Assembly (NCBI GenBank): GCA_002839315.1
Contig: PGXV01000002.1
Span: 186,001 to 250,000, forward strand
Direction: 5' to 3'
Length of the DNA stretch: 64,000 nucleotides
Source: Spirochaetae bacterium HGW-Spirochaetae-3
GTDB lineage: Bacteria; Spirochaetota; Spirochaetia; Treponematales; UBA12059
This document shows positions 1-64,000 of this stretch, piece after piece. The notes below the pieces were generated by a model, which had not been told where the DNA came from, searched no databases, and saw only the letters and a program-made list of their open reading frames with translations. The position numbers and the translations under genes were made by a program. Every line of letters begins with the position of its first letter. Position 1 is the first letter of the stretch.

Positions 1-403
1 GATGCACGACGAACCGGCTGGGCGTCACTTCGAGGGGGCTCAGCCCCCTTATCACGCGAACCGCGCCGGGATCGACGCCGAGTTCCTCGAAGCTCTCGCG
101 TAGCGCGCACGCCTCCAGCGACTCCCCCGGCTCCAGCGACCCGCCGGGCAGAGAAACCTGGCCGGCATGCACGCCGTCGCCATCCGGCCTCAGCATCAAG
201 GGGAAACGGACGACCCCGCCATGCGTATAGAGAAGCACCAGCACGGCCGCGTCGCGCCAACCGGCGCCGAGCCGCGTAGCGTCGCGCCCCGGGGGCGGGA
301 CTACGGACGCGAGGCGGTATCCCGGTATCATGGACTCCCGCCCCGCCTGGCCCGGCAGGGGACGGTCGTCGGCCAGGGCTAGCGCTATCCGTTCAAGCGT
401 CAT
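1..403 (-). CDS. NUDIX hydrolase, CoA-diphosphatase-like (3' end outside window)
   Basis: The 134 visible codons contain a Nudix box, GGSLEPGE followed by RESFEELGV, at about residues 95-118. It is preceded by LRPDGDGVHAGQVSLPGG, which resembles the CoA-pyrophosphatase (NudL/YeaB) signature of LRxxxxxxHxGQVxFPGG. Nudix enzymes cleave nucleoside diphosphates linked to another group, using the two Glu of REx2EE to bind metal. Ser stands at the usually hydrophobic third position of the RE motif. The gene starts 25 nt after the CBS-ACT gene and lies in the same direction, so it probably ends the liv operon. No clear Shine-Dalgarno precedes this ATG. The C-terminus runs off the left edge. Substrate is inferred from the motif only. 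Confidence 0.8.
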   Translation of the reverse strand, partial: MTLERIALALADDRPLPGQAGRESMIPGYRLASVVPPPGRDATRLGAGWRDAAVLVLLYTHGGVVRFPLMLRPDGDGVHAGQVSLPGGSLEPGESLEACALRESFEELGVDPGAVRVIRGLSPLEVTPSRFVVH

Positions 404-428
404 TGACGCGAGCAAGCGATACCTATGC

Positions 429-1073
429 TCAGGACTCCAGCGCGCTCTCGACGCGCACGGCGAACGGGCTCACGGCCGCCACGAGCTTGTCCTTCGGCAC
501 GCCCTCGACCTTGAGCGCGCAGAAATGGTTCGTCTGGTCCTCGCCCTCGAAGGTAGCCAGCGATATGATGTTGCCGCCTATCGCGGCTATCGCTCCGGCG
601 ACCGCCGCGAGCTCGCCGGCCTTCTCGGGCAGGAGCAGCGTCAGGCGGACGCCCGCGTGCCGGGTTCCGAACAGCTCGATGAATAGCCGGAACAGGTCCG
701 ACTCGGTGATGATGCCGACGAGGGCGCCGTCCCTGAGGACCGGCAGGCCGGCGATTCGGTTGTCGTCCATGATCCGGGCGGCTTCCTCGACCGGCATGTC
801 CTCGGTCACGGTGACGAGCTTTCGGGTCATCACCGTCTCTACCTTCAGCTTTGATATCAGGTAGTGGAGCTCGTAGATGTCGAGCGTCGTGGCCGGAGGC
901 GCGGACGCGTGCCGGAGGTCGGAGGCCGTAACGATACCGACGAGCCGGCCGGCCTTGTCGAGCACCGGCAGCCTGTGTATCTTCTCGCGGCGCATGATCG
1001 CCTGCGCCTCGGGAACGGTCACGTCGACGCCGACGGTCTTCGGGTCCTTGGTCATCCAGTGCCCTACGTTCAT
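429..1073 (-). CDS. CBS-CBS-ACT domain protein (AcuB-like)
   Basis: This 214-residue soluble protein has two CBS domains (about residues 5-60 and 78-135; motifs IHRLPVLDKAGRLVGIVT and IAGLPVLRDGALVGIIT). An ACT domain follows (about 140-210, RLTLLLPEKAGELAAVAGAIAAIG). CBS pairs usually bind adenosyl ligands, and ACT domains often bind amino acids. The gene sits 20 nt downstream of livF, with a good ribosome site (AAAGGAGAGAACC-ATG), so it is probably cotranscribed with the branched-chain amino-acid transporter. A role as a ligand sensor for that transporter or for amino-acid metabolism is inference. It resembles AcuB of Bacillus in domain order, but no acetoin genes are nearby. Confidence 0.85.
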   Translation of the reverse strand: MNVGHWMTKDPKTVGVDVTVPEAQAIMRREKIHRLPVLDKAGRLVGIVTASDLRHASAPPATTLDIYELHYLISKLKVETVMTRKLVTVTEDMPVEEAARIMDDNRIAGLPVLRDGALVGIITESDLFRLFIELFGTRHAGVRLTLLLPEKAGELAAVAGAIAAIGGNIISLATFEGEDQTNHFCALKVEGVPKDKLVAAVSPFAVRVESALES

Positions 1074-1093
1074 GGTTCTCTCCTTTATCGGGA

Positions 1094-1807
1094 TTACAGC
1101 CCGAGGTACGCCTTGCGCACCTCTTCGTTGGCCAGCAAGCGATCGGCGCTATCGGCCATACGGATCGATCCGTTCTGGAGTACGTAGCCCTTGTCGGCTA
1201 TCTTCAACGCCATGTTGGCGTTTTGCTCCACGAGGAAGATGGTCGTCTGCCGCTCTTCGTTGATGCGCTTGATGATCTCGAAGATATTATGGACGATAAG
1301 CGGCGCCAAGCCTAGCGACGGCTCGTCCAGCAGCAGGATACGCGGCCTCGCCATCAGAGCGCGGGATATCGCGAGCATCTGCTGCTCGCCTCCGCTCAGC
1401 GTGCCGCCCTGCTGGTTGCGCCGCTCCGCGAGGCGCGGGAACAGCTCGAAGACTTCCTCCAGGTCGGCCTTTACGAGTTCCTTGTTGTTCCGCAGGAAGG
1501 CGCCCATGTCCAGGTTCTCCAGCACCGTCAGCTGCGGGAATATGCGCCGGCCCTCGGGCACCTGCGACAGCCCCATGCCTACTATGGAATGCGGGCTCTT
1601 CCTGGAAATATCCTCGCCGTCCAGGAATATATGCCCGGAGCGGATGGCGGTGATGCCGCAGATGGACATCAACGTAGTCGTCTTGCCCGCGCCGTTGGCG
1701 CCGATCAGCGTTACGATCTCGCCTTCCTCCACGGACAGTGAAATATCGCGCAGGGCCTGGATGTTACCGTAATAGGTGCAGACGTTCTTGAGTTCCATCA
1801 AAGCCAT
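1094..1807 (-). CDS. livF: Branched-chain amino-acid ABC transporter ATP-binding protein LivF
   Basis: A 237-residue ABC ATPase with Walker A GANGAGKTT (about 36-44), the LSGGEQQ signature, and Walker B ILLLDEPSLGLAP typical of LivF. It hydrolyses ATP on the cytoplasmic face of the LivHM permease to import leucine, isoleucine and valine or related amino acids. It begins 1 nt after the livG stop, and AGGAGA within the livG 3' end serves as its ribosome site. This is the usual livG-livF order, and length and C-terminus are normal for the family. Confidence 0.95.
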   Translation of the reverse strand: MALMELKNVCTYYGNIQALRDISLSVEEGEIVTLIGANGAGKTTTLMSICGITAIRSGHIFLDGEDISRKSPHSIVGMGLSQVPEGRRIFPQLTVLENLDMGAFLRNNKELVKADLEEVFELFPRLAERRNQQGGTLSGGEQQMLAISRALMARPRILLLDEPSLGLAPLIVHNIFEIIKRINEERQTTIFLVEQNANMALKIADKGYVLQNGSIRMADSADRLLANEEVRKAYLGL

Positions 1808-1808
1808 G

Positions 1809-2594
1809 TCATTCTCCTAAGTACGCCCGGATCACCTCGGGGTCGCCCTTGATCCGCTCCGGCGTTCCCTCCGCGATCAGGCGCCCGTAATCGAGCACGT
1901 AGATTCGTTCCGAGACGTTCATCACGAGGCTCATGTCATGCTCTATGAGCAGGATGGTCACCTTCTCCTGATCGCGTATCAGGTTGATGGTCTCCTCCAG
2001 CTCCTTCGTCTCGTGCGGGTTCATGCCCGCGACGGGCTCGTCCAGGAGGAGCAGGAACGGATCGGTAGCCAGGGCTCGGGCTATCTCGAGCCTACGCTGG
2101 GCGCCGTACGGGAGGTTGCGCGCCGATTCGTTGACGAACGCGTCGAGGTTCATCTTCTTCAGTATCTCGTGGCTGTCGTCGAGCACGCGCTGCTCTTCCT
2201 CGCGCGTAGCCTTGTCCCGAATGATGGCCTTGAAGATACCGGCCTTGAGCGCGTTGTGCCGACCTATCATCACGTTCTCAAGGACGGTCATGTTGCCGAA
2301 CAGCCTTATGTTCTGGAAGGTACGCGCGAGGCCCTTGCGATTGACGGCGTACGGCTTGAGCCCCTGGATCTCCTCTATCGGCCGATCGCCGCGACGGATA
2401 GCGACGCTGCCCTCAGTAGGGGCGTACACGCCGGTGATGCAGTTGAATATGGTAGTCTTCCCGGCGCCGTTCGGCCCGATAAGCGCGCATATCTCGCCCG
2501 GATTAATGTGCAGGGAGACGTCGTCGATGGCGCGCAGGCCGCCGAAGACCATAGACAGGTTCTTGATCTCTAGGATTGGTTCGGTGGCGGTCAT
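1809..2594 (-). CDS. livG: Branched-chain amino-acid ABC transporter ATP-binding protein LivG
   Basis: A 261-residue ABC ATPase with Walker A GPNGAGKTT, the LivG-specific variant signature LPYGAQRRLEIARAL, and Walker B FLLLLDEPVAGMNP. It ends with the family-typical EVIRAYLGE. The frame is open far upstream, but everything beyond 2594 overlaps livM in another frame. The ATG at 2594 overlaps the livM stop as ATGA (2591-2594), and the protein from there matches full LivG length. It forms the ATPase pair with LivF under the LivH/LivM channel. Confidence 0.95.
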   Translation of the reverse strand: MTATEPILEIKNLSMVFGGLRAIDDVSLHINPGEICALIGPNGAGKTTIFNCITGVYAPTEGSVAIRRGDRPIEEIQGLKPYAVNRKGLARTFQNIRLFGNMTVLENVMIGRHNALKAGIFKAIIRDKATREEEQRVLDDSHEILKKMNLDAFVNESARNLPYGAQRRLEIARALATDPFLLLLDEPVAGMNPHETKELEETINLIRDQEKVTILLIEHDMSLVMNVSERIYVLDYGRLIAEGTPERIKGDPEVIRAYLGE

Positions 2595-3883
2595 TTCTCG
2601 ACTCCCGGTGCAGGATCGGACGGCGTCTTCCCGACGAAGGTATAGTGCTTTCGATTGCGCGGGAATAGCCCGTCGGGCTTGAAGATGATGATGACGATCA
2701 TCGCGATACCGTATATGAGCATGCGGTACTGGGCCAGCGGCCTGAAGTACTCGGGCAGGAGCTTGAGGAGCAGAGCGCCGCCTATGGCGCCGGGTATGGA
2801 CCCGGTACCGCCTATTACCACGGCCATCAGCACCATGATGGACTCCCACAGCGTAAAGCTGTCGGGGTTGATGTAGGTGGTCTGCGCGGCGAGCACCACT
2901 CCCGCTATGCCGGCCCAGAACGCGCCGAGCGCGAAGGTGACCAGCTTGTTGCGCGCGAGGTCGACGCCCATCGATTCGCAGGCGATCTCGTCCTCGCGCA
3001 TCGCCTCCAGCGCGCGGCCCACCCTGGAATCCTCGATGCGCCTGACCACGAAGACGGTCAGGATAACCAATACGACGACGATGTAGTAGATATAGGTCGC
3101 GGCCTGCCGAGGCGGCAGCCGTATTCCGAAGAACCACGGCCGCGGAATGAGGCTGATTCCCGTGGCGCCGCCGGTGACGGAGCTGGAATTCTGCAGCACC
3201 ATGCGCACGATCTCGCCGAAGGCCAGCGTGATGATAGCCAGGTAGTCGCCCCGGAGGCGCAGTACCGGCAGGCTGAGGAGTATGCCGAAGATCGTCGTTA
3301 TGACGCCGGCCGTCGGAAGCGCTATCCAGAACAGCCAGCCCGTATCGATGCCGGCGGCGACGAAGGACGGCCCCGCGTACTTCCACAGGAGCCCGTACGT
3401 GTAGGCCCCGACGGCGAAGAACGCCGCGTAGCCGAGGTTGAGGAGCCCTCCCAGGCCGACGACGATATTGAGGCCCAACGCGAGGATCACGTATATCAGC
3501 GCCGTGATCATGATATTGGTATGGTACATGCCGAGCGCGAAGGGATAAACCGCTACGACCGCGAGCAGCGCCAGTATGGCCGTTCGCCTGATAGGCTTCC
3601 TGGCTAGCGCCGATCGAACAAGCTCGCCGACCTTCGACAGCGGCGTCCTGACCTTTACCTTGTCGCCCCTGCGTTCGTTCCAGCGCAGCGCCGCGCGCCA
3701 CGCGAACGACAGGACGAAGGCCGACACCGCGACGACGGGCAAGGCTGACCAACGGAATATCACGCTGGCCTTTCCGCTCGAGACGTTCACCTTCATCACC
3801 AGGAACGGGAACAGAAGTACGACGAACCACGCCGCCTGGAATAGCGAGGCGCGAAGCTCGGAAATCAAATGCTTTCGGGTCAT
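2591..3883 (-). CDS. livM: Branched-chain amino-acid ABC transporter permease LivM
   Basis: A 430-residue polytopic membrane protein. The C-terminal two thirds carry the LivM signature blocks (ILALGLNIVVGLGGLLNLGYAAFFAVGAY and the EAA-like loop RVGRALEAMREDEIACESMGVD). The first 120 residues are an extra N-terminal part with two or three membrane segments, as in the longer LivM proteins. Together with LivH it forms the translocation pore. It starts 4 nt after livH and overlaps livG by 4 nt, so the genes are translationally coupled. Confidence 0.94.
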   Translation of the reverse strand: MTRKHLISELRASLFQAAWFVVLLFPFLVMKVNVSSGKASVIFRWSALPVVAVSAFVLSFAWRAALRWNERRGDKVKVRTPLSKVGELVRSALARKPIRRTAILALLAVVAVYPFALGMYHTNIMITALIYVILALGLNIVVGLGGLLNLGYAAFFAVGAYTYGLLWKYAGPSFVAAGIDTGWLFWIALPTAGVITTIFGILLSLPVLRLRGDYLAIITLAFGEIVRMVLQNSSSVTGGATGISLIPRPWFFGIRLPPRQAATYIYYIVVVLVILTVFVVRRIEDSRVGRALEAMREDEIACESMGVDLARNKLVTFALGAFWAGIAGVVLAAQTTYINPDSFTLWESIMVLMAVVIGGTGSIPGAIGGALLLKLLPEYFRPLAQYRMLIYGIAMIVIIIFKPDGLFPRNRKHYTFVGKTPSDPAPGVEK

Positions 3884-3887
3884 TGTC

Positions 3888-4790
3888 TTACACCTTCTGC
3901 TTCTGGTTCTTGCCGAGTATGCCGTCGGGTTTGACGCTGAGTATGAGGATGAGTATCACGAACGCGTACGCGTCCTCGTAATCGCTCGATATGTATCCGG
4001 TTCCGAGGCTCTCGGTCCATCCGAGTATGAAACTACCGAGCACGGCGCCGGGGATGCTGCCGATCCCCCCGAGCACGGCGGCGACGAAGGCCTTGATCCC
4101 GGCCACGAAGCCTATGTAGTAGTTAATCTGACCCATATACGAGCATATCAGCACGCCGCCGATCGCGGCGAGAGACGAGCCCATGATGAAGGTTAGCGAT
4201 ATGACCCTGTTGATGTCCACGCCGACGAGCTGGGCCATCTGCTTGTCCTGCGCGGTCGCTCGCATGGCCTTTCCGATACGGGTGAATTTTATGATCACCG
4301 TAAGTATGACCATGATCACCGCGGTAGTTACCAGGATTATGAACTGCGTGGAATTGATATATTCTCTCACGGGCTGCAGGAAGGCCAGCTCGGGTAGGTA
4401 CGAAGGGAAGGAGAGATATTTCTCCGTCTGCGCCAGCAGGATGAAATTCTGCAGCACCATGGAGATCCCGATGGCGCTTATCAAGGCGGAGAGCCGAGGC
4501 TTGTTCCGCAGGGGCTTATACGCGAGCCGCTCTATGGTGAAGCCGAAGGCGGCCGAGAACACGACCGAGGCGACGATGGAAAGCAGCAGCACGAGGGGCA
4601 CGGGCAGACCCAGGACGAAGAGGAATCCGCCTATGATCAGAGCGGTGAAGCCTCCGATCATGTACACCTCGCCGTGGGCGAAGTTGATGAGCTGCACGAT
4701 GCCGTACACCATGGTATAGCCGAGGGCGATAAGCGCGTAGATGCTGCCCTTGGCCGTGCCGCTCAATAGAAGCTTAATAAAATAATCCAT
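3888..4790 (-). CDS. livH: Branched-chain amino-acid ABC transporter permease LivH
   Basis: A 300-residue inner-membrane permease with about eight hydrophobic segments. Family motifs are the N-terminal GSIYALIALGYTMVYGIVQLINFAHGE and the coupling loop TRIGKAMRATAQDKQMAQLVGVDINR. It is the second half of the LivHM channel. The ATG follows AAAAGGATTCGCACT. It lies 122 nt downstream of livK, and that gap holds a strong hairpin (4850-4883) that may lower permease expression relative to the binding protein. Confidence 0.95.
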   Translation of the reverse strand: MDYFIKLLLSGTAKGSIYALIALGYTMVYGIVQLINFAHGEVYMIGGFTALIIGGFLFVLGLPVPLVLLLSIVASVVFSAAFGFTIERLAYKPLRNKPRLSALISAIGISMVLQNFILLAQTEKYLSFPSYLPELAFLQPVREYINSTQFIILVTTAVIMVILTVIIKFTRIGKAMRATAQDKQMAQLVGVDINRVISLTFIMGSSLAAIGGVLICSYMGQINYYIGFVAGIKAFVAAVLGGIGSIPGAVLGSFILGWTESLGTGYISSDYEDAYAFVILILILSVKPDGILGKNQKQKV

Positions 4791-4849
4791 AGTGCGAATC
4801 CTTTTCCATCGGGCTCGAGAAAGCGCGGCGCGCCGTCGCCCGATGCGTC

Positions 4850-4883
4850 GAGGCCGTCCCGGCTAAGCTTCCGGAACGGCCTC
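4850..4883 (-). terminator. Hairpin between livK and livH (attenuator or mRNA-stability element)
   Basis: The arms GAGGCCGTCCCGG (4850-4862) and CCGGAACGGCCTC (4871-4883) pair over 13 positions with one G-U wobble on the minus transcript, around the loop CTAAGCTT. No U-run follows, so complete rho-independent termination is unlikely. Hairpins placed after a binding-protein gene commonly protect or partly terminate the message, giving more binding protein than permease. That role here is inference. Confidence 0.65.
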
Positions 4884-4912
4884 TGAACGAAAGAGTTATT
4901 GTCCTTGTGGGC

Positions 4913-6034
4913 CTACTTCAGCTCGACGTACTTGCCGCCCTGAACCTGGAACACCGAGAAGCCGAAGCCGATGACGTCTCCGCGCTCGTCGAAGCTGATC
5001 TTGCCGAGCGGGGTCTCGACGTACTCCGAGCGCAGCGCCTTGGAGACGGCCTCGTAGTCGGTGCTGCCGGCCTTCTCGATGGCGTTGACCACGGCGAGGG
5101 TGGCGGCGTAGGCGTTGAGGAAGAAGGCGCCCGGCTCGTCTCCGAACTTGGCCTTGTGGTCGGCGACGGCCTTGATGGCCAGCGGGTTGGAGCTGGTGTC
5201 CATCGGGCCGGTGGCGTAGACGCCGTCGGCGTACTTGCCGGCTACCTCGATGAAGGTCTGGTCCTTGACGCCGTCGTCGGAGACGAACGGGAGGTCCATG
5301 CCCTTGTCCTTCATCTGCTGGACGAGCTTGGAGGCCTCGGGGTGGTAACCGCCCCATACGACGCCCTGGGCTCCGGAATTACCGATCTTGTTGACGACGG
5401 CGGAATAGTCGGGAGCGCCGGGGTTTACGCCCTCGAACAGCACTACCGTCATGCCCTCGGCCTCGGCGTACTGCTTGACGAGCTCGGCGAAGCCCTTGCC
5501 GTAGTCGCCCTTGTCGTGCAGGACGGCGAGGGTCTTGAGCCCGAGCTTATCCTTGATGAACATGGTGGCGAGCTTGGCCTGGGCGTCGTCCGGCGCGATG
5601 GTCCGCAGGAAGTTGGGATACTCGCCGCTCTGGGTCAGGGAAGGCGTAGTCGCCGAGGGGGAGATCGTGACTATCTTGGAATCCTTATAGATGCCGAGCG
5701 CCGCCTTGGTAGCGCCGGAACAGATATGACCGATAACGGCTACCACGTTGCCGCTGACGAGCTTGGCGGCGGTGTTCGTCGCTAGCTCGGGCTTGCACTG
5801 ATCGTCCTCGATGAGCAGCTCGACCATACGGCCGCCGATACCGCCCTTGGCGTTGACGGCCTCGGCCACCAGCTTGGCGGCGTTAACCGAGGGCAGTCCA
5901 TAGGACGCCAGGTCGCCGGAGTGGGCGCCGGCTACGCCGATCTTGATCGTCTCCACGGTTTTCTTCTGACAGCCGACGGCGATCAACGCCGCGGACAACG
6001 CCAGGACCGCCGGTACCAACATGCTTCTTTTCAT
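4913..6034 (-). CDS. livK: Branched-chain amino-acid ABC transporter substrate-binding lipoprotein LivK
   Basis: A 373-residue type I periplasmic binding protein (Peripla_BP_6). The N-terminus is a lipoprotein signal (MKRSMLVPAVLALSAALIAVGC, predicted lipidated Cys22). Motifs IKIGVAGAHSGDLASYG and AKLVAEAVNAKGGIGG are typical of the LivK/LivJ family, and YVELK at the C-terminus is intact. It captures the amino acid outside the inner membrane and delivers it to LivHM. A ribosome site AGGAGGAACAA precedes the ATG. It is first in a minus-strand operon and has its own candidate promoter. Confidence 0.94.
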   Translation of the reverse strand: MKRSMLVPAVLALSAALIAVGCQKKTVETIKIGVAGAHSGDLASYGLPSVNAAKLVAEAVNAKGGIGGRMVELLIEDDQCKPELATNTAAKLVSGNVVAVIGHICSGATKAALGIYKDSKIVTISPSATTPSLTQSGEYPNFLRTIAPDDAQAKLATMFIKDKLGLKTLAVLHDKGDYGKGFAELVKQYAEAEGMTVVLFEGVNPGAPDYSAVVNKIGNSGAQGVVWGGYHPEASKLVQQMKDKGMDLPFVSDDGVKDQTFIEVAGKYADGVYATGPMDTSSNPLAIKAVADHKAKFGDEPGAFFLNAYAATLAVVNAIEKAGSTDYEAVSKALRSEYVETPLGKISFDERGDVIGFGFSVFQVQGGKYVELK

Positions 6035-6128
6035 TTGTTCCTCCTACTCGTAGCTAAAGCGTACGTAACCAGAAATCCCCCCGGAAAAAACGGAAGCAGA
6101 AACGTATCCAAAATACTCCGGTTGTTTC

Positions 6129-6157
6129 TATTTATAGTAGTATTATCGCTTAGTCAA
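6129..6157 (-). promoter_or_regulatory. Candidate sigma-70-type promoter for livK operon
   Basis: On the minus strand TTGACT (6157-6152) is followed after 17 nt by TAAATA (6134-6129). An overlapping TATAAA with a 15-nt spacer is also possible. The site lies about 95 nt upstream of the livK ATG, in an AT-rich part of an otherwise GC-rich intergenic region. Read by eye, with no expression support. Confidence 0.5.
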
Positions 6158-6304
6158 GTAGCCGACCCCGCACAATAAAGGAATTATCGCCGACCGGGGG
6201 CAAAAATGCAAAAGCGTCGCCCAGAAATAACCTTGACGATCATCCGAAGCCGCCGCGATACTGGATCCGGCCTCGACCCGCAAGGGCCGGACGGAGGAGA
6301 AATA

Positions 6305-7681
6305 ATGAAGCTATCGTTTACCGAGAAGACGAGCTACGGTGTCGGCGCCCTGGGTAAGGACATGGCGTGCGGCATAGTCAATACGTTCCTGATGTTCTAC
6401 TTTACTGACGTCGTCGGCCTGGCTCCCGCCTTCCTCGGCGTGCTGTTCATGGTCGCCCGTATATGGGACGCCGTGAACGACCCCATGGCCGGTTGGCTCA
6501 TCGACAACACGAGGAGCCACATAGGCAAGTTCAGGCCGTGGATACTCGCCGGCACCCTGAGCAATACCCTCGTGCTGATCGTGCTGTTCTCCAATCCCGG
6601 GATCAGGGGCGCAGGCCAGTACGTCTTCTATAGCGTTATCTACATTCTGTGGGGCATGACCTATACCCTGGAGGATATCTCGTACTGGTCGATGATTCCG
6701 GCGTTGGCCGATACCGAGAGCGAGCGCAATACTATCTCGGTCATACCTCGCGTATTCGCGGCCTTCGGCAACATCGCGGTCGGGTCGCTCGGCCTGGCGC
6801 TCGTCAGCGCCTTCGGCAAGGTGGCTCCGGGGGCGCTTCCGACCCAGGCGCAGCAGTCCAGGGGCTTCTTCTGGCTCGCCGTGCTGATAGGAGTCGTGTT
6901 CGTCATCACGAACACCGTCACGGTGCTCTTCGTAAAAGAGAAGGTCGTCGTCAGGAACGAGAAGAAATTCCGCTTCAGGGACATCTTCACGACGATATCC
7001 CAGAACGACCAGCTCGTCGTCATCGTGGCGGCCATGACACTGTACACGCTCGCCATAAACCTCACGGCCAGCCTCGGCCTGTACTGGTTCAAGTACGACG
7101 TGGGCGACGAGAGAATGTACGGAACCTTCTACCTGACCGCCGGCGCCCAGGTGCTGGCTATGCTCGTATTCCCTCTTTTCGCCAAGGTGCTGTCGAGGCG
7201 CCGCGTATTCATCGTATCGGCCCTCCTGCCCATCCTCGGTTACGTCTCGCTGTATATAGTCGGTAAGACGCTCGGCAACAATATCGCGATGATGGCGATT
7301 GCCGGCGTCGTGCTGTTCTTCGGCTTCGGCTTCTCGCTCGTGCTGACCAGCGTGATGCTCGCCGACGCGGTGGACTACGGAGAGTGGAAGCTAGGCTCCC
7401 GCAGCGAGAGCATCGTGTTCTCGATGCAGACGTTCATGGTTAAATTCGCCATGGCCATCGCCGGGCTCGTAACCGGCGTCGGGTTGGCCGCCTTCGGCTT
7501 CGTCGCCAACGCCGAGCAGAGCGCCGCCTCGCTGACGGGCATCCGGGTGCTGATGTTCGGAGTACCCATCGCGCTGCTCCTCGCGTCGCTCGCCATATAC
7601 CTCAAGGGCTACCGCCTCAACGGAGCATACTTCCAGAACATCAAGGACGAGCTGGAGAAGCGGAGGGCGGCGAATGCCTGA
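6305..7681 (+). CDS. GPH-family sugar:cation symporter (MelB-like)
   Basis: A 458-residue protein with about twelve membrane segments. It begins MKLSFTEKTSYGVGALGKDM, the hallmark N-terminus of the glycoside-pentoside-hexuronide:cation symporter family. The motif AWLIDNTRSHIGKFRPW (seen as GWLIDNTRSHIGKFRPW) is the conserved cytoplasmic D-x-x-R...G+FRPW segment. The frame is open from 6206, but the ATG at 6305 has a perfect GGAGGAG ribosome site and gives normal family length. The stop overlaps the alpha-galactosidase start by 8 nt, so the pair is coupled. It most likely imports alpha-galactosides such as melibiose or raffinose for that enzyme. The substrate is inferred from context. Confidence 0.92.
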   Translation: MKLSFTEKTSYGVGALGKDMACGIVNTFLMFYFTDVVGLAPAFLGVLFMVARIWDAVNDPMAGWLIDNTRSHIGKFRPWILAGTLSNTLVLIVLFSNPGIRGAGQYVFYSVIYILWGMTYTLEDISYWSMIPALADTESERNTISVIPRVFAAFGNIAVGSLGLALVSAFGKVAPGALPTQAQQSRGFFWLAVLIGVVFVITNTVTVLFVKEKVVVRNEKKFRFRDIFTTISQNDQLVVIVAAMTLYTLAINLTASLGLYWFKYDVGDERMYGTFYLTAGAQVLAMLVFPLFAKVLSRRRVFIVSALLPILGYVSLYIVGKTLGNNIAMMAIAGVVLFFGFGFSLVLTSVMLADAVDYGEWKLGSRSESIVFSMQTFMVKFAMAIAGLVTGVGLAAFGFVANAEQSAASLTGIRVLMFGVPIALLLASLAIYLKGYRLNGAYFQNIKDELEKRRAANA

Positions 7682-10007
7682 CGTCGTGCACCTCGATACC
7701 GACGGGACCAGCTATATACTCGACGTGCTGCCTACCGGCCACCTGCAGAACCTCTACTACGGCGGGCGCCTGCGAAGAATGGACGACTACGAGCCGCTGC
7801 GCCAGAAGAACGACGTGCCCTACGGCACGATGGTCAACGTAAGCCAGGAGCAGCGTAACATCGGGCTGGACGACCAGTGCCTCGAATACTCGGGGCTCGG
7901 CAAGGGCGACTTCCGCGAGCCCGCCATAGAGCTCGTCTTCGCCGACGGCAGTCGAACCACGGATTTCCGCTACGAGTCGGCTCGGAGCTATCGCGGCCGC
8001 CCGGAGATACCGGGCTTGCCGACCGCGACCGGCGGCGAGGACGACGTGCAAACGACCGAGATAACGCTACGCGACGCGGATAAAGGGCTGGCCCTCGTCC
8101 TTACGTACTGCGTCTACGCCTCGTACGACGTCATTACCCGTTTCGCGACACTACGTAACGACGGCGAGCCCGTGAAGGTTCGCCGGCTTATGAGCGCCCA
8201 GCTCGACCTCTTCGGCGGCGACTGGCGCCTCGTCACCTTCGACGGCTGCTGGGCCTACGAGCGCGAGCGGAACGACAAGCCGCTGGCGCCCGGCGTCTAC
8301 GTCAACGACTCCAAGACCGGCAACAGCTCCAACCGGCACAATCCCTTCGTGATGCTGGCCGCTGGCGACTGCGGGGAATCCTCCGGCGAGTGCTACGCGT
8401 CAAACCTCGTCTATTCCGGCAACCACGCGGAGATCGTGGAACGGACCTATCAGGGCAAGGTCCGGCTACTGACCGGCGTCAACCCGTCCGGCTTCGAATG
8501 GCTTCTCGAGCCCGGCGAATCGTTCACCACGCCCGAGGCCGTCCTGTCGTACTCGCCGGCCGGCTTCAACGGGCTGAGCCGCAACATGCACCGCTTCGTG
8601 CAGGACCTTATCGTCCGCGGCGAATGGCGGGACAAGGAACGGCCGGTTCTCGTCAACAACTGGGAGGCGACGGATTTCGACTTCGACAAGAAGAAGCTGC
8701 TCGCGATCGCCAAGGAGGCGGCCTCGCTCGGCATAGAGCTGTTCGTACTCGACGACGGCTGGTTCGGCAGGCGCGACGACGACGCGAGCTCCCTGGGCGA
8801 CTGGGACGTCAACGAGAAGAAGCTGCCCGGCGGCATAGAGGGCCTCGTACCCAAGATAAACTCGCTCGGCCTCAAGTTCGGGCTCTGGGTGGAGCCGGAG
8901 ATGATAAGCGAGGACTCGGACCTGTACCGAGCCCATCCCGACTGGGCAGTATCGACGCCGGGCCGGGCGCCGGCGTACGGCCGGAACCAGTTCGTCCTCG
9001 ACCTGACGATGCCGGAAGTCCGCGCCTACGTCGTGGAGGCGATGACGAAGGCGTTCTCGCAGGGCCGCGTCGAGTACGTGAAGTGGGACATGAACCGCAA
9101 CGTCTCCGACGGGTACTCCAAGGCACTGCCGCCCGAGCGCCAGGGCGAGTTCCATCACCGCTATATACTCGGCCTGTACGAGATACTGGCCGAGCTGGTA
9201 CGGCGGTTCCCGGGGATACTGTTCGAGTCCTGCGCGTCCGGGGGCAACCGCTTCGACCTGGGAATGCTGTGCTACATGCCGCAGACCTGGACCAGCGACG
9301 ACACCGACGCGTACGCGCGACTGACCATCCAGGGCGGCACATCGTACGGGTACCCGCAGAGCGTCATGGGCGCCCACGTCTCCGCGAGCCCCAACATGCA
9401 GAGCCTGCGCGCGTCGACCATAGAGACGCGCTTCAACGTCGCGGCCTTCGGGCTGCTCGGCTACGAGCTGGACCTGACGATGCTGTCGCCGTTCGACAAG
9501 AAGGCCATCAAGGAGCAGGTCGCGTACTACAAGGAGCACCGGAGGCTGCTGCAGTTCGGCCGTTTCCTGCGCGTCCCCAACCGCCTCGACCCAGACAAGA
9601 CCCAGTGGGCCGTCGTCTCGGAGGACGGCCGTGAGGCTATCGCCGGCCTGTTCCAGGGTAGCGCCAGGGTAGGCCTCGGACAGGACGTCCTGACCGTGCC
9701 CGACCTCGATACCGAGGCGAGCTTCTCGGTGAAGGGTCGACCGCAGTACATCAACGTCAAGGCCTTCGGCAACCTGGTCAACCGCGTGCTACCGGTGAAG
9801 ATACGCGGCGACGGCGTCGTCCATACCGTGCTGTCGTCGCATTACATGTTCAGGATGGCCGACGAGGACTACGTCGCCAACGGCGACCTGCTATCCGGCT
9901 ACGGCATCAAGCTGATCCAGCAGTTCTCCGGCACCGGGTACAACGACAGGGTCAGGATACTGTCGGACTACGGCTCGAGGCTCTACTTCATAACGACGGT
10001 CAGGTAG
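7674..10007 (+). CDS. Alpha-galactosidase, glycoside hydrolase family 36
   Basis: A 777-residue cytoplasmic GH36 enzyme without signal peptide. The retaining catalytic pair is visible: nucleophile Asp472 in VKWDMNRN and acid/base Asp542 in TWTSDDTDAYAR, 70 residues apart as in characterised GH36 enzymes. The loop FESCASGGNRFDLG and the segment LFVLDDGWFG are also typical. It hydrolyses terminal alpha-1,6-galactose from melibiose, raffinose or galactomannan oligosaccharides. The start overlaps the GPH symporter by 8 nt. The 3' end overlaps the convergent M30 peptidase gene by 25 nt. No regulator is adjacent. Confidence 0.94.
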   Translation: MPDVVHLDTDGTSYILDVLPTGHLQNLYYGGRLRRMDDYEPLRQKNDVPYGTMVNVSQEQRNIGLDDQCLEYSGLGKGDFREPAIELVFADGSRTTDFRYESARSYRGRPEIPGLPTATGGEDDVQTTEITLRDADKGLALVLTYCVYASYDVITRFATLRNDGEPVKVRRLMSAQLDLFGGDWRLVTFDGCWAYERERNDKPLAPGVYVNDSKTGNSSNRHNPFVMLAAGDCGESSGECYASNLVYSGNHAEIVERTYQGKVRLLTGVNPSGFEWLLEPGESFTTPEAVLSYSPAGFNGLSRNMHRFVQDLIVRGEWRDKERPVLVNNWEATDFDFDKKKLLAIAKEAASLGIELFVLDDGWFGRRDDDASSLGDWDVNEKKLPGGIEGLVPKINSLGLKFGLWVEPEMISEDSDLYRAHPDWAVSTPGRAPAYGRNQFVLDLTMPEVRAYVVEAMTKAFSQGRVEYVKWDMNRNVSDGYSKALPPERQGEFHHRYILGLYEILAELVRRFPGILFESCASGGNRFDLGMLCYMPQTWTSDDTDAYARLTIQGGTSYGYPQSVMGAHVSASPNMQSLRASTIETRFNVAAFGLLGYELDLTMLSPFDKKAIKEQVAYYKEHRRLLQFGRFLRVPNRLDPDKTQWAVVSEDGREAIAGLFQGSARVGLGQDVLTVPDLDTEASFSVKGRPQYINVKAFGNLVNRVLPVKIRGDGVVHTVLSSHYMFRMADEDYVANGDLLSGYGIKLIQQFSGTGYNDRVRILSDYGSRLYFITTVR

Positions 10008-11773
10008 ACGCCGTCGGGCAGGTCGAGGGTCCAGGTCCGCTCGCCGGACAGGCCCTCGGCCGCCAGGTAGTAGGCGTTGGACCCGGGATACAGCCCGCCG
10101 TACGCCGTCGGGGCGCTCTCGTTTATCCACGGCCCCGCGGCGGCGCCGTACGAATAATTGAACAGGTTTATATCGCCCAGATTATAACTCCCGCCGGACG
10201 CAGTCGACGTGAATTCCGGCAAGACCCCGCCGCTACCGGCATTGTAGCGGTACGGCGCCGCTTGACTAGAGTCGTCGGACAAGAGGACCGCCGCGCCCCA
10301 TGTACCGAGCAGTTGCACGAAGCTCAGACTGGAATCCCCGGAGACGGAGCGCACGGCCGCAAGCACGCCGGACGCGTCGACGGAACCCTGATCCTCTATC
10401 GCCTGCAGGATAGCCGTGCCGCCGTACTGCCGCATAAGATACGCGCCGAAGGAATAAGCCGAGGAATAGCCGGCTAGAGTCCTATCGTCGGATGGCAGGT
10501 CTTGAGGCCCGAGAGACCAATCGACGAGGCTCAGGTCGGGATAGTAGTCGAAGAGCGGCAGGCGTCCGACGGTAGTGCCGCTATCGCCGGCAGAATAGTC
10601 GTCGTACGTCACGCCGCGCGGACCGTCGGCCAGTATCTTGTCGGCGACGATGTCCTCTATCGACATCGCCATCATCTCCTCGGCCCAGGTGTCGTCGGCC
10701 GTGTCGTTGAGGTTCTGGTAGAAGCTGATCATGTGCTGGAATTCGTGGGCCAGCGTAGACACCATCTCGTTGGGCCAGTAACTGTCCGCGAGGCTCCAGG
10801 TCCCGCTCTCGGGCGAAGCTTTCGTTTCGCCTGGAAGAGCAAGCAGCACCGCGTCGATAGCGAAGCACAGCATCTTATTCGAGTACGTATAGGTCTTAAC
10901 GTTATCGCGGCCGTAGAAGTACCCGAGCCAATAGCTACCAGAGGTAGATGATAGCTCGTCGTCGCCGATATCGAAGAGCACGATGTTTACTATCCCATCG
11001 AAGTCGATAAGGTAGGGGCTCGAGGTATCGCCCCATTCCGCGCCGAGTATGCCGGTCACCCAGTCGAAGATATCGTCGTCCGCGCCCGCTGAAGACAGGA
11101 ACTTGGCCGCGTAGGCGTCGACCATGGCCTGGGTAACTAGAAAATCCTTGTTTCCATCGACCTCCCAACAGTCGTTGGCGACCCATACTTGAAGCGCCCG
11201 TTCGCCTTGGTTCGTGGCGACGGCCCCGGACGAGTAGCGTAACGTCACGGGCACCACCCCGGACGCGGTGTTGGAATAATCGTTAAAATCCATCGTCGAC
11301 GTACCGACAATGCCCAAGTTGGTTTCGTCGATAGTAAAATCGGCGGAACCGGTAAGATACCTCGAAGAGGAGCTTATCTTGGATCCGGCGAAGGACTGGC
11401 GTATCTCCTCGTTGGCCGCGGCGACGCCCGACGCCTCGGCGGCGACAAATGCCGCCGGACTCGACTCGAACGAGACGCGGGACTCGGAAGCCAGACTGGT
11501 CGAGACCGAGACGCTGGAGCTAACGGTAGGTTCGGCCGCGCTTCCCGTCAGGCTGGCGTTCGTGAACACGAAGTAGACGTCCTTGGGCGACGCCAGGTCC
11601 AGCGTCAGTACGACCTCGTCGGCGGACGCCACGCTATACGCGCTCGTCGTCTCGTCGAGGCTTACCCTGACGACGTTGAACGCGTCGTCGGGATCGTCCC
11701 CGAACAGCGAGCACGAAGCGCTGGCCAAGGCGGCCGCGGCGACCATATAGATAGCTATCCTCAATATTCTCAT
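9983..11773 (-). CDS. Lipoprotein metallopeptidase, M30 (hyicolysin)-like
   Basis: A 596-residue exported protein with lipoprotein signal MRILRIAIYMVAAAALASASC. The zinc motif HEFQH (HExxH), followed by TWAEEMMAM with a downstream Glu as possible third ligand, matches the hyicolysin-type M30 layout. The first 200 residues are Ser/Thr/Ala-rich and beta-like. It is probably anchored in the outer membrane or periplasmic face and cleaves extracellular protein. The gene ends tail to tail inside the GH36 gene (25 nt overlap) and lies 130 nt downstream of rsuA. The family assignment rests on the motif and general layout. Confidence 0.78.
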   Translation of the reverse strand: MRILRIAIYMVAAAALASASCSLFGDDPDDAFNVVRVSLDETTSAYSVASADEVVLTLDLASPKDVYFVFTNASLTGSAAEPTVSSSVSVSTSLASESRVSFESSPAAFVAAEASGVAAANEEIRQSFAGSKISSSSRYLTGSADFTIDETNLGIVGTSTMDFNDYSNTASGVVPVTLRYSSGAVATNQGERALQVWVANDCWEVDGNKDFLVTQAMVDAYAAKFLSSAGADDDIFDWVTGILGAEWGDTSSPYLIDFDGIVNIVLFDIGDDELSSTSGSYWLGYFYGRDNVKTYTYSNKMLCFAIDAVLLALPGETKASPESGTWSLADSYWPNEMVSTLAHEFQHMISFYQNLNDTADDTWAEEMMAMSIEDIVADKILADGPRGVTYDDYSAGDSGTTVGRLPLFDYYPDLSLVDWSLGPQDLPSDDRTLAGYSSAYSFGAYLMRQYGGTAILQAIEDQGSVDASGVLAAVRSVSGDSSLSFVQLLGTWGAAVLLSDDSSQAAPYRYNAGSGGVLPEFTSTASGGSYNLGDINLFNYSYGAAAGPWINESAPTAYGGLYPGSNAYYLAAEGLSGERTWTLDLPDGVYLTVVMK

Positions 11774-11903
11774 AATCCGCTCCGACCCGCCGCTCGAACG
11801 CGGCTAATAAAGAATCTACCGCGCGAACGAGCGACGGACGAGTATAGATACGATTAAATTGATAAGCTATCGGTAAACGCGGTAAGGCTTAGCCCGTTAG
11901 CCG

Positions 11904-12614
11904 TCACGCGGGCGCGAGCAGGGCCAGGTGGCGCTCCTCCAGGTACATCCAATCCCCGGGGGCCAGGTCCAGCTCGTCGAGCCTGAGCCCTCCTATGGCC
12001 ACCCGGGTCAGCGCCTCGCAGTGGTTGCCCGCCGCGGCGAGCATGCGCTTCACCTGGTGGTACTTGCCCTGTTCCAGCACTATCTCCAGCCGGTTCTCGC
12101 CCAGGGCCTCGCAGTACAGCGCGGCGAGCGGCGCGGGCTCGTCATGGAGCTGCACCCCTGCCTTCAGGGCGGCCACGAGCTCGGCGCTGACGGGACGGGC
12201 CGTGGTCGCGCGGTATACCTTGGGCACGTGCCGCTTGGGCGACGACTGGGCGTGTATGAAGGCGCCGTCGTCCGACAATAGGAGCAGCCCCGTGGTGTCG
12301 TGGTCCAGCCGGCCAACCGGCTGCAGATCCCTCGCCATGAACTGGTCCGGGAAGAGGGTCAGCACCGAGGGGTGGTAGCTCGGCTTACGGGAGCATTCGA
12401 TATCGACCGGCTTGTTCAGCGCCAGGTACAGTTTCTCTCGGTACAGCCAGTCCTCGCCGTCGACGGTGAACTCGAGCCCCGCCGTCTCGTACGCCCGGTC
12501 GTGCTCCGTGGCCGGTAGTCCGCCGACCATGACGTAGCCGCCCGCTATAAGCGCGCGGCACTCCTTGCGGGATCCGAAGCCCTGTGATTGCAGAATCTTG
12601 TCGAGGGTCACCAT
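11904..12614 (-). CDS. rsuA: 16S rRNA pseudouridine synthase RsuA
   Basis: A 236-residue protein with an N-terminal S4 RNA-binding domain (DKILQSQGFGSRKECRALIAGGYVMV) and a pseudouridine synthase core. The catalytic Asp104 lies in GRLDHDTTGLLLLSDDG. The pattern LALNKPVDIECS and the C-terminal EGKYHQVKRMLAAAG (seen as EQGKYHQVKRMLAAAG) match RsuA/RluB/E/F enzymes. RsuA isomerises U516 of 16S rRNA. RluE or RluF specificity cannot be excluded by eye, but the S4 domain plus short length favours RsuA. Confidence 0.88.
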   Translation of the reverse strand: MVTLDKILQSQGFGSRKECRALIAGGYVMVGGLPATEHDRAYETAGLEFTVDGEDWLYREKLYLALNKPVDIECSRKPSYHPSVLTLFPDQFMARDLQPVGRLDHDTTGLLLLSDDGAFIHAQSSPKRHVPKVYRATTARPVSAELVAALKAGVQLHDEPAPLAALYCEALGENRLEIVLEQGKYHQVKRMLAAAGNHCEALTRVAIGGLRLDELDLAPGDWMYLEERHLALLAPA

Positions 12615-12647
12615 GACGGAAAGTCTAGCCCGCGGTACGGGAGACTG

Positions 12648-13724
12648 TCAAAGCGCCCGCTCGTCGCTCTTCGATATGGCCTCCCAGAGCCCGTTGAGGT
12701 ACGCGGCGCCCAGCGCGCGGTCGTAGAGGCCGTAGCCCGGCATGGCCTTCTCTCCCCATATGGCGCGGCCGTGGTCGGGGCGCATCGGTCCGTTAAAGCC
12801 GACATCGTACAGGGCCTTCATGATGGCGTACATATCCAGCGATCCGTCGGACGACAGGTGGGCCGCCTCGTCGAACTTGCCGGGGGCGCGATGGACCACG
12901 TTGCGGACGTGCGCGAAGTGGATGCGCCCCTTAAGCGCGCGAATGGCGTCGGGAATGTCGTTGGCGGGATTCGACCCGAGGGAACCGGTGCATAGCGTCA
13001 CGCCGTTCCGCGGCGAGCTCACCGCGGCCAGCATGCGCAGCAGACTCTCCTTGCCGGTGACGATGCGCGGCAGCCCGAACACCGGCCACGCGGGGTCGTC
13101 CGGATGGATAGCCATGTTTATGCCGTAACGCTCGCACGTCGGCATGATGGCCTTGAGGAAATAGACGAGGTTGGCGAAAAGGCGCTCGTCGTCGACTCCC
13201 TCGTACAGCCGGAACAGCTCCCGTACGCGGGCCATGCGCTCGGGCTCCCAGCCGGGTAGCGCGAAGCCGCCGGAGTCCGCGTCCACGCGCTCGAACATAC
13301 GCTCGGGGTCGATACTGTCTATGGCCTCCTGGTCGTATGACAGCACGGTGGCGCCGTCGGGGCGTGGCTTGGCGAGAGCGGAGCGGGTCCAGTCGAAGAC
13401 GGGCATGAAGTTGTAGCACACCATGCCGACGCCCTCCTCGCCGAGCGCCGAAAGCGTGGCAATGTAGGCGTCGATGTAGCGGTCGCGCTCCGGTAGCCCC
13501 GCCTTGATGGCGTCGTGCACGTTGACGCTCTCTATGCCGGACAGCTCCAGGCCGTGCCGTTCGGCGTCGTCCTTCAGCGCGCGTATGCGGGAGCGCTCCC
13601 AGGCCTCGCCGGCCTGCTTGTCGTACAGCGTCGATATGACGCCCCGGACGCCCGGGATCTGCCTGATATGCTCCAGCGGGATGGAATCGAAGCCCGTCCC
13701 GAACCACCGAATCGTCATCTTCAT
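12648..13724 (-). CDS. uxuA: D-mannonate dehydratase UxuA
   Basis: A 358-residue enzyme starting MKMTIRWFG, with LEHIRQIPGVRGVISTLYD, HPDDPAWPVFGLPRIV, CTGSLGSNPANDIP, HFAHVRNV and RPDHGRAIWGE. These are the conserved metal and substrate blocks of UxuA. It converts D-mannonate to 2-keto-3-deoxygluconate in glucuronate breakdown. The frame is open to 13769, but the ATG at 13724 follows a G-rich ribosome site and gives the family N-terminus. No uxaC, uxuB or kdgK is present in the window, so its pathway partners lie elsewhere. rsuA follows 33 nt downstream. Confidence 0.95.
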   Translation of the reverse strand: MKMTIRWFGTGFDSIPLEHIRQIPGVRGVISTLYDKQAGEAWERSRIRALKDDAERHGLELSGIESVNVHDAIKAGLPERDRYIDAYIATLSALGEEGVGMVCYNFMPVFDWTRSALAKPRPDGATVLSYDQEAIDSIDPERMFERVDADSGGFALPGWEPERMARVRELFRLYEGVDDERLFANLVYFLKAIMPTCERYGINMAIHPDDPAWPVFGLPRIVTGKESLLRMLAAVSSPRNGVTLCTGSLGSNPANDIPDAIRALKGRIHFAHVRNVVHRAPGKFDEAAHLSSDGSLDMYAIMKALYDVGFNGPMRPDHGRAIWGEKAMPGYGLYDRALGAAYLNGLWEAISKSDERAL

Positions 13725-13768
13725 GCGCACCCCCCCCACTAGCATATCGGCCGGAATGCATCGGCCCA

Positions 13769-13796
13769 TAAAAAAGCGCCCCCTCGCGGGGGCGCC
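13769..13796 (-). terminator. Rho-independent terminator of the 13818-14441 gene
   Basis: A perfect 8-bp GC stem, GCGCCCCC (13776-13783) with GGGGGCGC (13788-13795), has a TCGC loop. It is followed on the minus strand by six T (13775-13770). It lies 22 nt past the stop of the outer-membrane protein gene and insulates it from uxuA. Confidence 0.93.
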
Positions 13797-13817
13797 GTCG
13801 TTACGACAGAAGCGGTA

Positions 13818-14441
13818 CTACAGCAGCACCTTGGCGCCGAAGACCCACTTGAACGGCATAACGTCCATCGGATAAATAGGTGTTCCTCCATCTTCCTGAG
13901 AATAGAGGGGCTCGTCGCTCTGCACGTTCCACATAGCCTTGAAGAATATGCCGAGGTGGTCGAAATTGACGCCGAGGCCGAGACCGAAATCGAAGTAGGC
14001 GGATCCTGCTAATGGATCCTCGGTAAGCAAGGGGTAATAATCCTTTGCCGCTTCCTTGTCCTTATAGTCAAAGGCCAGGATACCCAACCCCGCCTGAAGG
14101 AACGGATCGAGGAAGGACCTGCCGCCGAAGATATGGTACGCGAGGTAGACGTTGACGTCGTAGTTCCACATATCGAGGGCGCTATCGAATGCATCCTCGT
14201 AGGTCTGCTGATTGAACGACAGGCCTATGCCCAGGTCGTCGAGAATGATCTCGGCGAATAAGCCGCCATAGACGCCGGTGCCGTCCTTGAAGTCGCTCCA
14301 GGCCTCGCTGAGGCTCGGCAGGTCGCCGTTGGCGTCTTCCTGGTAGTACTGGACGCCGGTTATTCCGAACGTCAGCTGCGCGAAGGCTCCCGTGGCGACG
14401 AACGCGAATATGGCTAGAACGAGAATCAGTTTCTTGGTCAT
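13818..14441 (-). CDS. Putative outer-membrane beta-barrel protein
   Basis: A 207-residue secreted protein. The signal peptide MTKKLILVLAIFAFVATGAFAQ is cut after AFA. Alternating hydrophobic/polar strands rich in Gly and aromatics follow (for example AYFDFGLGLGVNFDHLGIFFKAMW), ending in VFGAKVLL. This resembles small OmpA/OmpW-like barrels, but no named family is recognised. The start is set by AGGAGGATTACGT-ATG at 14441. An upstream in-frame ATG lacks such a site. It is followed by a strong terminator, so it is probably monocistronic. Confidence 0.75.
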   Translation of the reverse strand: MTKKLILVLAIFAFVATGAFAQLTFGITGVQYYQEDANGDLPSLSEAWSDFKDGTGVYGGLFAEIILDDLGIGLSFNQQTYEDAFDSALDMWNYDVNVYLAYHIFGGRSFLDPFLQAGLGILAFDYKDKEAAKDYYPLLTEDPLAGSAYFDFGLGLGVNFDHLGIFFKAMWNVQSDEPLYSQEDGGTPIYPMDVMPFKWVFGAKVLL

Positions 14442-14621
14442 ACGTAATCCTCCTCGGAGACTATGCCTCCGTATGGTATCAATCATAGCGAGCTTCGGCC
14501 AAAAAAACAAAGTCTAATTGATAATAATCGAAATCGAGGCTGTAACCAGCGCCGGTAGCGATAGTATACTATATATGCGCTATAGTTATCGCGAGAACGT
14601 AGTAACCAAGGAGATTATACC

Positions 14622-15605
14622 ATGAGAATAAGCAAGACGCTCCTGGCCATAGGCATGGCCTGCGTACTGGTATTCGGCGCCTTCGCGCAGAGCAGGGTAA
14701 CCCTGACGGTCATAGCCAGCGAAGGACCCGCCCAGGTCATACTGGACGGCAAGCTCCTGGGGGTAGGCAATCCCAAGTTCACCGCCCAGGTACGCCCGGG
14801 TACCTACGACCTGATCGTACGCAAGTCCGGGCTACCGGAATTCAGGCAGCGCATCACCGTCGGCGGGGGCGGCCTGACCGTCAACGCGCAACTCGGCGGA
14901 ACCGCCACGATCCCCGCGCCTACGCCGACGCAACCGCCCGCCACGCAAAGCTACTCCATAACCGTCACGGCCAACGTCACCGGCGCGGACGTATTCATAA
15001 ACGGCATCCAGGCCGGCAGGACCCCGTTCACGGGCCAGGTCTCCAGGGGATCGTACACCGTCGTGGTCAAGGCGCCCGGCTATTCCGACTACACCCAGGG
15101 CATAAGCGTCACCGGAGCCGCCGTCGTCAACGCGACGCTGACGCCGATGCTCGTGCCGCTCAACCTCGGCAACCTGTTCCCCGGCGCCGAGATATTCCTC
15201 AACGGCGCCAGGATCGGCGTGGCCGGCGGTACGCAATTCATCACCCAGGTAGCCCCCGGCACCTATACCCTGACCGTCAGGGCCGGCGGCTTCATGGACT
15301 TCTCCATGCAGATCACCGTAGGCGCCGGCGGATATAGCCTCGCGCCCACCCTCCAGCCGATGATGGCCAACTACGTATTCCAGATTCCCGCCGGCATGAC
15401 CAACCCCGACGTCCACGGCAACCCGTGGAGCCAGATACGCCTGTACATCGACGGCGCGGCGCAGAAGGACTTCCGCGGCCAGATCCAGCCCGGCAGGCAT
15501 ACCATACGCATGGTCACCGGAGCCTTCCAGATAGAGTTCATCCAGGACTTCGAGTCCGGTAAGTCCTACACCATCGAGCCGTTCGCCGGCATGACGGTCA
15601 AGTAG
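14622..15605 (+). CDS. Secreted PEGA-repeat protein
   Basis: A 327-residue exported protein with signal MRISKTLLAIGMACVLVFGAFAQ. Three PEGA-like units occur at about 25-92, 110-178 and 180-245, each with a residue set such as VFINGIQAGRTPFTGQVSRG followed by YTVVVKAPGY and an IxVxGGG-type strand. A fourth, divergent unit (RLYIDGAAQKDFRGQIQPGRHTIRM) lies near the C-terminus. A Pro/Thr linker (about 93-107) separates units 1 and 2. PEGA domains are surface-protein adhesion or scaffold modules. AAGGAGATTATACC precedes the ATG. The palindrome ATAGTATACTAT (14561-14572) lies upstream, and a strong terminator follows. Confidence 0.88.
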   Translation: MRISKTLLAIGMACVLVFGAFAQSRVTLTVIASEGPAQVILDGKLLGVGNPKFTAQVRPGTYDLIVRKSGLPEFRQRITVGGGGLTVNAQLGGTATIPAPTPTQPPATQSYSITVTANVTGADVFINGIQAGRTPFTGQVSRGSYTVVVKAPGYSDYTQGISVTGAAVVNATLTPMLVPLNLGNLFPGAEIFLNGARIGVAGGTQFITQVAPGTYTLTVRAGGFMDFSMQITVGAGGYSLAPTLQPMMANYVFQIPAGMTNPDVHGNPWSQIRLYIDGAAQKDFRGQIQPGRHTIRMVTGAFQIEFIQDFESGKSYTIEPFAGMTVK

Positions 15606-15630
15606 CGGCCGCGACCAGCGCGACGATGAG

Positions 15631-15660
15631 GGGCCGGGTCGTCGACCCGGCCTTTTTTTT
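15631..15660 (+). terminator. Rho-independent terminator of PEGA gene
   Basis: The near-perfect stem GGCCGGGTC/GACCCGGCC (15632-15652) is followed by eight T (15653-15660), 26 nt after the PEGA stop codon. Confidence 0.95.
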
Positions 15661-15706
15661 ACCGCTAGCATAGGCGCGGCGCGCGGATGTATATTCGGGC
15701 CATCGT

Positions 15707-16354
15707 ATGAAAACGGGAATCATGCTCGTCGATGACCATCGCTTGTTCCGGCAGGGATTGCGCGCTCTCATCGACGCGAGCGCGCGCATGGAGGTCGTCG
15801 ACGAGGCCGGAGACGGCCGCGAGGCGGTACGCATGGCCGGTACGACCAAGGCGGGCGTCGTCGTCATGGACGTGACGATGCCCTCGATGAACGGGATCGA
15901 GGCTACGAGGCTCATCAAGGCCGAGCGGCCCGACCTGAGGATAGTCGCGCTTTCGGGGCACGCCGAACGCCGCATGGCCATCGAGATGTTCCGCGCCGGC
16001 GCTTCGGGCTACGCGCTCAAGGAAAAACCGTTCGAGGACCTCGTGGACGCTATCGACGCCGCGCTCGCGGGCAGGCTGTACTGCGACGAGCTACTGATGG
16101 AAGGCCTCGTATCGGACTACATCGCCCTGCTGGCCAAGGACGACCAGTCGCCTATACACCAATTGAGCCCCCGGGAGCTGGAAGTGCTACAGCTTCTCTC
16201 GGAGGGCAGGACGAGCAAGGAGATAGCCTTCGAGCTCGACGTCGGCGTCAAGACCGTGGATACGCATCGACAGTCCATAATGGAAAAGCTCGATATACAT
16301 ACCGTCGCCGGTCTTACCAAATTCGCGTTGCGCGAGGGGCTTACGCCGGAATAA
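15707..16354 (+). CDS. NarL/LuxR-family response regulator (orphan)
   Basis: A 215-residue protein with an N-terminal receiver domain (acid pocket DD at 9-10, phospho-acceptor Asp55 in VVVMDVTMPS, Lys in LKEKPF). The C-terminal LuxR helix-turn-helix (about 147-210) contains LSPRELEVLQLLSEGRTSKEIA and VKTVDTHRQSIMEKL. It binds DNA after phosphorylation by a partner kinase, but no kinase gene is adjacent. It sits 46 nt after the PEGA terminator, convergent with the small Lys/Pro gene. Confidence 0.92.
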   Translation: MKTGIMLVDDHRLFRQGLRALIDASARMEVVDEAGDGREAVRMAGTTKAGVVVMDVTMPSMNGIEATRLIKAERPDLRIVALSGHAERRMAIEMFRAGASGYALKEKPFEDLVDAIDAALAGRLYCDELLMEGLVSDYIALLAKDDQSPIHQLSPRELEVLQLLSEGRTSKEIAFELDVGVKTVDTHRQSIMEKLDIHTVAGLTKFALREGLTPE

Positions 16355-16390
16355 AAAAAAAGGCCGCCCGCCTCGGAGGCGGACGGCGCC
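16353..16390 (-). terminator. Terminator of the 16406-16510 small gene
   Basis: On the minus strand a long stem between GGCGCCGTCCGCCT and AGGCGGGCGGCC (16362-16390, one mismatch) is followed by nine T (16361-16353). It overlaps the stop of the convergent regulator gene. It has no T-run on the plus strand, so it is directional. Confidence 0.88.
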
Positions 16391-16405
16391 CTATAGCCTC
16401 GTCGG

Positions 16406-16510
16406 CTACTTCTTCTTCCCGAAGTCCTTGGTATCCTTCGGGGCCGGCTTCTTGGGGTCGACCGCGGGCTTCTTGATCTCCTGAACTGGCTTCTTGGGTT
16501 TCTCGTTCAT
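16406..16510 (-). CDS. 34-residue Lys/Pro-rich peptide, unknown function
   Basis: Starting at the ATG at 16510, preceded by TTACGGAGGAATGCG, the frame encodes 34 residues. Twelve are Lys and six are Pro, with repeated KKP units and the end DFGKKK. It has a strong ribosome site and its own terminator, which supports a real gene. The frame is open upstream to 16633, but that part is of different composition and lacks a better start. The peptide is strongly basic, probably disordered and cytoplasmic. Nucleic-acid binding is possible but unproven. No known family is recognised. Confidence 0.7.
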   Translation of the reverse strand: MNEKPKKPVQEIKKPAVDPKKPAPKDTKDFGKKK

Positions 16511-16642
16511 CGCATTCCTCCGTAATCGAAGACTCGGCGGGCCGATCTCGGCCTCGATCGTCTTTCGATACGAGTACGGTACCGAAGGCGGTGGGCGTTT
16601 CATATAGTAATAACCCTGATTCCGCGCATCCAAATTCCTGAG

Positions 16643-17389
16643 TCAGGAGCCAGGCTCCCGCATGAACGCCCCCAGGTATTCCTCAACGGAACGTTTCATC
16701 TCCAGGGAGAAACCGGACATGTACTTCCTCGCGCAGAAAGCGCGGATGAACTCGTCGAAATCGAACCCGGGTTCCGGATGGGCGTCCACGAACATGGCCC
16801 GCGCCTCCGCCTCCGAGAGCCTCGAGTAGGCGTTCTCGCGAACGATGTACTCCTTGCCGAAACGCGGAGGCTTGGGCCGTCCGGCCTGCTGCGCGGTAGG
16901 ATACCCGAACACGAGCATGGCGACGGGCACGACGTACTCGTCCAGGCGCAGTAGCTCGACGTGCCGCTCGCGGTTCTCCAGGATATCGCCTATATAGCAC
17001 GAGCCTATGCCGAGCGAATGCGCGGCCGTTACCGCGTTCTGGGCGGCGATAGACGCATCCTCGCAGGCCAGCAGGAGATCCCCTACGCCGGGTTCCCGCC
17101 GCTCGGCCCCCGCGAAATCGTAGCAATCGAGCCATCGCCGGCAATCCGCCAGGAACACGAGCACGAGCGGCGCCTTGGCGATAAACGGCTGGTTGTCGCA
17201 GGTGATGGCTAGTTGGTCCTTCAGGGCCTGGTCGGTGATATCGAGTATCGTATACATCACCTGGTTGCCGGCCGTCGGCGCCTGGATCGCGGCGTCTACG
17301 ATCAGGTCGCGGTCCGCCCCGGAGATGGGGCGATCCTCGAAGGACCGTACGGATTTCCTGTCGAACAGGGATCGGATGATGTCGTTCAC
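16643..17389 (-). CDS. Nitroreductase-family oxidoreductase (NfsA/FRP-like)
   Basis: A 248-residue flavoprotein of the nitroreductase superfamily. The N-terminus has the FMN-phosphate pattern RKSVRSFEDRPI. GIGSCYIGDILENRE and AMLVFGYPTAQQAGRPKPPRF are typical of the NfsA/FrxA branch. It reduces nitro- or quinone compounds with NAD(P)H and bound FMN. The start is GTG, overlapping the stop of the cyclic-nucleotide-domain gene as GTGA (17386-17389), so the two are coupled. The C-terminus carries an extra helix (about 200-245) with FCARKYMSGFSLEMKRSVEEY, common in longer members. Confidence 0.88.
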   Translation of the reverse strand: MNDIIRSLFDRKSVRSFEDRPISGADRDLIVDAAIQAPTAGNQVMYTILDITDQALKDQLAITCDNQPFIAKAPLVLVFLADCRRWLDCYDFAGAERREPGVGDLLLACEDASIAAQNAVTAAHSLGIGSCYIGDILENRERHVELLRLDEYVVPVAMLVFGYPTAQQAGRPKPPRFGKEYIVRENAYSRLSEAEARAMFVDAHPEPGFDFDEFIRAFCARKYMSGFSLEMKRSVEEYLGAFMREPGS

Positions 17390-17943
17390 GCGTCCGTACC
17401 GCCCGGCTGACCGCCGACCATGTCGGCCAGGAGGCTATCGACGTCGGCCTGGTCCATATCGGACTTGCGCTCGTACGCCAGCTCCTGGTTGGCCGCCCGC
17501 AGCTTCCGGAGGAGGCTATATATGACGACGAGCAGCAGTTTGTTACCGCCGGCGGACTGAGCCTTTATGAAGGCTCCGAGGTCGTCGCGATGCAGGCGGA
17601 GGACCGTGGCGTCCTCGGCGGCGGATACCGTCGCGGTCCGCCTGACCTTGAGGAAGATGCCGGCCTCCCCGAAGACGTCGCCGGGTCCGAGCGCGCACAT
17701 GTACACGTCGCGGAGCGCGCCGTCCAGCGTGCCCTCCGCCACCGATACGCTTACGGTACCGTCGAGTATCGCGAAGAAATAGGGGCTTAGATCGCCCTCG
17801 TTCACGATAGGCTCGCCCGGCCCATAGCGCAGGATAGTCGATTTCTGGAGGATGAATTCCAGTTCCGCGGGAGATAGGTACTTAAAGGTAGCGACCTCGG
17901 CCGCCTTGGCGCGCCAGGCGCCCTTATCGATAATTTCCGTCAT
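17386..17943 (-). CDS. Cyclic nucleotide-binding domain protein
   Basis: About 185 residues. A single cNMP-binding domain (about 20-140) contains IVNEGDLSPYFFAILDGTVSVSV and the phosphate-binding-cassette-like block ALGPGDVFGEAGIFLKVRRTATVSA. No C-terminal helix-turn-helix is seen. The tail (140-185) is helical and acidic. So it is not a Crp-type regulator but more like a stand-alone sensor or regulatory subunit. The chosen ATG at 17943 begins the conserved part. A TTG at 17979 is the only upstream alternative. It is coupled to the downstream nitroreductase by a 4-nt overlap. Confidence 0.82.
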   Translation of the reverse strand: MTEIIDKGAWRAKAAEVATFKYLSPAELEFILQKSTILRYGPGEPIVNEGDLSPYFFAILDGTVSVSVAEGTLDGALRDVYMCALGPGDVFGEAGIFLKVRRTATVSAAEDATVLRLHRDDLGAFIKAQSAGGNKLLLVVIYSLLRKLRAANQELAYERKSDMDQADVDSLLADMVGGQPGGTDA

Positions 17944-17980
17944 GCAACGAATACTATTGCATGCCAAGGCTCGATGCAAT

Positions 17981-18005
17981 CGGTAGGCGCCGAAGGCGCC
18001 TACCG
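17981..18005 (-). terminator. Perfect hairpin after the GNAT gene
   Basis: CGGTAGGCGCC and GGCGCCTACCG form an 11-bp perfect stem with loop GAA, 4 nt past the stop of the 18010-18504 gene. No T-run follows, so it may stabilise the message or end it only partly. Confidence 0.6.
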
Positions 18006-18009
18006 TTCA

Positions 18010-18504
18010 TTAAAGCATTTTCTGCATATACACGACGCCGAAGGATACGCCGAGCTTACGGCCCACGTCGTCCAGCCTGCCGTATTCCTTGAAGCCGCGC
18101 CCCTCATGGAATCGGACGCTACCTACGTTATCCGACGAGATATCGGCGACGAGCCTGGTTATTCCCATGAGCCTGGCGTCGTCCTCGAGCCTGCGAAGCG
18201 CGAGGGTCCCGATGCCCTTGCCCGTATGGTCCTTATGGATGAAGTACATGACTTCGGCCGTTCCGAAGAACGTCGGTATCGGCATGAAGGGCTCGAGCGT
18301 GCAGAAGCCGACTACCGCGCCGCTCGCGTCGAGGATGGCGTAGGCCGGGTACGCGTCGGCGTCCGCGGTGAAGCGCTCGAAGAACTCGTAGCCCACCGCC
18401 TCGCCGCGGTACGCCGCCGTGGACGTCCTGACGTAATGATTGAATATATCGACGACGCCGACCCTGTGCGCCTCGGACAGGCGCTCGAACGCGTACGCTT
18501 CCAT
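18010..18504 (-). CDS. GNAT N-acetyltransferase (phosphinothricin acetyltransferase-like)
   Basis: About 164 residues with the GNAT fold. The N-terminal IFNHYVRTSTAAYRGE resembles the Bar/Pat family (INxYIxxTxxxF). The acetyl-CoA loop is HKDHTGKGIGTLALRRL (Q/RxxGxG/A variant), and the family-typical SDNVGSVRFHEGRGFKEYGRL follows. It transfers acetyl from acetyl-CoA to an amine; the substrate is unknown. The ATG at 18504 is chosen because the protein matches from there. The perfect palindrome CCCCCGATCGGGGG (18509-18522) overlaps its G-rich ribosome site and could mask it. Confidence 0.85.
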   Translation of the reverse strand: MEAYAFERLSEAHRVGVVDIFNHYVRTSTAAYRGEAVGYEFFERFTADADAYPAYAILDASGAVVGFCTLEPFMPIPTFFGTAEVMYFIHKDHTGKGIGTLALRRLEDDARLMGITRLVADISSDNVGSVRFHEGRGFKEYGRLDDVGRKLGVSFGVVYMQKML

Positions 18505-18569
18505 GGTACCCCCGATCGGGGGCCAGCGTACCGGGAAGCGGCCCGCGAGCATAGTGGACAGGACGAGTA

Positions 18570-18602
18570 AAGAAAAAGGGAGGGAGCCCGAGGCTCCCTC
18601 CC
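18570..18602 (-). terminator. Rho-independent terminator of the beta-helix lipoprotein gene
   Basis: The 11-bp perfect stem GGGAGGGAGCC/GGCTCCCTCCC (18578-18602) has a 3-nt loop and is followed on the minus strand by TTTTTCTTT (18577-18569). Confidence 0.94.
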
Positions 18603-18624
18603 CGCTGCCCGAGGCGGCCGATCA

Positions 18625-19758
18625 CTAGTCCCCGGCCGTATAGTACGAGTATCGAACGGCTCCCGTAGCATTGTTGCGAGTCAGGTAATCCCAACTGTCG
18701 TCCGACGCCTGTACGTAAACGCCGTACCAGTCGCCGTCGGACGGTCCGGAAGCCGTCCCGTCCGCGTTCGTATCGCCCGACAGGCTGTCGTCCCGGAACG
18801 ACGTGAACGTAGCGCCCGTCCGATCGACCGTCGAGCCGTAGTCGAAATCGAAATCGGACATGGAGTTCTTGAGCACCGCCCCCGACGCGATGGTAAGCGT
18901 TCCCGTATTCTTTACTCGCACGAGATAGCCGAAGAAGCACAGCGGCACCTCGGCCTCGGCCCACGTTACCGAACCGGTGATATCGCCGTAATTCACGTAG
19001 ACCGCCTGATGGACGTTGTCCTCGTCGGCGTCGATCGTCCCGCTGCCGTCCTCGTCGTACGAGAACGCGTTCGTCGCGTCGAGGTCCATCTCGACCGCTA
19101 TGCCGAGCGGCCAGCGGTTACGGTAGAAGACGCAGTTCGTCACGGTCGTCGTCGAGCCGGCCTCGCTCGCGTCGAGCGTCGCGTAGTCGGCGTCGGAATC
19201 GTAGGGGTGCCCGCCCAGGTTGTCGCGGAACGTACAGCCGTCCACGGCGGCGGTACCGGACACCTTGAGCGCGGCGATTCCCCCGCGCCCGCCGAACCGG
19301 AACTCGCAATGGGCGAATTGGTTGCCGGACGAGCCCGGCTCGACGGCCAGGCCGCACCAGTCCCCGGAGGCCGGGGCCGATGATCCGTCGTTCAGGATGG
19401 AATCGCCGCCGGCCGCGGAGTCGCGGTACGAGGTAAAGACGATAGGAGCGGCGGCGGTACCGATGGCGGCGACCTGGCCTCCGGCCTCTATATCGAGCAC
19501 GGACATGGCCGTGAACTTGACGACGGCGCCGGGTTCGATGCTCAGCGTCGCTCCGTTCGAGACGCGGATATACCCGTCTACCAGGTAGACCGATCCGGCC
19601 GTCCAGATAACGGCCGCCGATATGCCGTCATCGACGACGACGACGTTATCCGCGTAGAGCGACGATTCCGGATCGGCGCCGCCGGCGAGCGGCTCGCAGG
19701 CCACGATCAGGGCCATGGCGGCGAACGCGCCGCACGCGATGAGGGATAGACGTTTCAT
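18625..19758 (-). CDS. Beta-helix-like lipoprotein with EF-hand loop
   Basis: A 377-residue exported lipoprotein (MKRLSLIACGAFAAMALIVAC, predicted lipidated Cys). Two copies of a solenoid-like module are seen: YLVDGYIRVSNGATLSIEPGAVVKF near residue 60 and GYLVRVKNTGTLTIASGAVLKN near 285. They are followed by similar TSYRDS/TSFRDD turns and a GDWCG/GDWYG motif, suggesting a right-handed beta-helix. DEDGSGTIDADE (about residues 250-261) is a canonical 12-residue EF-hand loop, and DTNADGTASG is a second Asp-rich candidate. It probably binds calcium on the cell surface; function is unknown. CGGAGGAATAATCC-ATG sets the start. Confidence 0.72.
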   Translation of the reverse strand: MKRLSLIACGAFAAMALIVACEPLAGGADPESSLYADNVVVVDDGISAAVIWTAGSVYLVDGYIRVSNGATLSIEPGAVVKFTAMSVLDIEAGGQVAAIGTAAAPIVFTSYRDSAAGGDSILNDGSSAPASGDWCGLAVEPGSSGNQFAHCEFRFGGRGGIAALKVSGTAAVDGCTFRDNLGGHPYDSDADYATLDASEAGSTTTVTNCVFYRNRWPLGIAVEMDLDATNAFSYDEDGSGTIDADEDNVHQAVYVNYGDITGSVTWAEAEVPLCFFGYLVRVKNTGTLTIASGAVLKNSMSDFDFDYGSTVDRTGATFTSFRDDSLSGDTNADGTASGPSDGDWYGVYVQASDDSWDYLTRNNATGAVRYSYYTAGD

Positions 19759-19866
19759 TGGATTATTCCTCCGGTTGATGGACATGCCAAGAGGCTACCA
19801 CCGCGGGGAGGAGCGAACCACACAGGGGATTGTGGACGGCCGGACGAAAACGCTCGGTTCGCGATC

Positions 19867-21948
19867 CTACAGGTCGAACTCCAGTACGACCGCCGTGCCG
19901 CGCTCGCGCTCTATCCTGACCACGCCCCGGAGTTGCTCCGCCAGCGCGCCCACCAGAGTCAGCCCGAAGCCGGCGGTACGACCTATTCCGATCGACTCGG
20001 GAATGCCGACCCCGTCGTCCCGAACCGCGATAGAGACCCGGCCGGCCTTCAGCTCGGCGGATACGACGATGTTCCCGCCGCCGTCGCCGAAGGCGTACTT
20101 CATAACGTTGGTCAGTAGTTCGTTCAGGATTATACCGATGGGCTGGAGCCTCCCCGCGTCGAGGACGAACTCGTCGATACGCTTCTCCACGGTAACGGTT
20201 CCTATCCCCGGGAAATTGCCGAGGATCTCGTCGACGAGGGAGCCGAGATACGTCCGTACCGGCAACTCGGAGAAGCCCTCCGAGTTATACAGCCTGTCGT
20301 AGAGGAATCCCATGCTCTGCATGCTTCTCCGGGCGTCCTCGAGCGCGGCCACGGCGGAAGGGTCCGCCAACCTGGACGCCTGAAGAGCCAAGAGCCCGAC
20401 CATGGTGCTCATGTTGTTCTTGATGCGATGATGCACTTCCTTGAGGATGAGCTCCTTCTCCGCGAGCAGGCTGGCTATCCGTTCCTCCGCGTCCTTTCGA
20501 GCGGTAATATCTTCGTAAACGCCCAACACTCCGTAGACGTTCCCGTCGTCGTGGCTCATGGGCAACTTGGTGGTATCGACCCACATCCTGCCGCCGTTGG
20601 AAGCCTGGACCTGCTCCACGATATGCTTCATCGCTATCTTGCTAGAGATCACGTTCGCGTCGTCGGCCCTATACGCCAACGCGTCGGTCTTCGGCCACGA
20701 CAAGTCGAAATCGGTCCTTCCGATCACGTCCCCTGGATCGGAGAAGCCGACCGTCTGCGCGAACGCGCGGTTGCATCCGCGGTACACGCCGGCCAGGTCC
20801 TTCCAGAAGACGCTTTGAGGAATCGAATCGAGTACGTACCGAAGCGTCTCTTCGCTCTTCCGCAGCGACTCCTTGACGCTCTCCAGGTCGAAGGATTGCT
20901 TGGCCAGGACGATATTGGCGTAGCTGCTCTTGGAAACCTGCGTAAAGTAGGCGACGAGGTAATCCATGAGGTTCCTGATAGTCGACCGGTCGTACCGAGG
21001 GACCCGTCGTAACGCCCGTATATAGGATTCCTTCTCGAAGCCGTATCGCTCGGCCTGCTGGATAAAATACTCTTCGCCGACGGCGTCGGTATCATAGAAG
21101 AATTGGCCGCTGAAGATATTCCCGAAATGCTTCTCCCCCAGGAACAAGGGCGTTACGACGTCCCAGAGACCATTGCCGCATTTATAGTCGATGTACTCGC
21201 CCTTCTTCAGGTTCCGCGCGAGGAAACAATCGCTTTCAGTACAGTTAGCCTCAGTCGCGGGATTCTTCCGGTGAAAATTCACGCAAATATCCCGCCATCC
21301 CGTAGAGACGAGTACGTTCCCCTTGATATCCAGGACCGCCGTGACCATGCCGGTCAGTCTAGAGAACGCGTCCATGATAAGCTGGATCTCGCCAATATCG
21401 ACGAACGCGCCCAGGTCCAGGCTGGATATATCGAGCCCTGGGTTGAGTATGGTCTCGAGCCTGTCCCTAAGCAGCGCCTCGTTCTTCGCCATATCGTCTC
21501 TCGAAGCCACGAGGCTCTCGTTCAAGGACTCCAGCTCTTGCCGGTTCTCCCATAGCTGCCGCTTCGCCTCGAATAGCCTGAACGCCATTTTGATGGACGC
21601 GTCGAGGATGGCGTCGCTGGAGCTCTTTACGACATAGCCGTAGGACGATATGGACTCGGTCTTGCCTACGATATCGGTCGACGTGTGGGAAGACAGGAAT
21701 ACCACCGGTAGATCGCGGTCTCTCAGGAGGATCTCGGCGGCTTCCGTCCCGTCCATGCCCCCGCCGAGATCGATATCCATAAGGACGAGGTCTATGCCCG
21801 GCGTTTCACGGATAAGCTCGATGGCCCGTTCTCCGGAACCTACTGTAATTACGGCGTATCCGCGTTTTTCCAGGGAAGACTTCTCGGCCATAGCCACGAT
21901 ACGCTCGTCTTCAACGATGAGGATCGTCTTCTTCTCGACATCGCTCAC
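19867..21948 (-). CDS. REC-PocR-PAS-histidine kinase (HisKA_2/HATPase) signalling protein
   Basis: A 693-residue cytoplasmic protein without membrane segments. Domains in order: receiver (1-120, Asp58 in VLMDIDLG), coiled coil (125-170), PocR-type ligand-binding domain (about 175-330, Cys-rich EANCTESDCFLARN and YKCGNGLWDVVTPLFLGE), PAS (about 365-470, SVFWKDLAGVYRGCNRAFA), HisKA_2 phospho-His motif (KEVHHRIKNNM, about 500) and HATPase (PIGIILNELLTNVMKYAFG, DDGVGIPE). The GTG at 21948 with GAGGG upstream is preferred to a TTG at 21966. It is a kinase that is itself switched by phosphorylation and probably by a small metabolite bound to PocR. No output regulator lies next to it. Confidence 0.88.
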   Translation of the reverse strand: MSDVEKKTILIVEDERIVAMAEKSSLEKRGYAVITVGSGERAIELIRETPGIDLVLMDIDLGGGMDGTEAAEILLRDRDLPVVFLSSHTSTDIVGKTESISSYGYVVKSSSDAILDASIKMAFRLFEAKRQLWENRQELESLNESLVASRDDMAKNEALLRDRLETILNPGLDISSLDLGAFVDIGEIQLIMDAFSRLTGMVTAVLDIKGNVLVSTGWRDICVNFHRKNPATEANCTESDCFLARNLKKGEYIDYKCGNGLWDVVTPLFLGEKHFGNIFSGQFFYDTDAVGEEYFIQQAERYGFEKESYIRALRRVPRYDRSTIRNLMDYLVAYFTQVSKSSYANIVLAKQSFDLESVKESLRKSEETLRYVLDSIPQSVFWKDLAGVYRGCNRAFAQTVGFSDPGDVIGRTDFDLSWPKTDALAYRADDANVISSKIAMKHIVEQVQASNGGRMWVDTTKLPMSHDDGNVYGVLGVYEDITARKDAEERIASLLAEKELILKEVHHRIKNNMSTMVGLLALQASRLADPSAVAALEDARRSMQSMGFLYDRLYNSEGFSELPVRTYLGSLVDEILGNFPGIGTVTVEKRIDEFVLDAGRLQPIGIILNELLTNVMKYAFGDGGGNIVVSAELKAGRVSIAVRDDGVGIPESIGIGRTAGFGLTLVGALAEQLRGVVRIERERGTAVVLEFDL

Positions 21949-22116
21949 GACGTTCCCTCGTTTCAAACAGGATCGACATTCTTCCGATCGCCGTAGCTCG
22001 TATCAGGCGCCGAACCCGTAGAAGTATAGGCGATGGTACGGAGCATAACAAGAAAGTGGCGTCAGATAGAGTAAAGCCGTGCTTTCCGGCGTATACTGAC
22101 GGCGAGGAGAATACGT

Positions 22117-22314
22117 ATGAGCGGCAAGGACAGAAGCGATATACGACCCGGGCTCAGGGTCTCGATCGTCTTGAAAGAGGACCAGAGAACCGGTAAGCGG
22201 ACCGAGGGAATCGTGCAGGATATATTGACGAACTCGCCCACCCATCCGCACGGTATCAAGGTCCGCCTGGAATCGGGGCTGGTCGGCAGGGTACAGGAGA
22301 TAGTGTCGCCCTAA
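22117..22314 (+). CDS. YwbE-family small protein
   Basis: A 65-residue protein matching the YwbE (DUF2196) pattern: RSDIRPGLRVSIVLKEDQRTG, EGIVQDILTNSPTHPHGIKVRLESG and a VGRVQEIV end. The fold is a small SH3-like beta barrel, and function is unestablished in any organism. It is a single plus-strand gene between two minus-strand blocks, divergent from the REC-PocR kinase. Confidence 0.88.
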   Translation: MSGKDRSDIRPGLRVSIVLKEDQRTGKRTEGIVQDILTNSPTHPHGIKVRLESGLVGRVQEIVSP

Positions 22315-22354
22315 AAGAGAAACGGCCCGGGCGTCCAGGGTCGGACGTCCGGGC
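22312..22354 (-). terminator. Terminator of the 22380-27181 minus-strand block
   Basis: GCCCGGGCGTCC (22325-22336) and GGACGTCCGGGC (22343-22354) form a 12-bp stem with one G-U pair. On the minus strand CGTTTCTCTTTTAG follows. The T-rich part overlaps the YwbE stop codon. It is the likely end of the hyp gene cluster message. Confidence 0.72.
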
Positions 22355-22379
22355 TACAAGGACCTAAGGATACGGCTCC

Positions 22380-23315
22380 TTAGGCGTTCTCCCGCATTAC
22401 CTGCGCGTACGCCCGGGTCTTCGTGAAGATTTCGTCCTTCAGCGGATTCAGGCGCGCCTCGCGGATCTTCGAGAACTGGTATACCGCCAGGGCGAGGTTG
22501 GCCAGGAGGGCGACGAGGCTCACGACGAAGAACGCGACCGGGTTATGCGTCGTGGGTACGGGAGCGATGCGGTCGGCGAACGAAGGGATCGTCATCACGA
22601 ACATGATCCACAGCCCGAGGGTCTGCGCGCGATGCTGCAGCCAGGCGCCCTTCTTTATGAAGAAGGCGGGGATCGTGCAGGCGAGCAGCAGGGCCAGGCC
22701 GCAGTAGAACGAATGGTCAGCGATGCAGTTGTAGGTATAGGCGAAGTTCCATAAATCGTAGGCTACTATCCAGGCCCAGATCATGTCCGGCCAGATCATG
22801 TCCTTGGTCTTGTCCTTGGACACGTAGATGCCGAGCCATCCGCATATCGTGACGATGTTTAATAGGCCGGCTATGCCGTTCATGATATTCCACGGGCCGG
22901 ACATCACCCAGAGGTTGTCCACGTAGGCGCCGTCCCACGCCGCGTAGGAGAAGCACTGGAAATCGCGGAGGCACGCCTCGAATATATTGAGCGCGAGTAT
23001 CAGCGGGGGGAAGCACAGGGCCCACTTCTTCTTCGCGAGCGCGGGAATATAGCGTATCGCCATGAAGCCCAGGCAACCGGCGAGCGCGGAATAGGTCTTC
23101 ACCCAGTTGAACCAGGTGCCGGTCCCGTACTCGTTGCCCGGAGCGGCCGTCTTCGGCCAGACCGCGAACGTCAGCACCAGCGGTACGACGAAGAACAGCG
23201 CGATGCCGCCCCATTTCGTGCTACGGGCGAATTCGTTGAAAGCCATCAACGCGAAGACGACGAAGAGCCATATCGCCCATCCGCTGACGCCGGTAGAAGC
23301 GTACAAAATCCCCAT
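22380..23315 (-). CDS. Polytopic membrane protein, DUF5692-like
   Basis: A 311-residue membrane protein with about nine hydrophobic segments (MGILYASTGVSGWAIWLFVV, LMAFNEFARSTKWGGIALFF, VLTFAVWPKTAAPGNEYG, and others). The NEFARSTKWGG and VWPKTA blocks recall DUF5692, an uncharacterised family found mostly in anaerobes. That match is from memory. GAAGGATCGTC-ATG at 23315 is the chosen start. A longer open frame to 23552 overlaps hypA. It lies 32 nt downstream of hypA on the same strand, so it may be cotranscribed with the hyp genes. Function unknown. Confidence 0.68.
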   Translation of the reverse strand: MGILYASTGVSGWAIWLFVVFALMAFNEFARSTKWGGIALFFVVPLVLTFAVWPKTAAPGNEYGTGTWFNWVKTYSALAGCLGFMAIRYIPALAKKKWALCFPPLILALNIFEACLRDFQCFSYAAWDGAYVDNLWVMSGPWNIMNGIAGLLNIVTICGWLGIYVSKDKTKDMIWPDMIWAWIVAYDLWNFAYTYNCIADHSFYCGLALLLACTIPAFFIKKGAWLQHRAQTLGLWIMFVMTIPSFADRIAPVPTTHNPVAFFVVSLVALLANLALAVYQFSKIREARLNPLKDEIFTKTRAYAQVMRENA

Positions 23316-23347
23316 GACGATCCTTCTTTCTACGTATATTCCGCCTT

Positions 23348-23689
23348 CTAGCAGGCGACGATTTCCTTGATCATGAATTCCCTGCCTGACAGTATCTCGG
23401 CGTCCTTGACCCCGCACGCCGGGCAGGCGCCCTTGTTCTCGAGGAGGTTGAAAGTCTTTCCGCAGGCCCTGCACCGGGCGTTGCCCGGCAGTATCTCGAT
23501 CTCCAGCCTGGTGCTCTCGAGGGTCGTACCGTCGACGGCGCAGGGGAAGCACTCCTCTATGTACGCGGGTATCATCGAAGACAGCTCCCCGATCTGGAGT
23601 ACCAGCCTGTCGATCCTGGTCACGCCGTTTTTTTTCGCGAACTCTTCGACCGTCTTGACGACTTCTATCACTACGCTTAATTCATGCAC
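23348..23689 (-). CDS. hypA: Nickel-insertion metallochaperone HypA
   Basis: A 113-residue HypA with the nickel site MHEL at the N-terminus. Translation starts at GTG (23689), so residue 1 is Met and His2 is kept. The zinc knuckle CRAC...CPAC (Cys73, 76, 89, 92) and the segment LVLQIGELSSMIPAYIEECF are typical. It hands Ni(II) to [NiFe]-hydrogenase (or urease) together with HypB. Here it is separated from hypB by the large FeS flavoprotein gene. No hydrogenase structural gene is in the window. Confidence 0.94.
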   Translation of the reverse strand: MHELSVVIEVVKTVEEFAKKNGVTRIDRLVLQIGELSSMIPAYIEECFPCAVDGTTLESTRLEIEILPGNARCRACGKTFNLLENKGACPACGVKDAEILSGREFMIKEIVAC

Positions 23690-23769
23690 GGGGAATACCT
23701 CTCCGGTCGGCGGGACCGGCGACGGGAGGCGAATGTCGCTTCCCGTCGCCGCTCCTCGCGCATCAGTCT

Positions 23770-26472
23770 TTACTTCTTGGCGCCCGAGCCGGAGAAGGTC
23801 TTCTTCAGGAGCCTGAACGGCTTCTTCGCGGCGATCCTCAGCTTGCGCCCGAGGATATACTTGATGACCGCCGGTTTCATTCCCCTGAGCTCTACGCCCT
23901 GGGCGTCGTAGGTCCTGACGAGGGATATAGCGTCGAACTTGCACTTGAGCGTACACGCTCCGCAGCCTACGCACATGAACTCGTCCACGACCGTGGCGCC
24001 GCAGCCGAGGCAACGCTCGGTCTCCTTCTTTATCTGCTCCTCGGTCAGGTTGCCCCGCGTATCCTTGAAGCGATCGTCGGTATCCTCGCGGGCGTCGTGC
24101 GCGGCCCTCTGCCTCGGCAGGCGGTCGTAGCTGTCCAGGTCCAGGTTGTCCTTGTCCAGCGCGCGGTAGTCGCGCTTGACGCGGCCGAGCGTCAGGCTCT
24201 GGCCGGGCTGCACGTAGCGATGGATGGAGATGGCGCCTTCCTTGCCGGCGGCTATCGCGTCTATCGCGAACTTTGGCCCGGTGAACGAATCGCCGCCGAC
24301 GAACACGTCTGGCTCGGCGGTCTGGTACGTTAGCGCGTCGGCCTTGACGGTATTGTTGCGGTTCAGCTCGGCCTTGCAGCCGGAAAGCAGGCCGCCCCAC
24401 TCGATGGACTGGCCGACCGAGAGCAGCACGGCGTCGGCGGGGACTATCATCGTCTCGTTATCGTCGTACTTGGGGTCGAAGCGCTTGTCAGCGTCGAAGA
24501 CGGAAAGGCACTTCCTGAATTCCACGCCGACCGTCTTGCCGTTCTCGACGACGATGCGCTTGGGTCCCCAGGAATTGTTTATGGCGATCCCCTCGGAAGC
24601 GGCCTCGTCGATCTCCTCGTCGAGGGCGGGCATCTCGTCGCGGCTCTCGAGGCAATACATCGCGACGGAATCGGATCCTACTCTCGTGGCGGTGCGGGCT
24701 ACGTCTATGGCGACGTTGCCGCCGCCGATCACGACGACCCTTCCCTTGAGCGAGACTCCCTTGCCGAGGTTGACGTCGCGGAGGAAATCCACGCCGGTCA
24801 CGACGCCCGCGGCGCCCTCGCCCTCCAGGCCCAGCTTACGGCCAGCCTGCGCGCCTATCGCGAGGTAGAAGGCCTTGAAGCCCTGCCCGCGCAGGTCGTC
24901 CAGGCTCGCGTCCTTGCCGACCTCGACGCCGGTCCTGAACTCGACGCCGAGCTCCTTGAGTATGTCGATCTCGGCGTTGATGACGCCCTTCTCCAGGCGG
25001 AACGCCGGGATGCCGAGCGTCAGCATGCCGCCGAGCGCCTGCTGCTTCTCGAACACGGTAACCTTATAGCCGTCGACCGCGAGGTAGTAGGCGCAGGAGA
25101 GTCCGGCCGGGCCGGCGCCGACGACCGCTATCTTCTTGCCGTACTCGTGCTTGATCCTCGGGGCGAAGCGATTGCCGTCGTTCAGGTCCTGTTCCGCGAT
25201 GAATTTCTTTATATCGTCGATGGCTATCGGGTCGTCGATCTCGCCGCGGGTACAGGCCGACTCGCAATACCTCGGGCAGACTCGCCCGCAAACGGCGGGG
25301 AACGGGTTCTCCGTCTTGATGAGCTCGAGCGCTTCCTTGTACTTGCCCTGGGAGGCGAGCTTGATATACCCCTGGATGCCGATATGGGCGGGGCACTCGG
25401 CCTTGCACGGGCTGGAACCGGTATCGACGGCGACCTTCCGGTTGGTCCGGTACTCCGGATTCCATTTCTCGGGGCCCCACTCCGTGTCGTAGGGCAATTC
25501 GCGCTTATCCACCGGGAGGGGCGTCTTCGTGCAGAGCTTCTGCCCTACCTTCAGCGCGTTCGACGGGCAGTTCTCTACGCATTCTCCGCACGCCACGCAT
25601 TTTTCCTGGTCGACGCGGGACACGTAGTTGGACCGGACCATGTCGGGGTTCGTCCACATATTGGCGAGCCTCATCGCGAAGCAACTACAACCGCAGCAAT
25701 TGCATATCGCGTGCGTCTTCCCGGGGCCGTCCGTATTCGGGATCTGGTGCATCAGGCCGTTCTCCTCGGCTCGCCTGATTATCTCGAAGGCCTCCTCGCG
25801 GGTTATCTCGCGCCCCCTGCCGGTCCGTACGTAGAACTCGGCGGCATGGTCGAGCTGTATGCACATGTCCTCCTTGAGGTGGCCGCAGCCCTCCCCCATC
25901 GCCTCCCTGGACGTGCGGCAGGAGCAGTCCGAGACCGAGAAGCGGTGGCTCTCGTTGAGGTACTTCGATATCTCCTCGTACGAGGCCCGCCTCGTCTCTC
26001 CGTCGATAGCCCGCTCTATGGGAATGACGCGCATGGGACCGAGGCCTACGGGGAAGTTGCCCGCGCCCAAGGGGCCCCTCCGCTTGCCGTAGGCGTCGAA
26101 AGCCTCGGCTATCTGCGGGAATTTCTTCACGTTCTCCCGGTTATTGGTCATCATCTCCATGTGACCGGGAACCCAGATGTCGTGCCAGTACTTGTCGACG
26201 CCGTCGACGTCCTTGACGAACGCCGCCCCGGCCAGGGCCATGTCCCAGAGGAGCTTCGTCGTCAGCTCCACGGGCTTGCCGCACATGGCCGCGATCTCCT
26301 CGGCGCTCCTCGGCTCGCGCAGTCCGAGGCACAGGCCGACCTCGGCCATCTCTTCCGTGACGACGGGTTCCAGTATCCTGTATTCCGGATACTCCGGCTT
26401 CACTTCATCCTTGGCGCCGCGCTTCGTCCTCGATATCTTGTTGGCGTAATCGAGTACCTTTTCCTTGACCAT
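23770..26472 (-). CDS. Multi-[4Fe-4S] FAD/NAD(P) oxidoreductase (GltD/NfnB-like) with extra FeS modules
   Basis: A 900-residue fusion. Residues 1-280: helical and Cys-rich module with SDCSCR (181-186), GCGHLKEDMC and CNCCGCSC (257-264). Residues 290-314: CVACGECVENCP ferredoxin motif. Residues 350-430: GltD-type cluster domain (CKAEC, CGRVCPRYCESAC). Residues 447-760: two dinucleotide folds (VVGAGPAGLSC; VVVIGGGNVAIDVA) and VGGDSFTGPKFAIDAIAAGKEGA. C-terminus: CLGCG...CVGCGACTLKC (821-844). It should pass electrons between NAD(P)H, FAD and several clusters, perhaps to ferredoxin or a hydrogenase. It lies between hypA and hypB (37 nt after hypB). The exact reaction is unknown. Confidence 0.86.
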   Translation of the reverse strand: MVKEKVLDYANKISRTKRGAKDEVKPEYPEYRILEPVVTEEMAEVGLCLGLREPRSAEEIAAMCGKPVELTTKLLWDMALAGAAFVKDVDGVDKYWHDIWVPGHMEMMTNNRENVKKFPQIAEAFDAYGKRRGPLGAGNFPVGLGPMRVIPIERAIDGETRRASYEEISKYLNESHRFSVSDCSCRTSREAMGEGCGHLKEDMCIQLDHAAEFYVRTGRGREITREEAFEIIRRAEENGLMHQIPNTDGPGKTHAICNCCGCSCFAMRLANMWTNPDMVRSNYVSRVDQEKCVACGECVENCPSNALKVGQKLCTKTPLPVDKRELPYDTEWGPEKWNPEYRTNRKVAVDTGSSPCKAECPAHIGIQGYIKLASQGKYKEALELIKTENPFPAVCGRVCPRYCESACTRGEIDDPIAIDDIKKFIAEQDLNDGNRFAPRIKHEYGKKIAVVGAGPAGLSCAYYLAVDGYKVTVFEKQQALGGMLTLGIPAFRLEKGVINAEIDILKELGVEFRTGVEVGKDASLDDLRGQGFKAFYLAIGAQAGRKLGLEGEGAAGVVTGVDFLRDVNLGKGVSLKGRVVVIGGGNVAIDVARTATRVGSDSVAMYCLESRDEMPALDEEIDEAASEGIAINNSWGPKRIVVENGKTVGVEFRKCLSVFDADKRFDPKYDDNETMIVPADAVLLSVGQSIEWGGLLSGCKAELNRNNTVKADALTYQTAEPDVFVGGDSFTGPKFAIDAIAAGKEGAISIHRYVQPGQSLTLGRVKRDYRALDKDNLDLDSYDRLPRQRAAHDAREDTDDRFKDTRGNLTEEQIKKETERCLGCGATVVDEFMCVGCGACTLKCKFDAISLVRTYDAQGVELRGMKPAVIKYILGRKLRIAAKKPFRLLKKTFSGSGAKK

Positions 26473-26509
26473 GTACCTCTCCTCGTTTCGTATGGAGCGA
26501 AGCCCGCGG

Positions 26510-27181
26510 CTACGCTCTCTTCCATTCCCTGACTTCGGTCCTGATCCACTCGGCCCACTCCGCCACGCCCTCGCCGGTCTTGGCGGAGATCGGGATGATA
26601 CGTATACCGGGGTTCAATCTCGTCACGCGCTCCCTGACCGCCTCGAAGTCGAAGTCGAAGAAGCTGATCGCGTCTATCTTGTTGATAAGCAGCACGTCTA
26701 CCATGGCGAACATCATCGGGTACTTGAGCGGCTTGTCGTCGCCCTCGGGCACGGAGAGTATCATCGCGTTCCTGGACGCGCCCGTGTCCGCCTCGGCCGT
26801 GCATATCAGGTTGCCGATGTTCTCCAGTATCACGAAGTCGAGCCCGTCCGTGCCCAGGCACTCGAGTCCCTGCCGCGTCATGTCCGCGGTCAGGTGGCAC
26901 ATACCGCCGGAATGCATCTGTATCACCCTCGTGCCCGCGTCGGAGACCGTCTTGGCGTCTACGTCGGAATCGATATCGGCCTCGAGGACGCCTATGCGCA
27001 TCTCGTCACGCAGCGCTTCGATGGTACGAAGCACGGTCGTCGTCTTACCGGAGCCCGGCGAGGACATCAGGTTCAGGAGGAAGACTTTTCCTTCCTTGAG
27101 TTCCGCCCGGAGGACCTCCGCCCGTCGGTCGTTTCCCTCGTATACGCTTTTCTTTATCTCCATGACCTTGAACGTTTCCAC
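26510..27181 (-). CDS. hypB: Hydrogenase nickel-insertion GTPase HypB
   Basis: A 223-residue G3E-family GTPase without the His-rich N-terminal stretch. Walker A SPGSGKTT (41-48), the metal site GGMCHLTAD (Cys95, His96) and ENIGNLIC (Cys127), and the guanine motif NKID are present. It powers nickel delivery with HypA. The start is taken as GTG at 27181, with GGAGG 11 nt upstream. An in-frame ATG at 27163 (MEIKK) is a fair alternative. It heads the minus-strand cluster, and the 174-nt AT-rich gap upstream must hold the promoter. Confidence 0.94.
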   Translation of the reverse strand: METFKVMEIKKSVYEGNDRRAEVLRAELKEGKVFLLNLMSSPGSGKTTTVLRTIEALRDEMRIGVLEADIDSDVDAKTVSDAGTRVIQMHSGGMCHLTADMTRQGLECLGTDGLDFVILENIGNLICTAEADTGASRNAMILSVPEGDDKPLKYPMMFAMVDVLLINKIDAISFFDFDFEAVRERVTRLNPGIRIIPISAKTGEGVAEWAEWIRTEVREWKRA

Positions 27182-27355
27182 GGCGCACGCGCCTCCCCGC
27201 CTGACGATAGACTACGCGAAAGAGCTTCGCTTTCGAGATTTATTCTGACACTTCTGTCGTTTATTGAATTAATAAAAGCGCCCGGAACGGACAACGTCCA
27301 TATCCGAACGCGAATCGTCATTCTGTCTTATTTTTATCGATACGTCAACTATTCG

Positions 27356-27919
27356 CTATAGCGGTACGGGGACGCCGCTCGCGGGGAAGGCCAAGCCGTA
27401 ATAATGGTTGCCGTTAAAATCGAACCGATCGATCACGTCCAGGCCGGCCTTCCTCGTATGCGCCTGGAACGAGCGCTCGTTGACCGTATTGATGAACGTC
27501 GTGCCGATGTCGTACCGAAGCGCCATGTCGGCCTTCATGCGATCGAAAAGGCCGAGGAAACAAGCGGTCCCTCGCGCCTCCGCGGCTACGCAGACGGGTC
27601 CGTACTGAAACGAGTTCGTCCGCGTAATCATGCGTCCCTTATATCCGATGAGCGAGAATCGCTCGATCATATAGTCGAACATGGGCCGGCCCTCGAAGTA
27701 CTCCCATCCGGCGGCCATCGCATACCCTCGAACCACGCCGCCGTCCGCGGCGACGAACAGGCCCCGGATATCGATGAGCCCCGCTAGCTGCGCGTCGGTG
27801 AACGGCGTCGTAACGAAGCCGTTCTTCTTCTGCTCCTCGTCGAGGTTCGTAACGATGTTAAGCCGTTGGAGTTCCAGCACGCCGGCGATATCGGCCGGAC
27901 GGCCCGCCCTGATTTCCAT
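27356..27919 (-). CDS. GNAT-type acetyltransferase-like protein
   Basis: A 187-residue protein beginning MEIRAGRPADIAGVLELQRLN, a typical GNAT first strand and helix. FVAADGGVVRGYAMAAGWEYF and YGPVCVAAEARGTACFLGLFDRM follow; the latter occupies the beta4/acetyl-CoA-loop place in an atypical form. FINTVNERSFQAHTRKAGLDVIDRFDFNGNHYY completes the fold. Substrate unknown. CGGGAGGAAAT-ATG at 27919 sets the start. It lies 22 nt after the alanine-dehydrogenase-like gene and is probably cotranscribed with it. Confidence 0.68.
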   Translation of the reverse strand: MEIRAGRPADIAGVLELQRLNIVTNLDEEQKKNGFVTTPFTDAQLAGLIDIRGLFVAADGGVVRGYAMAAGWEYFEGRPMFDYMIERFSLIGYKGRMITRTNSFQYGPVCVAAEARGTACFLGLFDRMKADMALRYDIGTTFINTVNERSFQAHTRKAGLDVIDRFDFNGNHYYGLAFPASGVPVPL

Positions 27920-27941
27920 ATTTCCTCCCGGCCTTTCCGAC

Positions 27942-29075
27942 CTATGCCCGCGTCGCCGATTTTTCATGCTCTTCGTAGAACGCGATAGTCGCCCTATGGA
28001 TGGCGCGCTCGTAATAGTCCCCGCTGTCCAGGCTCATCTCGGAGACGTCCTTGTCGATGAGCCGCAGGAGTATCGGTAGCAGCTGAGCGCCGTAGAGCCG
28101 CATGCACAACTCGGGCTTCACGCCCGGCCACGCGTCGCAGCTCACTACGGTGCGCCTGTTTACCGTGCTGACGACCGCGGGGATCTCGTCGTAGGAGGGA
28201 TCGTCGGCGCGCAGGACGTACTTGTTCAGGTTGCCCGTCGGGATGCCTTCTATGGCCTTTACCTGGACGCCGTCGTCGTCCGAAAGGTACGGGTCGGCCG
28301 TCAGGTCGAGTATGATCGCGTCATCCTTGAGAACAGCCAGGAGGTCGTTGTCGACGATGAACTTATACGGATTATCCCGCGTGGTGGCGTCTACGAGGAT
28401 ATCGGTTCCGGCGAGTATGCGCGACATCTCGAAACGGTCGGACGTAATGCTCCGCGGCAGCATATGCACGATGACGCCCTTGGACATCCTCGCCTTTACC
28501 TCGTCGTACAGCTCCTTGGACCCGAAATGGGCGGCGGCCCTCGCCGCCTTGTGCCCGATCATCCCCATGCCGATGATGGTAACCTCGATAGGGGCCCGGC
28601 CCTTCGAGAAGAAATCCTTACGTACCGCAGACAGTTCCCTGAAGGCCAGCTCCATGCCGTTGTACGACGTCCCTTTCGGGTTGTACACCATGCGCTGCAT
28701 GAAGTCGTCGCGTATAGAATCGAGCGAGACGGCCTTTATCCCCTTTTCCTTCAGGATGCGCGTTCGATGCTCCCTCGTCGGATAGTGAAGCATGCTGACG
28801 AGCGTCGTCCCGGCCGTAAAGCTATCGAGCTCCTCGTTCCTCGGGGATCTCAGTACGACGACGACATCCTGGCTGTTAGCCTCTTCTTCGCTCGTGAATA
28901 CTATATTCTCATTGACCGACCTATAGTCCTCCTCGTCGTAGCCCATGCGCGAGCCATAGCCGCTCTCGAGGAATATCGGCGTACCGGTCGATGCTAGTTG
29001 CTTGAAAAAATCGGGCAGGAAGGCCCTTCGTTCGTTCTTCTCTTTATACATTCTCGGGAATCCTAATTTCTTCAT
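27942..29075 (-). CDS. Alanine dehydrogenase/PNT-family NAD(P)-dependent dehydrogenase
   Basis: A 377-residue protein. The N-terminal domain reads KKLGFPRMYKEKNERRAFLPDFF and FLESGYGSRMGYDEEDY, the AlaDh_PNT N-terminal pattern (PxExxxxExRxxLxPxx; ExGxGxxxGfxDxDY). The Rossmann domain begins VTIIGMGMIGHKAARAAAHFG. The C-terminus (PAVVSTVNRRTVVSCDAWPGVKPELCMRLYG) is not that of classic Ald, so saccharopine-type or another 2-oxo-acid substrate is possible. The ATG at 29075 has AAGG at good spacing; the ATG at 29081 does not. Divergent from the deacetylase-like gene. Confidence 0.72.
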   Translation of the reverse strand: MKKLGFPRMYKEKNERRAFLPDFFKQLASTGTPIFLESGYGSRMGYDEEDYRSVNENIVFTSEEEANSQDVVVVLRSPRNEELDSFTAGTTLVSMLHYPTREHRTRILKEKGIKAVSLDSIRDDFMQRMVYNPKGTSYNGMELAFRELSAVRKDFFSKGRAPIEVTIIGMGMIGHKAARAAAHFGSKELYDEVKARMSKGVIVHMLPRSITSDRFEMSRILAGTDILVDATTRDNPYKFIVDNDLLAVLKDDAIILDLTADPYLSDDDGVQVKAIEGIPTGNLNKYVLRADDPSYDEIPAVVSTVNRRTVVSCDAWPGVKPELCMRLYGAQLLPILLRLIDKDVSEMSLDSGDYYERAIHRATIAFYEEHEKSATRA

Positions 29076-29130
29076 TGGCATCCTTTCGGGGGCGGGTTTA
29101 TTAAAACAATATATTATAGTATCATAATAA

Positions 29131-29142
29131 GGCGAATTCGCC
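29131..29142. promoter_or_regulatory. Perfect 12-bp palindrome in divergent intergenic region
   Basis: GGCGAATTCGCC sits between the divergent genes 27942-29075 (minus) and 29188-29985 (plus), just beside an AT-rich stretch (29100-29130) that should hold a promoter. It could be an operator; no regulator is known. Confidence 0.4.
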
Positions 29143-29187
29143 TACGCGGATCGCCTCGTCGGTCCCGGAAAGGAGTATTAAGAATTA

Positions 29188-29985
29188 ATGCTTACTAAAA
29201 TACACATGCCGACGAGCGAGGCGCGCGTCTCCGATCTCTTCGAGGACGACGGGTTCGAGTTCGCCGTATCGATGGACTGCGAAGGCACGAACTACGACAA
29301 GAACCTAGACGCGAACGTCCTCAACCTGGAACGCTTCGTGAGCAAGGCGAGCGAACATGGCATACGCGTCGTATTGTTCGTGACCCCGATCTTCGCCGAC
29401 GCGCTGCGGAGGCACGGCCTGGCGGAGCGATTGCCCAGGGACTATCGGGTTATCTACGGCCTCCATATTCATCCCGACAACCTGCCGGGAAGCATCGCGA
29501 AGGACTGCCCGTTCCTGCGTCCCGGCGAAGAGTACCTGGCGTCGTATACCCGCGAGGAACAGCGGTCGATAATCGCTCCCGCGGCCGACTACCTGGAGGA
29601 ATGCGGAGTATTTCCGCTACAGGCGTTCAGGGGAGGCTGCTTCTCCATGAACGACGATACCGCGGCGGTCGTTCTCGAGGAAACGAGCATACGGGCCGAG
29701 TCGCACAACCCGTTCCGAGAGCAGTACTCCGTCACGTCCGGGGGCCTTCGGTCCTTGCCCGTATACGCGCTTAGCCGGGACGAGGAATTCCGCCTGGAGT
29801 TCTTTACCACGGAGAAGCTACGCTCGATGCTCTCTGACGCTATCGCGAAGGATAGCAAGGTAATGGCGATTACGCACAGCTACATGCTCGATCCCGACGA
29901 CTTCCATTACGGGCGCGACGGTATCGTCGACGACATCCATACGAGGCTCGCCAGGCTCATCGACACGATGGAAGCCGCGCGCTGA
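29188..29985 (+). CDS. Polysaccharide-deacetylase-like (NodB/WalW-type) protein
   Basis: A 265-residue cytoplasmic protein without signal. SMDCEGTNYD resembles the metal-binding Asp motif of carbohydrate esterase 4. GLHIHPDN offers the HxH pair, and LQAFRGGCFSMNDDTAAVVLEE matches the FRaGrfg block of WalW-type deacetylases. MAITHSYMLDPDDF gives the distal His. The likely reaction is metal-dependent hydrolysis of an N-acetyl sugar or related amide. The substrate is unknown and the family match is by motif only. AAAGGAGTATTAAGAATTA-ATG precedes it. Confidence 0.62.
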   Translation: MLTKIHMPTSEARVSDLFEDDGFEFAVSMDCEGTNYDKNLDANVLNLERFVSKASEHGIRVVLFVTPIFADALRRHGLAERLPRDYRVIYGLHIHPDNLPGSIAKDCPFLRPGEEYLASYTREEQRSIIAPAADYLEECGVFPLQAFRGGCFSMNDDTAAVVLEETSIRAESHNPFREQYSVTSGGLRSLPVYALSRDEEFRLEFFTTEKLRSMLSDAIAKDSKVMAITHSYMLDPDDFHYGRDGIVDDIHTRLARLIDTMEAAR

Positions 29986-30066
29986 AATCCGGCGGAGAGC
30001 GAAGGCGATCTACCTCGAGGGGCGAGGCGCTCCCTTGGATAGCACGAGCGCCCGCGCTCGCCTCCG

Positions 30067-30588
30067 TCACCACGTATTCCAATGGATATTCTCTTCCTTG
30101 AACTTATCCACGGCTCGCGCGTCCTTGTTCCTCGGTACCCCGATCGGGATGACGTTAAGCGGAATTATCGTATCGGGCAATCCGCAGGCCTTCCTCACGA
30201 TATCGATCCTCTTCTCCTCCGGGTAGACGGCCGTCCACACCGCGCCGTAGCCGAGCGAGTGTACAGCCAGGAGGATATTCTCCGTCGCCGCAGCGCAATC
30301 GACCACCCAAAATTTCCTCGCGAATTGGGGATCCTTTTCCGGGTTGCCGCATACGACGATAGCGGCGCTCGCCTTATCAAGCATCTTCGCGTACGGTAGC
30401 TTCGCCGAGAGGCTATCCAGTTCCGCCCTATCGGTTATTATTACGAAGGCCCACGGCTGGATATTAACCGCCGAGGGAGCCGCCATCCCCACCCGAACGA
30501 TCGTCTCCAAGTCTTCTTCGCTCACGGGCTCGCCGGTGAATTCTCTAACGCTATGCCTCGTGAACAACAGGTCTAAGAACGAGTTCAT
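30067..30588 (-). CDS. Nitroreductase-family protein
   Basis: A 173-residue compact nitroreductase. FTRHSVREFTGEPVSEEDLE gives the FMN-binding RxSxRxF motif, and AAPSAVNIQPWAFVIITD and LLAVHSLGYGAVWTAVYP are family blocks. It ends KFKEENIHWNTW, a C-terminus common in small nitroreductases of anaerobes. It uses FMN and NAD(P)H. The frame is open to 30657, but the ATG at 30588 with a G-rich ribosome site fits the family. It is the second such enzyme in the window (see 16643) but of a different, shorter branch. Confidence 0.9.
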   Translation of the reverse strand: MNSFLDLLFTRHSVREFTGEPVSEEDLETIVRVGMAAPSAVNIQPWAFVIITDRAELDSLSAKLPYAKMLDKASAAIVVCGNPEKDPQFARKFWVVDCAAATENILLAVHSLGYGAVWTAVYPEEKRIDIVRKACGLPDTIIPLNVIPIGVPRNKDARAVDKFKEENIHWNTW

Positions 30589-30610
30589 GCTATTCCCCCC
30601 CCCGGACGCC

Positions 30611-30988
30611 TCAATAACGATAGAAGCCGAAGTACCCGAATACAATACCCAGTCCAATCATGCCTATTCCCCAGAGGGGACTCTGCCTATACAGCTTGCC
30701 GACGAGCGTAAAAACCCTCGGCCAGAGGATTATGATAATCCCGCCGACCAGGAACGCCCAGGAGACGAGCGTGACGACCACGATCCAGTCCATGGTCCAT
30801 ATGTTGTGGTAATGGATCAGGACGGTTCCGATGACGATCCCGAACGCCCCCGAGAAGAACGAGAGCGTCGGCGACCCGACGATCTCGTCTCCGATGCTCT
30901 TGAAGTCTATCTTCCCGAAGAGTACTCCCAACCCGCTGACGATGTAGACGATGGCCAGTACCTGGGCTATCAGATTGGATAATGCCAT
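30611..30988 (-). CDS. Four-helix membrane protein, unknown
   Basis: 125 residues with four hydrophobic segments (LIAQVLAIVYIVSGLGVLFG, LSFFSGAFGIVIGTVLIHY, WIVVVTLVSWAFLVGGIIIILW, PLWGIGMIGLGIVFGYFGF). No known family is recognised. GAGGAGGCTTTAC-ATG gives a clear start. It lies 22 nt upstream of the small nitroreductase on the same strand and may be cotranscribed. Confidence 0.75.
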   Translation of the reverse strand: MALSNLIAQVLAIVYIVSGLGVLFGKIDFKSIGDEIVGSPTLSFFSGAFGIVIGTVLIHYHNIWTMDWIVVVTLVSWAFLVGGIIIILWPRVFTLVGKLYRQSPLWGIGMIGLGIVFGYFGFYRY

Positions 30989-31131
30989 GTAAAGCCTCCT
31001 CGTCGGTCTTCCCTTAAGTATAGGTCAGTTCCCCGGCGCCGCAATACGACGCGTCGGGAAAAAGAACGATGGCCGCACCGCCTATCGGGATCGCCAAGTA
31101 AAATGCAGTATGCTTCGAAGATATGATTAGG

Positions 31132-31617
31132 CTACAGGTCATTTAGATTAATAATCCTGCTGCCTTTACTTTCATAATAACGCAGCATTTCGTCGAGCTT
31201 CTTTTTATCATAGCTGGTAACGCAATCCGACAGGACGGTAACGCCATAACCTGCCTTGCGTAAATTGAAACAACTTGACTTGACGCAAGCTACAGCATCC
31301 GCGCCCGCTACGTAAAAATCGCGTATCTCATTTTTATCAATAAAGCTCTTGAATTCTTCACAGCTTAATACGTTCCCCTTTGATTTCGTAAAAACATTCT
31401 TCGACACGATTTTCAGGTCTGGAGCCAGTTCGGCCCCATACGTATCGGGCTTAAACGTCCTCGTGCCGGCTGATAAATTTTCATGCCGTATATAGACGAC
31501 GTGAATATCATTATCGACTGCCCAATCAATCGCTCTGTTGATATTGTCGATAATACCCTTGTAGTTCTTCGTTATGTCATTCTGAATATCGATGATTACC
31601 AAGGCTTTCCTCTGCAT
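31132..31617 (-). CDS. Isochorismatase-family cysteine hydrolase
   Basis: 161 residues. ALVIIDIQNDIT carries the catalytic Asp of the isochorismatase-like hydrolases. GADAVACVKSSC provides the nucleophile Cys at the family place, and VTVLSDCVTS is the usual following strand. Members hydrolyse amides or vinyl ethers (nicotinamide, isochorismate, others); substrate unknown. The DNA is visibly AT-richer than its surroundings. It is divergent from the WYL regulator, which probably controls it through the inverted repeat between them. GGAGGAAGCACT-ATG sets the start. Confidence 0.85.
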   Translation of the reverse strand: MQRKALVIIDIQNDITKNYKGIIDNINRAIDWAVDNDIHVVYIRHENLSAGTRTFKPDTYGAELAPDLKIVSKNVFTKSKGNVLSCEEFKSFIDKNEIRDFYVAGADAVACVKSSCFNLRKAGYGVTVLSDCVTSYDKKKLDEMLRYYESKGSRIINLNDL

Positions 31618-31670
31618 AGTGCTTCCTCCCGATAGGCGGCTCGATTTGGTTTCCTTGCCAGTATACGCGC

Positions 31671-31704
31671 GATCGTTGACAACTGTATGGCAACGATCAA
31701 TAAT
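31671..31704 (+). promoter_or_regulatory. Promoter of WYL regulator overlapped by an inverted repeat
   Basis: GATCGTTG (31671-31678) and CAACGATC (31691-31698) form a perfect 8-bp inverted repeat with a 12-bp spacer. TTGACA (31676-31681) and AATAAT (31699-31704), 17 nt apart, form a good promoter reading toward the WYL gene. The repeat covers the -35 and spacer, as expected for an autoregulatory operator in a divergent gene pair. Confidence 0.6.
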
Positions 31705-31737
31705 GATAAAAATTTTTTCCAGGTCGGCGGCTAGCGG

Positions 31738-32670
31738 ATGAAGATTGACAGGCTTATTAGCATTATCATGATACTCCTCGACAAAAAGCGCATAGGGGCG
31801 CAGGAGTTAGCGGATACGTTCGAAGTCTCGGCCCGCACGATCTACCGCGACGTAGACGCCATCAACTCGGCGGGCATTCCCGTTCGCTCGACATCGGGAG
31901 TAGGCGGCGGCTTTGAAATAATGCCGGAATACAAGATCGATAGAACGGTTTTCTCGACCGCCGACCTTTCCGCCATCCTAATGGGGCTTTCCAGTCTTTC
32001 CAACATGATACGGGGCGATGAACTGGTAAACGCCATCGCGAAAGTCAAGAGCTTTATCCCCGCCGACAGAGCGAAAGACATCGAAGTGAAAGCGAACCAA
32101 ATATATATAGATTTAAGTCCGTGGGTGGGCAACACGAACACACGACCGTACCTGGAGATTATCAAAACAGCTTTACACGAAAGGAAGCTGCTTTCGTTCG
32201 AATACGTAGGCCGCTACGGGAATAGAACCGCACGGATTGCGGAGCCGTATCAGCTTGTATTGAAAAGCGGTCATTGGTATTGGCAAGGGTATTGCCGTAA
32301 AAGGTATGATTTTCGCTTATTCAGGCTATCCCGCACATCCAACCTACGAATAGAAGAAGAGTCCTTTGCGCCACGGGATTACCAGAATCCGCAGTTGGAC
32401 TTTGCCGATATCCTGGAAACCATGCAAACGGAGATAAAGATCCGTATTCATGCATCCATCATGGACAGGGTACTCGACTACTGTACGCACGAGCACTTCT
32501 CGCCGGACGGCGAGGAGCATTACCTAGTTAGCTTCCCTTTCATAGAGAACGACTACTACTACAATACCCTTTTCAGCTTCGGTGATAAATGCGAGTGCTT
32601 AGAGCCGTCGCATATCCGCATGGAAATAAGGCGTAGAATACATGCTATAGCTAGCATGTACGAACGTTAA
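31738..32670 (+). CDS. WYL-domain transcriptional regulator (HTH_11/YafY type)
   Basis: 310 residues. The N-terminal helix-turn-helix (about 1-60) contains KKRIGAQELADTFEVSARTIYRDVDAINSAGIPV. The WYL domain (about 135-205) has RYGNRTARIAEPYQLVLKSGHWYWQGYC. The C-terminal WCX part ends IASMYER. WYL proteins sense a small ligand or nucleic acid and act as repressors or activators. The DNA is lower in GC than its neighbours, as is the divergent isochorismatase. A decayed close paralogue lies at 62262-62880. Confidence 0.93.
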   Translation: MKIDRLISIIMILLDKKRIGAQELADTFEVSARTIYRDVDAINSAGIPVRSTSGVGGGFEIMPEYKIDRTVFSTADLSAILMGLSSLSNMIRGDELVNAIAKVKSFIPADRAKDIEVKANQIYIDLSPWVGNTNTRPYLEIIKTALHERKLLSFEYVGRYGNRTARIAEPYQLVLKSGHWYWQGYCRKRYDFRLFRLSRTSNLRIEEESFAPRDYQNPQLDFADILETMQTEIKIRIHASIMDRVLDYCTHEHFSPDGEEHYLVSFPFIENDYYYNTLFSFGDKCECLEPSHIRMEIRRRIHAIASMYER

Positions 32671-32750
32671 AGCATGGAGCAAGGCGGAGACGGCGGAGTC
32701 GGGGCGGATCCGCGCCGCCGCCGCGCGGAACCGGCGACGCGTAGCCGGCA

Positions 32751-33533
32751 TCAGGGAGAAGTCTCGCCGGTTATCACCTCGTCGACCGTCGGCAACGAGT
32801 TCGTCTTCGTGATCCACCCGCTACCGCGCCTCGCCGCGTACGACCCGAAGACGAACGGCAAGCCCGTCGAGGCTCTCAGGTCGTCGCTATCCATGAACTG
32901 CATATGCAGATGAGGCGCCATGGAATTCCCCGAGTGGCCTACCTCCCCGAGCGCCTGGCCCGTCGATACGATCTGTCCCGGCCTTACCGCGATCGAATCG
33001 CGCTTCAGGTGCGCGAACAGCGCGTATACGCCGGCCGAGCATTTAAGCATAACGTAGTTTCCCGCCATGGATTCTACGGAACCGCTGCCGGCGAGGAAGT
33101 CCCTCGTCGCCTTCCTCATATACCTGAAGTCCCTGAAGACGTTCACCCTGTCCCGCTCCTCGATGCCGTCGACGACGCGGATTACTTCGCCTCCGACGGG
33201 CGCATAGACGCGCTCGCCCCAGCCGTAGCACGCGCTCAGAGGGACGCCGCGCAGGACGTATTCCCCGAAGGACCTGTCGTAGAATTTCTTCATCTTATCG
33301 TTAACGTCTATCATTACGAAATCTATGGCGTACGCCTCCCCGAAGCGCGCCGTCCCGTGGCTGGGAACCTTGCTGCCGGGGCTATTGGGCGTGATCCAAA
33401 CGCCGCGCAGGGGAAAATCGACTATGATGGGTTCAGGCATATCCTGTCCGCCTTTCTCTTCTTGCCCGGATCCGAGCGGGCAGGCGCTTAACGCCAAGGA
33501 TACTAAGAACACGGAGAACCGGAGCGCCTTCAA
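32751..33533 (-). CDS. M23 (LytM) zinc endopeptidase, lipoprotein
   Basis: 260 residues with signal MKALRFSVFLVSLALSAC (lipobox LSAC). The M23 metal motifs are SHGTARFGEAYAIDF (His...Asp) and GHSGNSMAPHLHMQFMD (HxH). YALFAHLKRDSIAVRPGQIVSTGQ is the usual strand before the active site. It cleaves peptide cross-links in peptidoglycan or acts on another Gly-containing peptide in the periplasm. The start is TTG at 33533 after GGGGAAGCGTA. It lies 12 nt downstream of the EIIC gene, on the same strand. Confidence 0.88.
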   Translation of the reverse strand: MKALRFSVFLVSLALSACPLGSGQEEKGGQDMPEPIIVDFPLRGVWITPNSPGSKVPSHGTARFGEAYAIDFVMIDVNDKMKKFYDRSFGEYVLRGVPLSACYGWGERVYAPVGGEVIRVVDGIEERDRVNVFRDFRYMRKATRDFLAGSGSVESMAGNYVMLKCSAGVYALFAHLKRDSIAVRPGQIVSTGQALGEVGHSGNSMAPHLHMQFMDSDDLRASTGLPFVFGSYAARRGSGWITKTNSLPTVDEVITGETSP

Positions 33534-33545
33534 TACGCTTCCCCA

Positions 33546-34883
33546 CTACGACGCGACGTACTTCTTGGAAACGCGCCACGTTATGAAGACGAGGAGAATG
33601 ACGACCGGCACGAGCAGCAGGCTAACCGTATCGCCCCGTAAAAGCAGGACCAGCCAACTGCGCCAAGGGTTTCCGCCATCGAGGAAGCTCGTGAAGAGGC
33701 CGTCGTACCCCGGGATATGATAGCTGGATCGCGCGGCCATCTCGGTGACGATCGGCGCGAACATAGACGCGTAATACAGGTTCATTATCACGACCGGTAT
33801 TCCTATGATGAAGGATTTAAGGATATTGCCCCGGGTCGCGAGGGTTATGAATCCGACGGGCACCATGAGGTTCGTAAGGTCGCCTATCGGGATGAATTTG
33901 ATCCCCGGCAAGACGATGGCAAGGAGGATAGCGAAAGGCATCAGCAGGACGACCGTCACCATTACCGCCGGGATCGATATAAGCACGGCGACGTCGAGAC
34001 CGACGAACGTCGCCCCGAGATGCGGGAAGCGCTCGGCGATGAAGGACTTCATGCCCTCTGAGACGGGAATAAGCGAAGAACCTAGGATCTGGCCCATCTT
34101 GGGCAGGATAAAGACGACCGCCGAGAATCCGAACGCGAGCGCCAGGAGCTCCCGCAGCGCGTACCCACCCGCTACGCCCAGCAGGACGCCGATTACGAAC
34201 GCGATTATCATGGGCTCTCCGGCGAGGCCGAGACGCGCGCGCAGGTTTTCCGGGTCGGCCTTCACATCGCGAAGCCACGGTATCCTATCGAGCAGGAGGT
34301 TCAGGGCCACCGCGATGGGGAAATGCGCTATGCCGGAGAGATGGGGTATGCAGATGCCGTCCATGCCGGTCATCTCCTTGACGAGCGGCGCGCTCCACTC
34401 GGCCAGTTTCAGCACCAGCACGAACGAAAGCGATGATAGGATAATCGCCAGCCAAACGCTACCGGTCGCATGCTGGATCAGGGCGGCCAGGAAGATTACG
34501 TGCCAATAGTTCCAGATATCGATATCAAGGCTTTTCGTGAAGCGCGTCACGAGCAGAAGGACGTTTAGCGTGAAAAGAACGACGAGGAGGACAGGCGCGA
34601 GGCTGTATGACCAGGTGATGCCGGCTAGCGGAGGCCACCCTGCGTCGAGCACGGGGAAATCGAGTCCGGTTCGGGCGACGAACGCCCTCAGCACGGGAGT
34701 GATTATGGCCACGAAGTAGTCGAAGGTCATAAAGATGCCTATAAAGGCTATACCGAGCGTAAGCGCCGATTTGACCGCGACAGAGACCTTCACCCGGAAG
34801 ACCATCGCCATGATGAAGATGATGATGGGCAACATCACGTACGGCTGGAAGCTAAGGAAGTAATCGAGGGCACTTTTAAGCAT
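33546..34883 (-). CDS. PTS galactitol-type permease, EIIC (GatC family)
   Basis: A 445-residue membrane protein with about eleven hydrophobic segments. FQPYVMLPIIIFIMAMVF, LDAGWPPLAGITWSYSLAPVLL, SLDIDIWNYWHVIFLAALIQHATGS and GICIPHLSGIAHFPIAVALN align by eye with the galactitol EIIC family (EIIC-GAT). Such proteins move a polyol or sugar across the inner membrane while EIIB phosphorylates it. No EIIA or EIIB gene is near, so it depends on partners encoded elsewhere or is a PTS-independent relative. GAGAGGTCGTGT-ATG sets the start. Confidence 0.85.
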   Translation of the reverse strand: MLKSALDYFLSFQPYVMLPIIIFIMAMVFRVKVSVAVKSALTLGIAFIGIFMTFDYFVAIITPVLRAFVARTGLDFPVLDAGWPPLAGITWSYSLAPVLLVVLFTLNVLLLVTRFTKSLDIDIWNYWHVIFLAALIQHATGSVWLAIILSSLSFVLVLKLAEWSAPLVKEMTGMDGICIPHLSGIAHFPIAVALNLLLDRIPWLRDVKADPENLRARLGLAGEPMIIAFVIGVLLGVAGGYALRELLALAFGFSAVVFILPKMGQILGSSLIPVSEGMKSFIAERFPHLGATFVGLDVAVLISIPAVMVTVVLLMPFAILLAIVLPGIKFIPIGDLTNLMVPVGFITLATRGNILKSFIIGIPVVIMNLYYASMFAPIVTEMAARSSYHIPGYDGLFTSFLDGGNPWRSWLVLLLRGDTVSLLLVPVVILLVFITWRVSKKYVAS

Positions 34884-35030
34884 ACACGACCTCTCTGCCG
34901 GGTTCGATCACTTTCTGCGGACCTTGGTCAAAGAGTACTACCGAAGGGGTCCGGGCGCAAGGCGCGGCGTACTTCTTCGCGCCGCGGCGCCGTGTTGCGC
35001 TAGCCCCGGGATTTGGACTAGTCTCGTTAC

Positions 35031-35825
35031 ATGGATCGATCGTTCGAGGCCATCTACCGCGATAACTACGAACGCCTCTTTACACTCGCCTTCAGGCTGG
35101 CGGGTAGGGTCGAGGACGCGGAGGACATCGTGCAGTCCTGCTTCCTCGAAGCGTACCGCGCCTTCGAATCGTTCCGGGGCGACTCCGCCGTCTACACCTG
35201 GCTCTACCGCATTCTCGTCAACTGCGCGCGGCGCTACCGCAAGGCCAAGGTACGCCTCCCCATCGTCGCCTTCGCCGAACGGACGGGCATGACCGTAGAG
35301 GATTCGTTCGCCTACGTGAACGGCTTCGGCCGCTCGGAAGACGAGGCGGTCGTCGACATGGTCCGGGAGAGCTGCCTGCAGATGTTCATGAACTGCATGC
35401 CGCCCCGCTACCGAGCCGTATTCACGCTCCGCGTAATCCTGGAATTCTCCGTGCCGGAAACCGCGACTATCCTCGGGATCTCGGAGAACGCCGCCCGGGT
35501 GTACGCGCACCGGGCCAGGAAGCTGGCGGTCGACCACTACAACAGCCGCTGCTCGCTCGTCTCGAGCGGCGGGGCCTGCAGCTGCCGGGCCTTCGCGTCG
35601 TACCGCAAGGAGCTAGGGCTCAAGGGCCTCCCGTCCGGAATCGAGGGAATCATATCCGAGGAGCAGAAGGCGGTCGGCCGTTACGCGAGAGAGCTCGGCG
35701 CGGTACTGGAAATGGAGAGACTGTACCGCACCAGATTCGACCCCGGTTCCTACGACGGTTTCCTGGACCGCATGAGGAGACTCGCCGCGGAAGGCGGCCT
35801 CCGCATCCTCGGGGCTAACGCCTAG
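35031..35825 (+). CDS. ECF RNA polymerase sigma factor with C-terminal Cys-containing extension
   Basis: 264 residues. Region 2 (about 8-75) has AEDIVQSCFLEAYRAFESFRGDSAVYTWLYRILVN. Region 4 (about 115-170) has MPPRYRAVFTLRVILEFSVPETATILGISENAARVYAHRARK. A tail of about 95 residues follows, with Cys174, Cys183 and Cys185 (NSRCSL...GACSCRAF) and a helical end. Cys tails of this form occur in some ECF groups and may bind metal or redox-tune the factor. No anti-sigma gene is adjacent. It converges with the OsmC gene, sharing 4 nt. Confidence 0.88.
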   Translation: MDRSFEAIYRDNYERLFTLAFRLAGRVEDAEDIVQSCFLEAYRAFESFRGDSAVYTWLYRILVNCARRYRKAKVRLPIVAFAERTGMTVEDSFAYVNGFGRSEDEAVVDMVRESCLQMFMNCMPPRYRAVFTLRVILEFSVPETATILGISENAARVYAHRARKLAVDHYNSRCSLVSSGGACSCRAFASYRKELGLKGLPSGIEGIISEEQKAVGRYARELGAVLEMERLYRTRFDPGSYDGFLDRMRRLAAEGGLRILGANA

Positions 35826-36310
35826 GCCGACGCCTCCTCGATCGGCTCGCCGTCCCGGCTTTCGCTCGCCCCCACGGCTAAACCGAATAGATGGGGCTTG
35901 ACTACGATCTCGGTATTGCCCTTCACCATGTCCAGGACCGGGCAGATGTTCGCCTCGGCGTTATGGATGACGCCGACCAGCTCCTCTCCCGACAGCCCCT
36001 GGCACGCGATATCGAGCCATAGCGTGACCCGGCTGAAGGAGGTAGGGTGTTTCTCCCTACGCTCGCCCATGGCCCCCACCGAGAGCGAATCGACCTTCTT
36101 CTTGAGCCTATGCTCGACGAGGCTCTTGACTGCGGTTCCCAGACAGGTTCCCATGCTGATCAGGAGAAGCTCCAAGGATGTATAGCCCTCCCCGTCGCCT
36201 ACGGGCGGGATATAATCGACCGACAGGGCGGGTTGCCCCGTTACCGAGGCCGAGAACTTGGCTCGGCCGTTGACCAGCTCCATGCTTGCGCGCACTACGT
36301 TATCAGACAT
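35822..36310 (-). CDS. OsmC-family protein
   Basis: A 162-residue OsmC/Ohr-superfamily protein. GEGYTSLELLLISMGTCLGTAVKSLVEHRLKK contains the first redox Cys in the family's MGTCL setting. EANICPVLDMVKGNTEIV contains the second Cys in the NxCPV setting. These enzymes reduce organic hydroperoxides through the Cys pair, although the YhfA-like branch is less characterised. GAGGAAACGA-ATG sets the start. Confidence 0.9.
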   Translation of the reverse strand: MSDNVVRASMELVNGRAKFSASVTGQPALSVDYIPPVGDGEGYTSLELLLISMGTCLGTAVKSLVEHRLKKKVDSLSVGAMGERREKHPTSFSRVTLWLDIACQGLSGEELVGVIHNAEANICPVLDMVKGNTEIVVKPHLFGLAVGASESRDGEPIEEASA

Positions 36311-36412
36311 TCGTTTCCTCCAGAGATGATATACGTATTGGAGTAAAAAACAGGAGGTCCATTACAGGAAATCGTAGCGGTTCCGAAGCGCCGGCTCGAC
36401 CGTTTTAGCGCT

Positions 36413-37318
36413 TTATCGCGGCCGAGGGTCGGCCGGGGTCCGGTAATAGCGCAGGGTGGGATAGGCCAGGTCGATATCGTCGCGCTTCTTGAATTCCTGG
36501 AGGATCCGTTCCCACAGGTCGTTCTCGCTGTTGCGCCTGTTCCTGGGCTTGCACAGGTACCGGACCGTCAGGAGGACGCCGGAATCCTCGACGCGCGTAT
36601 ACACGATGGGCGAGAGATTAGAATAGAGGATCATGTACTTCTTCGCCGCCTCGTCCACCTTCTGCTTGGCGTCCTCTATGATAGACGCGCTCTGCTCCGT
36701 GGCCAGGCCGGTCAGCAGGGCCTTCGCGGAGGCCCAGTCGCTCTCGAAGGTCACCAGGACCTTCAGCTCGTTCCAGATATAGTCGAAGCCCTTGCTGTAG
36801 TTAGCCTGCGCGTTGACGAACACCTGTCCGTTCGGGATATGGACGATCCTGCCGGTGCTCTGGTCGGCGTCCACCCAGTTGCCGATCTCCAGGATCGTGA
36901 ACTGGAACAGCCGTATATCGATCACGTCCCCCGAGGACTCCCCGATCTGTATCCTGTCGCCGATGGAGAACGGACGCCGTAATACGATGAACAGCCATCC
37001 CGCCATGTTAAGGAAGAGGTCCTTGAGGGCTATGGCTATTCCGGCCGAGAACAGGCCGAAGAACGTGCCGACCTGCCGGAAATCGGCTATCCACAGAGAG
37101 CCTATCAGTATGGCCGCCAGCGCGGTCACGATATAGTTGAACACCTTCTTGACGGTGTACCTGGCCTGGACGTAACCCATCTTCTTCCAGATCGACCTAT
37201 GGAAGAGCAGCCGGGCGAGCCAGGCGACGATCAGGACCGCTACGGTATAGACGACCTTCAGGAGCGTATCGGCATCGATGGCCGAAGGCAGCGAAATCGT
37301 ATCGAGGAATTCTCTCAT
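36413..37318 (-). CDS. Small-conductance mechanosensitive channel, MscS family
   Basis: 301 residues. Three or four membrane helices occur in the first 135 residues. The pore-lining TM3 segment is GTFFGLFSAGIAIALKDLFLNMAGWLFIVLRRPFSIGDRIQI. The cytoplasmic beta domain (GDVIDIRLFQFTILEIG, IPNGQVFVNAQANYS) and the C-terminal alpha/beta domain complete the MscS fold. It opens under membrane tension during hypo-osmotic shock. GGGAGGCGGC-ATG sets the start. Confidence 0.92.
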   Translation of the reverse strand: MREFLDTISLPSAIDADTLLKVVYTVAVLIVAWLARLLFHRSIWKKMGYVQARYTVKKVFNYIVTALAAILIGSLWIADFRQVGTFFGLFSAGIAIALKDLFLNMAGWLFIVLRRPFSIGDRIQIGESSGDVIDIRLFQFTILEIGNWVDADQSTGRIVHIPNGQVFVNAQANYSKGFDYIWNELKVLVTFESDWASAKALLTGLATEQSASIIEDAKQKVDEAAKKYMILYSNLSPIVYTRVEDSGVLLTVRYLCKPRNRRNSENDLWERILQEFKKRDDIDLAYPTLRYYRTPADPRPR

Positions 37319-37404
37319 GCCGCCTCCCTACGCGGATATTCTATATCAGCGCGGGGAGGCGCGCCAGCGCTAATCGCCCAGAGGGAGCCGAAGGCTGACC
37401 CGGT

Positions 37405-37433
37405 TTGACAGTATCGAGGATTGGCCGCAGAAT
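37405..37433 (+). promoter_or_regulatory. Candidate sigma-70-type promoter of sensor operon
   Basis: TTGACA (37405-37410) is followed after 17 nt by CAGAAT (37428-37433). It sits just before the PhnD-like gene at 37443. That would leave a very short leader, so the first ATG may be read from a near-leaderless message, or the true -10 lies elsewhere. Confidence 0.45.
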
Positions 37434-37442
37434 CGATACGCA

Positions 37443-38246
37443 ATGCCGAAAGCCATCGTACTCGGGATCATCATAACGTTCGCGGCCTCTTTGCCCGTCG
37501 CGGCGGCGCCCCCGCTCAGGATCGCGGTCCCGGCGGCGGGCGAGGGCCTGCGCGCGGCCGAGCGATGGTCGGACCTGACCCGCGGCGCGCCCGCCGGATA
37601 CTCCATACAGGTGGCCATAGTCGAGGACGACCTCGCGGCGCGCTCCTTGCTCGCATCGAGGGACGCCGAGGCCGCGGTACTCGATCCGGTATCCTATCTG
37701 GCCTACGGTCCCGGGATCTATGTCGCCGCGATCATGGGAAGCTACGGCGGACCGTATGCCAGATTCTCGCTTATCGTCCCGGGATCATCCATCTTCCACC
37801 GCCTGTCCGATCTCCGCTCGGCCCGGGTCGCGTTCCGCGGTCCGCCGTCGGGAATCGCCGCTGCGTACGCGCATGCGTGGGCCCGTACCCTAGGGGCCTT
37901 CCCCGGCGGCGTCAGGGAGGAGATCGAGCTGGATTCCTTCGAGAGCGTACTGAGGGCCGTCGCGCTATCGGAGGTAGACGCCGGCTTCGTCCCGACGACG
38001 TTCCTGGAGAGCCTCGGGAGCTCGGTACTGCTCGAGAACGTACGAGAACTGGCCAGCTCTCCGCGAGTGCCGCTCGCGCTACTGGTCGTCCGGGAGGACC
38101 TGAGCGCCCAGCGCAAGGAACTGGCGTTGAATTGCGCCGAATGGATGGCAAGCGAGGGATCTCGAGGCCCCGTAACGCTACCCGATGAAACGCTTACGGT
38201 AATCCTCGCGGCGATGGCGGAGACGCTCCATGTCGCTACGCAGTAA
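37443..38246 (+). CDS. PhnD-like periplasmic binding protein (sensor component)
   Basis: 267 residues with signal peptide MPKAIVLGIIITFAASLPVAAA. It belongs to the PhnD/SsuA/transferrin-like binding fold: SLLASRDAEAAVLDPVSYLAYG, FSLIVPGSSIFHRLSDLRSARVAFRGPPSGIAA and ALSEVDAGFVPTTFLESL resemble the PhnD ligand loops. Such proteins bind phosphonates, phosphite or other oxyanions. It overlaps the kinase gene by 17 nt and is not followed by PhnC/PhnE. So a role as the periplasmic ligand receptor of the kinase, rather than a transporter subunit, is likely (inference). Confidence 0.78.
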   Translation: MPKAIVLGIIITFAASLPVAAAPPLRIAVPAAGEGLRAAERWSDLTRGAPAGYSIQVAIVEDDLAARSLLASRDAEAAVLDPVSYLAYGPGIYVAAIMGSYGGPYARFSLIVPGSSIFHRLSDLRSARVAFRGPPSGIAAAYAHAWARTLGAFPGGVREEIELDSFESVLRAVALSEVDAGFVPTTFLESLGSSVLLENVRELASSPRVPLALLVVREDLSAQRKELALNCAEWMASEGSRGPVTLPDETLTVILAAMAETLHVATQ

Positions 38247-39609
38247 ATTCGCGCTGTTCGCCATCGTCCTCTCCGTACTGGTCGCCGCGCAAGGAGCGGT
38301 CTCCTTCGAGCGGGAGCGACGCGCCCTCGTACAAGGAGTAGAGGAGCGGGCCCTGGTCCTGGTGCGTACCCTGGCCGACGCGGCCAGGGAACCGATCGCC
38401 TCTTCGCGGTATTACCTGCTGGACGCTCAGGTCAGGTCCATCCTTACCGAGCGGGACGCGGCCTACGCCAGGATACTAGACGACCGAGGGCGTATCGTCG
38501 CCGATACCAGACCCGGCTTCGTGGGCTGGAGCGTCTCGGGATCGGACCGATCGTCGACGCCCCTGTCGACCGACGGCGATACGCTCCTCGCCCGCGCGTC
38601 GATAGTGGTACCCGGGCGCGCCGACTGCCTGGCCGAGCTGGCGCTGAGGCTGGGCCCCCTACGCGAGAGGCTGGCCAGGAGCAGGGTCGTGCTGCTTCGC
38701 TTCGCGCTCGCCGAGCTGGGCGCATGCATCGCCTTCCTGGCGCTGTTATCGTTCCAGGTCCTCGGCCCCGTGCGCGCGCTGACGCGAACGCTCATCGCCG
38801 CGTCTCCCGACGGAGCGCCCGCGCCCATCCGCCTTCCCGGCGCGTCGGGGCCGGAGATCCGCAGCATCGCGAGGGCGGTCGACGAGCTACGGGTCCGCAT
38901 CGCCGAATACCAGGCCGAGCTGGTAGCGGAGGAGCGGCTGGCTACCATCGGCAAGATGGCGGCCGAGGTAGCCCACGAGGTACGGAATCCGCTGGAGGCT
39001 ATCTCCGGCGCCGCGGAGCTCTTGTCGCGGGGCGACGAACGCGACGAGTACATCGAAGTCATACGGCAGGAGGTGCGCTCGCTCGACGCGTACCTTTCCG
39101 GGATACTCGAGTTCGCCCGCGTCGGCGCGCAGGGTCCCGAGGCGTCCGACCTATCCGATCTCGTAGACGAGACGGCGGCGCTCGCCAGGCCGATGGCGAA
39201 GGAAGCGCGCATCCGCCTGCGCATCGGAGGACGGGGCGGCCCCTTGCCATGCAGCGTCGACAGGAGCGCCGTCAAGCGGGCTATCTTCAACCTCGTGGCC
39301 AACGCCGTAGAAGCCGGTCCGAGCGGTTCCGAGGTGCGCTTGGAGACGGACGCGGACGACTCGACGGTTCGTCTCAGGGTTATCGACGGGGGTCCCGGAC
39401 TGGACGCGGCGGTAAGGGAACGGGCGTTCGAGCCGTACTTCACCACCAAGCGAAAAGGTACGGGGCTCGGACTCGCCCTCGTGCGCCGCATCGCGGAATC
39501 GCACGGGGGCCGGGCGTACTTCGAGGACGGATCGCCGGGAACCACGGTCGTCCTTGAACTTCCCAAATACCCGACGGAAGCCGCGGACCGCCAGAGGGAG
39601 GGAGCATGA
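38230..39609 (+). CDS. Membrane sensor histidine kinase
   Basis: 459 residues. TM1 is at about 7-25, a periplasmic sensor region at 26-155 and TM2 at 157-182. A HAMP-like linker (183-235) follows, then HisKA with phospho-acceptor His249 in AEVAHEVRNPLEAISG, and HATPase with NLVANAVEA, VIDGGPGLD and KRKGTGLGLALV. The form is that of kinases paired with NtrC-type regulators. Its start lies within the PhnD-like gene and its stop overlaps the regulator start as ATGA. The three proteins should work as one signalling unit. Confidence 0.93.
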   Translation: MSLRSKFALFAIVLSVLVAAQGAVSFERERRALVQGVEERALVLVRTLADAAREPIASSRYYLLDAQVRSILTERDAAYARILDDRGRIVADTRPGFVGWSVSGSDRSSTPLSTDGDTLLARASIVVPGRADCLAELALRLGPLRERLARSRVVLLRFALAELGACIAFLALLSFQVLGPVRALTRTLIAASPDGAPAPIRLPGASGPEIRSIARAVDELRVRIAEYQAELVAEERLATIGKMAAEVAHEVRNPLEAISGAAELLSRGDERDEYIEVIRQEVRSLDAYLSGILEFARVGAQGPEASDLSDLVDETAALARPMAKEARIRLRIGGRGGPLPCSVDRSAVKRAIFNLVANAVEAGPSGSEVRLETDADDSTVRLRVIDGGPGLDAAVRERAFEPYFTTKRKGTGLGLALVRRIAESHGGRAYFEDGSPGTTVVLELPKYPTEAADRQREGA

Positions 39610-40907
39610 TGACCATCCTGCTCGTCGACGACAAGGAGAATATCCGCAAGGTCATGGGCACCGTGCTCGAGCGCGAGGGGTACGCGGTGCTGTCCGCCGC
39701 GGATGGACGGGAAGGCCTGGCGAAAGCGCTGGCCGAGGCGCCCGACCTGGTTATCTCCGACGTACGCATGGACGGCATGACGGGTATCGAGCTGTTCAGC
39801 GAGCTGCGCTCTCGAGGCGTATCGGCCCCCTTCATCCTCATCACCGCGTACGCGACCGTTCCCGAGGCGGTAGAGGCGATCAGGGACGGCGCCATACATT
39901 ACCTGTCCAAGCCGGTGAATTATCCGGAGCTGCTCCGCACGATACGCCGCGTGCTCGCCGACGCTTCAGGGAAGGCCGTCGTGGAGCGATCGGAGACGCG
40001 CCCCCTCGTAGGCTCGGGGCCCGCGATGCGCCGATTGCTGAGCAGGATAGACGCGATCGCCGACTCTGACGCGACGGTCCTCGTCCGAGGCGAGAACGGG
40101 ACCGGCAAGGAGCTCGTCGCACGGGCGCTTCACCGGAAGGGAAGGCGCCGCGACGGCCCCTTCGTCGCGGTGCATTGCGCGTCGTTCAATCCCAACCTGC
40201 TCGAGTCCGAGCTATTCGGATACGAGGCGGGCGCCTTCACCGGCGCCGGGCACAGGAAGGAGGGGCACCTCGAGGCTGCGCGCGGCGGGACGCTGTTCCT
40301 CGACGAGGTCTCGGAGATCGGCGGCGAACTCCAGGTCAAGCTCCTGCGGGTACTGCAGGAAAAGGCCTTCGCGCGCGTCGGGAGCACGAGGCTCGTCAAG
40401 ACCGACTTCAGGCTTATCGCGGCGAGCAATCGGGACCTGGCCGCCCTGGTCGGGGAAGGCCGGTTCAGGGAAGACCTCTACTACCGTCTCGACGTCGTCC
40501 CGGTCCTCGTCCCGCCGCTGCGCGAGCGGCTCGAGGACATCGAGTCGCTCGTCCGGCACTTCGCCGGCAGGGTAGCGGAGGCCGAAGGCTTCGAGGCTCC
40601 CGAACCGGACGCCGAGTTCCTGTCCCGCCTGAGGGAGCACTCCTGGCCGGGCAACGTCAGGGAGCTCGAGAACCTGATAGAGCGCCTGCTCGTCGTATAC
40701 CGCCCGTCGGCGCTGAGCTCCGGAATCCTTTCCGAAGAGGATCCCGTAAGGTTCCCCGCGGGCGACGGCATGGACGAGGAACGGCGGAGGACGCTCAGGG
40801 CGCTAGACGCGTGCGGCGGGAACAAGACCAAGGCCGCGAGGCTACTGGGAATATCGCGCCGGACCCTGTACTACCATCTCGATAGAGGTATCCCCCCCGA
40901 CGCATAG
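39606..40907 (+). CDS. NtrC-family sigma-54-dependent response regulator
   Basis: 433 residues. The receiver has Asp52 in LVISDVRMDGMTG and Lys in YLSKPVN. The AAA+ domain has Walker A GENGTGKE (162-169), the sigma-54-contact loop GAFTGA (209-214), Walker B GGTLFLDEVSEI and the R-finger region REDLYYRLDVVPV. A C-terminal Fis-type HTH (about 395-430, GGNKTKAARLLGISRRTLYYHL) follows. It drives open-complex formation by sigma-54 RNA polymerase when phosphorylated. Its likely target is the -24/-12 promoter at 41082-41099, directly downstream of its own gene. Confidence 0.95.
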   Translation: MMTILLVDDKENIRKVMGTVLEREGYAVLSAADGREGLAKALAEAPDLVISDVRMDGMTGIELFSELRSRGVSAPFILITAYATVPEAVEAIRDGAIHYLSKPVNYPELLRTIRRVLADASGKAVVERSETRPLVGSGPAMRRLLSRIDAIADSDATVLVRGENGTGKELVARALHRKGRRRDGPFVAVHCASFNPNLLESELFGYEAGAFTGAGHRKEGHLEAARGGTLFLDEVSEIGGELQVKLLRVLQEKAFARVGSTRLVKTDFRLIAASNRDLAALVGEGRFREDLYYRLDVVPVLVPPLRERLEDIESLVRHFAGRVAEAEGFEAPEPDAEFLSRLREHSWPGNVRELENLIERLLVVYRPSALSSGILSEEDPVRFPAGDGMDEERRRTLRALDACGGNKTKAARLLGISRRTLYYHLDRGIPPDA

Positions 40908-40916
40908 GACAGAAGA

Positions 40917-40974
40917 TGCGACAATGTGCGCAAATCCTACCGGCCGGCACGCGCGCTTGCACGAATCCGTGCAA
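40917..40974 (+). promoter_or_regulatory. Two NtrC-like enhancer palindromes
   Basis: TTGCACGAATCCGTGCAA (40957-40974) is a perfect inverted repeat. It has exactly the spacing of the known NtrC consensus TGCAC-N6-GTGCA. TGCGACAATGTGCGCA (40917-40932) is a weaker copy. Their centres are 41 bp apart, close to four helical turns. Both lie 110-165 bp upstream of the sigma-54 promoter, a normal enhancer distance. They are the presumed binding sites of the regulator encoded at 39606-40907. Confidence 0.72.
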
Positions 40975-41081
40975 TTCACCAGGGGATTCTCTTTGATAAA
41001 GCGCTCTAGAGATACCGGCCATTCGAGCCCCTCGTACGTATAGTACGGTCCGTCAAGGACTTGGCTAATTGCCCGGCAGGC

Positions 41082-41099
41082 TTGGCACGGCTACTGCAT
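41082..41099 (+). promoter_or_regulatory. Sigma-54 (-24/-12) promoter of the ABC transporter operon
   Basis: TTGGCACGGCTACTGCAT has GG at 41084-41085 and GC at 41096-41097 with ten bases between. It matches TGGCACG-N4-TTGCW at all but one position (C for T). Transcription would start near 41109, about 20 nt before the binding-protein ATG, which has GAGGGAGGTTCCT as ribosome site. Confidence 0.85.
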
Positions 41100-41129
41100 G
41101 TACATTGCATCACTACGAGGGAGGTTCCT

Positions 41130-42167
41130 ATGTTCAAGTGGAAACGGATAGTCGCGATCATGATAGTAATGGCGATCGCCGGCGGCGCGGTCTTCGCGAT
41201 GGGCGACAAGGAAGCGGGCAAGGACGACATGCCCAAGACGGTAATCGTATATTCGAGCGTCGACGAGGGTAACACCAAGAAGCTGCTCGACGCGTTCACG
41301 GCCGATACCGGCATCACCGCCCAGTTCGTACAGCTGTCCTCGGGCCCGGCGCTCGCGAGGATCAAGGCGGAAGCCGCCAATCCGCAGGCCGACGTATGGC
41401 TCGGCGCTCCGAGCGAGAACCATATCGTCGCGAAGAAGGACGGCTTGACGATCCCGCATACGGGCGGGAACCTCGCCAGCCTTCAGCCGGCGTTCAAGGA
41501 TCCCGAAGGATACTGGCGCAGCTTCTACATGAACCCGATGGCGTTCGCCATCAACAAGGACATCCTGGCCCGCTCCGGCGCCTCGATGCCGAAGTCCTGG
41601 GCGGACCTCCTCGACCCCGCCTACAAGGGCCAGATCCAGATGCCGACCCCGCAGTCGTCGGGCACGGCGTATAACGTGGTAGCGTCCCTGGTGACCATGA
41701 TGGGCGAGGAGAAGGCCTACGATTACATGAAGCGGCTCGGCCCGAACATCCAGACGTATACGTCGTCGGGAACGGCCCCGTCCAAGGGCGTCTCCGTAGG
41801 CCAGTGCATGATAGGCCTGCAGTTCACGCCGGCGTTCTTCGAATTCATAGACCAGGGATTCCCCCTCGTCGTCGTATTCCCGGCCGAAGGCGTCTGGTTC
41901 GAGTCCCCCGCCGTCTCTATCCTCAAGGGCGGACCGAACCTCAAGGCCGCGCAGATCCTCGTGGAATGGCTCAGCTCGCCGAAAGGCCAGAGCGCCCTCA
42001 CCGAGCAGAAGACCTACTTCTATCCCATCATCCCGGGCGTCAAGCTAGGCGCTGGCATGCCCGCCTTCGAGACCCTCAAGACCATAGCCGTAGACCCGCT
42101 CTGGGCCGGCGCCGAGAAGAAGCGCCTCGTGGAACGCTGGGTCGCCGAAGTGCTGCCGGCAAAATAA
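41130..42167 (+). CDS. ABC transporter substrate-binding protein (COG1840, FbpA/AfuA/PgtC-like)
   Basis: 345 residues with signal peptide MFKWKRIVAIMIVMAIAGGAVFA. Class II periplasmic binding protein of the ferric-iron/2-aminoethylphosphonate/sugar-phosphate group: TVIVYSSVDEGNTKKLLDAFTADTGI, PQADVWLGAPSENHI, YMNPMAFAINKD, SWADLLDPAYKGQIQMP and SSGTAYNVVASLV. The tandem Tyr iron ligands of FbpA are not evident, so an organic phosphate or phosphonate ligand is more likely than iron (inference). The ATG at 41130 is chosen for its ribosome site. First gene of the sigma-54 operon. Confidence 0.88.
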   Translation: MFKWKRIVAIMIVMAIAGGAVFAMGDKEAGKDDMPKTVIVYSSVDEGNTKKLLDAFTADTGITAQFVQLSSGPALARIKAEAANPQADVWLGAPSENHIVAKKDGLTIPHTGGNLASLQPAFKDPEGYWRSFYMNPMAFAINKDILARSGASMPKSWADLLDPAYKGQIQMPTPQSSGTAYNVVASLVTMMGEEKAYDYMKRLGPNIQTYTSSGTAPSKGVSVGQCMIGLQFTPAFFEFIDQGFPLVVVFPAEGVWFESPAVSILKGGPNLKAAQILVEWLSSPKGQSALTEQKTYFYPIIPGVKLGAGMPAFETLKTIAVDPLWAGAEKKRLVERWVAEVLPAK

Positions 42168-42188
42168 GAGTACCCGATACGAAAGCCT

Positions 42189-42211
42189 GGGGCCCGGTAC
42201 CATCGGGCCCC
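42189..42211 (+). terminator. Perfect hairpin between binding-protein and permease genes
   Basis: GGGGCCCG (42189-42196) and CGGGCCCC (42204-42211) pair perfectly around GTACCAT. No T-run follows. As in the liv operon, it probably limits read-through or protects the 5' message so that more binding protein than permease is made. Confidence 0.65.
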
Positions 42212-42240
42212 CGCTCAGCCTCCCGCAGGAGAAGTCCAGA

Positions 42241-43932
42241 ATGCAGCGAAAACGCTTCGAACGAGCCAGGGCCGAACTGCGCCGGGTCGCGAAGGATCCG
42301 GTATTGACGATCATCATAGTAGCGGTACTCGCGGCGCTCGCCCTCTTCATAATCTACCCGCTCGTCATGGTCGTCTTCGCGAGCCTGCGCCCCGACGGGA
42401 AATGGAGCCTCGGGGTACTACGCGAGGTCCTGGGCAACGCGTATCTCGGACTGGCGTTCCGCAACAGCATCATGATGGGCGCGCTCACCGCGGTCATCGG
42501 CACCGGCATAGGATTCCTCTTCGCCTTCGCGGTAACGCGGGCGGACGTACCGTTAAAGCGATTCCTCCACGCTATCGCCATCATCCCCATCGTCTCGCCG
42601 CCCTTCATCGGGGCGCTCGCCATCATCATGCTCTTCGGGAATAACGGGCTCATCACCTGGAACCTGCTGCGGATACAGAACTTCCCGATCTACGGATTCC
42701 GGGGGCTCATGTTCGCCCAGGCCATTACGTTCTTCCCGGTAGCCTATATGACCCTACGGGGGGTGCTCGAATCCATCAATCCGACGCTCGAGGACGCGGC
42801 GCTCGACCTGGGCGGTTCGCGGCTCAAGGTGTTCATGAGGGTGACGCTTCCCCTGGCCGCCCCCGGGATAGCCAGCGCCATGCTGGTGCTGTTCATCGAG
42901 ACGCTCGCCGACTTCGGCAACCCGCTGATCCTGGCGGGCAGCAGGTTCCCGATACTCTCGGTCCAGGCATACCTGGAGATAACCGGCATGTACGACCTGC
43001 CGAAGGGCGCGACGCTCTCCATACTCCTGCTCATACCCTCGATCACCGCGTGGATAATCCAGAAGTACTGGGTCTCCCGCAAGCGCTACGTCACCATTAC
43101 CGGCAAGCCGACGAAGAGCTCGTCCAAGATCGTCAGCCCCGGCGCCAGGGCCGCCGTCTTCGCCGCCTGCCTGTTCGTCGCGGCCGTCGTGATCCTCGTA
43201 TACCTGGCCATCATATGGGGCGCCTTCGCGAACGTCTGGGGGAACGACAATACCCCGACGCTCAGGCATTTCCGGTACGTCTTCAGCGTCGGCTTCAAGG
43301 CCGTGCGCGACACCCTGATCATAGCCGGGCTGTCGACGCCGATAGCCGGGATGCTGGGCATGGTCATAGCGTTCCTCGTCGTCAGGAAGAGCTTTCCGGG
43401 CAGGCGGTTCATGGAATTCACGAGCATGCTCAGCTTCGCCGTTCCGGGCACGGTGATAGGCATAGGCTACATACTCGCGTTCAACCGGCGGCCGCTGGCC
43501 CTTACGGGGACGCTCGCCATACTGCTGCTCAACTTCGTGTTCCGCTACATACCGGTGGGGATCGAGTCGGGCAGGGCCATACTGATGCAGATAGACCCGT
43601 CCATCGAGGAAGCCGCGATAGACCTGGGCGCCGACTCCAGGAAGACCTTCTCCAGGGTCACCCTGCCGATGATAGTGCCGGCCTACTTCTCCGGCCTCGT
43701 CTTCACGTTCGTACGGGCGATGACGGCCATCAGCGCCGCCATCTTCCTGGTATCCGCGCGCTGGAACCTGATGACCGTGCAGATCATGTCCCAGGTGGAG
43801 TCGGGGCGCATCGGCGCCGCCGCCGCTTTCAGCGTCATCCTCGTCGCGATCATCTTCGCGGCCATATTCATGATACGCGCGCTCCTGCGGGCGCGCTACG
43901 GCCGCTACGGCGGCTCCATGCTCAACTTCTGA
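42241..43932 (+). CDS. ABC transporter permease, fused double permease (FbpB/ThiP-like)
   Basis: 563 residues with about twelve membrane segments in two homologous halves. Each half has an EAA coupling loop: LEDAALDLGGSRLKVFMRVTLPLAAPGI near residue 182 and IEEAAIDLGADSRKTFSRVTLPMIVPAYF near 455. The fused arrangement is usual for iron(III), thiamine and aminoethylphosphonate importers. GCAGGAGAAGTCCAGA-ATG precedes it. It forms the pore for the 41130 binding protein, with energy from the 43943 ATPase. Confidence 0.93.
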   Translation: MQRKRFERARAELRRVAKDPVLTIIIVAVLAALALFIIYPLVMVVFASLRPDGKWSLGVLREVLGNAYLGLAFRNSIMMGALTAVIGTGIGFLFAFAVTRADVPLKRFLHAIAIIPIVSPPFIGALAIIMLFGNNGLITWNLLRIQNFPIYGFRGLMFAQAITFFPVAYMTLRGVLESINPTLEDAALDLGGSRLKVFMRVTLPLAAPGIASAMLVLFIETLADFGNPLILAGSRFPILSVQAYLEITGMYDLPKGATLSILLLIPSITAWIIQKYWVSRKRYVTITGKPTKSSSKIVSPGARAAVFAACLFVAAVVILVYLAIIWGAFANVWGNDNTPTLRHFRYVFSVGFKAVRDTLIIAGLSTPIAGMLGMVIAFLVVRKSFPGRRFMEFTSMLSFAVPGTVIGIGYILAFNRRPLALTGTLAILLLNFVFRYIPVGIESGRAILMQIDPSIEEAAIDLGADSRKTFSRVTLPMIVPAYFSGLVFTFVRAMTAISAAIFLVSARWNLMTVQIMSQVESGRIGAAAAFSVILVAIIFAAIFMIRALLRARYGRYGGSMLNF

Positions 43933-43942
43933 GGGGTCCGCC

Positions 43943-45055
43943 ATGAGCGTACGACTGATAGACGTTACCAAGGTATTCGAAGACCCTTCCCGCCCGGGAG
44001 GCGGGGTCGTCGCCGTCGACGGGGTCAACCTCGACGTCGCCGAAGGAGAACTGGTCACCTTCCTCGGCCCGTCCGGCTGCGGCAAGACGACGACGCTGCG
44101 CATCGTCTCGGGATTCGAGTCGCCGACCGCCGGCGACGTCATGATCGGCGGGGCGCGGGTCAACGACGAGCCGCCCAACAAGCGCGACACGTCCATGGTG
44201 TTCCAGAGCTACGCCATCTTCCCGCACATGTCGGTAGAGCAGAACGTCTCCTTCGGGCTCGAGCTGAAGGGCCGGCCCAAGGCCGTCGTCCGCGAGGAAA
44301 CGGCCAGGATCATGGACGTCATGGGCCTGACCGACATGGCGAAGCGCCGCCCGGACCAGCTGTCCGGCGGGCAGCAGCAGCGCGTCGCGCTGGCGAGGGC
44401 CATAGTCAACAAGCCCAAGGTCCTGCTGTTCGACGAGCCTCTCTCCAACCTCGACGCCAAGCTGCGCGACCAGATGCGCCTCGAGATACGGCGCATCCAG
44501 CAGACGTTCGGCATAACGAGCATCTACGTGACCCACGACCAGGTGGAGGCGATGACCGTCTCCGACCGCATCGTCGTCATGAACAAGGGGCGGGTCATGC
44601 AGGTCGGCGCTCCGTTCGAGGTATACTCGAGGCCGGCCGACCGTTTCGTAGCGGACTTCATCGGCAGGGTCAACTTCTTCGACGGCCGTGCCGTCGGGAG
44701 CGCGGAGCCGTTCCGCGTAGACCTGGGGGGAAGGATAGTCGAGGTCGGTAGCCGCGTCCGCGGTATCGTCGAGGGAGGCGAGGCGGTCGTCGCGGTGAGG
44801 CCGGAATCCCTGCGCCTGCGCCCGGCGGCCGAGGGCGGCTCGTCGTTCGCCTCGGGCAGGGTGACCAAGGCCGTATACCTCGGCTCGGTCATCGAGTACG
44901 AGATCGACGCCGGTTTCGAGCGCCCGGTGCTCGCGGTATCCCACGACCCGGTAGACGCGGGATTCTTCTCCGTCGGCGACGCCGTCGCGCTCGACTTCCC
45001 CGCCCGGGCGGCCCACGCGCTCGCGCCGGAGCCGCGGGGAACCGGCGACGAGTGA
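43943..45055 (+). CDS. ABC transporter ATP-binding protein (FbpC/PotA/UgpC-like, with TOBE domain)
   Basis: 370 residues. Walker A is GPSGCGKTT, the signature is LSGGQQQRVALARAI, and Walker B is VLLFDEPLSNLDAKLRDQMR. THDQVEAMTVSDRIVVMNKG gives the H-loop. The C-terminal TOBE region (about 285-360: VAVRPESLRLRP, VYLGSVIEYEIDAG) is normal for MalK/PotA-type ATPases of this import class. It begins 10 nt after the permease stop with GAGGGGTCCGCC-ATG. Last intact gene of the operon. Confidence 0.94.
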   Translation: MSVRLIDVTKVFEDPSRPGGGVVAVDGVNLDVAEGELVTFLGPSGCGKTTTLRIVSGFESPTAGDVMIGGARVNDEPPNKRDTSMVFQSYAIFPHMSVEQNVSFGLELKGRPKAVVREETARIMDVMGLTDMAKRRPDQLSGGQQQRVALARAIVNKPKVLLFDEPLSNLDAKLRDQMRLEIRRIQQTFGITSIYVTHDQVEAMTVSDRIVVMNKGRVMQVGAPFEVYSRPADRFVADFIGRVNFFDGRAVGSAEPFRVDLGGRIVEVGSRVRGIVEGGEAVVAVRPESLRLRPAAEGGSSFASGRVTKAVYLGSVIEYEIDAGFERPVLAVSHDPVDAGFFSVGDAVALDFPARAAHALAPEPRGTGDE

Positions 45056-45086
45056 CCTCTGTACCGGGATCGTCTCTACGCTCGTA

Positions 45087-45667
45087 TCGCGAAGGCCGGA
45101 ACTTTACGGTTGCGACTCCGACATACTTACCGGCGCGAGGATGCTCAGCGACGGAGCGCGGCGGGGCGTGACTACCCTCGCATGTGGGAACGGGGGCAGC
45201 GCCGCTGACTCCGATCACTTGGTCGTGGAATTCATGGAAGGCTTCCTTCTGCCCCGTCCGCTATCGGAGGCGGAAGAACGAAAGCTAGAAAACGCCAGGG
45301 ACTCGCGGAAGACTTGTCCGGCCACCTGCAGCGGGGCATCAGGGCGATATCGCTCGCCTCTAATAGTGCCCTCCTGACGGCCATACTCAACGACCAGGGA
45401 CCGGGCTCCATCTTCGCCCAGCAGGTCATGGGCTACGGGAAGGCAGGGGACGTGCTGATCCGCCTGAGCACGTCGGGAAGCTCACGCAACATCGTGGCAC
45501 CCGGCTCGACGGCCAAGGCGATGGGGCTCGCTACCCTCACGCTCACGGGCCCGAATGGCGGCTTGCTCAAGGGTCTCTGCGACATCGCCATTCGCGGCCC
45601 CGGCAGCAACGCCGGCGAGATCCAGGATGCCCCCCGGGCGGGCCGGTTCCGGCCGGGTTGGACTTGA
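45087..45667 (+). pseudogene. SIS-domain sugar-phosphate isomerase (GmhA-like), frameshifted
   Basis: The first part encodes DSDILTGARMLSDGARRGV followed by TTLACGNGGSAADSDHL, the hallmark SIS sugar-phosphate loop. Near 45297 the frame shifts by one base. The +1 related frame then continues LAEDLSGHLQRG, ISLASNSALLTAILND, AQQVMGYGKAGDVLIRLSTSGSS and GEIQDA, as in phosphoheptose isomerases. The C-terminus after GEIQDA is lost. It starts about 30 nt after the ABC ATPase gene in host-like DNA. It may once have been the last gene of that operon, which would hint at a phosphorylated sugar substrate. A sequencing error could explain the single shift but not the missing end. Confidence 0.78.
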
Positions 45668-45820
45668 AACGCCACGAGGTTTCCGGAGAGACTGTATTCC
45701 GAGTCAAGATGCATGATGATTCATATCAGCGTGCGGGTAGATTCCGACTGTGCCGACGACGGCATCCAGGGTTGTTTCAATTTCGGGAAGCTATCATGAA
45801 AAGCGGAGGGGCGTAAAAGC

Positions 45821-46240
45821 ATGATTACTAAAGTGACCAGGATTCTAGTCACGCTCGGCAGTTCGGTTTCCATCGGTTTCGGGCTCTGGCATTTTTTCGT
45901 TCCGAAGGCCTGGAACTGGTATTCATATATCGATGCGCGCGCTACCGAACTGATCGTCGCCGTCAGAGCCGTCAATTTCTTTTTTTCGCTTTCCCTGGTG
46001 CTGTTCGGATTGATGAACGTCTTCATGATTCTCGGGAATGGAGCGAGCAGGTATCCGCTGCTTGTCTGCCTGGGCGCAAACTGCGTCCTCTGGTTTGCGA
46101 GAGTGCTTTTTCAGTTCATGTATCCTCAGGGATCGATACAGCCGATTCTTCAGTTTTCAATGCTGTCGTCATTCATCATCACCTTCAGCTTCTACGCGGC
46201 AGCTCTGCTGTCCGTTGTGCTGGACGGGAATCCTGGCTGA
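45821..46240 (+). CDS. Four-helix membrane protein, unknown
   Basis: 139 residues with four hydrophobic segments, including IGFGLWHFFVPKAWNWYSYID, which recalls short membrane proteins annotated only as hypothetical, and LIVAVRAVNFFFSLSLVLFGLMN. GGAGGGGCGTAAAAGC-ATG sets the start. First gene of the low-GC segment. No function can be assigned. Confidence 0.7.
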   Translation: MITKVTRILVTLGSSVSIGFGLWHFFVPKAWNWYSYIDARATELIVAVRAVNFFFSLSLVLFGLMNVFMILGNGASRYPLLVCLGANCVLWFARVLFQFMYPQGSIQPILQFSMLSSFIITFSFYAAALLSVVLDGNPG

Positions 46241-46267
46241 CGCTCCGTCGCGGTCCGGGATTAGGTC

Positions 46268-46985
46268 ATGAAGGTACTGATTGTCGGGGCCGGCGTAATC
46301 GGAAGCGTGATCGGCTGGCAGCTGCAGGAGGCGGGCAATGAGATCACCTACTTCGTTCGCGCGGAAAAGCGGACACCATTCGAAAAGACAGGCATCCGGA
46401 TTCGCTGCGCCGACGAGCGAATCCCGGGCGGCGCAGCGATCGAAGTAGACTACCGCCCGCTCTTCGTCGATTCGCTCGCCGGGATCGGTGCCTATGACCT
46501 CATGATCGTCTCGTAAAGGTCGGACCAGCTCTTGGGGGTCCTGCGGGCGTTCGAGGGTGATTTCCGCCCGGATCGTGCCATACCTCAAGCTCCACTATGT
46601 CTGGGCCGTCTGCGTCGTATCCGCTTTCGCCTATGCCGGGGACTATGAAAAGTTCCTCGAACTAGGAAACATAGGGGATTCTTTCCGGGCCATGCGCGAG
46701 TGCTTCGCCCTCCTCCGGAAAGAGGGCATAGACAGCAGGCGAATGCTTCCTACGTCGCCTATCACCTCCCGCTCATCGCCCTGGTTCCCGTCTCCAGGTT
46801 GCTCTATGGTAGCGCCGCCATGAGGGCGATGGTCGAGGGGCACGCGACGGGCACCATCCTTCTTGTCGCGCCGTTGCGGTATTTGCACTTAGAGCATACA
46901 CTGCTACTCGTCCATGGGGAGTACCTCATGAGTGGTCCCAGCCTGTCCTGGTTCCACCATGACAGGGCTCGAGTCGCTTGTTTTC
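46268..46985 (+). pseudogene. Ketopantoate reductase-like (PanE/ApbA) gene, multiply broken
   Basis: The first frame reads MKVLIVGAGVIGSVIGWQLQ and FVRAEKRTPFEKTGIRIRC, a PanE/ApbA NADP-binding start. It stops at TAA (46514-46516) after YDLMIVS. The same frame continues RSDQLLGVLRAFEGDF beyond that stop. The match then moves to a second frame (AFAYAGDYEKFLELGNIGDS, ECFALLRKEGIDSRRMLP) and back to the first (YHLPLIALVPVSRLLYGS, MVEGHATGT). At least one nonsense or indel and two frameshifts make it non-functional. Confidence 0.78.
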
Positions 46986-47069
46986 GGGCATGAACCGGCA
47001 AGTTTTGTCTTCGAAGGCTGCCTGTCGTCATTTCCGATGACAGCTGGCGCTCAACGCGAGGGGGCTCCC

Positions 47070-47672
47070 GTGAATACAGAATTGGTTTCCTATCTGTCTC
47101 GCTATATGCCGATAAGCGATGAGCTCGCGGATGTTTTGACGAAAAGCTCGTTCGTGCAAACGTATCCCAGGGGTACCGTGCTGTTGCGGGAGGGGGATCA
47201 GGCAGAAAAAGGCTACTTCATTTTAAAGGGCTGCATCCGCAGCTATATACTGAAAGACGGGGAAGACAAGACCATCGAGTTTTTCATCGAAGAAGAACCG
47301 GTGCTCCCCATGGGCTATGGAAAGGATGTGCCTTCTGCTCATTTCCTGGAATGCCTGGAGGATACCGTAGCGGTAGTAAGCACGCCAGAACAGGAAGAGA
47401 GAACGCTTTCAGAATATCCCCAGTTGAAGACCGTTTGCCTTGCCATGTCAGAAATAATGGCAGGAAAACTTCAGGAGAGCCTGGCCCGTTACAAGACTTC
47501 GACACCGGAGGAACGCTACAAGGATCTTATAGAAAAGCGGCCGGAATTGCTTCAGAGGATTCCCCAGTACCAGATCGCCAGCTTTCTGGGAGTACAACCC
47601 GAGTCTTTAAGCAGGATACGCAAAAGACTTGCCCGTCCGACGGAGAACAAACAGATTTCAAATCGTTCTTGA
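47070..47672 (+). CDS. Crp/Fnr-family transcriptional regulator
   Basis: 200 residues. A cyclic-nucleotide-type sensor domain (about 15-130) contains YPRGTVLLREGDQAEKGYFILKGCIRSYI. The C-terminal helix-turn-helix (about 150-190) contains RIPQYQIASFLGVQPESLSRIRKRL. The set lacks an N-terminal Cys cluster, so it is not an oxygen-sensing FNR. It resembles the short Crp-like proteins that regulate neighbouring genes. The start is GTG at 47070 with GAGGGGGCTCCC upstream. Frames open further upstream belong to the pseudogene region. Confidence 0.9.
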   Translation: MNTELVSYLSRYMPISDELADVLTKSSFVQTYPRGTVLLREGDQAEKGYFILKGCIRSYILKDGEDKTIEFFIEEEPVLPMGYGKDVPSAHFLECLEDTVAVVSTPEQEERTLSEYPQLKTVCLAMSEIMAGKLQESLARYKTSTPEERYKDLIEKRPELLQRIPQYQIASFLGVQPESLSRIRKRLARPTENKQISNRS

Positions 47673-47740
47673 CTTAGATCAATGACACCATGAGTAGTTC
47701 AAAGTAGTCTCTCCTCACATAGCTTTTATGGAGGAAGACA

Positions 47741-48367
47741 ATGAATAGACCGTTGTATCGAGTTACCGCAGGAATATTTTTGATTCTTTCGATTTTCTGC
47801 AGTTTCCCTCTTGCCGCCGATGAGTCAGGTAGCGACGACAATCCCTGCCAGGTAGAAACCTCTTTATGGATGATCGCAAATCTCATGCCCGATCCAGGTG
47901 ATTTTTATCAATTATCTCTTGGTTATCGGCTGGACGATAAAAACATCCTGTTTTTCAATGGCCTTACCTGGAAATACCCCGCGCCTCTGGGGATCCCCTT
48001 GTATGACTCAAGCTTCGGATCTGCCGATGAAGAGTATCCGGGTTATGTTAGGGCCTTCGGTTTTGGCGTCGGTTATCAGCGCTTCATCTGGGAAGGGCTG
48101 TTTGCATCCCTGTATGCCACTCCCTTCCTGCAGAAGTTTTACACGAGCGATAATCAGTATTTAAACTCGGGATTCCAGCTGTTCCTGCAGGGGCAGCTTG
48201 GCTATCAGATTGACTTTTTCAAAGGTCGGCTTTATCTGAAACCAGCACTCTCCTTCAATTACTGGCCTGTCAATACGGATTTCCCGGATACATTCCAGCA
48301 GAAAGAAAAAAATTGGCCAAACTACATATTTTTCGAGCCCCATCTGAACATCGGTTTCAGGTTTTAG
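47741..48367 (+). CDS. Exported protein, probable outer-membrane beta barrel, unknown
   Basis: 208 residues with signal MNRPLYRVTAGIFLILSIFCSFPLAA. The mature part alternates aromatic and polar residues in strand-length blocks (YQLSLGYRLDDKNILFFNGL, FQLFLQGQLGYQIDFFKGRLYLKPALSFNYW) and ends FEPHLNIGFRF with a C-terminal Phe, a typical barrel-assembly signal. Family not recognised. ATGGAGGAAGACA-ATG sets the start. AT-rich DNA. Confidence 0.75.
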   Translation: MNRPLYRVTAGIFLILSIFCSFPLAADESGSDDNPCQVETSLWMIANLMPDPGDFYQLSLGYRLDDKNILFFNGLTWKYPAPLGIPLYDSSFGSADEEYPGYVRAFGFGVGYQRFIWEGLFASLYATPFLQKFYTSDNQYLNSGFQLFLQGQLGYQIDFFKGRLYLKPALSFNYWPVNTDFPDTFQQKEKNWPNYIFFEPHLNIGFRF

Positions 48368-48397
48368 TAAATCAAATCCCGTCGCATGGAGCCACAA

Positions 48398-48835
48398 ATG
48401 AAAACGAAGCCTTCACTGGTTGAACATAAAGTTGATACAAAACTGATCATCATGGCCACCTGGATTGCCATGATGTGCCTGTACCTGTACTGCGATATTT
48501 GCTCACTGTTCAGACCAGGACAAATTGACAGCATGGTGAAGGGCAAAATGGGATTCCTGGATGTATCACAGATGAGCCTGTTCTGGGCCGGTGTCCTGAT
48601 GGCTATTCCAGCTCTCATGATTCTCGTCTCACCTTTTGCTGCTGCTAAAACAAGCCGCATTATCAACCTGATAGTCAGCCCGATCTACTTTCTTGTGAAC
48701 ATCGGGAACCTGCTGGGTGAGACCTGGGGATATTACTACCTGTTTGGACTGCTCGAACTGGGCATGGTTGCCTTCATCTTCATCATATCCCTTCGATGGC
48801 CCAGGCAAGCGCAATGCGGCATGGTGTCAGGCTGA
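48398..48835 (+). CDS. Membrane protein, DUF6326-like
   Basis: 145 residues with four hydrophobic segments. LIIMATWIAMMCLYLYCDICSLFRPGQIDSMV and FWAGVLMAIPALMILVSPF recall DUF6326, a small uncharacterised membrane family (recalled, not searched). The ATG at 48398 has GGAG at good spacing. An ATG 12 nt upstream is possible. It lies 26 nt before the oxidoreductase gene and is probably cotranscribed. Confidence 0.65.
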   Translation: MKTKPSLVEHKVDTKLIIMATWIAMMCLYLYCDICSLFRPGQIDSMVKGKMGFLDVSQMSLFWAGVLMAIPALMILVSPFAAAKTSRIINLIVSPIYFLVNIGNLLGETWGYYYLFGLLELGMVAFIFIISLRWPRQAQCGMVSG

Positions 48836-48861
48836 GCGGGCTTGAACGGAAAGGGAATGCA

Positions 48862-49863
48862 ATGAATGCTGTCGTCCAGACCGGCTACGGATCAGCGGAC
48901 GTTATGGAATTCAGGGAGATCGGAAAGCCCATGCCGGGGGACGGCGAGGTACTCATCCGGGTGCTGGCTGCCTCCATTGGAGCCGGTGAGTACTTCGTGA
49001 TGAGGGGCACGCCCTTTCCGGCTCGGCTGGTGGTTGGCTTTCCAAAACCCAGGAAGGACTTTGTCGTCGGGCTCGATTGCGCTGGAGTCGTCGAATCAGT
49101 AGGCAAGAATGTGACCAGCTTCCGGCCTGGTGACGAGGTGTACGGGGAGTGCCGCGGCTCCTGTGCCGAATATGCGGTCGCCCGTGAGGGCACCATCGCG
49201 CAGAAGCCGCGAAACCTGAGCTTCGAGCAAGCTGCGGCGGTACCTACATCCGCCTGCACCGCACTTCAGGGTCTTCGTGACTACGGCAAGGTCCGGCCGG
49301 GGCAGAAGGTACTCATCAACGGTGCTTCGGGTGGAGTAGGGCCCTTCGCCGTGCAGATCGCCAAGATCATGGGAGCCGAGGTGACTGCCGTCTGCAGCAC
49401 GAAGAATGTGGAGACTATCCGGTCAATCGGCGCGGATCACGTCATCGACTACACCCATGAGGATTTTACCCAAGGCGGGCCACGCTACGACCTGATCATG
49501 GACAACGTCGGGAGTCACTCACTGTCGGAAACCAGGCGTGCGCTTGTGCCACAGGGGGTCCACCTCCCGAGCAGCGGTCACGCCGGCGTGGGCTGGGTCA
49601 TCGCTGCGGCGCTGATGTCGGTCTTCGTGCGTCAGCAGGGCAGCCCCTTCTTCGCACTTACGACAGGCCCAGACTTGGTCACCCTCGGCAAATCCATCGA
49701 GGCCGGCAAGATCGTTCCGCTCATCGATCGGACGTATCCGCTGGGTGATGCTGCGGAGGCCTTCCGGTATCTGGACGAAGGCCACGCCCGCGGAAAGGTT
49801 GTCATCGGGGTATTCACCTCGACGAGCACCCGCTCATCCACCGGGATGCTCATCGACAGTTAA
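48862..49863 (+). CDS. NAD(P)-dependent alcohol dehydrogenase/quinone reductase, MDR family
   Basis: 333 residues. The zinc-independent medium-chain dehydrogenase layout shows as MNAVVQTGYGSADVMEFREIGKP (catalytic-domain start), GLDCAGVVESVGKNVTSFRPGDEVYG, and the nucleotide fold VLINGASGGVGPFAVQIAKIMGAEVTAVCS. YPLGDAAEAFRYLDEGHARGKVVI closes it. It reduces quinones or enones with NADPH; the exact substrate is unknown. GAAAGGGAATGCA-ATG sets the start. Its 3' end overlaps the convergent TetR gene by 30 nt. Confidence 0.9.
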   Translation: MNAVVQTGYGSADVMEFREIGKPMPGDGEVLIRVLAASIGAGEYFVMRGTPFPARLVVGFPKPRKDFVVGLDCAGVVESVGKNVTSFRPGDEVYGECRGSCAEYAVAREGTIAQKPRNLSFEQAAAVPTSACTALQGLRDYGKVRPGQKVLINGASGGVGPFAVQIAKIMGAEVTAVCSTKNVETIRSIGADHVIDYTHEDFTQGGPRYDLIMDNVGSHSLSETRRALVPQGVHLPSSGHAGVGWVIAAALMSVFVRQQGSPFFALTTGPDLVTLGKSIEAGKIVPLIDRTYPLGDAAEAFRYLDEGHARGKVVIGVFTSTSTRSSTGMLIDS

Positions 49864-50481
49864 CACCTTGCGGTACCGGCTGAGAAATGTATCAATCAGT
49901 TCTTTTTTCAGCGCGGGGATGATTTGAGGGTTCAGGCCACCTGAGTATACCGCCGGCCAGGTAAAGGCCCCGCCCATCATGGCTGAGAAGACGCGTGCGG
50001 CCATGACGGGATCTTCGATCGAGAGTTTTCCGTCCAGTGTGGCTGAACGCATCCAGGCAGTGATGCTGTTCTCGGACGTCGCGTGCCGGGACATGGCTTT
50101 CTGTGCTAGCTCGGGGGCGCGGATGAATACGGCCAGAAGCACTTTGATAAGCCCCATCCAGGTCGGATCGTTCACCACGGCAATTTCGGCATCGGCAAAT
50201 TCGGAAAGCTGTTCTTCCAGCGTCCGGGCCGCGTCATAGGGGATCAGCTTCAGTGTGTGCATTTCCTGTCCAAACTGGTCAAGGACCGCCTGAAACAGCT
50301 CCTCCTTGCTGGGGAAGTGGTTATATACCGTCCGCTTGGATGCCCCGGCTATATCAGCGATCCGGTCCATGCTGGCGCTGTCATAACCCTCATCACAAAA
50401 CACCTTGATAGCCGCATCGAGGATAGATTTTCGCTTGGCGCTGGTATCCCTTTTTTTTATCGACGTGTCTTTGGCTTTCAT
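49834..50481 (-). CDS. TetR-family transcriptional repressor
   Basis: 215 residues. The N-terminal HTH (about 15-65) has AAIKVFCDEGYDSASMDRIADIAGASKRTVYNHFPSKEELF. The C-terminal part resembles the TetR_C_7/AefR-like domain (FGQEMHTLKLIP...SEFADAEIAVVNDPTWMGLIKVLLAV). The ATG at 50481 follows GGGGCGGAA. It is divergent from the DUF4386 gene, and two near-identical operators lie between them, so it probably represses both itself and that gene. Confidence 0.93.
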   Translation of the reverse strand: MKAKDTSIKKRDTSAKRKSILDAAIKVFCDEGYDSASMDRIADIAGASKRTVYNHFPSKEELFQAVLDQFGQEMHTLKLIPYDAARTLEEQLSEFADAEIAVVNDPTWMGLIKVLLAVFIRAPELAQKAMSRHATSENSITAWMRSATLDGKLSIEDPVMAARVFSAMMGGAFTWPAVYSGGLNPQIIPALKKELIDTFLSRYRKVLTVDEHPGG

Positions 50482-50511
50482 TTCCGCCCCATCCTTGAAT
50501 TTTATGGATAA

Positions 50512-50567
50512 ACTACACCGTGTAGTATAAATAAGCATTGACAATATTTCACACTACACCGTATAGT
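50512..50567 (+). promoter_or_regulatory. Promoter of DUF4386 gene with two TetR operators
   Basis: ACTACACCGTGTAGT (50512-50526) and ACTACACCGTATAGT (50553-50567) are near-palindromic 15-mers 41 bp apart. TTGACA (50538-50543) and TATAGT (50562-50567), 18 nt apart, form a plus-strand promoter. The second operator covers its -10, and the first lies just before its -35, toward the TetR gene. This gives classic repression of both divergent units. Confidence 0.82.
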
Positions 50568-50609
50568 TTACCTTAATGACCTCAATAGTGCAAGGAAAAG
50601 GAGATTGAA

Positions 50610-51320
50610 ATGGACTCTGAGAAGAAGACAGCGAGGATCGCTGGCCTGTGGTATCTGGCAATAGCCGTATTTTATTCTTTCAGCATGATCTACGTTGATG
50701 GAGCCTTTCCTCCTGGCGGCAACGCCGAGGCAACGATAGGGAAGATCCAGGCATCCGGCATGCTATTCCGGTTGGGTTTCGCTAGCTGTCTTGCCGGGCA
50801 TATCTGTTTCCTGTTTCTGGTGAATGCGCTGTACAGACTGTTCCGCTCGGTAAACGGCGATTTGGCACGGTTGATGGTAATACTGGTCATTTCCGGCGTC
50901 TCGGTCGCCTTCCTCAACAGGTTGAACCAGGCTGCGGTAATCGTACTTCTAAGCGGAGAAGGCTATCTTTCAGCCTTTCCATCCGCACAGCTCCATGCGC
51001 TGGCCATGTTTTTTCTCGATATGCTCAAGCACGGGGAGAAAATGGCCACTCTCTTCTGGGGACTCTGGCTCCTGCCGCTGGGTCTGCTTATTATCAAGTC
51101 AGGTTTCATTCCCAAAATCCTGGCTATCCTGCTGATCTGCACCTGCTTGAGCTACCTGGCCGGAGTCGTGGCTTATTTCTTTTTCCCGGATCATTATACG
51201 GCACTCTACTCACTGATTTCTCCGATCGGAATGGTTTCGGAAGTATCGTTCACCCTCTGGCTCCTGATCATAGGCGTGAAGGAACAGAAAACCGTACGAA
51301 TCTCGCTTCGTCGTCAGTAA
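50610..51320 (+). CDS. DUF4386-family membrane protein
   Basis: 236 residues with about six membrane segments. TARIAGLWYLAIAVFYSFSM, LFRLGFASCLAGHICFLFLVNALYRLF and WGLWLLPLGLLIIKSGFIPKILAILLI are characteristic blocks of the DUF4386 family, whose role is unknown but which is often controlled by an adjacent TetR gene. AAGGAGATTGAA-ATG sets the start. Expression is probably repressed by the divergent TetR protein. Confidence 0.86.
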   Translation: MDSEKKTARIAGLWYLAIAVFYSFSMIYVDGAFPPGGNAEATIGKIQASGMLFRLGFASCLAGHICFLFLVNALYRLFRSVNGDLARLMVILVISGVSVAFLNRLNQAAVIVLLSGEGYLSAFPSAQLHALAMFFLDMLKHGEKMATLFWGLWLLPLGLLIIKSGFIPKILAILLICTCLSYLAGVVAYFFFPDHYTALYSLISPIGMVSEVSFTLWLLIIGVKEQKTVRISLRRQ

Positions 51321-51495
51321 CGCCAGGCACAGAGCAATAGCATTCCCCGCGGCACCTGGGGACCATCGCCGGGTATGATTGAAATCGCGTCGACAGCGGC
51401 GATAGTCGTCTCCATGATTTTCAGGACTTTTTGGCCGCCCGCGGGGATAGTGCGACGCCGGATTGTTGCCAGTCTTCTGACCTGCTATCGAAGTA

Positions 51496-51765
51496 CTACC
51501 GATCGGCCATGTTCGTCTTGTTTTGAAGGACATCTGCCATGAGAATAGAGCAGACCTTTTCGGGCTCCTCGAACATCGGGCTATGAGCGGAATTGCCAAA
51601 AGAATAGAATCCCTTGAGCGGGGCATCGAGCACCTGGTAGTACTCTTCCGACACCTCGTATGCACAGGTCATGTCGAATGCGCCGCTGAAAAAGTAAACG
51701 GGTAGTTCCAATTTCGTGAGGGTCTTGGTGAGATCCGTGGCAATGACCGTTTTCCAGAGGATGCT
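51496..51765 (-). pseudogene. Alpha/beta-hydrolase C-terminal fragment
   Basis: On the minus strand the frame reads KTVIATDLTKTLTKLELPVYFFSGAFD, then YYQVLDAPLKGFYSFGNSAHSPMFEEPEKV. This is the Asp and catalytic His region (FxxxAHxPxxEEP) of an alpha/beta hydrolase. The nucleophile elbow and all upstream parts are absent; sequence becomes host-like at about 51.78 kb. It marks the right margin of the low-GC segment. The 175 nt between it and the DUF4386 stop show no gene. Confidence 0.75.
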
Positions 51766-51904
51766 GATCCTCGACCGGCCGACGCGTCGGGATCATCTAG
51801 GGCACTCGGATCACGGCGCGCCTATCATGATGCTCATCGCCCCGTATTGGGCCCGGCCGGGGTCCGGTGATTCGGCCGGGCGGGATATGCCGCGGCGCCG
51901 GCGG

Positions 51905-52804
51905 TTATTTCCGCGAAGCCGGCGACGCTCCCGCTTCCGCGGGGGTTATGCTCCGGTACATCCTGACGCCGAGGCAAGTGGCGACGACCGCGGCAGTCGC
52001 GAACAGGACGAAGGGCAGGATCTCGAGCCTTCCTTCCGTTTTCCACGCTCCTACGAGCATGGCGCAGATCGCCACCGACATCGCGACGGCCTTCACGACG
52101 AGGGTCGAGGAGAGGACGTAGCCGATAGCGCTGCCCCTCAGGGCGGCGACCGCGGTGAATACGGCGAGAGGCACGATGAGCCCCAGGTCGAGGGCCTGGA
52201 CCACGAGCGTCGTCTGTCCGAGGAGTATCCCGTCGACGGCCCCTCCCAGGGCGGCGGCGATGCGCGCCACCCACATAAGGAGGAGGACCGCGGCCATGGC
52301 GAGGCAGAGGATAGCCATGCCCCGCCTGGGGAAGCGGGCCGAGAAGCGCTCCGCGGCCGAGGCTATCCCGAGGTCGGAGAGGATCCAGATCATCACCGCG
52401 AGGCTCGCCGCGAAGATGACGATGAAGAGCGGGAACAGGGGCCCCAAGGCCCACGCCAGGGCGTACATCAGGTATTGATAGAATACGTACGCGAGCATGC
52501 CCACGGCGAAGAGCCGTCCGCGGAATGAATACCGCGCGATCGAGGGGACGGCCGCGAAGAGGGCCGGTACCGCGAAGAACAGGGTAAAGACGTCCCACCC
52601 TGATCCTTCCGCCACTATCCTCAGGGCGTTGAACCTATATACGCCGTCCGCCGCGTAGTCGACGACCTCGCCCCTCGGGCTCGTCGCCGTCGTGACCGTA
52701 CCGTCACCTCTCAGGAATACGCCGGCCGACGCGGCCGAACCGGCGAGCAGCACGATAGCCAGGCAGGCGGCCGCCATTCCGCGGCCCTTCTTCGTCGTGT
52801 CCAC
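51905..52804 (-). CDS. Polytopic membrane protein, unknown
   Basis: 299 residues with about eight hydrophobic segments, including MAAACLAIVLLAGSAASAGVFL, DVFTLFFAVPALFAAVPSIARY, LGPLFPLFIVIFAASLAVMIWILSDLG and LDLGLIVPLAVFTAVAALRGSAIGYVLSS. No known family is recognised. The start is GTG at 52804 with GGAG 6 nt upstream, 3 nt after the stop of the FMN-binding protein gene. The two are therefore coupled and may work together at the membrane. Confidence 0.78.
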   Translation of the reverse strand: MDTTKKGRGMAAACLAIVLLAGSAASAGVFLRGDGTVTTATSPRGEVVDYAADGVYRFNALRIVAEGSGWDVFTLFFAVPALFAAVPSIARYSFRGRLFAVGMLAYVFYQYLMYALAWALGPLFPLFIVIFAASLAVMIWILSDLGIASAAERFSARFPRRGMAILCLAMAAVLLLMWVARIAAALGGAVDGILLGQTTLVVQALDLGLIVPLAVFTAVAALRGSAIGYVLSSTLVVKAVAMSVAICAMLVGAWKTEGRLEILPFVLFATAAVVATCLGVRMYRSITPAEAGASPASRK

Positions 52805-52807
52805 CTT

Positions 52808-53206
52808 CTACTCCATTCCCGCGTACAGGGCGATCTCCGTGGCCTTGAGTATACAGCGGCTGGAGCCCGTCGCGCCCGAGACCGCGTCCACTTCCAGGCT
52901 TTGCCGGGCCACGATATCGTTCACGATGCTCTCCGCCTTCTCGCCTATGCTGCTGCAATCGTGCTCGAGGATCGTAACCGACTCGATGTAGTGATCCGCT
53001 ACGACGACGGCTACCTTGGCCTTGACGAGCTCGGCGTCGTAATAGCCTACCCATGTTCCGTCGAGCACCAGCGAGAGATCCGGGTTCCCGATCTCGATGA
53101 ACGGCATCTTGCACGACGCGACGATGGTCACTGAGAGGATGAGGAGAACGAGGGCTGCCATTCGCACGCCCTTACCTTCCATCGCTTCATTGATCTTGAA
53201 TCCCAT
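52808..53206 (-). CDS. FMN-binding domain protein (FMN_bind), membrane-anchored
   Basis: 132 residues. One N-terminal hydrophobic segment (MAALVLLILSVTIVASC, perhaps a lipobox ending at Cys) precedes an FMN_bind domain. Its attachment signature SLEVDAVSGATGSSRCIL is intact: the Thr/Ser of SGATxSS normally carries FMN by a phosphoester bond, as in NqrC and RnfG. It probably passes electrons at the outer face of the membrane. GAAGGAGGACTATC-ATG sets the start. It is followed without gap by a membrane protein gene. Confidence 0.85.
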   Translation of the reverse strand: MGFKINEAMEGKGVRMAALVLLILSVTIVASCKMPFIEIGNPDLSLVLDGTWVGYYDAELVKAKVAVVVADHYIESVTILEHDCSSIGEKAESIVNDIVARQSLEVDAVSGATGSSRCILKATEIALYAGME

Positions 53207-53266
53207 GATAGTCCTCCTTCGTTCGGCGCCTTTCGGCCGCCGTATTCTTTACCGCCGCATGCTCCC

Positions 53267-53866
53267 CTAGGGACGTATGCCGCGAATAAGTATCCTCAGT
53301 TGCGTATCCGCGAGGACGGCCGCCCTATCGGGGGGAACGCCCTCTATCGCCATCCTGGCCGCCAATCCGAATACCGCCGACCAGACGACCTGAGCCGTCG
53401 TCTCCGGGTCGGACCGCTCGAAGTATCCCGTGTCCATGCCCTCGCGTAGCGTCGCGGCCAACAGCTCGAAGGTCCTGCGTTGCCGGGAGACGCCTGGGCC
53501 CAGGGCGTTCAGGGCGCTACCCGCGATGCCTATATCCTGGAGAAGGAGGGCCTTGAACAAGGCCGGCTTCTCCATCACGAAATCGATGTAGCCCCTGAAG
53601 GCCAGGAGCAGTTTCTCGTCCGGCGGGTTCTCCCCGGACGCCAATGTCTCGAGCCTTCGGGCTAGATCGGCGTAGCCGTCGCCGATGATACGGAAGACGA
53701 GCGCGTCCTTGTCCCGGTAATGCCTATAGATGGCCGCCTGCGATATCCCCGCGAGCGTTCCCACGCGACGCATCGTAAGCGAGGCGTAACCCTTCGTCTC
53801 GAGAAGGAAGAGCCCCGCTCGCAGTATCCGCTCCGCGGTATCGATCCCGTCGTCTATCTGGTCCAT
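53267..53866 (-). CDS. TetR-family transcriptional regulator
   Basis: 199 residues. HTH at about 10-58 (AERILRAGLFLLETKGYASLTMRRVGTLAGISQAAIYRHYRDKDALVF), then the TetR_C_13-like helical domain (FRGYIDFVMEKPALFKALLLQDIG). GAGGGTATGG-ATG sets the start. A cluster of GTTAAC repeats directly upstream is a likely operator. It lies 60 nt upstream of the FMN_bind gene in the opposite sense of reading order (same strand, downstream), so it may be the third member of that unit's regulation. Confidence 0.92.
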   Translation of the reverse strand: MDQIDDGIDTAERILRAGLFLLETKGYASLTMRRVGTLAGISQAAIYRHYRDKDALVFRIIGDGYADLARRLETLASGENPPDEKLLLAFRGYIDFVMEKPALFKALLLQDIGIAGSALNALGPGVSRQRRTFELLAATLREGMDTGYFERSDPETTAQVVWSAVFGLAARMAIEGVPPDRAAVLADTQLRILIRGIRP

Positions 53867-53877
53867 CCATACCCTCG

Positions 53878-53909
53878 GTTAACAGCGTTAACATGTGAAC
53901 AACGTTAAC
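53878..53909. promoter_or_regulatory. GTTAAC operator cluster upstream of TetR gene
   Basis: GTTAAC occurs at 53878-53883, 53887-53892 and 53904-53909, with GTGAAC at 53895-53900. Each hexamer is self-palindromic, and GTTAACATGTGAAC is itself a near-palindrome. The cluster starts 12 nt upstream of the TetR ATG, so a bound dimer would block its own transcription or translation start. Confidence 0.62.
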
Positions 53910-53981
53910 TTACCGATATAAAAGATTCTCGTCAAGTAGGACCGGACGTACTGTTCGTATATAACGATTCTCGGCGCGGTA

Positions 53982-54413
53982 TCAGCCGCCGATCCTCCGG
54001 GCAATAGGGTGGTCGGGGTTCAGCTGCAGCAGGTCCCAGAGGTTTCCGTACAGGTCCTTGAACACCGCGACCGTGCCGTACTCGGCCTCCTTCGGCTCGC
54101 GAACGAACTCCACGCCCTTGGCGACCATCGCGTCGTAGTCCCTGCGGAAATCGTCGGTATTAAGGAACAGGAACACCCGCCCGCCCGCCTGGTCGCCGAC
54201 GAACGGCTCCTGTTCGGGCTTGGACGCGCGGGCCAGCAGTATGGTAGCGCCTGACGATCCGGGAGGAGCGACGACTACCCAGCGCTTGTCCTGCTCCGCC
54301 TGGTAGCTGTCCTCTATAAGCTCGAAGCCCAGCTTCCCCACGTAGAATTCCAGCGCCTCGTCGTAGTCGCGTACGACCAGCGCGATATGCACGAGCTCCT
54401 GCCTGACGCTCAT
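53982..54413 (-). CDS. VOC-family (glyoxalase/dioxygenase-like) protein
   Basis: 143 residues with two beta-alpha-beta-beta-beta modules: ELVHIALVVRDYDEALEFYVGKLGFELIED and GGRVFLFLNTDDFRRDYDAMVAKGVEFVREP. It ends DLYGNLWDLLQL, where Asp takes the place of the usual metal-binding Glu. Members include glyoxalase I and resistance proteins; the substrate here is unknown. The ATG at 54413 overlaps the upstream gene's stop as ATGA, so they are coupled. Confidence 0.88.
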   Translation of the reverse strand: MSVRQELVHIALVVRDYDEALEFYVGKLGFELIEDSYQAEQDKRWVVVAPPGSSGATILLARASKPEQEPFVGDQAGGRVFLFLNTDDFRRDYDAMVAKGVEFVREPKEAEYGTVAVFKDLYGNLWDLLQLNPDHPIARRIGG

Positions 54414-54619
54414 ACGGGCACGACCCCGATGAACAGGAGCAAGCCGAAGACGGCGATGACCGCCCCGAGGACGCAATAGAATATGCGCGCGCCGGTGTAG
54501 CCGAGGACCCTGGCCATCCTCTTGGCCTTGCGGTTATCCATGAAGAATTTCCAGTCCATGGCGCCGCCCGCCACGCTGAAGAGCCCGGCCCCAAGAACGA
54601 TTAATCCGACGAAATTCAT
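54410..54619 (-). CDS. Imm17-like small membrane protein
   Basis: 69 residues with two hydrophobic helices: FVGLIVLGAGLFSVAGGAMDW and ARIFYCVLGAVIAVFGLLLFIG. Between them lies KFFMDNRKAKRMARVLGYTGAR, the pattern I associate with the immunity-17 family. Some members protect against polymorphic toxins, but no toxin gene is near, so that role is not supported here. GAGGAGAAGCC-ATG sets the start. Confidence 0.65.
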   Translation of the reverse strand: MNFVGLIVLGAGLFSVAGGAMDWKFFMDNRKAKRMARVLGYTGARIFYCVLGAVIAVFGLLLFIGVVPV

Positions 54620-54746
54620 GGCTTCTCCTCTAGTCGGGATACGCGGGCGTACATACGCCATCGCTCTTTATATCAGGCCCGGACGGAGTATTCCACTAGC
54701 GAAGCGCTTGCCCGGTCGGCTACCGGCCAAGCGCTCCTCGTTCTTC

Positions 54747-55391
54747 CTATACGCGCGCCGTAACCGCGCGATACAGCGCTACCAGCGCCGCCGACAGGAT
54801 CAGGCCGCCCAGTATATCGGTAAGCCAGTGCACGCCCGATACCAACCGGCCCAAGACGGTAACGGCGACGACCAGGACGCAGAACAGGTTCAACGCGCGG
54901 AGGAGACGCCCGTTACGAACCCGGCGCCGGAACTGCGTCATCGCGGTTACCATGATGCAGACCACGACCACGACGTGGCTGGACGGGTACGACGCCTCCA
55001 GGCTTCCGTGCAGCAGGACGGGCCTATAGTTGACGACGAGCGTCTCGAACAGGACGTAGCAGCCTATGACCGCCAGGTAGAACGCCCCGAGCAGCAGGAC
55101 GTCCGGGTCGACGCGCTTGAGGCTTCCGCGCGTAACGAGCTGATACAGGCCCAGAGCCGCGAAGCCACAGGCGACCAGTATCGCTACCAGCCCGAGCCAG
55201 TCGGTCAGGTTATACCAGAAGAGGGTGACGCCGACGCGGTCGGATACCAGCCGGTTAACCGTCGCCAGCCCAACGCTCGATCCCTCGGGGCCGACGGGCC
55301 GCACGTCGACGTTCCTGACGACGAGCGTGAACAGTATGAACGCGAGGAATAGGCCCGCGGTAACGGCGTAGGTACGGATTCTCGTATGCAT
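54747..55391 (-). CDS. PAP2-family membrane phosphatase-like protein (K to E variant)
   Basis: 214 residues with about six membrane helices. PAP2 motifs 2 and 3 are intact (SYPSSH; GRLVSGVHWLTD). Motif 1, normally KxxxxxxRP, reads ETLVVNYRP with Glu for Lys. It may still dephosphorylate a lipid such as undecaprenyl pyrophosphate, or be altered. GAGGGAAACCCT-ATG sets the start. It lies 14 nt after a second PAP2 gene on the same strand; the pair is probably cotranscribed. Confidence 0.86.
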   Translation of the reverse strand: MHTRIRTYAVTAGLFLAFILFTLVVRNVDVRPVGPEGSSVGLATVNRLVSDRVGVTLFWYNLTDWLGLVAILVACGFAALGLYQLVTRGSLKRVDPDVLLLGAFYLAVIGCYVLFETLVVNYRPVLLHGSLEASYPSSHVVVVVCIMVTAMTQFRRRVRNGRLLRALNLFCVLVVAVTVLGRLVSGVHWLTDILGGLILSAALVALYRAVTARV

Positions 55392-55405
55392 AGGGTTTCC
55401 CTCGC

Positions 55406-56224
55406 CTACATCGCGAACGAGACGAGAGCGCCCGTCGGCGCGACCCGTACGGTCATGGTCCCCGCGCCGTCGGCGCCGAGCGAATGGAGATAAGGGACGA
55501 AGAAACCGCACGCGCTCCCTATCGCCGCCCCTGCCAGGACGTCGCTCAGGAAATGTCCGCCGCTCGATATCCTTAAAGCCGCCGTCCCGAAGGCGAGCGC
55601 GTAGGAAGACGCCGTCACGGGAAGCCTCAGGCCGGAGTCGGGGAAGCGCTCGGCGAAGACGTAGCTCGCGAAGGTCGCGCCCGCGAACGCGAGGGCCGTA
55701 TGCCCCGACGGGAAGGAATCGCTCCAGTCGCCATCGTCGACGGCGTCCTGCGGGTAATCCTCGAAGTACATATAGGGCCGCGGCCGGTTCACGCATAGCT
55801 TACCGAGTTCCTTGAGACCGTAGGCCATGAGCACGGTCTCGGCGTACATGGTCCCGATAGTAAGCCACTCGTCGCTCGGCGCCAGTACCAGCACGGCAGG
55901 CGTCAGCAAGGACGCGACGGACAGGTACGTACCGACGTCGCTCAAGCTCCCGGAATAGGGATTCATAAGGAAGCGGTCGAGGCCGTTCACCAGCGACGCG
56001 TCGTAGGCGCCGCCGCTGAAGTCCATCCGGTTCAGCCCGGCGATCTCGTCCATATAGAAGACGGCGCCGTTGAGACCGACGGCGGCTCCGAGCAAGGTCC
56101 CGTCGAGCGCCGGGTCTAGGCGGAACGGCGAGCCGCTCCGCCCGCCGCCCTCCTCCTCCTGGGCGAACGCGGGCGCCGCGGCGAGCGCGACGGACAAGGC
56201 CAATGCGGTGATTCGTTTGATCAT
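55406..56224 (-). CDS. PAP2-family phosphatase, exported
   Basis: 272 residues with signal peptide MIKRITALALSVALAAAPAFA. All three PAP2 motifs are present: KLCVNRPRP (KxxxxxxRP), FPSGH and an R...SSGGHFLSDVLAG block. Few long hydrophobic helices remain beyond the active region, so the enzyme may sit in the periplasm or outer membrane, like bacterial acid phosphatases and LpxE/LpxF relatives. Substrate unknown. First of two adjacent PAP2 genes. Confidence 0.9.
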   Translation of the reverse strand: MIKRITALALSVALAAAPAFAQEEEGGGRSGSPFRLDPALDGTLLGAAVGLNGAVFYMDEIAGLNRMDFSGGAYDASLVNGLDRFLMNPYSGSLSDVGTYLSVASLLTPAVLVLAPSDEWLTIGTMYAETVLMAYGLKELGKLCVNRPRPYMYFEDYPQDAVDDGDWSDSFPSGHTALAFAGATFASYVFAERFPDSGLRLPVTASSYALAFGTAALRISSGGHFLSDVLAGAAIGSACGFFVPYLHSLGADGAGTMTVRVAPTGALVSFAM

Positions 56225-56307
56225 GACTGATCCTCCTGCCCCCGATAAGCCACGGACAGGAGAGTAGCGACCAGAAACAGGCGTTTACATCGGCGATACT
56301 TTTCGTA

Positions 56308-56913
56308 TCATCGCCGCTTTATCAGTAGTATCCCCTTAAGCAGCAGCAGGCCGAGCATGAACGTGCTGACGTACGGTTGCCGGGTCATGATGAAGAACAG
56401 GACCGCGAGCACGGACAGGCAGGACGATACGGGCAGCTCGAGGCGTAGCCAGGCCGGGCGCGCGCAGTTCTGCATCGCCAGCTCCGCCGCTCCGAACAGC
56501 GCCAGCGCGGCCACGACCGCGTATGATATCGATACGACATAGGACGGGAACGAGGACAGGCCGGGCAAGGCTACGAACCCAATACGATCTCCGTACGGTA
56601 CGCCGAATATAGGCAGCACCAGGAGCAGCGACACCATAACGTCGATGACGCCGAAGACCAGCGAGCGAACGGCGTGCGAAGACTCGGCCGCCTGGCCCTC
56701 CGCGAGGGTCACGAGCTCGTCGCCCGAGAGCAGGTCGTCTATCGATACTGACAGTACCCTAGCCATGAGCCGCAGCGACTCGATATTGGGGTAGCCGCGC
56801 CCCGACTCCCATTTGGACACCGTTACCCTGGAGACGAACAGCTTCTCGCCCAGCTGCTCCTGGGTCAGTCCGGCCTTCGCCCTCAGTAGCTGTAGCTTCT
56901 CGTTGAATTCCAT
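56308..56913 (-). CDS. XRE-family HTH regulator with membrane domain
   Basis: 201 residues. The N-terminal XRE helix-turn-helix (1-65, KLQLLRAKAGLTQEQLGEKLFVSRVTVSKWESGRGYPNIESL) is followed by about four hydrophobic segments from residue 85 to the end. Such membrane-tethered repressors may respond to membrane or envelope state. It starts 13 nt after the nitrilase gene. A 48-nt near-copy of its 5' end lies at 62931-62978. Confidence 0.88.
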   Translation of the reverse strand: MEFNEKLQLLRAKAGLTQEQLGEKLFVSRVTVSKWESGRGYPNIESLRLMARVLSVSIDDLLSGDELVTLAEGQAAESSHAVRSLVFGVIDVMVSLLLVLPIFGVPYGDRIGFVALPGLSSFPSYVVSISYAVVAALALFGAAELAMQNCARPAWLRLELPVSSCLSVLAVLFFIMTRQPYVSTFMLGLLLLKGILLIKRR

Positions 56914-56926
56914 CGTACGGGTTCCC

Positions 56927-57880
56927 CTACGGCGCGGCGTCGAGCCAGGCCACCTTCTGCTCGGGCTCGTGGTCCATGCCTATGATGTCCCTATAGAGCT
57001 CCGGCTTGCGCGCTTTGATATAGCGGTACCCGCCGGCCAGGCTCAGCTTCTCCGGTACGACGTCGGCTACGACGTACTGGTCGTCCAGGTTACGGCACTC
57101 GCTCAGGACGTCGCCGAAAGGATCAATGATCATGGAGCAGCCGTTCTTGAGCTGATCGTCGTCCATGCCTATCGCGTTCGAGAAGACGACGTAGACGCCG
57201 TTATCGTACGCCCGGGCGGGCAGCCACTTCATGAGCCAGGCCCTGCCCTTCAGCCCGTCGAACTCGGCGCGCAGCGAGGTCGGGTCGGCCTTCCGGTTCG
57301 CCCACAGCCGAGCGTCTACGAACCCGGCGCCGGGGCGGGTGGACGGGGTGCACATCGTCACGTGCGGCATGAACAGTATCCGCACGCCGAGCAGCGTAAC
57401 GGCCCTGACGTTCTCGATGACGTTATTGTCGTAGCAGATCAGGATGCCGCACTTCCAGCCGCGGATATCGAAGGTGACGTACTCGTTCCCCGGGCTCAGG
57501 TAGGGGTTGATGAACGGGTGGATCTTCCGGTACCTGGCCTTCAGGCCGCTCCCGTCGACGCAGACGTACGCCTTGTACAGCTCGTCGTCCTCCGTCCTCT
57601 CGAACAGGCCGGCCAGTATCGTTATATCGTACTTCTCGGCTATCCCCCGGAGGCGGGCCACGCTCTCGCCGCCCGGTATGGGCTCGGAGAGGTCCAGCAT
57701 CGCTTCCCTGCTCAGCTTCCTCGCGAAGGTATAGCCGGTGATCGAGCATTCGTGGAAGGCGATGACCCCGGCCCCATCGGCGGCCGCCCGCCGGGCCATA
57801 TCCTCTATAACGGAGAGATTATACTCTTTGTCGCCGCTCCTATGCTCGAACTGAGCGGTCGCGATACGCAAGGCTTCCAT
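56927..57880 (-). CDS. Nitrilase-superfamily carbon-nitrogen hydrolase
   Basis: 317 residues with the Glu-Lys-Cys triad: Glu44 in FHECSITGY, Lys119 in RYRKIHPF and Cys149 in GILICYDNNV. It is the cytoplasmic form typical of amidases or carbamoylases. Which of these applies is not clear, as the sequence after the Cys (NVIENVRAVTLLGVRILFMPHVT) is general to the superfamily. TCAAGGAGGTAGC-ATG is an excellent start. It is followed by the XRE regulator gene. Confidence 0.9.
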   Translation of the reverse strand: MEALRIATAQFEHRSGDKEYNLSVIEDMARRAAADGAGVIAFHECSITGYTFARKLSREAMLDLSEPIPGGESVARLRGIAEKYDITILAGLFERTEDDELYKAYVCVDGSGLKARYRKIHPFINPYLSPGNEYVTFDIRGWKCGILICYDNNVIENVRAVTLLGVRILFMPHVTMCTPSTRPGAGFVDARLWANRKADPTSLRAEFDGLKGRAWLMKWLPARAYDNGVYVVFSNAIGMDDDQLKNGCSMIIDPFGDVLSECRNLDDQYVVADVVPEKLSLAGGYRYIKARKPELYRDIIGMDHEPEQKVAWLDAAP

Positions 57881-57910
57881 GCTACCTCCTTGAACCGTCC
57901 GCGCAGGCTC

Positions 57911-58066
57911 CTACGCACGCTTCGCGGAAGTATGCCTCCGCTCCATTCTCGTGGTCCATCCCCGGCGGCGGCCAGTCCCATGCCGCTCCGCCAGGCGGGG
58001 GACGAAGGCGCGGGTCATGTCCATAGTCCCGTAGGAGTTGATGTCCATCTGCCGCTCTATCCCCGC
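57911..58066 (-). pseudogene. Short-chain dehydrogenase fragment
   Basis: The minus-strand frame reads IERQMDINSYGTMDMTRAFVPRLAERHG. This resembles the SDR segment MDxNxxGxxxMTRAFxPxL, where the catalytic Asn helix begins. It then decays into unrelated residues and a stop. No nucleotide-binding or YxxxK part is present. It lies between the nitrilase and the broken GGDEF gene. Confidence 0.6.
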
Positions 58067-58069
58067 GCC

Positions 58070-58726
58070 CTATCCGCGCGCGACCACGCGGTTCCGGCCG
58101 GTCCTCTTGGCCTCGTAGAGCAGGTCGTCGGCCCGCTTTATCAGCCGATCGACCGGGACGTCCGGCCCGGACTGGGTCAGTCCGATGCTGATCGTCCTCC
58201 GCTCCGTCCCCGCGCATTCGTAGGAGACGCTCTCGAAGGCGGCGCGTATCCGTTCCGCTATCACAGACGCCTTGGCCAGGTCGGTATCGATGAACAGGAA
58301 CATGAACTCCTCGCCGCCCCAGCGGCAGACGTAGTCCGTATCGCGGCATTCCCGCAGGAAGAGCGCGGCCGCCGTCTGTAGCAGGCGGTCTCCGCACTCG
58401 TGGCCAGCGGAATCGTTCACCTGCTTGAATAAGTCGATGTCGGCCATGGCGATGCAGAAGGCGCGCGAGTATCGATTGCTCCGCTTGGCCTCGACCGCAA
58501 GGATCTAGTAGAATTTGCGCCGGGTATATAACCCGGTCAGCATGTCGATATGCGCGATAGCGGACACCTCGCCGTACATCAGGACGATATCCAGGGAGAC
58601 CAGCAGGGTACGGTTATCCATGCGAGCAGTACCGATAACTCCGCGAGGAAGCGCCCAAGAGCCGCCCGGGACAGTATTCCGTAGTATAATGAGCAGCGCC
58701 GGACGACATGCGTGTTTAGCCTCCAC
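58070..58726 (-). pseudogene. GGDEF (diguanylate cyclase) gene interrupted by in-frame TAG
   Basis: The frame runs from a GTG at 58726 through AIAHIDMLTGLYTRRKFY to a TAG at 58507-58505. It resumes without shift as ILAVEAKRSNRYSRAFCIAMADIDLFKQVND, then CRWGGEEF (active site, with I-site RDTD before it) and KRADDLLYEAKRTGRN. The TAG most likely replaces CAG of the usual RRKFxxIL segment. Any sensory N-terminus is also missing. TAG is an ordinary stop in many neighbouring genes, so read-through is unlikely. If translated, a restart at 58447 would lack the domain's first strand. Confidence 0.82.
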
Positions 58727-58839
58727 GATTCACGGTATAAATTATATTGGCTCTGCGCGTTACTTCAATAGCCAAGGCGTCGAGAACCCGTACGGAGCAT
58801 GCCGCGATACCTATTCACCGCCGCGACACGAGGCTACTC

Positions 58840-59391
58840 CTATAGCGCTTCTTCTAGATACTCCTCCGTATCGACGACCCTGCAAAACGTTCCGTTTAGC
58901 GCCGCGAGGAATGACGCTTGAACGTTATGCGATCCTATTCTCTCCCCATTATAATCGAGGTCCTTTGTCGCGCAGCAATCCGATAGTACGACGCACTCAT
59001 AACCGAGATCGAACGCCGCCCGCGCCGTGGCGTCGATGCACATGTGCGTCATCATTCCTACGATAACCAACCTCGTTACGCGATTTTCAACGCACTTTGC
59101 ATTCAACGGAGTGTTACGGAAACTATTCGGAAAGTTCTTGCGTATGATTATCTCGTCTTTTCCCGGCAGGACGTTATCATGGAACTCTACTCCGGGAGTA
59201 TGCGGCCTGAAGAACGTCGCGTTCTCTCTAGTCGCAATATGCTGCACATGAATAACCGTTCCATGCTCGTTCCTGAATCGGGCGAGCACCTTCTTGATAT
59301 TCTCGCTGGCCTCCAGGCTTCCATGCAGGGCCATGTTGCCGTTGGCGAAGTAGTCTTTCTGCACATCGACGATCAACAAGGCGGTACTCAT
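58840..59391 (-). CDS. Isochorismatase-family cysteine hydrolase
   Basis: 183 residues. ALLIVDVQKDYF gives the catalytic Asp, IIRKNFPNSFRNTPL carries the Lys region, and GMMTHMCIDATARAA gives the nucleophile Cys in the canonical MTHMCVxxTxRxA setting. VVLSDCCATKDL follows. The closest general type is the nicotinamidase/isochorismatase-related YcaC/PncA-like hydrolases; substrate unknown. TAGGAGCGTTAACG-ATG sets the start. It is a different branch from the enzyme at 31132-31617. Confidence 0.9.
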   Translation of the reverse strand: MSTALLIVDVQKDYFANGNMALHGSLEASENIKKVLARFRNEHGTVIHVQHIATRENATFFRPHTPGVEFHDNVLPGKDEIIIRKNFPNSFRNTPLNAKCVENRVTRLVIVGMMTHMCIDATARAAFDLGYECVVLSDCCATKDLDYNGERIGSHNVQASFLAALNGTFCRVVDTEEYLEEAL

Positions 59392-59426
59392 CGTTAACGC
59401 TCCTACCATTAGTTACTGTATACCAA

Positions 59427-59490
59427 GAGAAGCCAAAAAAACACGCAGCCTCAGGCTTCTCAGGCGGCCCAAAAAGGGGGCCGGGCCGCC
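59427..59490 (-). terminator. Tandem hairpins after the cadherin-like lipoprotein gene
   Basis: GGCGGCCC (59463-59470) pairs with GGGCCGCC (59483-59490). Next to it GAGAAGCC (59427-59434) pairs with GGCTTCTC (59454-59461), and a run of seven T lies inside that loop on the minus strand (59441-59435). Together they form a plausible transcription stop for the gene ending at 59518. Confidence 0.65.
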
Positions 59491-59517
59491 CTTTCCGGAC
59501 AGTTCCGCGTCGCGCGC

Positions 59518-60633
59518 CTAATTCTCGGTTATCGTGATAATCCTGCTCTTGAATACGGGGGTATTATACCCTTCCCACAATTTATAGTTGTCGGCGTTAT
59601 CGGCTACTTTCAGCCCGTTCGCGAACATCGTGCCTGGCGGCGTTCCTTGGGGAATAGTTATGCTCCAGTCATAGACGGCGACCGTATACGTACTTCGCAA
59701 GTCGTTTTTCGTCATCGTCGCGCCGTGCCAGGCGCTGGAATAATACCACTCGAAGTCCTTCGCGTATCGTATGCCCGAAGGATCCTCGATCGTCAACGTC
59801 CCCGTAACTTCGACATCGGTATCCTTAGGATCGACCGTCTGCGTCGATACCGTCAAACCGGTTACGTCGGGCGGGGCGATGTCTCCGATCTCCGCATCAT
59901 TCGTGAACGCCTTAGCGCATCCTTCCGGAATCCAAATTCGACCGAAAAATTCGCCGTCGTTACCGAGCGAATCCTTGATCGTCATCGATTCGACGTCCGC
60001 CGCGTACGAACCTCCGGTGCTACCCATCGGTACGAGCACCGACCAGTCGTATACCGCGCGGGTAAACGTCGATTCCGGGGCGTTCTTAGCGAGCGTAGCC
60101 CGGAGGCTCGTCTTCAGCCCTTTGAAGAAGAGGCTCCCGTTCAAGTCGTCGAGCCCGGAGGGGTCCTGCGCTATCAGCTTCCCTCCGACGGTAACGTCGG
60201 CGTTGGTCGTATCTATCGTTTCCGGGCTGACCGTGAACGCGGTCACTATGGGAGCGGCCGTGTCTTTCTCCCGCGTTACGGCTATCCTATATACGCGCTT
60301 GGTTACGCCGTCCGCCGCGAGAACGGTAAAAAGAACGTCGTTCTTGCCGTCGACGATATCCTGCGCCATGCCGTTCTTGGCGTCGAGCGTCGCCTCCGCG
60401 TCAGCGGCCGTACCGGTCAGCGTGACGGTAGAGAAACTCGTGTCGACGGACGCCGTATACTCGAGGGTTCCCGGAGCGAACGGCGGACTCAGGACGCCGA
60501 CCGAAAGCGACAGATTAGAAAGCGACGCGTCCGTCGTGGATAGACCGTCGCCCTGTCCGTCTATCACGTTCGCGCAGGAAAAGGCCGCGATCAGGAAGAC
60601 GGAGACGAATACCGACCGTAAATTCTTTTTCAT
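59518..60633 (-). CDS. Surface lipoprotein with cadherin-like beta-sandwich domain
   Basis: 371 residues with lipoprotein signal MKKNLRSVFVSVFLIAAFSC. Residues about 38-120 match the cadherin-like (PF12733-type) pattern: LSNLSLSVGVLSPPFAPGTLEYTASVD ... VYRIAVTRE. Two copies of another beta domain follow: VTAFTVSPETIDTTNADVTVGG (about 135) and VTGLTVSTQTVDPKDTDVEVTG (about 250), each with AQDPSGL/IEDPSGI and a YDWSV/YDWSI core. It is probably a surface adhesin or scaffold; ligand unknown. CTAAGGAGTCGTC-ATG sets the start. Confidence 0.76.
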   Translation of the reverse strand: MKKNLRSVFVSVFLIAAFSCANVIDGQGDGLSTTDASLSNLSLSVGVLSPPFAPGTLEYTASVDTSFSTVTLTGTAADAEATLDAKNGMAQDIVDGKNDVLFTVLAADGVTKRVYRIAVTREKDTAAPIVTAFTVSPETIDTTNADVTVGGKLIAQDPSGLDDLNGSLFFKGLKTSLRATLAKNAPESTFTRAVYDWSVLVPMGSTGGSYAADVESMTIKDSLGNDGEFFGRIWIPEGCAKAFTNDAEIGDIAPPDVTGLTVSTQTVDPKDTDVEVTGTLTIEDPSGIRYAKDFEWYYSSAWHGATMTKNDLRSTYTVAVYDWSITIPQGTPPGTMFANGLKVADNADNYKLWEGYNTPVFKSRIITITEN

Positions 60634-60840
60634 GACGACTCCTTAGGCTTGCCTCGGCAGTATCCTCCGGCTTGACGATGGAATACAGCACCAATACAGG
60701 AGAACCTCGATGAATCATTCCGGGGAAACAGGCTCTGGTACCATGTAGCTAGCCGGCAGCTGTATCCTTCTACGCGGCCGGTTCGTTGACATTAGAAATA
60801 GGGGTGCTTATAGTTCCCTCCTCGTGAAAAGGCATCGGGG

Positions 60841-62286
60841 TTGAAAAAATACGAGCGTCTCGCGTCTTCCATGATCGGCCTTATAGAAAACGGCGTATTA
60901 GCGAAAAACGAACGCCTTCCTTCGCTTCGTGAATTCGCGAGCTCGTTCCGCGTCAGCATAAACACCGCCCGTTCCGCGTACGACGTGCTCGAGCGCGAGC
61001 GATACGTGCGTACCGTCCCTCAGAGCGGATACTACGTAACCGATCGAGTCGCCGTGTCAGAGCTCTCTCCCGTCGACGCGCTCTCGCTCGACCCGCGCGA
61101 AGTAGGACTGGGCGCTATCGCCTCGGCGATGGCCGCGTCCGGCGCGGAACGCCCCGCTGGTATCGACGTAGGCCTCTCTTACCTGGCGCGGGACCTGATC
61201 CCCGCCAATACCCTGCGACTATTCACGGACGACGCCCATCGATTCCATCGGAACATGCCGTTCCCCCTCCTGGCGCCCCATGGATACGTACCGCTACGGC
61301 AGCAGATCGCCCTCCACTCTCTCTCGATAGGCCTTCCCGTGAAGCCCGAGAGCGTCATCGTCACGTCGGGCTGCCAGGAATCGATATACGTCGCGCTGCA
61401 AGCGGTCGCTCCGACGGACGCGTTCGTCGCCGTCGAGGATCCCGCCCCTTTTTCGGTACTCCGCATACTCGAGGCGCTACGGCTCAGGCCGATCGAGATC
61501 CCGTGCTCGGGCGACGGCGGCATGAGCCTCGAGGCGCTGGCGTTCGCGCTCGACCGGTACCCCGTCGCGGCGGTCGTGACGAACGGTAGTTTCATGAATC
61601 CTACCGGCGCGCTCATGCCGGACGAGAAGAAACGGGAGCTCGTGCGGATCTCTTCGTCGCGGAACGTCCCGATAATAGAGGACGACTCCGTCGGCGATCT
61701 TTTCTTCGCCGGTCGCCGGTCGCGCCCCGGAACGTGCCTCTCCTTCGATCGCGACGAGAACGTCATCTACTGCTCTTCGTTCTCGCGGACCGTCGCGCCC
61801 AACTTGCGGCTGGGATGGATAATCCCGGGGAAATGGCGGCGATCAGTCGAGCGGCTGACCCGGATCATGAATCTCGGCATGTCGGCGATCCCCCAGATCT
61901 CCATGGCGTTGCTCCTCGAGGACGGTTTTTTTCCCCGGCATCTCCGCAAGGTCCGCGGCGCGCTCAGAGCCCGCGTGCCAGCCGCGCGCGCGGCGATCCT
62001 TGCGGCCTTTCCCGCAGGCACGCTGGCGAGCGACCCGTCGGGAGGCGTGTCCCTTTGGGTCACGCTTCCGGGAGGGAGAAAATCCGAAGACCTCTATGCC
62101 AGGGCGGTCCCGGACGGCATCCTCGTGGCGCCGGGCAACCTCTTTGGCGTCGCTCGCCGTCACGAGTCGTCCTTCCGCGTTAACGCGAGCGTCTTGATCC
62201 CCGACGCCGAAGGCATCGCGCGTTCCTTGGGCTCGCTCGCGGCCCAGATCCCGCGCCATGGCGAGGCGGGCATTCCCGTTCGCTAG
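60841..62286 (+). CDS. MocR-family regulator (GntR HTH + aminotransferase-like), PLP lysine replaced by Arg
   Basis: 481 residues. The N-terminal GntR winged helix (1-72) has RLPSLREFASSFRVSINTARSAYDVLERERYV. A fold-type I aminotransferase-like domain (about 105-475) has VTSGCQESIYVALQAVAP and VTNGSFMNPTGALMPDEKKREL. At the Schiff-base position the usual SFSK reads SSFSRTVAPNLRLGW, with Arg316 (codon CGG) for Lys, so covalent PLP binding should be lost. The start is TTG at 60841; no ATG fits. The last six residues, AGIPVR, together with the TAG stop come from an adjoining decayed WYL-regulator gene. It may be a decaying or a cofactor-free regulator. Confidence 0.8.
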   Translation: MKKYERLASSMIGLIENGVLAKNERLPSLREFASSFRVSINTARSAYDVLERERYVRTVPQSGYYVTDRVAVSELSPVDALSLDPREVGLGAIASAMAASGAERPAGIDVGLSYLARDLIPANTLRLFTDDAHRFHRNMPFPLLAPHGYVPLRQQIALHSLSIGLPVKPESVIVTSGCQESIYVALQAVAPTDAFVAVEDPAPFSVLRILEALRLRPIEIPCSGDGGMSLEALAFALDRYPVAAVVTNGSFMNPTGALMPDEKKRELVRISSSRNVPIIEDDSVGDLFFAGRRSRPGTCLSFDRDENVIYCSSFSRTVAPNLRLGWIIPGKWRRSVERLTRIMNLGMSAIPQISMALLLEDGFFPRHLRKVRGALRARVPAARAAILAAFPAGTLASDPSGGVSLWVTLPGGRKSEDLYARAVPDGILVAPGNLFGVARRHESSFRVNASVLIPDAEGIARSLGSLAAQIPRHGEAGIPVR

Positions 62287-62880
62287 ACATCGGGCGTGGA
62301 TGGGCGACGCGAACATACGACCGTTCCTGGAGGTCGTCAAGACGGCCTCGCATGAAAGGAAGCCGCTCTCGTTCGAATACACGGACCGGTACGGAAACAA
62401 GACCGCGCGGACAGCCGAGCCGTATCAGCTTGTGTTGAAGGGCAGCCATTGGTATTGGTACGGGTATTGCCGCACAAGAAACGACTTCCGCTTATTCAAG
62501 CTATCCCGCACATCGAACCTGCGGATACAGGAGGAGTCCTTTACGCCGCGAGAGTATCAGAATCCTCAGTTGGATTTACCGATACTCTGGCGACCATGCA
62601 GACAGAAATAATAATCCGTAGCCATGCGTCCGTCATGGACAGGGTACTCGATCATTGCACCTATGAACACGTTTCACCAGACGGCGACGTACATTATATC
62701 GTTCGTTTTCCTTTCATAGAGAACGATTACTACTACAATATTCTTTTCAGCCTCGGGGATAAATGCGAGTGCTTGGAGCCGTTGCGCATCCGAGCCGAAA
62801 TGAAGCGCAGGATACAAGACATAGCTGCTCTATACGAGAGCCAGGCTATTTATGGGTCCTTAATCGTAACAAGGTACTAG
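62262..62880 (+). pseudogene. WYL-domain regulator remnant (paralogue of 31738-32670)
   Basis: DNA from about 62264 matches the intact gene. AGIPVR then TAG stands where the intact gene has AGIPVRS (TCG to TAG). An internal deletion follows, joining STSGV directly to the WVGNTNTRPYLE region (seen here as WMGDANIRPFLE). The match then continues through RYGNKTARTAEPYQLVLKGS. One base is missing near 62576 (TTTGCC to TTACC), after which the next frame continues TLATMQTEIIIRSHASVMDRVLDHCTYEH to the end. The N-terminal HTH is absent, so it cannot bind DNA. Confidence 0.9.
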
Positions 62881-62930
62881 TTACTATCCCGCCTTCCGAT
62901 TGGCGAGGAGGACGGTAGTATACCGCTATG

Positions 62931-62978
62931 CTATCCGGCCTTCGCCCTCAGGCGCTGCAGCTTCTCGTTGAATTCCAT
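62931..62978 (-). pseudogene. 48-nt fragment of an XRE regulator gene
   Basis: The minus strand encodes MEFNEKLQRLRAKAG then TAG. It matches 14 of the first 15 residues of the XRE gene at 56308-56913 (MEFNEKLQLLRAKAG), with nearly identical DNA from ATGGAATTC to GGCCGGA. It then stops abruptly. It is too short to be a gene and is taken as a relic or transposed piece. Confidence 0.7.
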
Positions 62979-63002
62979 AGGCATCGACTATATACCATGT
63001 AT

Positions 63003-63536
63003 CTATAATCGCCTTGCCATCGTATATATTTCCATCTTCTCCGTACCGGGAACTACCTTTCCGATAAACCAAGCGATACCCAGGACGACCAGTATATTGC
63101 AGACGAGCCGCGTAACGGCTAGCTCCCATCCCAGCGAGGCGGTTTCAAACAACAACAGCGGAATTCGAATGCTCGCGCTGGAACACATGAATATGAGTAC
63201 GTTCTCGAGTCTGCATCCCTTTTTCATCAATATACCTGCGACCGGGAACAACGCGTATATCGGAATCGCGGTTACTACCCCGAAAAGAAAGGCTATCGAT
63301 ACTCCGCTAATTCCAGAGCCGTCGCCCATCGCCTTTATCATCCGCTCTCTATCCACCCAGACGTCAAGCAGTCCCACGCAGACAAATACGGGCGGGATTA
63401 TAAGCAAGAAATTCTTTCCCGCGGCAAGCGTCGAGGTAAGTATACGCTGTCCAAGCTCAGGTAGCGTAAGCAGCAGGAGCGCCACGAGCGCGCAAAGGAT
63501 ACTGCATAGCAAATACCGCCTCGCGGGTGATTTCAT
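63003..63536 (-). CDS. Permease half (YraQ/DUF318-like), C-terminal component
   Basis: 177 residues with about five hydrophobic segments. ILTSTLAAGKNFLLIIPPVFVCVGLLDVWVDRERMIKAMGDGSGISGVSIAFLFGVVTAIPIYALFPVAGILMKKG matches the YraQ/DUF318 permease pattern (gains of G, P and KKG at the turn). Such proteins often occur as split pairs and are proposed metal or metabolite exporters. Its ATG overlaps the upstream half's stop as ATGA. Confidence 0.8.
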   Translation of the reverse strand: MKSPARRYLLCSILCALVALLLLTLPELGQRILTSTLAAGKNFLLIIPPVFVCVGLLDVWVDRERMIKAMGDGSGISGVSIAFLFGVVTAIPIYALFPVAGILMKKGCRLENVLIFMCSSASIRIPLLLFETASLGWELAVTRLVCNILVVLGIAWFIGKVVPGTEKMEIYTMARRL

Positions 63537-64000
63537 GCCAGAACCAACCTGACGACGGCCGCGACGAAGAACGACGCCAGGAAGAAGCAGGCGTTCCGTA
63601 ATAACGGAATTTTCTTGCCGAAGTACTTCATCTCGAGCGGCAGCGTAACGATTCCGACCGTCGTCAACGTCGATATGAAAACCGCGACCTGCGCCAGGCC
63701 GGCGCCATTACCGAGCAACTCCGCGGCGACGGGGAAAGCGATCAGGGCTGGAATGAGGGCGACGGCCCCGACTATACCGGAAATGATCATGCCCGTCATT
63801 CCAGAATTCGTCCCGATGACGGTCTTCACCGTTTCCCGGCTTACGATAGCGAGAAGAACTCCCATGATAACCAGGACGGATACGAACTGCGGTAGAATGG
63901 AAAAGAACATCTTCACCGCTTTTTTCAAGGCGCGCACGGTCTTCTCTCTGCTCCGGAAGAATGAGACTATCAGCAGCATTACGGTAAGTATATAGAACGC
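63533..64000 (-). CDS. Permease half (YraQ/DUF318-like), 5' end beyond window
   Basis: At least 155 codons. The frame stays open to the window end (AFYILTVMLLIVSFFRSREKTVRALKKAVKMFFSILPQF), so the start probably lies outside, although an internal ATG at 63979 exists. VIGTNSGMTGMIISGIVGAVALIPALIAFPVAAELLGNGAGLAQVAVFISTLTTVGIVTLPLEMKYFG is typical of the first half of these permeases. It is coupled to the second half by a 4-nt overlap. Confidence 0.8.
   Translation of the reverse strand, partial: AFYILTVMLLIVSFFRSREKTVRALKKAVKMFFSILPQFVSVLVIMGVLLAIVSRETVKTVIGTNSGMTGMIISGIVGAVALIPALIAFPVAAELLGNGAGLAQVAVFISTLTTVGIVTLPLEMKYFGKKIPLLRNACFFLASFFVAAVVRLVLA

Follow-up and report, generated by a model that had tools for sequence, protein, structure and literature searches.

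A putative sigma-54-dependent control region, conserved in spirochaete-like bacteria, between an NtrC-family regulator gene and an organophosphate-type importer operon

In the 64-kb window (the whole stretch of DNA that was analysed), a set of ABC importer genes follows a two-component system, and the question raised by this locus is whether the 222-bp spacer between them controls the importer and which protein would act on it. All genes lie on the plus strand, in the order PhnD-like periplasmic protein, histidine kinase, NtrC-family regulator, spacer, and importer genes (Table 1), and the ends of the sensor, kinase, and regulator genes overlap successively. The PhnD-like protein carries an N-terminal hydrophobic signal-like segment, and orthologs of its gene precede the kinase gene in loci L123-L126, L162, L170, and L185. 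The kinase displays an outer domain between two hydrophobic segments (residues 1-19 and 152-170). The regulator combines a receiver domain, an AAA+ domain with the GAFTGA motif, and a Fis-type helix-turn-helix (HTH), which is the composition of an NtrC-family enhancer-binding protein, and its recognition helix RRTLY is conserved. An initial sequence-only reading had stated that the regulator gene ends just upstream of the control elements, and this was borne out by the open reading frames, with the regulator stop at 40907 and the next ATG, that of the binding-protein gene, at 41130. PhnU2 was the best curated match of the permease, at a score under the PhnU2 cut-off. Behind the ATPase gene (45066-45637), a gmhA-like gene was found broken across two frames (query positions 6-102 and 94-201), as a result of either gene decay or misassembly; the gene is intact in L125 and L126.

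Table 1. Features of the locus (positions in the window).
Feature	Position	Strand	Basis
PhnD-like periplasmic binding protein gene, probable signal-sensing subunit	37443..38246	+	Pfam PF12974, E 1.5e-16
Sensor histidine kinase gene	38230..39609	+	HisKA + HATPase_c
NtrC-family response regulator/enhancer-binding protein gene, presumed activator	39606..40907	+	Response_reg, Sigma54_activat, HTH_8
Half-site TTGCGCACA, 6.9 bits	40925..40933	-	Matrix scan, matrix from other genomes only
TTGCACGAATCCGTGCAA: inverted half-sites TTGCACGAA (+, 3.5 bits) and TTGCACGGA (-, 6.3 bits), centres 11 bp apart	40957..40974	.	Position matches half-site arrays in 16 other genomes
Predicted sigma-54 promoter TTGGCACGGCTACTGCA	41082..41098	+	12/13 consensus bases; kept before same gene in relatives
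Substrate-binding protein gene, AfuA/P5PA-type importer, putative first gene of controlled operon	41130..42167	+	SBP_bac_8 + SBP_bac_6
Fused two-domain ABC permease gene	42241..43932	+	BPD_transp_1
ABC transporter ATPase gene	43943..45055	+	ABC_tran + TOBE_2

The downstream part of the spacer contains the element TTGGCACG-GCTA-CTGCA. The near-consensus sigma-54 promoter that had been proposed here was confirmed as a sequence match, at the level of agreement given in Table 1 and with correct GG-N10-GC spacing: the GG (41084-41085) and the GC (41096-41097) are 10 bp apart within the pattern TTGGCACG-N4-TTGC[A/T], which predicts a transcription start at about 41109. When the spacer was put through 2000 dinucleotide shuffles, a single one reached an equally good promoter score, and TTGGCA[CT]G-N4-[TC]TGCA occurred a single time when both strands of the window were scanned. 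The looser pattern TGGCAYGNNNNYTGCW was not enriched genome-wide (10 matches versus 9 for the reversed control); therefore, the case for the promoter is carried by its position and conservation and not by the match alone. The genome encodes rpoN (PF04552 match, E 3.3e-54), and a scan of the spacer revealed neither a sigma-70-type promoter nor a terminator.

Upstream of this element lies TTGCACGAATCCGTGCAA, which had been described as a perfect palindrome with the exact half-site spacing of the enteric NtrC site. Both descriptions had to be corrected. The sequence pairs at 8 of 9 positions, with arms of 7+7 around AATC, and its TGCAC-N6-GTGCA core spans 16 bp, one less than the 17-bp enteric box TGCACCAnnnTGGTGCA (TGCAC-N7-GTGCA) (PMC8743547); the enteric box was rejected as a candidate, and the window holds no N7 match. 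Of the weaker copy said to be 41 bp away, the distance is right, as TTGCGCACA lies 41 bp from the right arm, but only this one half-site is recognisable and there is no second palindrome. TGCAC-N4-8-GTGCA appeared in 1 of 2000 shuffles of the spacer, and inverted arms of at least 7 bp, of any sequence, appeared in 197 of 2000; thus, the TGCAC letters count for more than the symmetry. The suggested scan for a regulon did not produce one, since TTGCAC-N6-GTGCAA, the pattern of TTGCACGAATCCGTGCAA, occurs once in the 3.88-Mb genome and no second target was found. The shorter TGCAC-N6-GTGCA was present at 4 places, compared to 3 in the control, and the nearest look-alike (C14:89857) was discarded because it lies within coding sequence. 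Looking for autoregulation of the sensor-kinase-regulator operon, we found no TGCAC or GTGCA 5′ of the sensor gene, either in the window or in G015 and G020, and a single TGCAC at this place in G005. Given shuffle support together with genome-wide background counts, the window alone is suggestive, and the decision lies with its relatives.

Using the regulator and the permease as queries, we identified 16 further loci with kinase and regulator orthologs directly before the same transporter. All 16 carry a -24/-12 (GG-N10-GC) element before the binding-protein gene, and all 16 carry at least two TTGCACA-type half-sites 3′ of the regulator stop. Within the first 90 bases past this stop, GCACA was the most over-represented 5-mer (51 copies, present in 16/16 loci), compared to a maximum of 20 copies for any 5-mer across 100 shuffle sets. 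A half-site matrix, which was built without the window, gave the consensus TTGCACA plus two weaker positions. The half-sites follow each other in steps of 9-14 or 19-25 bp with a best period of 10.9 bp, a periodicity not reached by any of 5000 random placements. Among adjacent pairs in the relatives, 19 of 26 had the same orientation, 4 were everted, and 3 were inverted. In most loci, the sigma-54 element ends 32-41 nt ahead of the start codon; in L185, this distance is 64 nt. For L162 and L175, the scorer favoured another place; GG-N10-GC elements (GGCATGAATCCTGC and GGCATAGTTCTTGC) are nevertheless readable in the sequence. The distance between array and promoter ranged from 36 to 238 bp in loci with both clearly placed, a variability that is expected if the activator acts by looping.

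The clearest purely direct array was observed in L175, where five copies of GCACA in direct orientation follow each other at steps of about 11 bp across bases 33-77 past the regulator stop; these copies mostly have GG or AG in front, not TTG. A comparison by eye linked no DNA-binding-domain residue consistently to the GGCACA variant of L175 and L185. The half-sites in the window read TGCACG and are the weakest of all loci, scoring 3.5-6.9 bits compared to mostly 8-14.5 bits in the relatives. They may represent a co-evolved variant, drift, or partial decay of the operator. The C-terminal tail of the window regulator, YYHLDRGIPPDA, is shorter and divergent; there, the relatives have K or R, and the end of their helix is longer. 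Co-drift of the weak half-sites and the divergent regulator C terminus is possible.

As controls, we used 13 similar transporters without an adjoining regulator, comprising 8 close relatives of the window transporter and 5 more distant ones. Neither promoter nor half-sites were found within 320 bp of any of them, so that activator sites were present at 16/16 loci with the regulator and at 0/13 without it. The window's own genome contains a second, more distant transporter of this type (L191; G000:C17:3525-5135; permease 47% identical), which has no adjoining two-component pair and none of these sites. These comparisons bear on the possibility that palindrome and promoter match are functionless chance resemblances. 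Such a coincidence would fit the genome-wide pattern counts, which equal those of the controls, and the inverted arms of at least 7 bp seen in about 10% of shuffles; however, both elements are conserved in 16 other loci and absent from the control transporters, which makes it extremely improbable. On this comparative evidence, the promoter and the half-sites are very likely functional.

Both elements were kept, with no regulator in the stretch examined, at L163, L165, and L195, which belong to a single genus. In G477 and G514, a regulator ortholog was located on another contig (67-68% identical to that of G415), and the surroundings of these unlinked regulators showed no sigma-54-like site and a lone half-site at most. 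In these genomes (G477:C86 and G514:C331; L214 and L215), the kinase and regulator genes have left the transporter, while the half-sites remained with it. No regulator ortholog was found in the incomplete assembly of the third genome of this genus. Conversely, G030, G033, and G146 encode only regulator paralogs of 43-44% identity, and promoter and half-sites are absent. The sites therefore go with the orthologous regulator, whether or not the two are linked. In one of these genomes (L211 in G030), the same transporter is preceded by another AAA+ regulator (43% over the AAA+ domain), with no half-sites and no promoter pattern, an apparent swap of the regulator.

This tracking also speaks to the question of which protein reads the half-sites. 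Some other protein could bind them, for instance a repressor or a nucleoid protein, with the regulator driving the sigma-54 promoter without specific enhancer sites, and the varying orientation of the half-sites, unusual for a dimeric Fis-type HTH protein, would agree with this. We nevertheless consider it unlikely, because the sites accompany the regulator ortholog across contigs and because Nla28, an NtrC-type regulator, offers a precedent for the reading of half-sites in tandem (PMC9765219). Alternatively, the promoter could be of the true NtrC or nitrogen type, with another NtrC-like protein binding the palindrome and the operon answering to nitrogen. Related activators number at least 13 in this genome, and the enteric NtrC box has similar TGCAC half-sites (PMC8743547), but the spacing is N6 instead of N7, the CA/TG inside the box is missing, and, genome by genome, the sites track the orthologous regulator and not other NtrC-like proteins. 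This alternative is thus very improbable. The regulator itself was rejected as NtrC proper (NR(I)), scoring 399.8 bits compared to an equivalog cut-off of 558.6. A sigma-54 promoter with upstream activator sites and the activator encoded next door, as the sequence-only reading had envisaged, is upheld by the presence of rpoN, by the fitting regulator domains, and by elements that are conserved with the regulator and absent without it. Its wording of an NtrC-like enhancer pair found no support, since the spacing differs, the regulator falls below the NtrC cut-off, and the relatives carry arrays of half-sites, mostly direct repeats.

We next considered what the importer might carry. The solved structures nearest to the binding protein are 8x1a, AfuA (4r72), and P5PA (6wce). 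The residues of AfuA that contact phosphate (S37, S148, G149, and T150) align with the same residues in the window protein and are largely kept across the clade. The sugar-contacting residues H205, D206, and E229 correspond to Pro, Ala, and Glu in the window protein, so that one of the three is kept, and Pro and Ala occupy the H205 and D206 positions throughout the binding-protein clade. AfuA without H205 and D206 does not bind glucose-6-phosphate (PMC4546632), and an identity as AfuA was ruled out on these pocket residues. Phosphate contacts that are kept next to replaced H205 and D206 suggest that the cargo is probably a phosphorylated compound, an organophosphate, that is not bound in AfuA's way. 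In L125, L126, L161, and L171, the transporter is closely followed by a gmhA-like gene (sedoheptulose-7-phosphate isomerase family), and L162 and L176 have one in the vicinity, which hints at a heptose or ketose phosphate.

Taken together, we consider it highly probable, from comparative sequence analysis, that the spacer is the control region of an AfuABC/P5PAB-type importer operon, at which a three-part sensor acts through the regulator on the half-sites and thereby on the sigma-54 promoter. In this scheme, the PhnD-like periplasmic protein would bind an organophosphate and engage the membrane kinase, which would phosphorylate the regulator. Gene content and topology (a binding protein, a kinase with an outer domain, and a regulator) fit such a three-part sensor of the HptASR kind, in which the binding protein would dock on the outer domain. 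The phosphorylated regulator would then bind the TTGCAC half-sites, which lie about one helical turn apart immediately 3′ of the regulator gene, and would act by DNA looping to drive open-complex formation by sigma-54 RNA polymerase at TTGGCACG-N4-CTGCA. The direction of regulation is presumed to be positive, the importer being made when the ligand is present.

The region appears to be a genuine, if fairly ordinary, switch that is conserved in spirochaete-like relatives, and the arrangement was not found described in a limited search of the open-access literature. It forms a compact set of sensor, kinase, activator, operator, promoter, and transporter, and from genome to genome of spirochaete-like bacteria the operator is found together with the regulator. 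The transporters, annotated as 'iron' or '2-aminoethylphosphonate', would constitute another group of probable organophosphate importers. The half-site layouts of the orthologs provide a natural series on how far NtrC-family proteins tolerate changes in half-site orientation. A bolder proposal, possible though somewhat on the doubtful side, is that this regulator family reads TTGCACA half-sites with a fixed helical face and spacing and free orientation (direct, inverted, or everted) and that the importer ligand is new to AfuA-type proteins. If true, orientation-free reading would mean that a dimeric activator with a Fis-type HTH uses an unusual operator grammar.

Several known systems share parts of this arrangement. 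Like enteric glnA-type control by NtrC (PMC8743547), it combines an NtrC-family regulator, TGCAC half-sites, and activator sites 5′ of a sigma-54 promoter, but it differs in the 16-bp spacing, in the mostly direct half-site arrays of the relatives, and in its context of organophosphate-type uptake instead of nitrogen. Nla28 of Myxococcus xanthus, an NtrC-type regulator, uses short clusters of tandem half-sites 5′ of sigma-54 promoters (PMC9765219); its half-sites read CT[C/G]CG[C/G]AG with variable spacers, whereas those described here read TTGCACA with a spacing of about one helical turn. In HptASR of Staphylococcus aureus, a binding protein, a sensor kinase, and a response regulator govern sugar phosphate uptake (PMC8774646). 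That system controls the antiporter UhpT, in contrast to an ABC importer with a sigma-54 promoter and an NtrC-type regulator. A sigma-54-type response regulator tied to organophosphate uptake is also shared with PgtABC-type phosphoglycerate regulators; however, the window regulator falls far under the cut-off of the PgtA model (188.4 bits versus 650), and this identity was rejected. The sugar-phosphate importer AfuABC (PMC4546632) shares the binding-protein fold family and the conserved phosphate-binding residues, but the present importers differ in the Pro/Ala replacement of H205/D206 in the whole clade, in the fused permease, and in having their own three-part regulator. Finally, the pyridoxal-phosphate binding protein P5PA (PMC8427247) is homologous and has a phosphate pocket, and its His203, at the position of AfuA H205, is replaced by Pro in the window protein.
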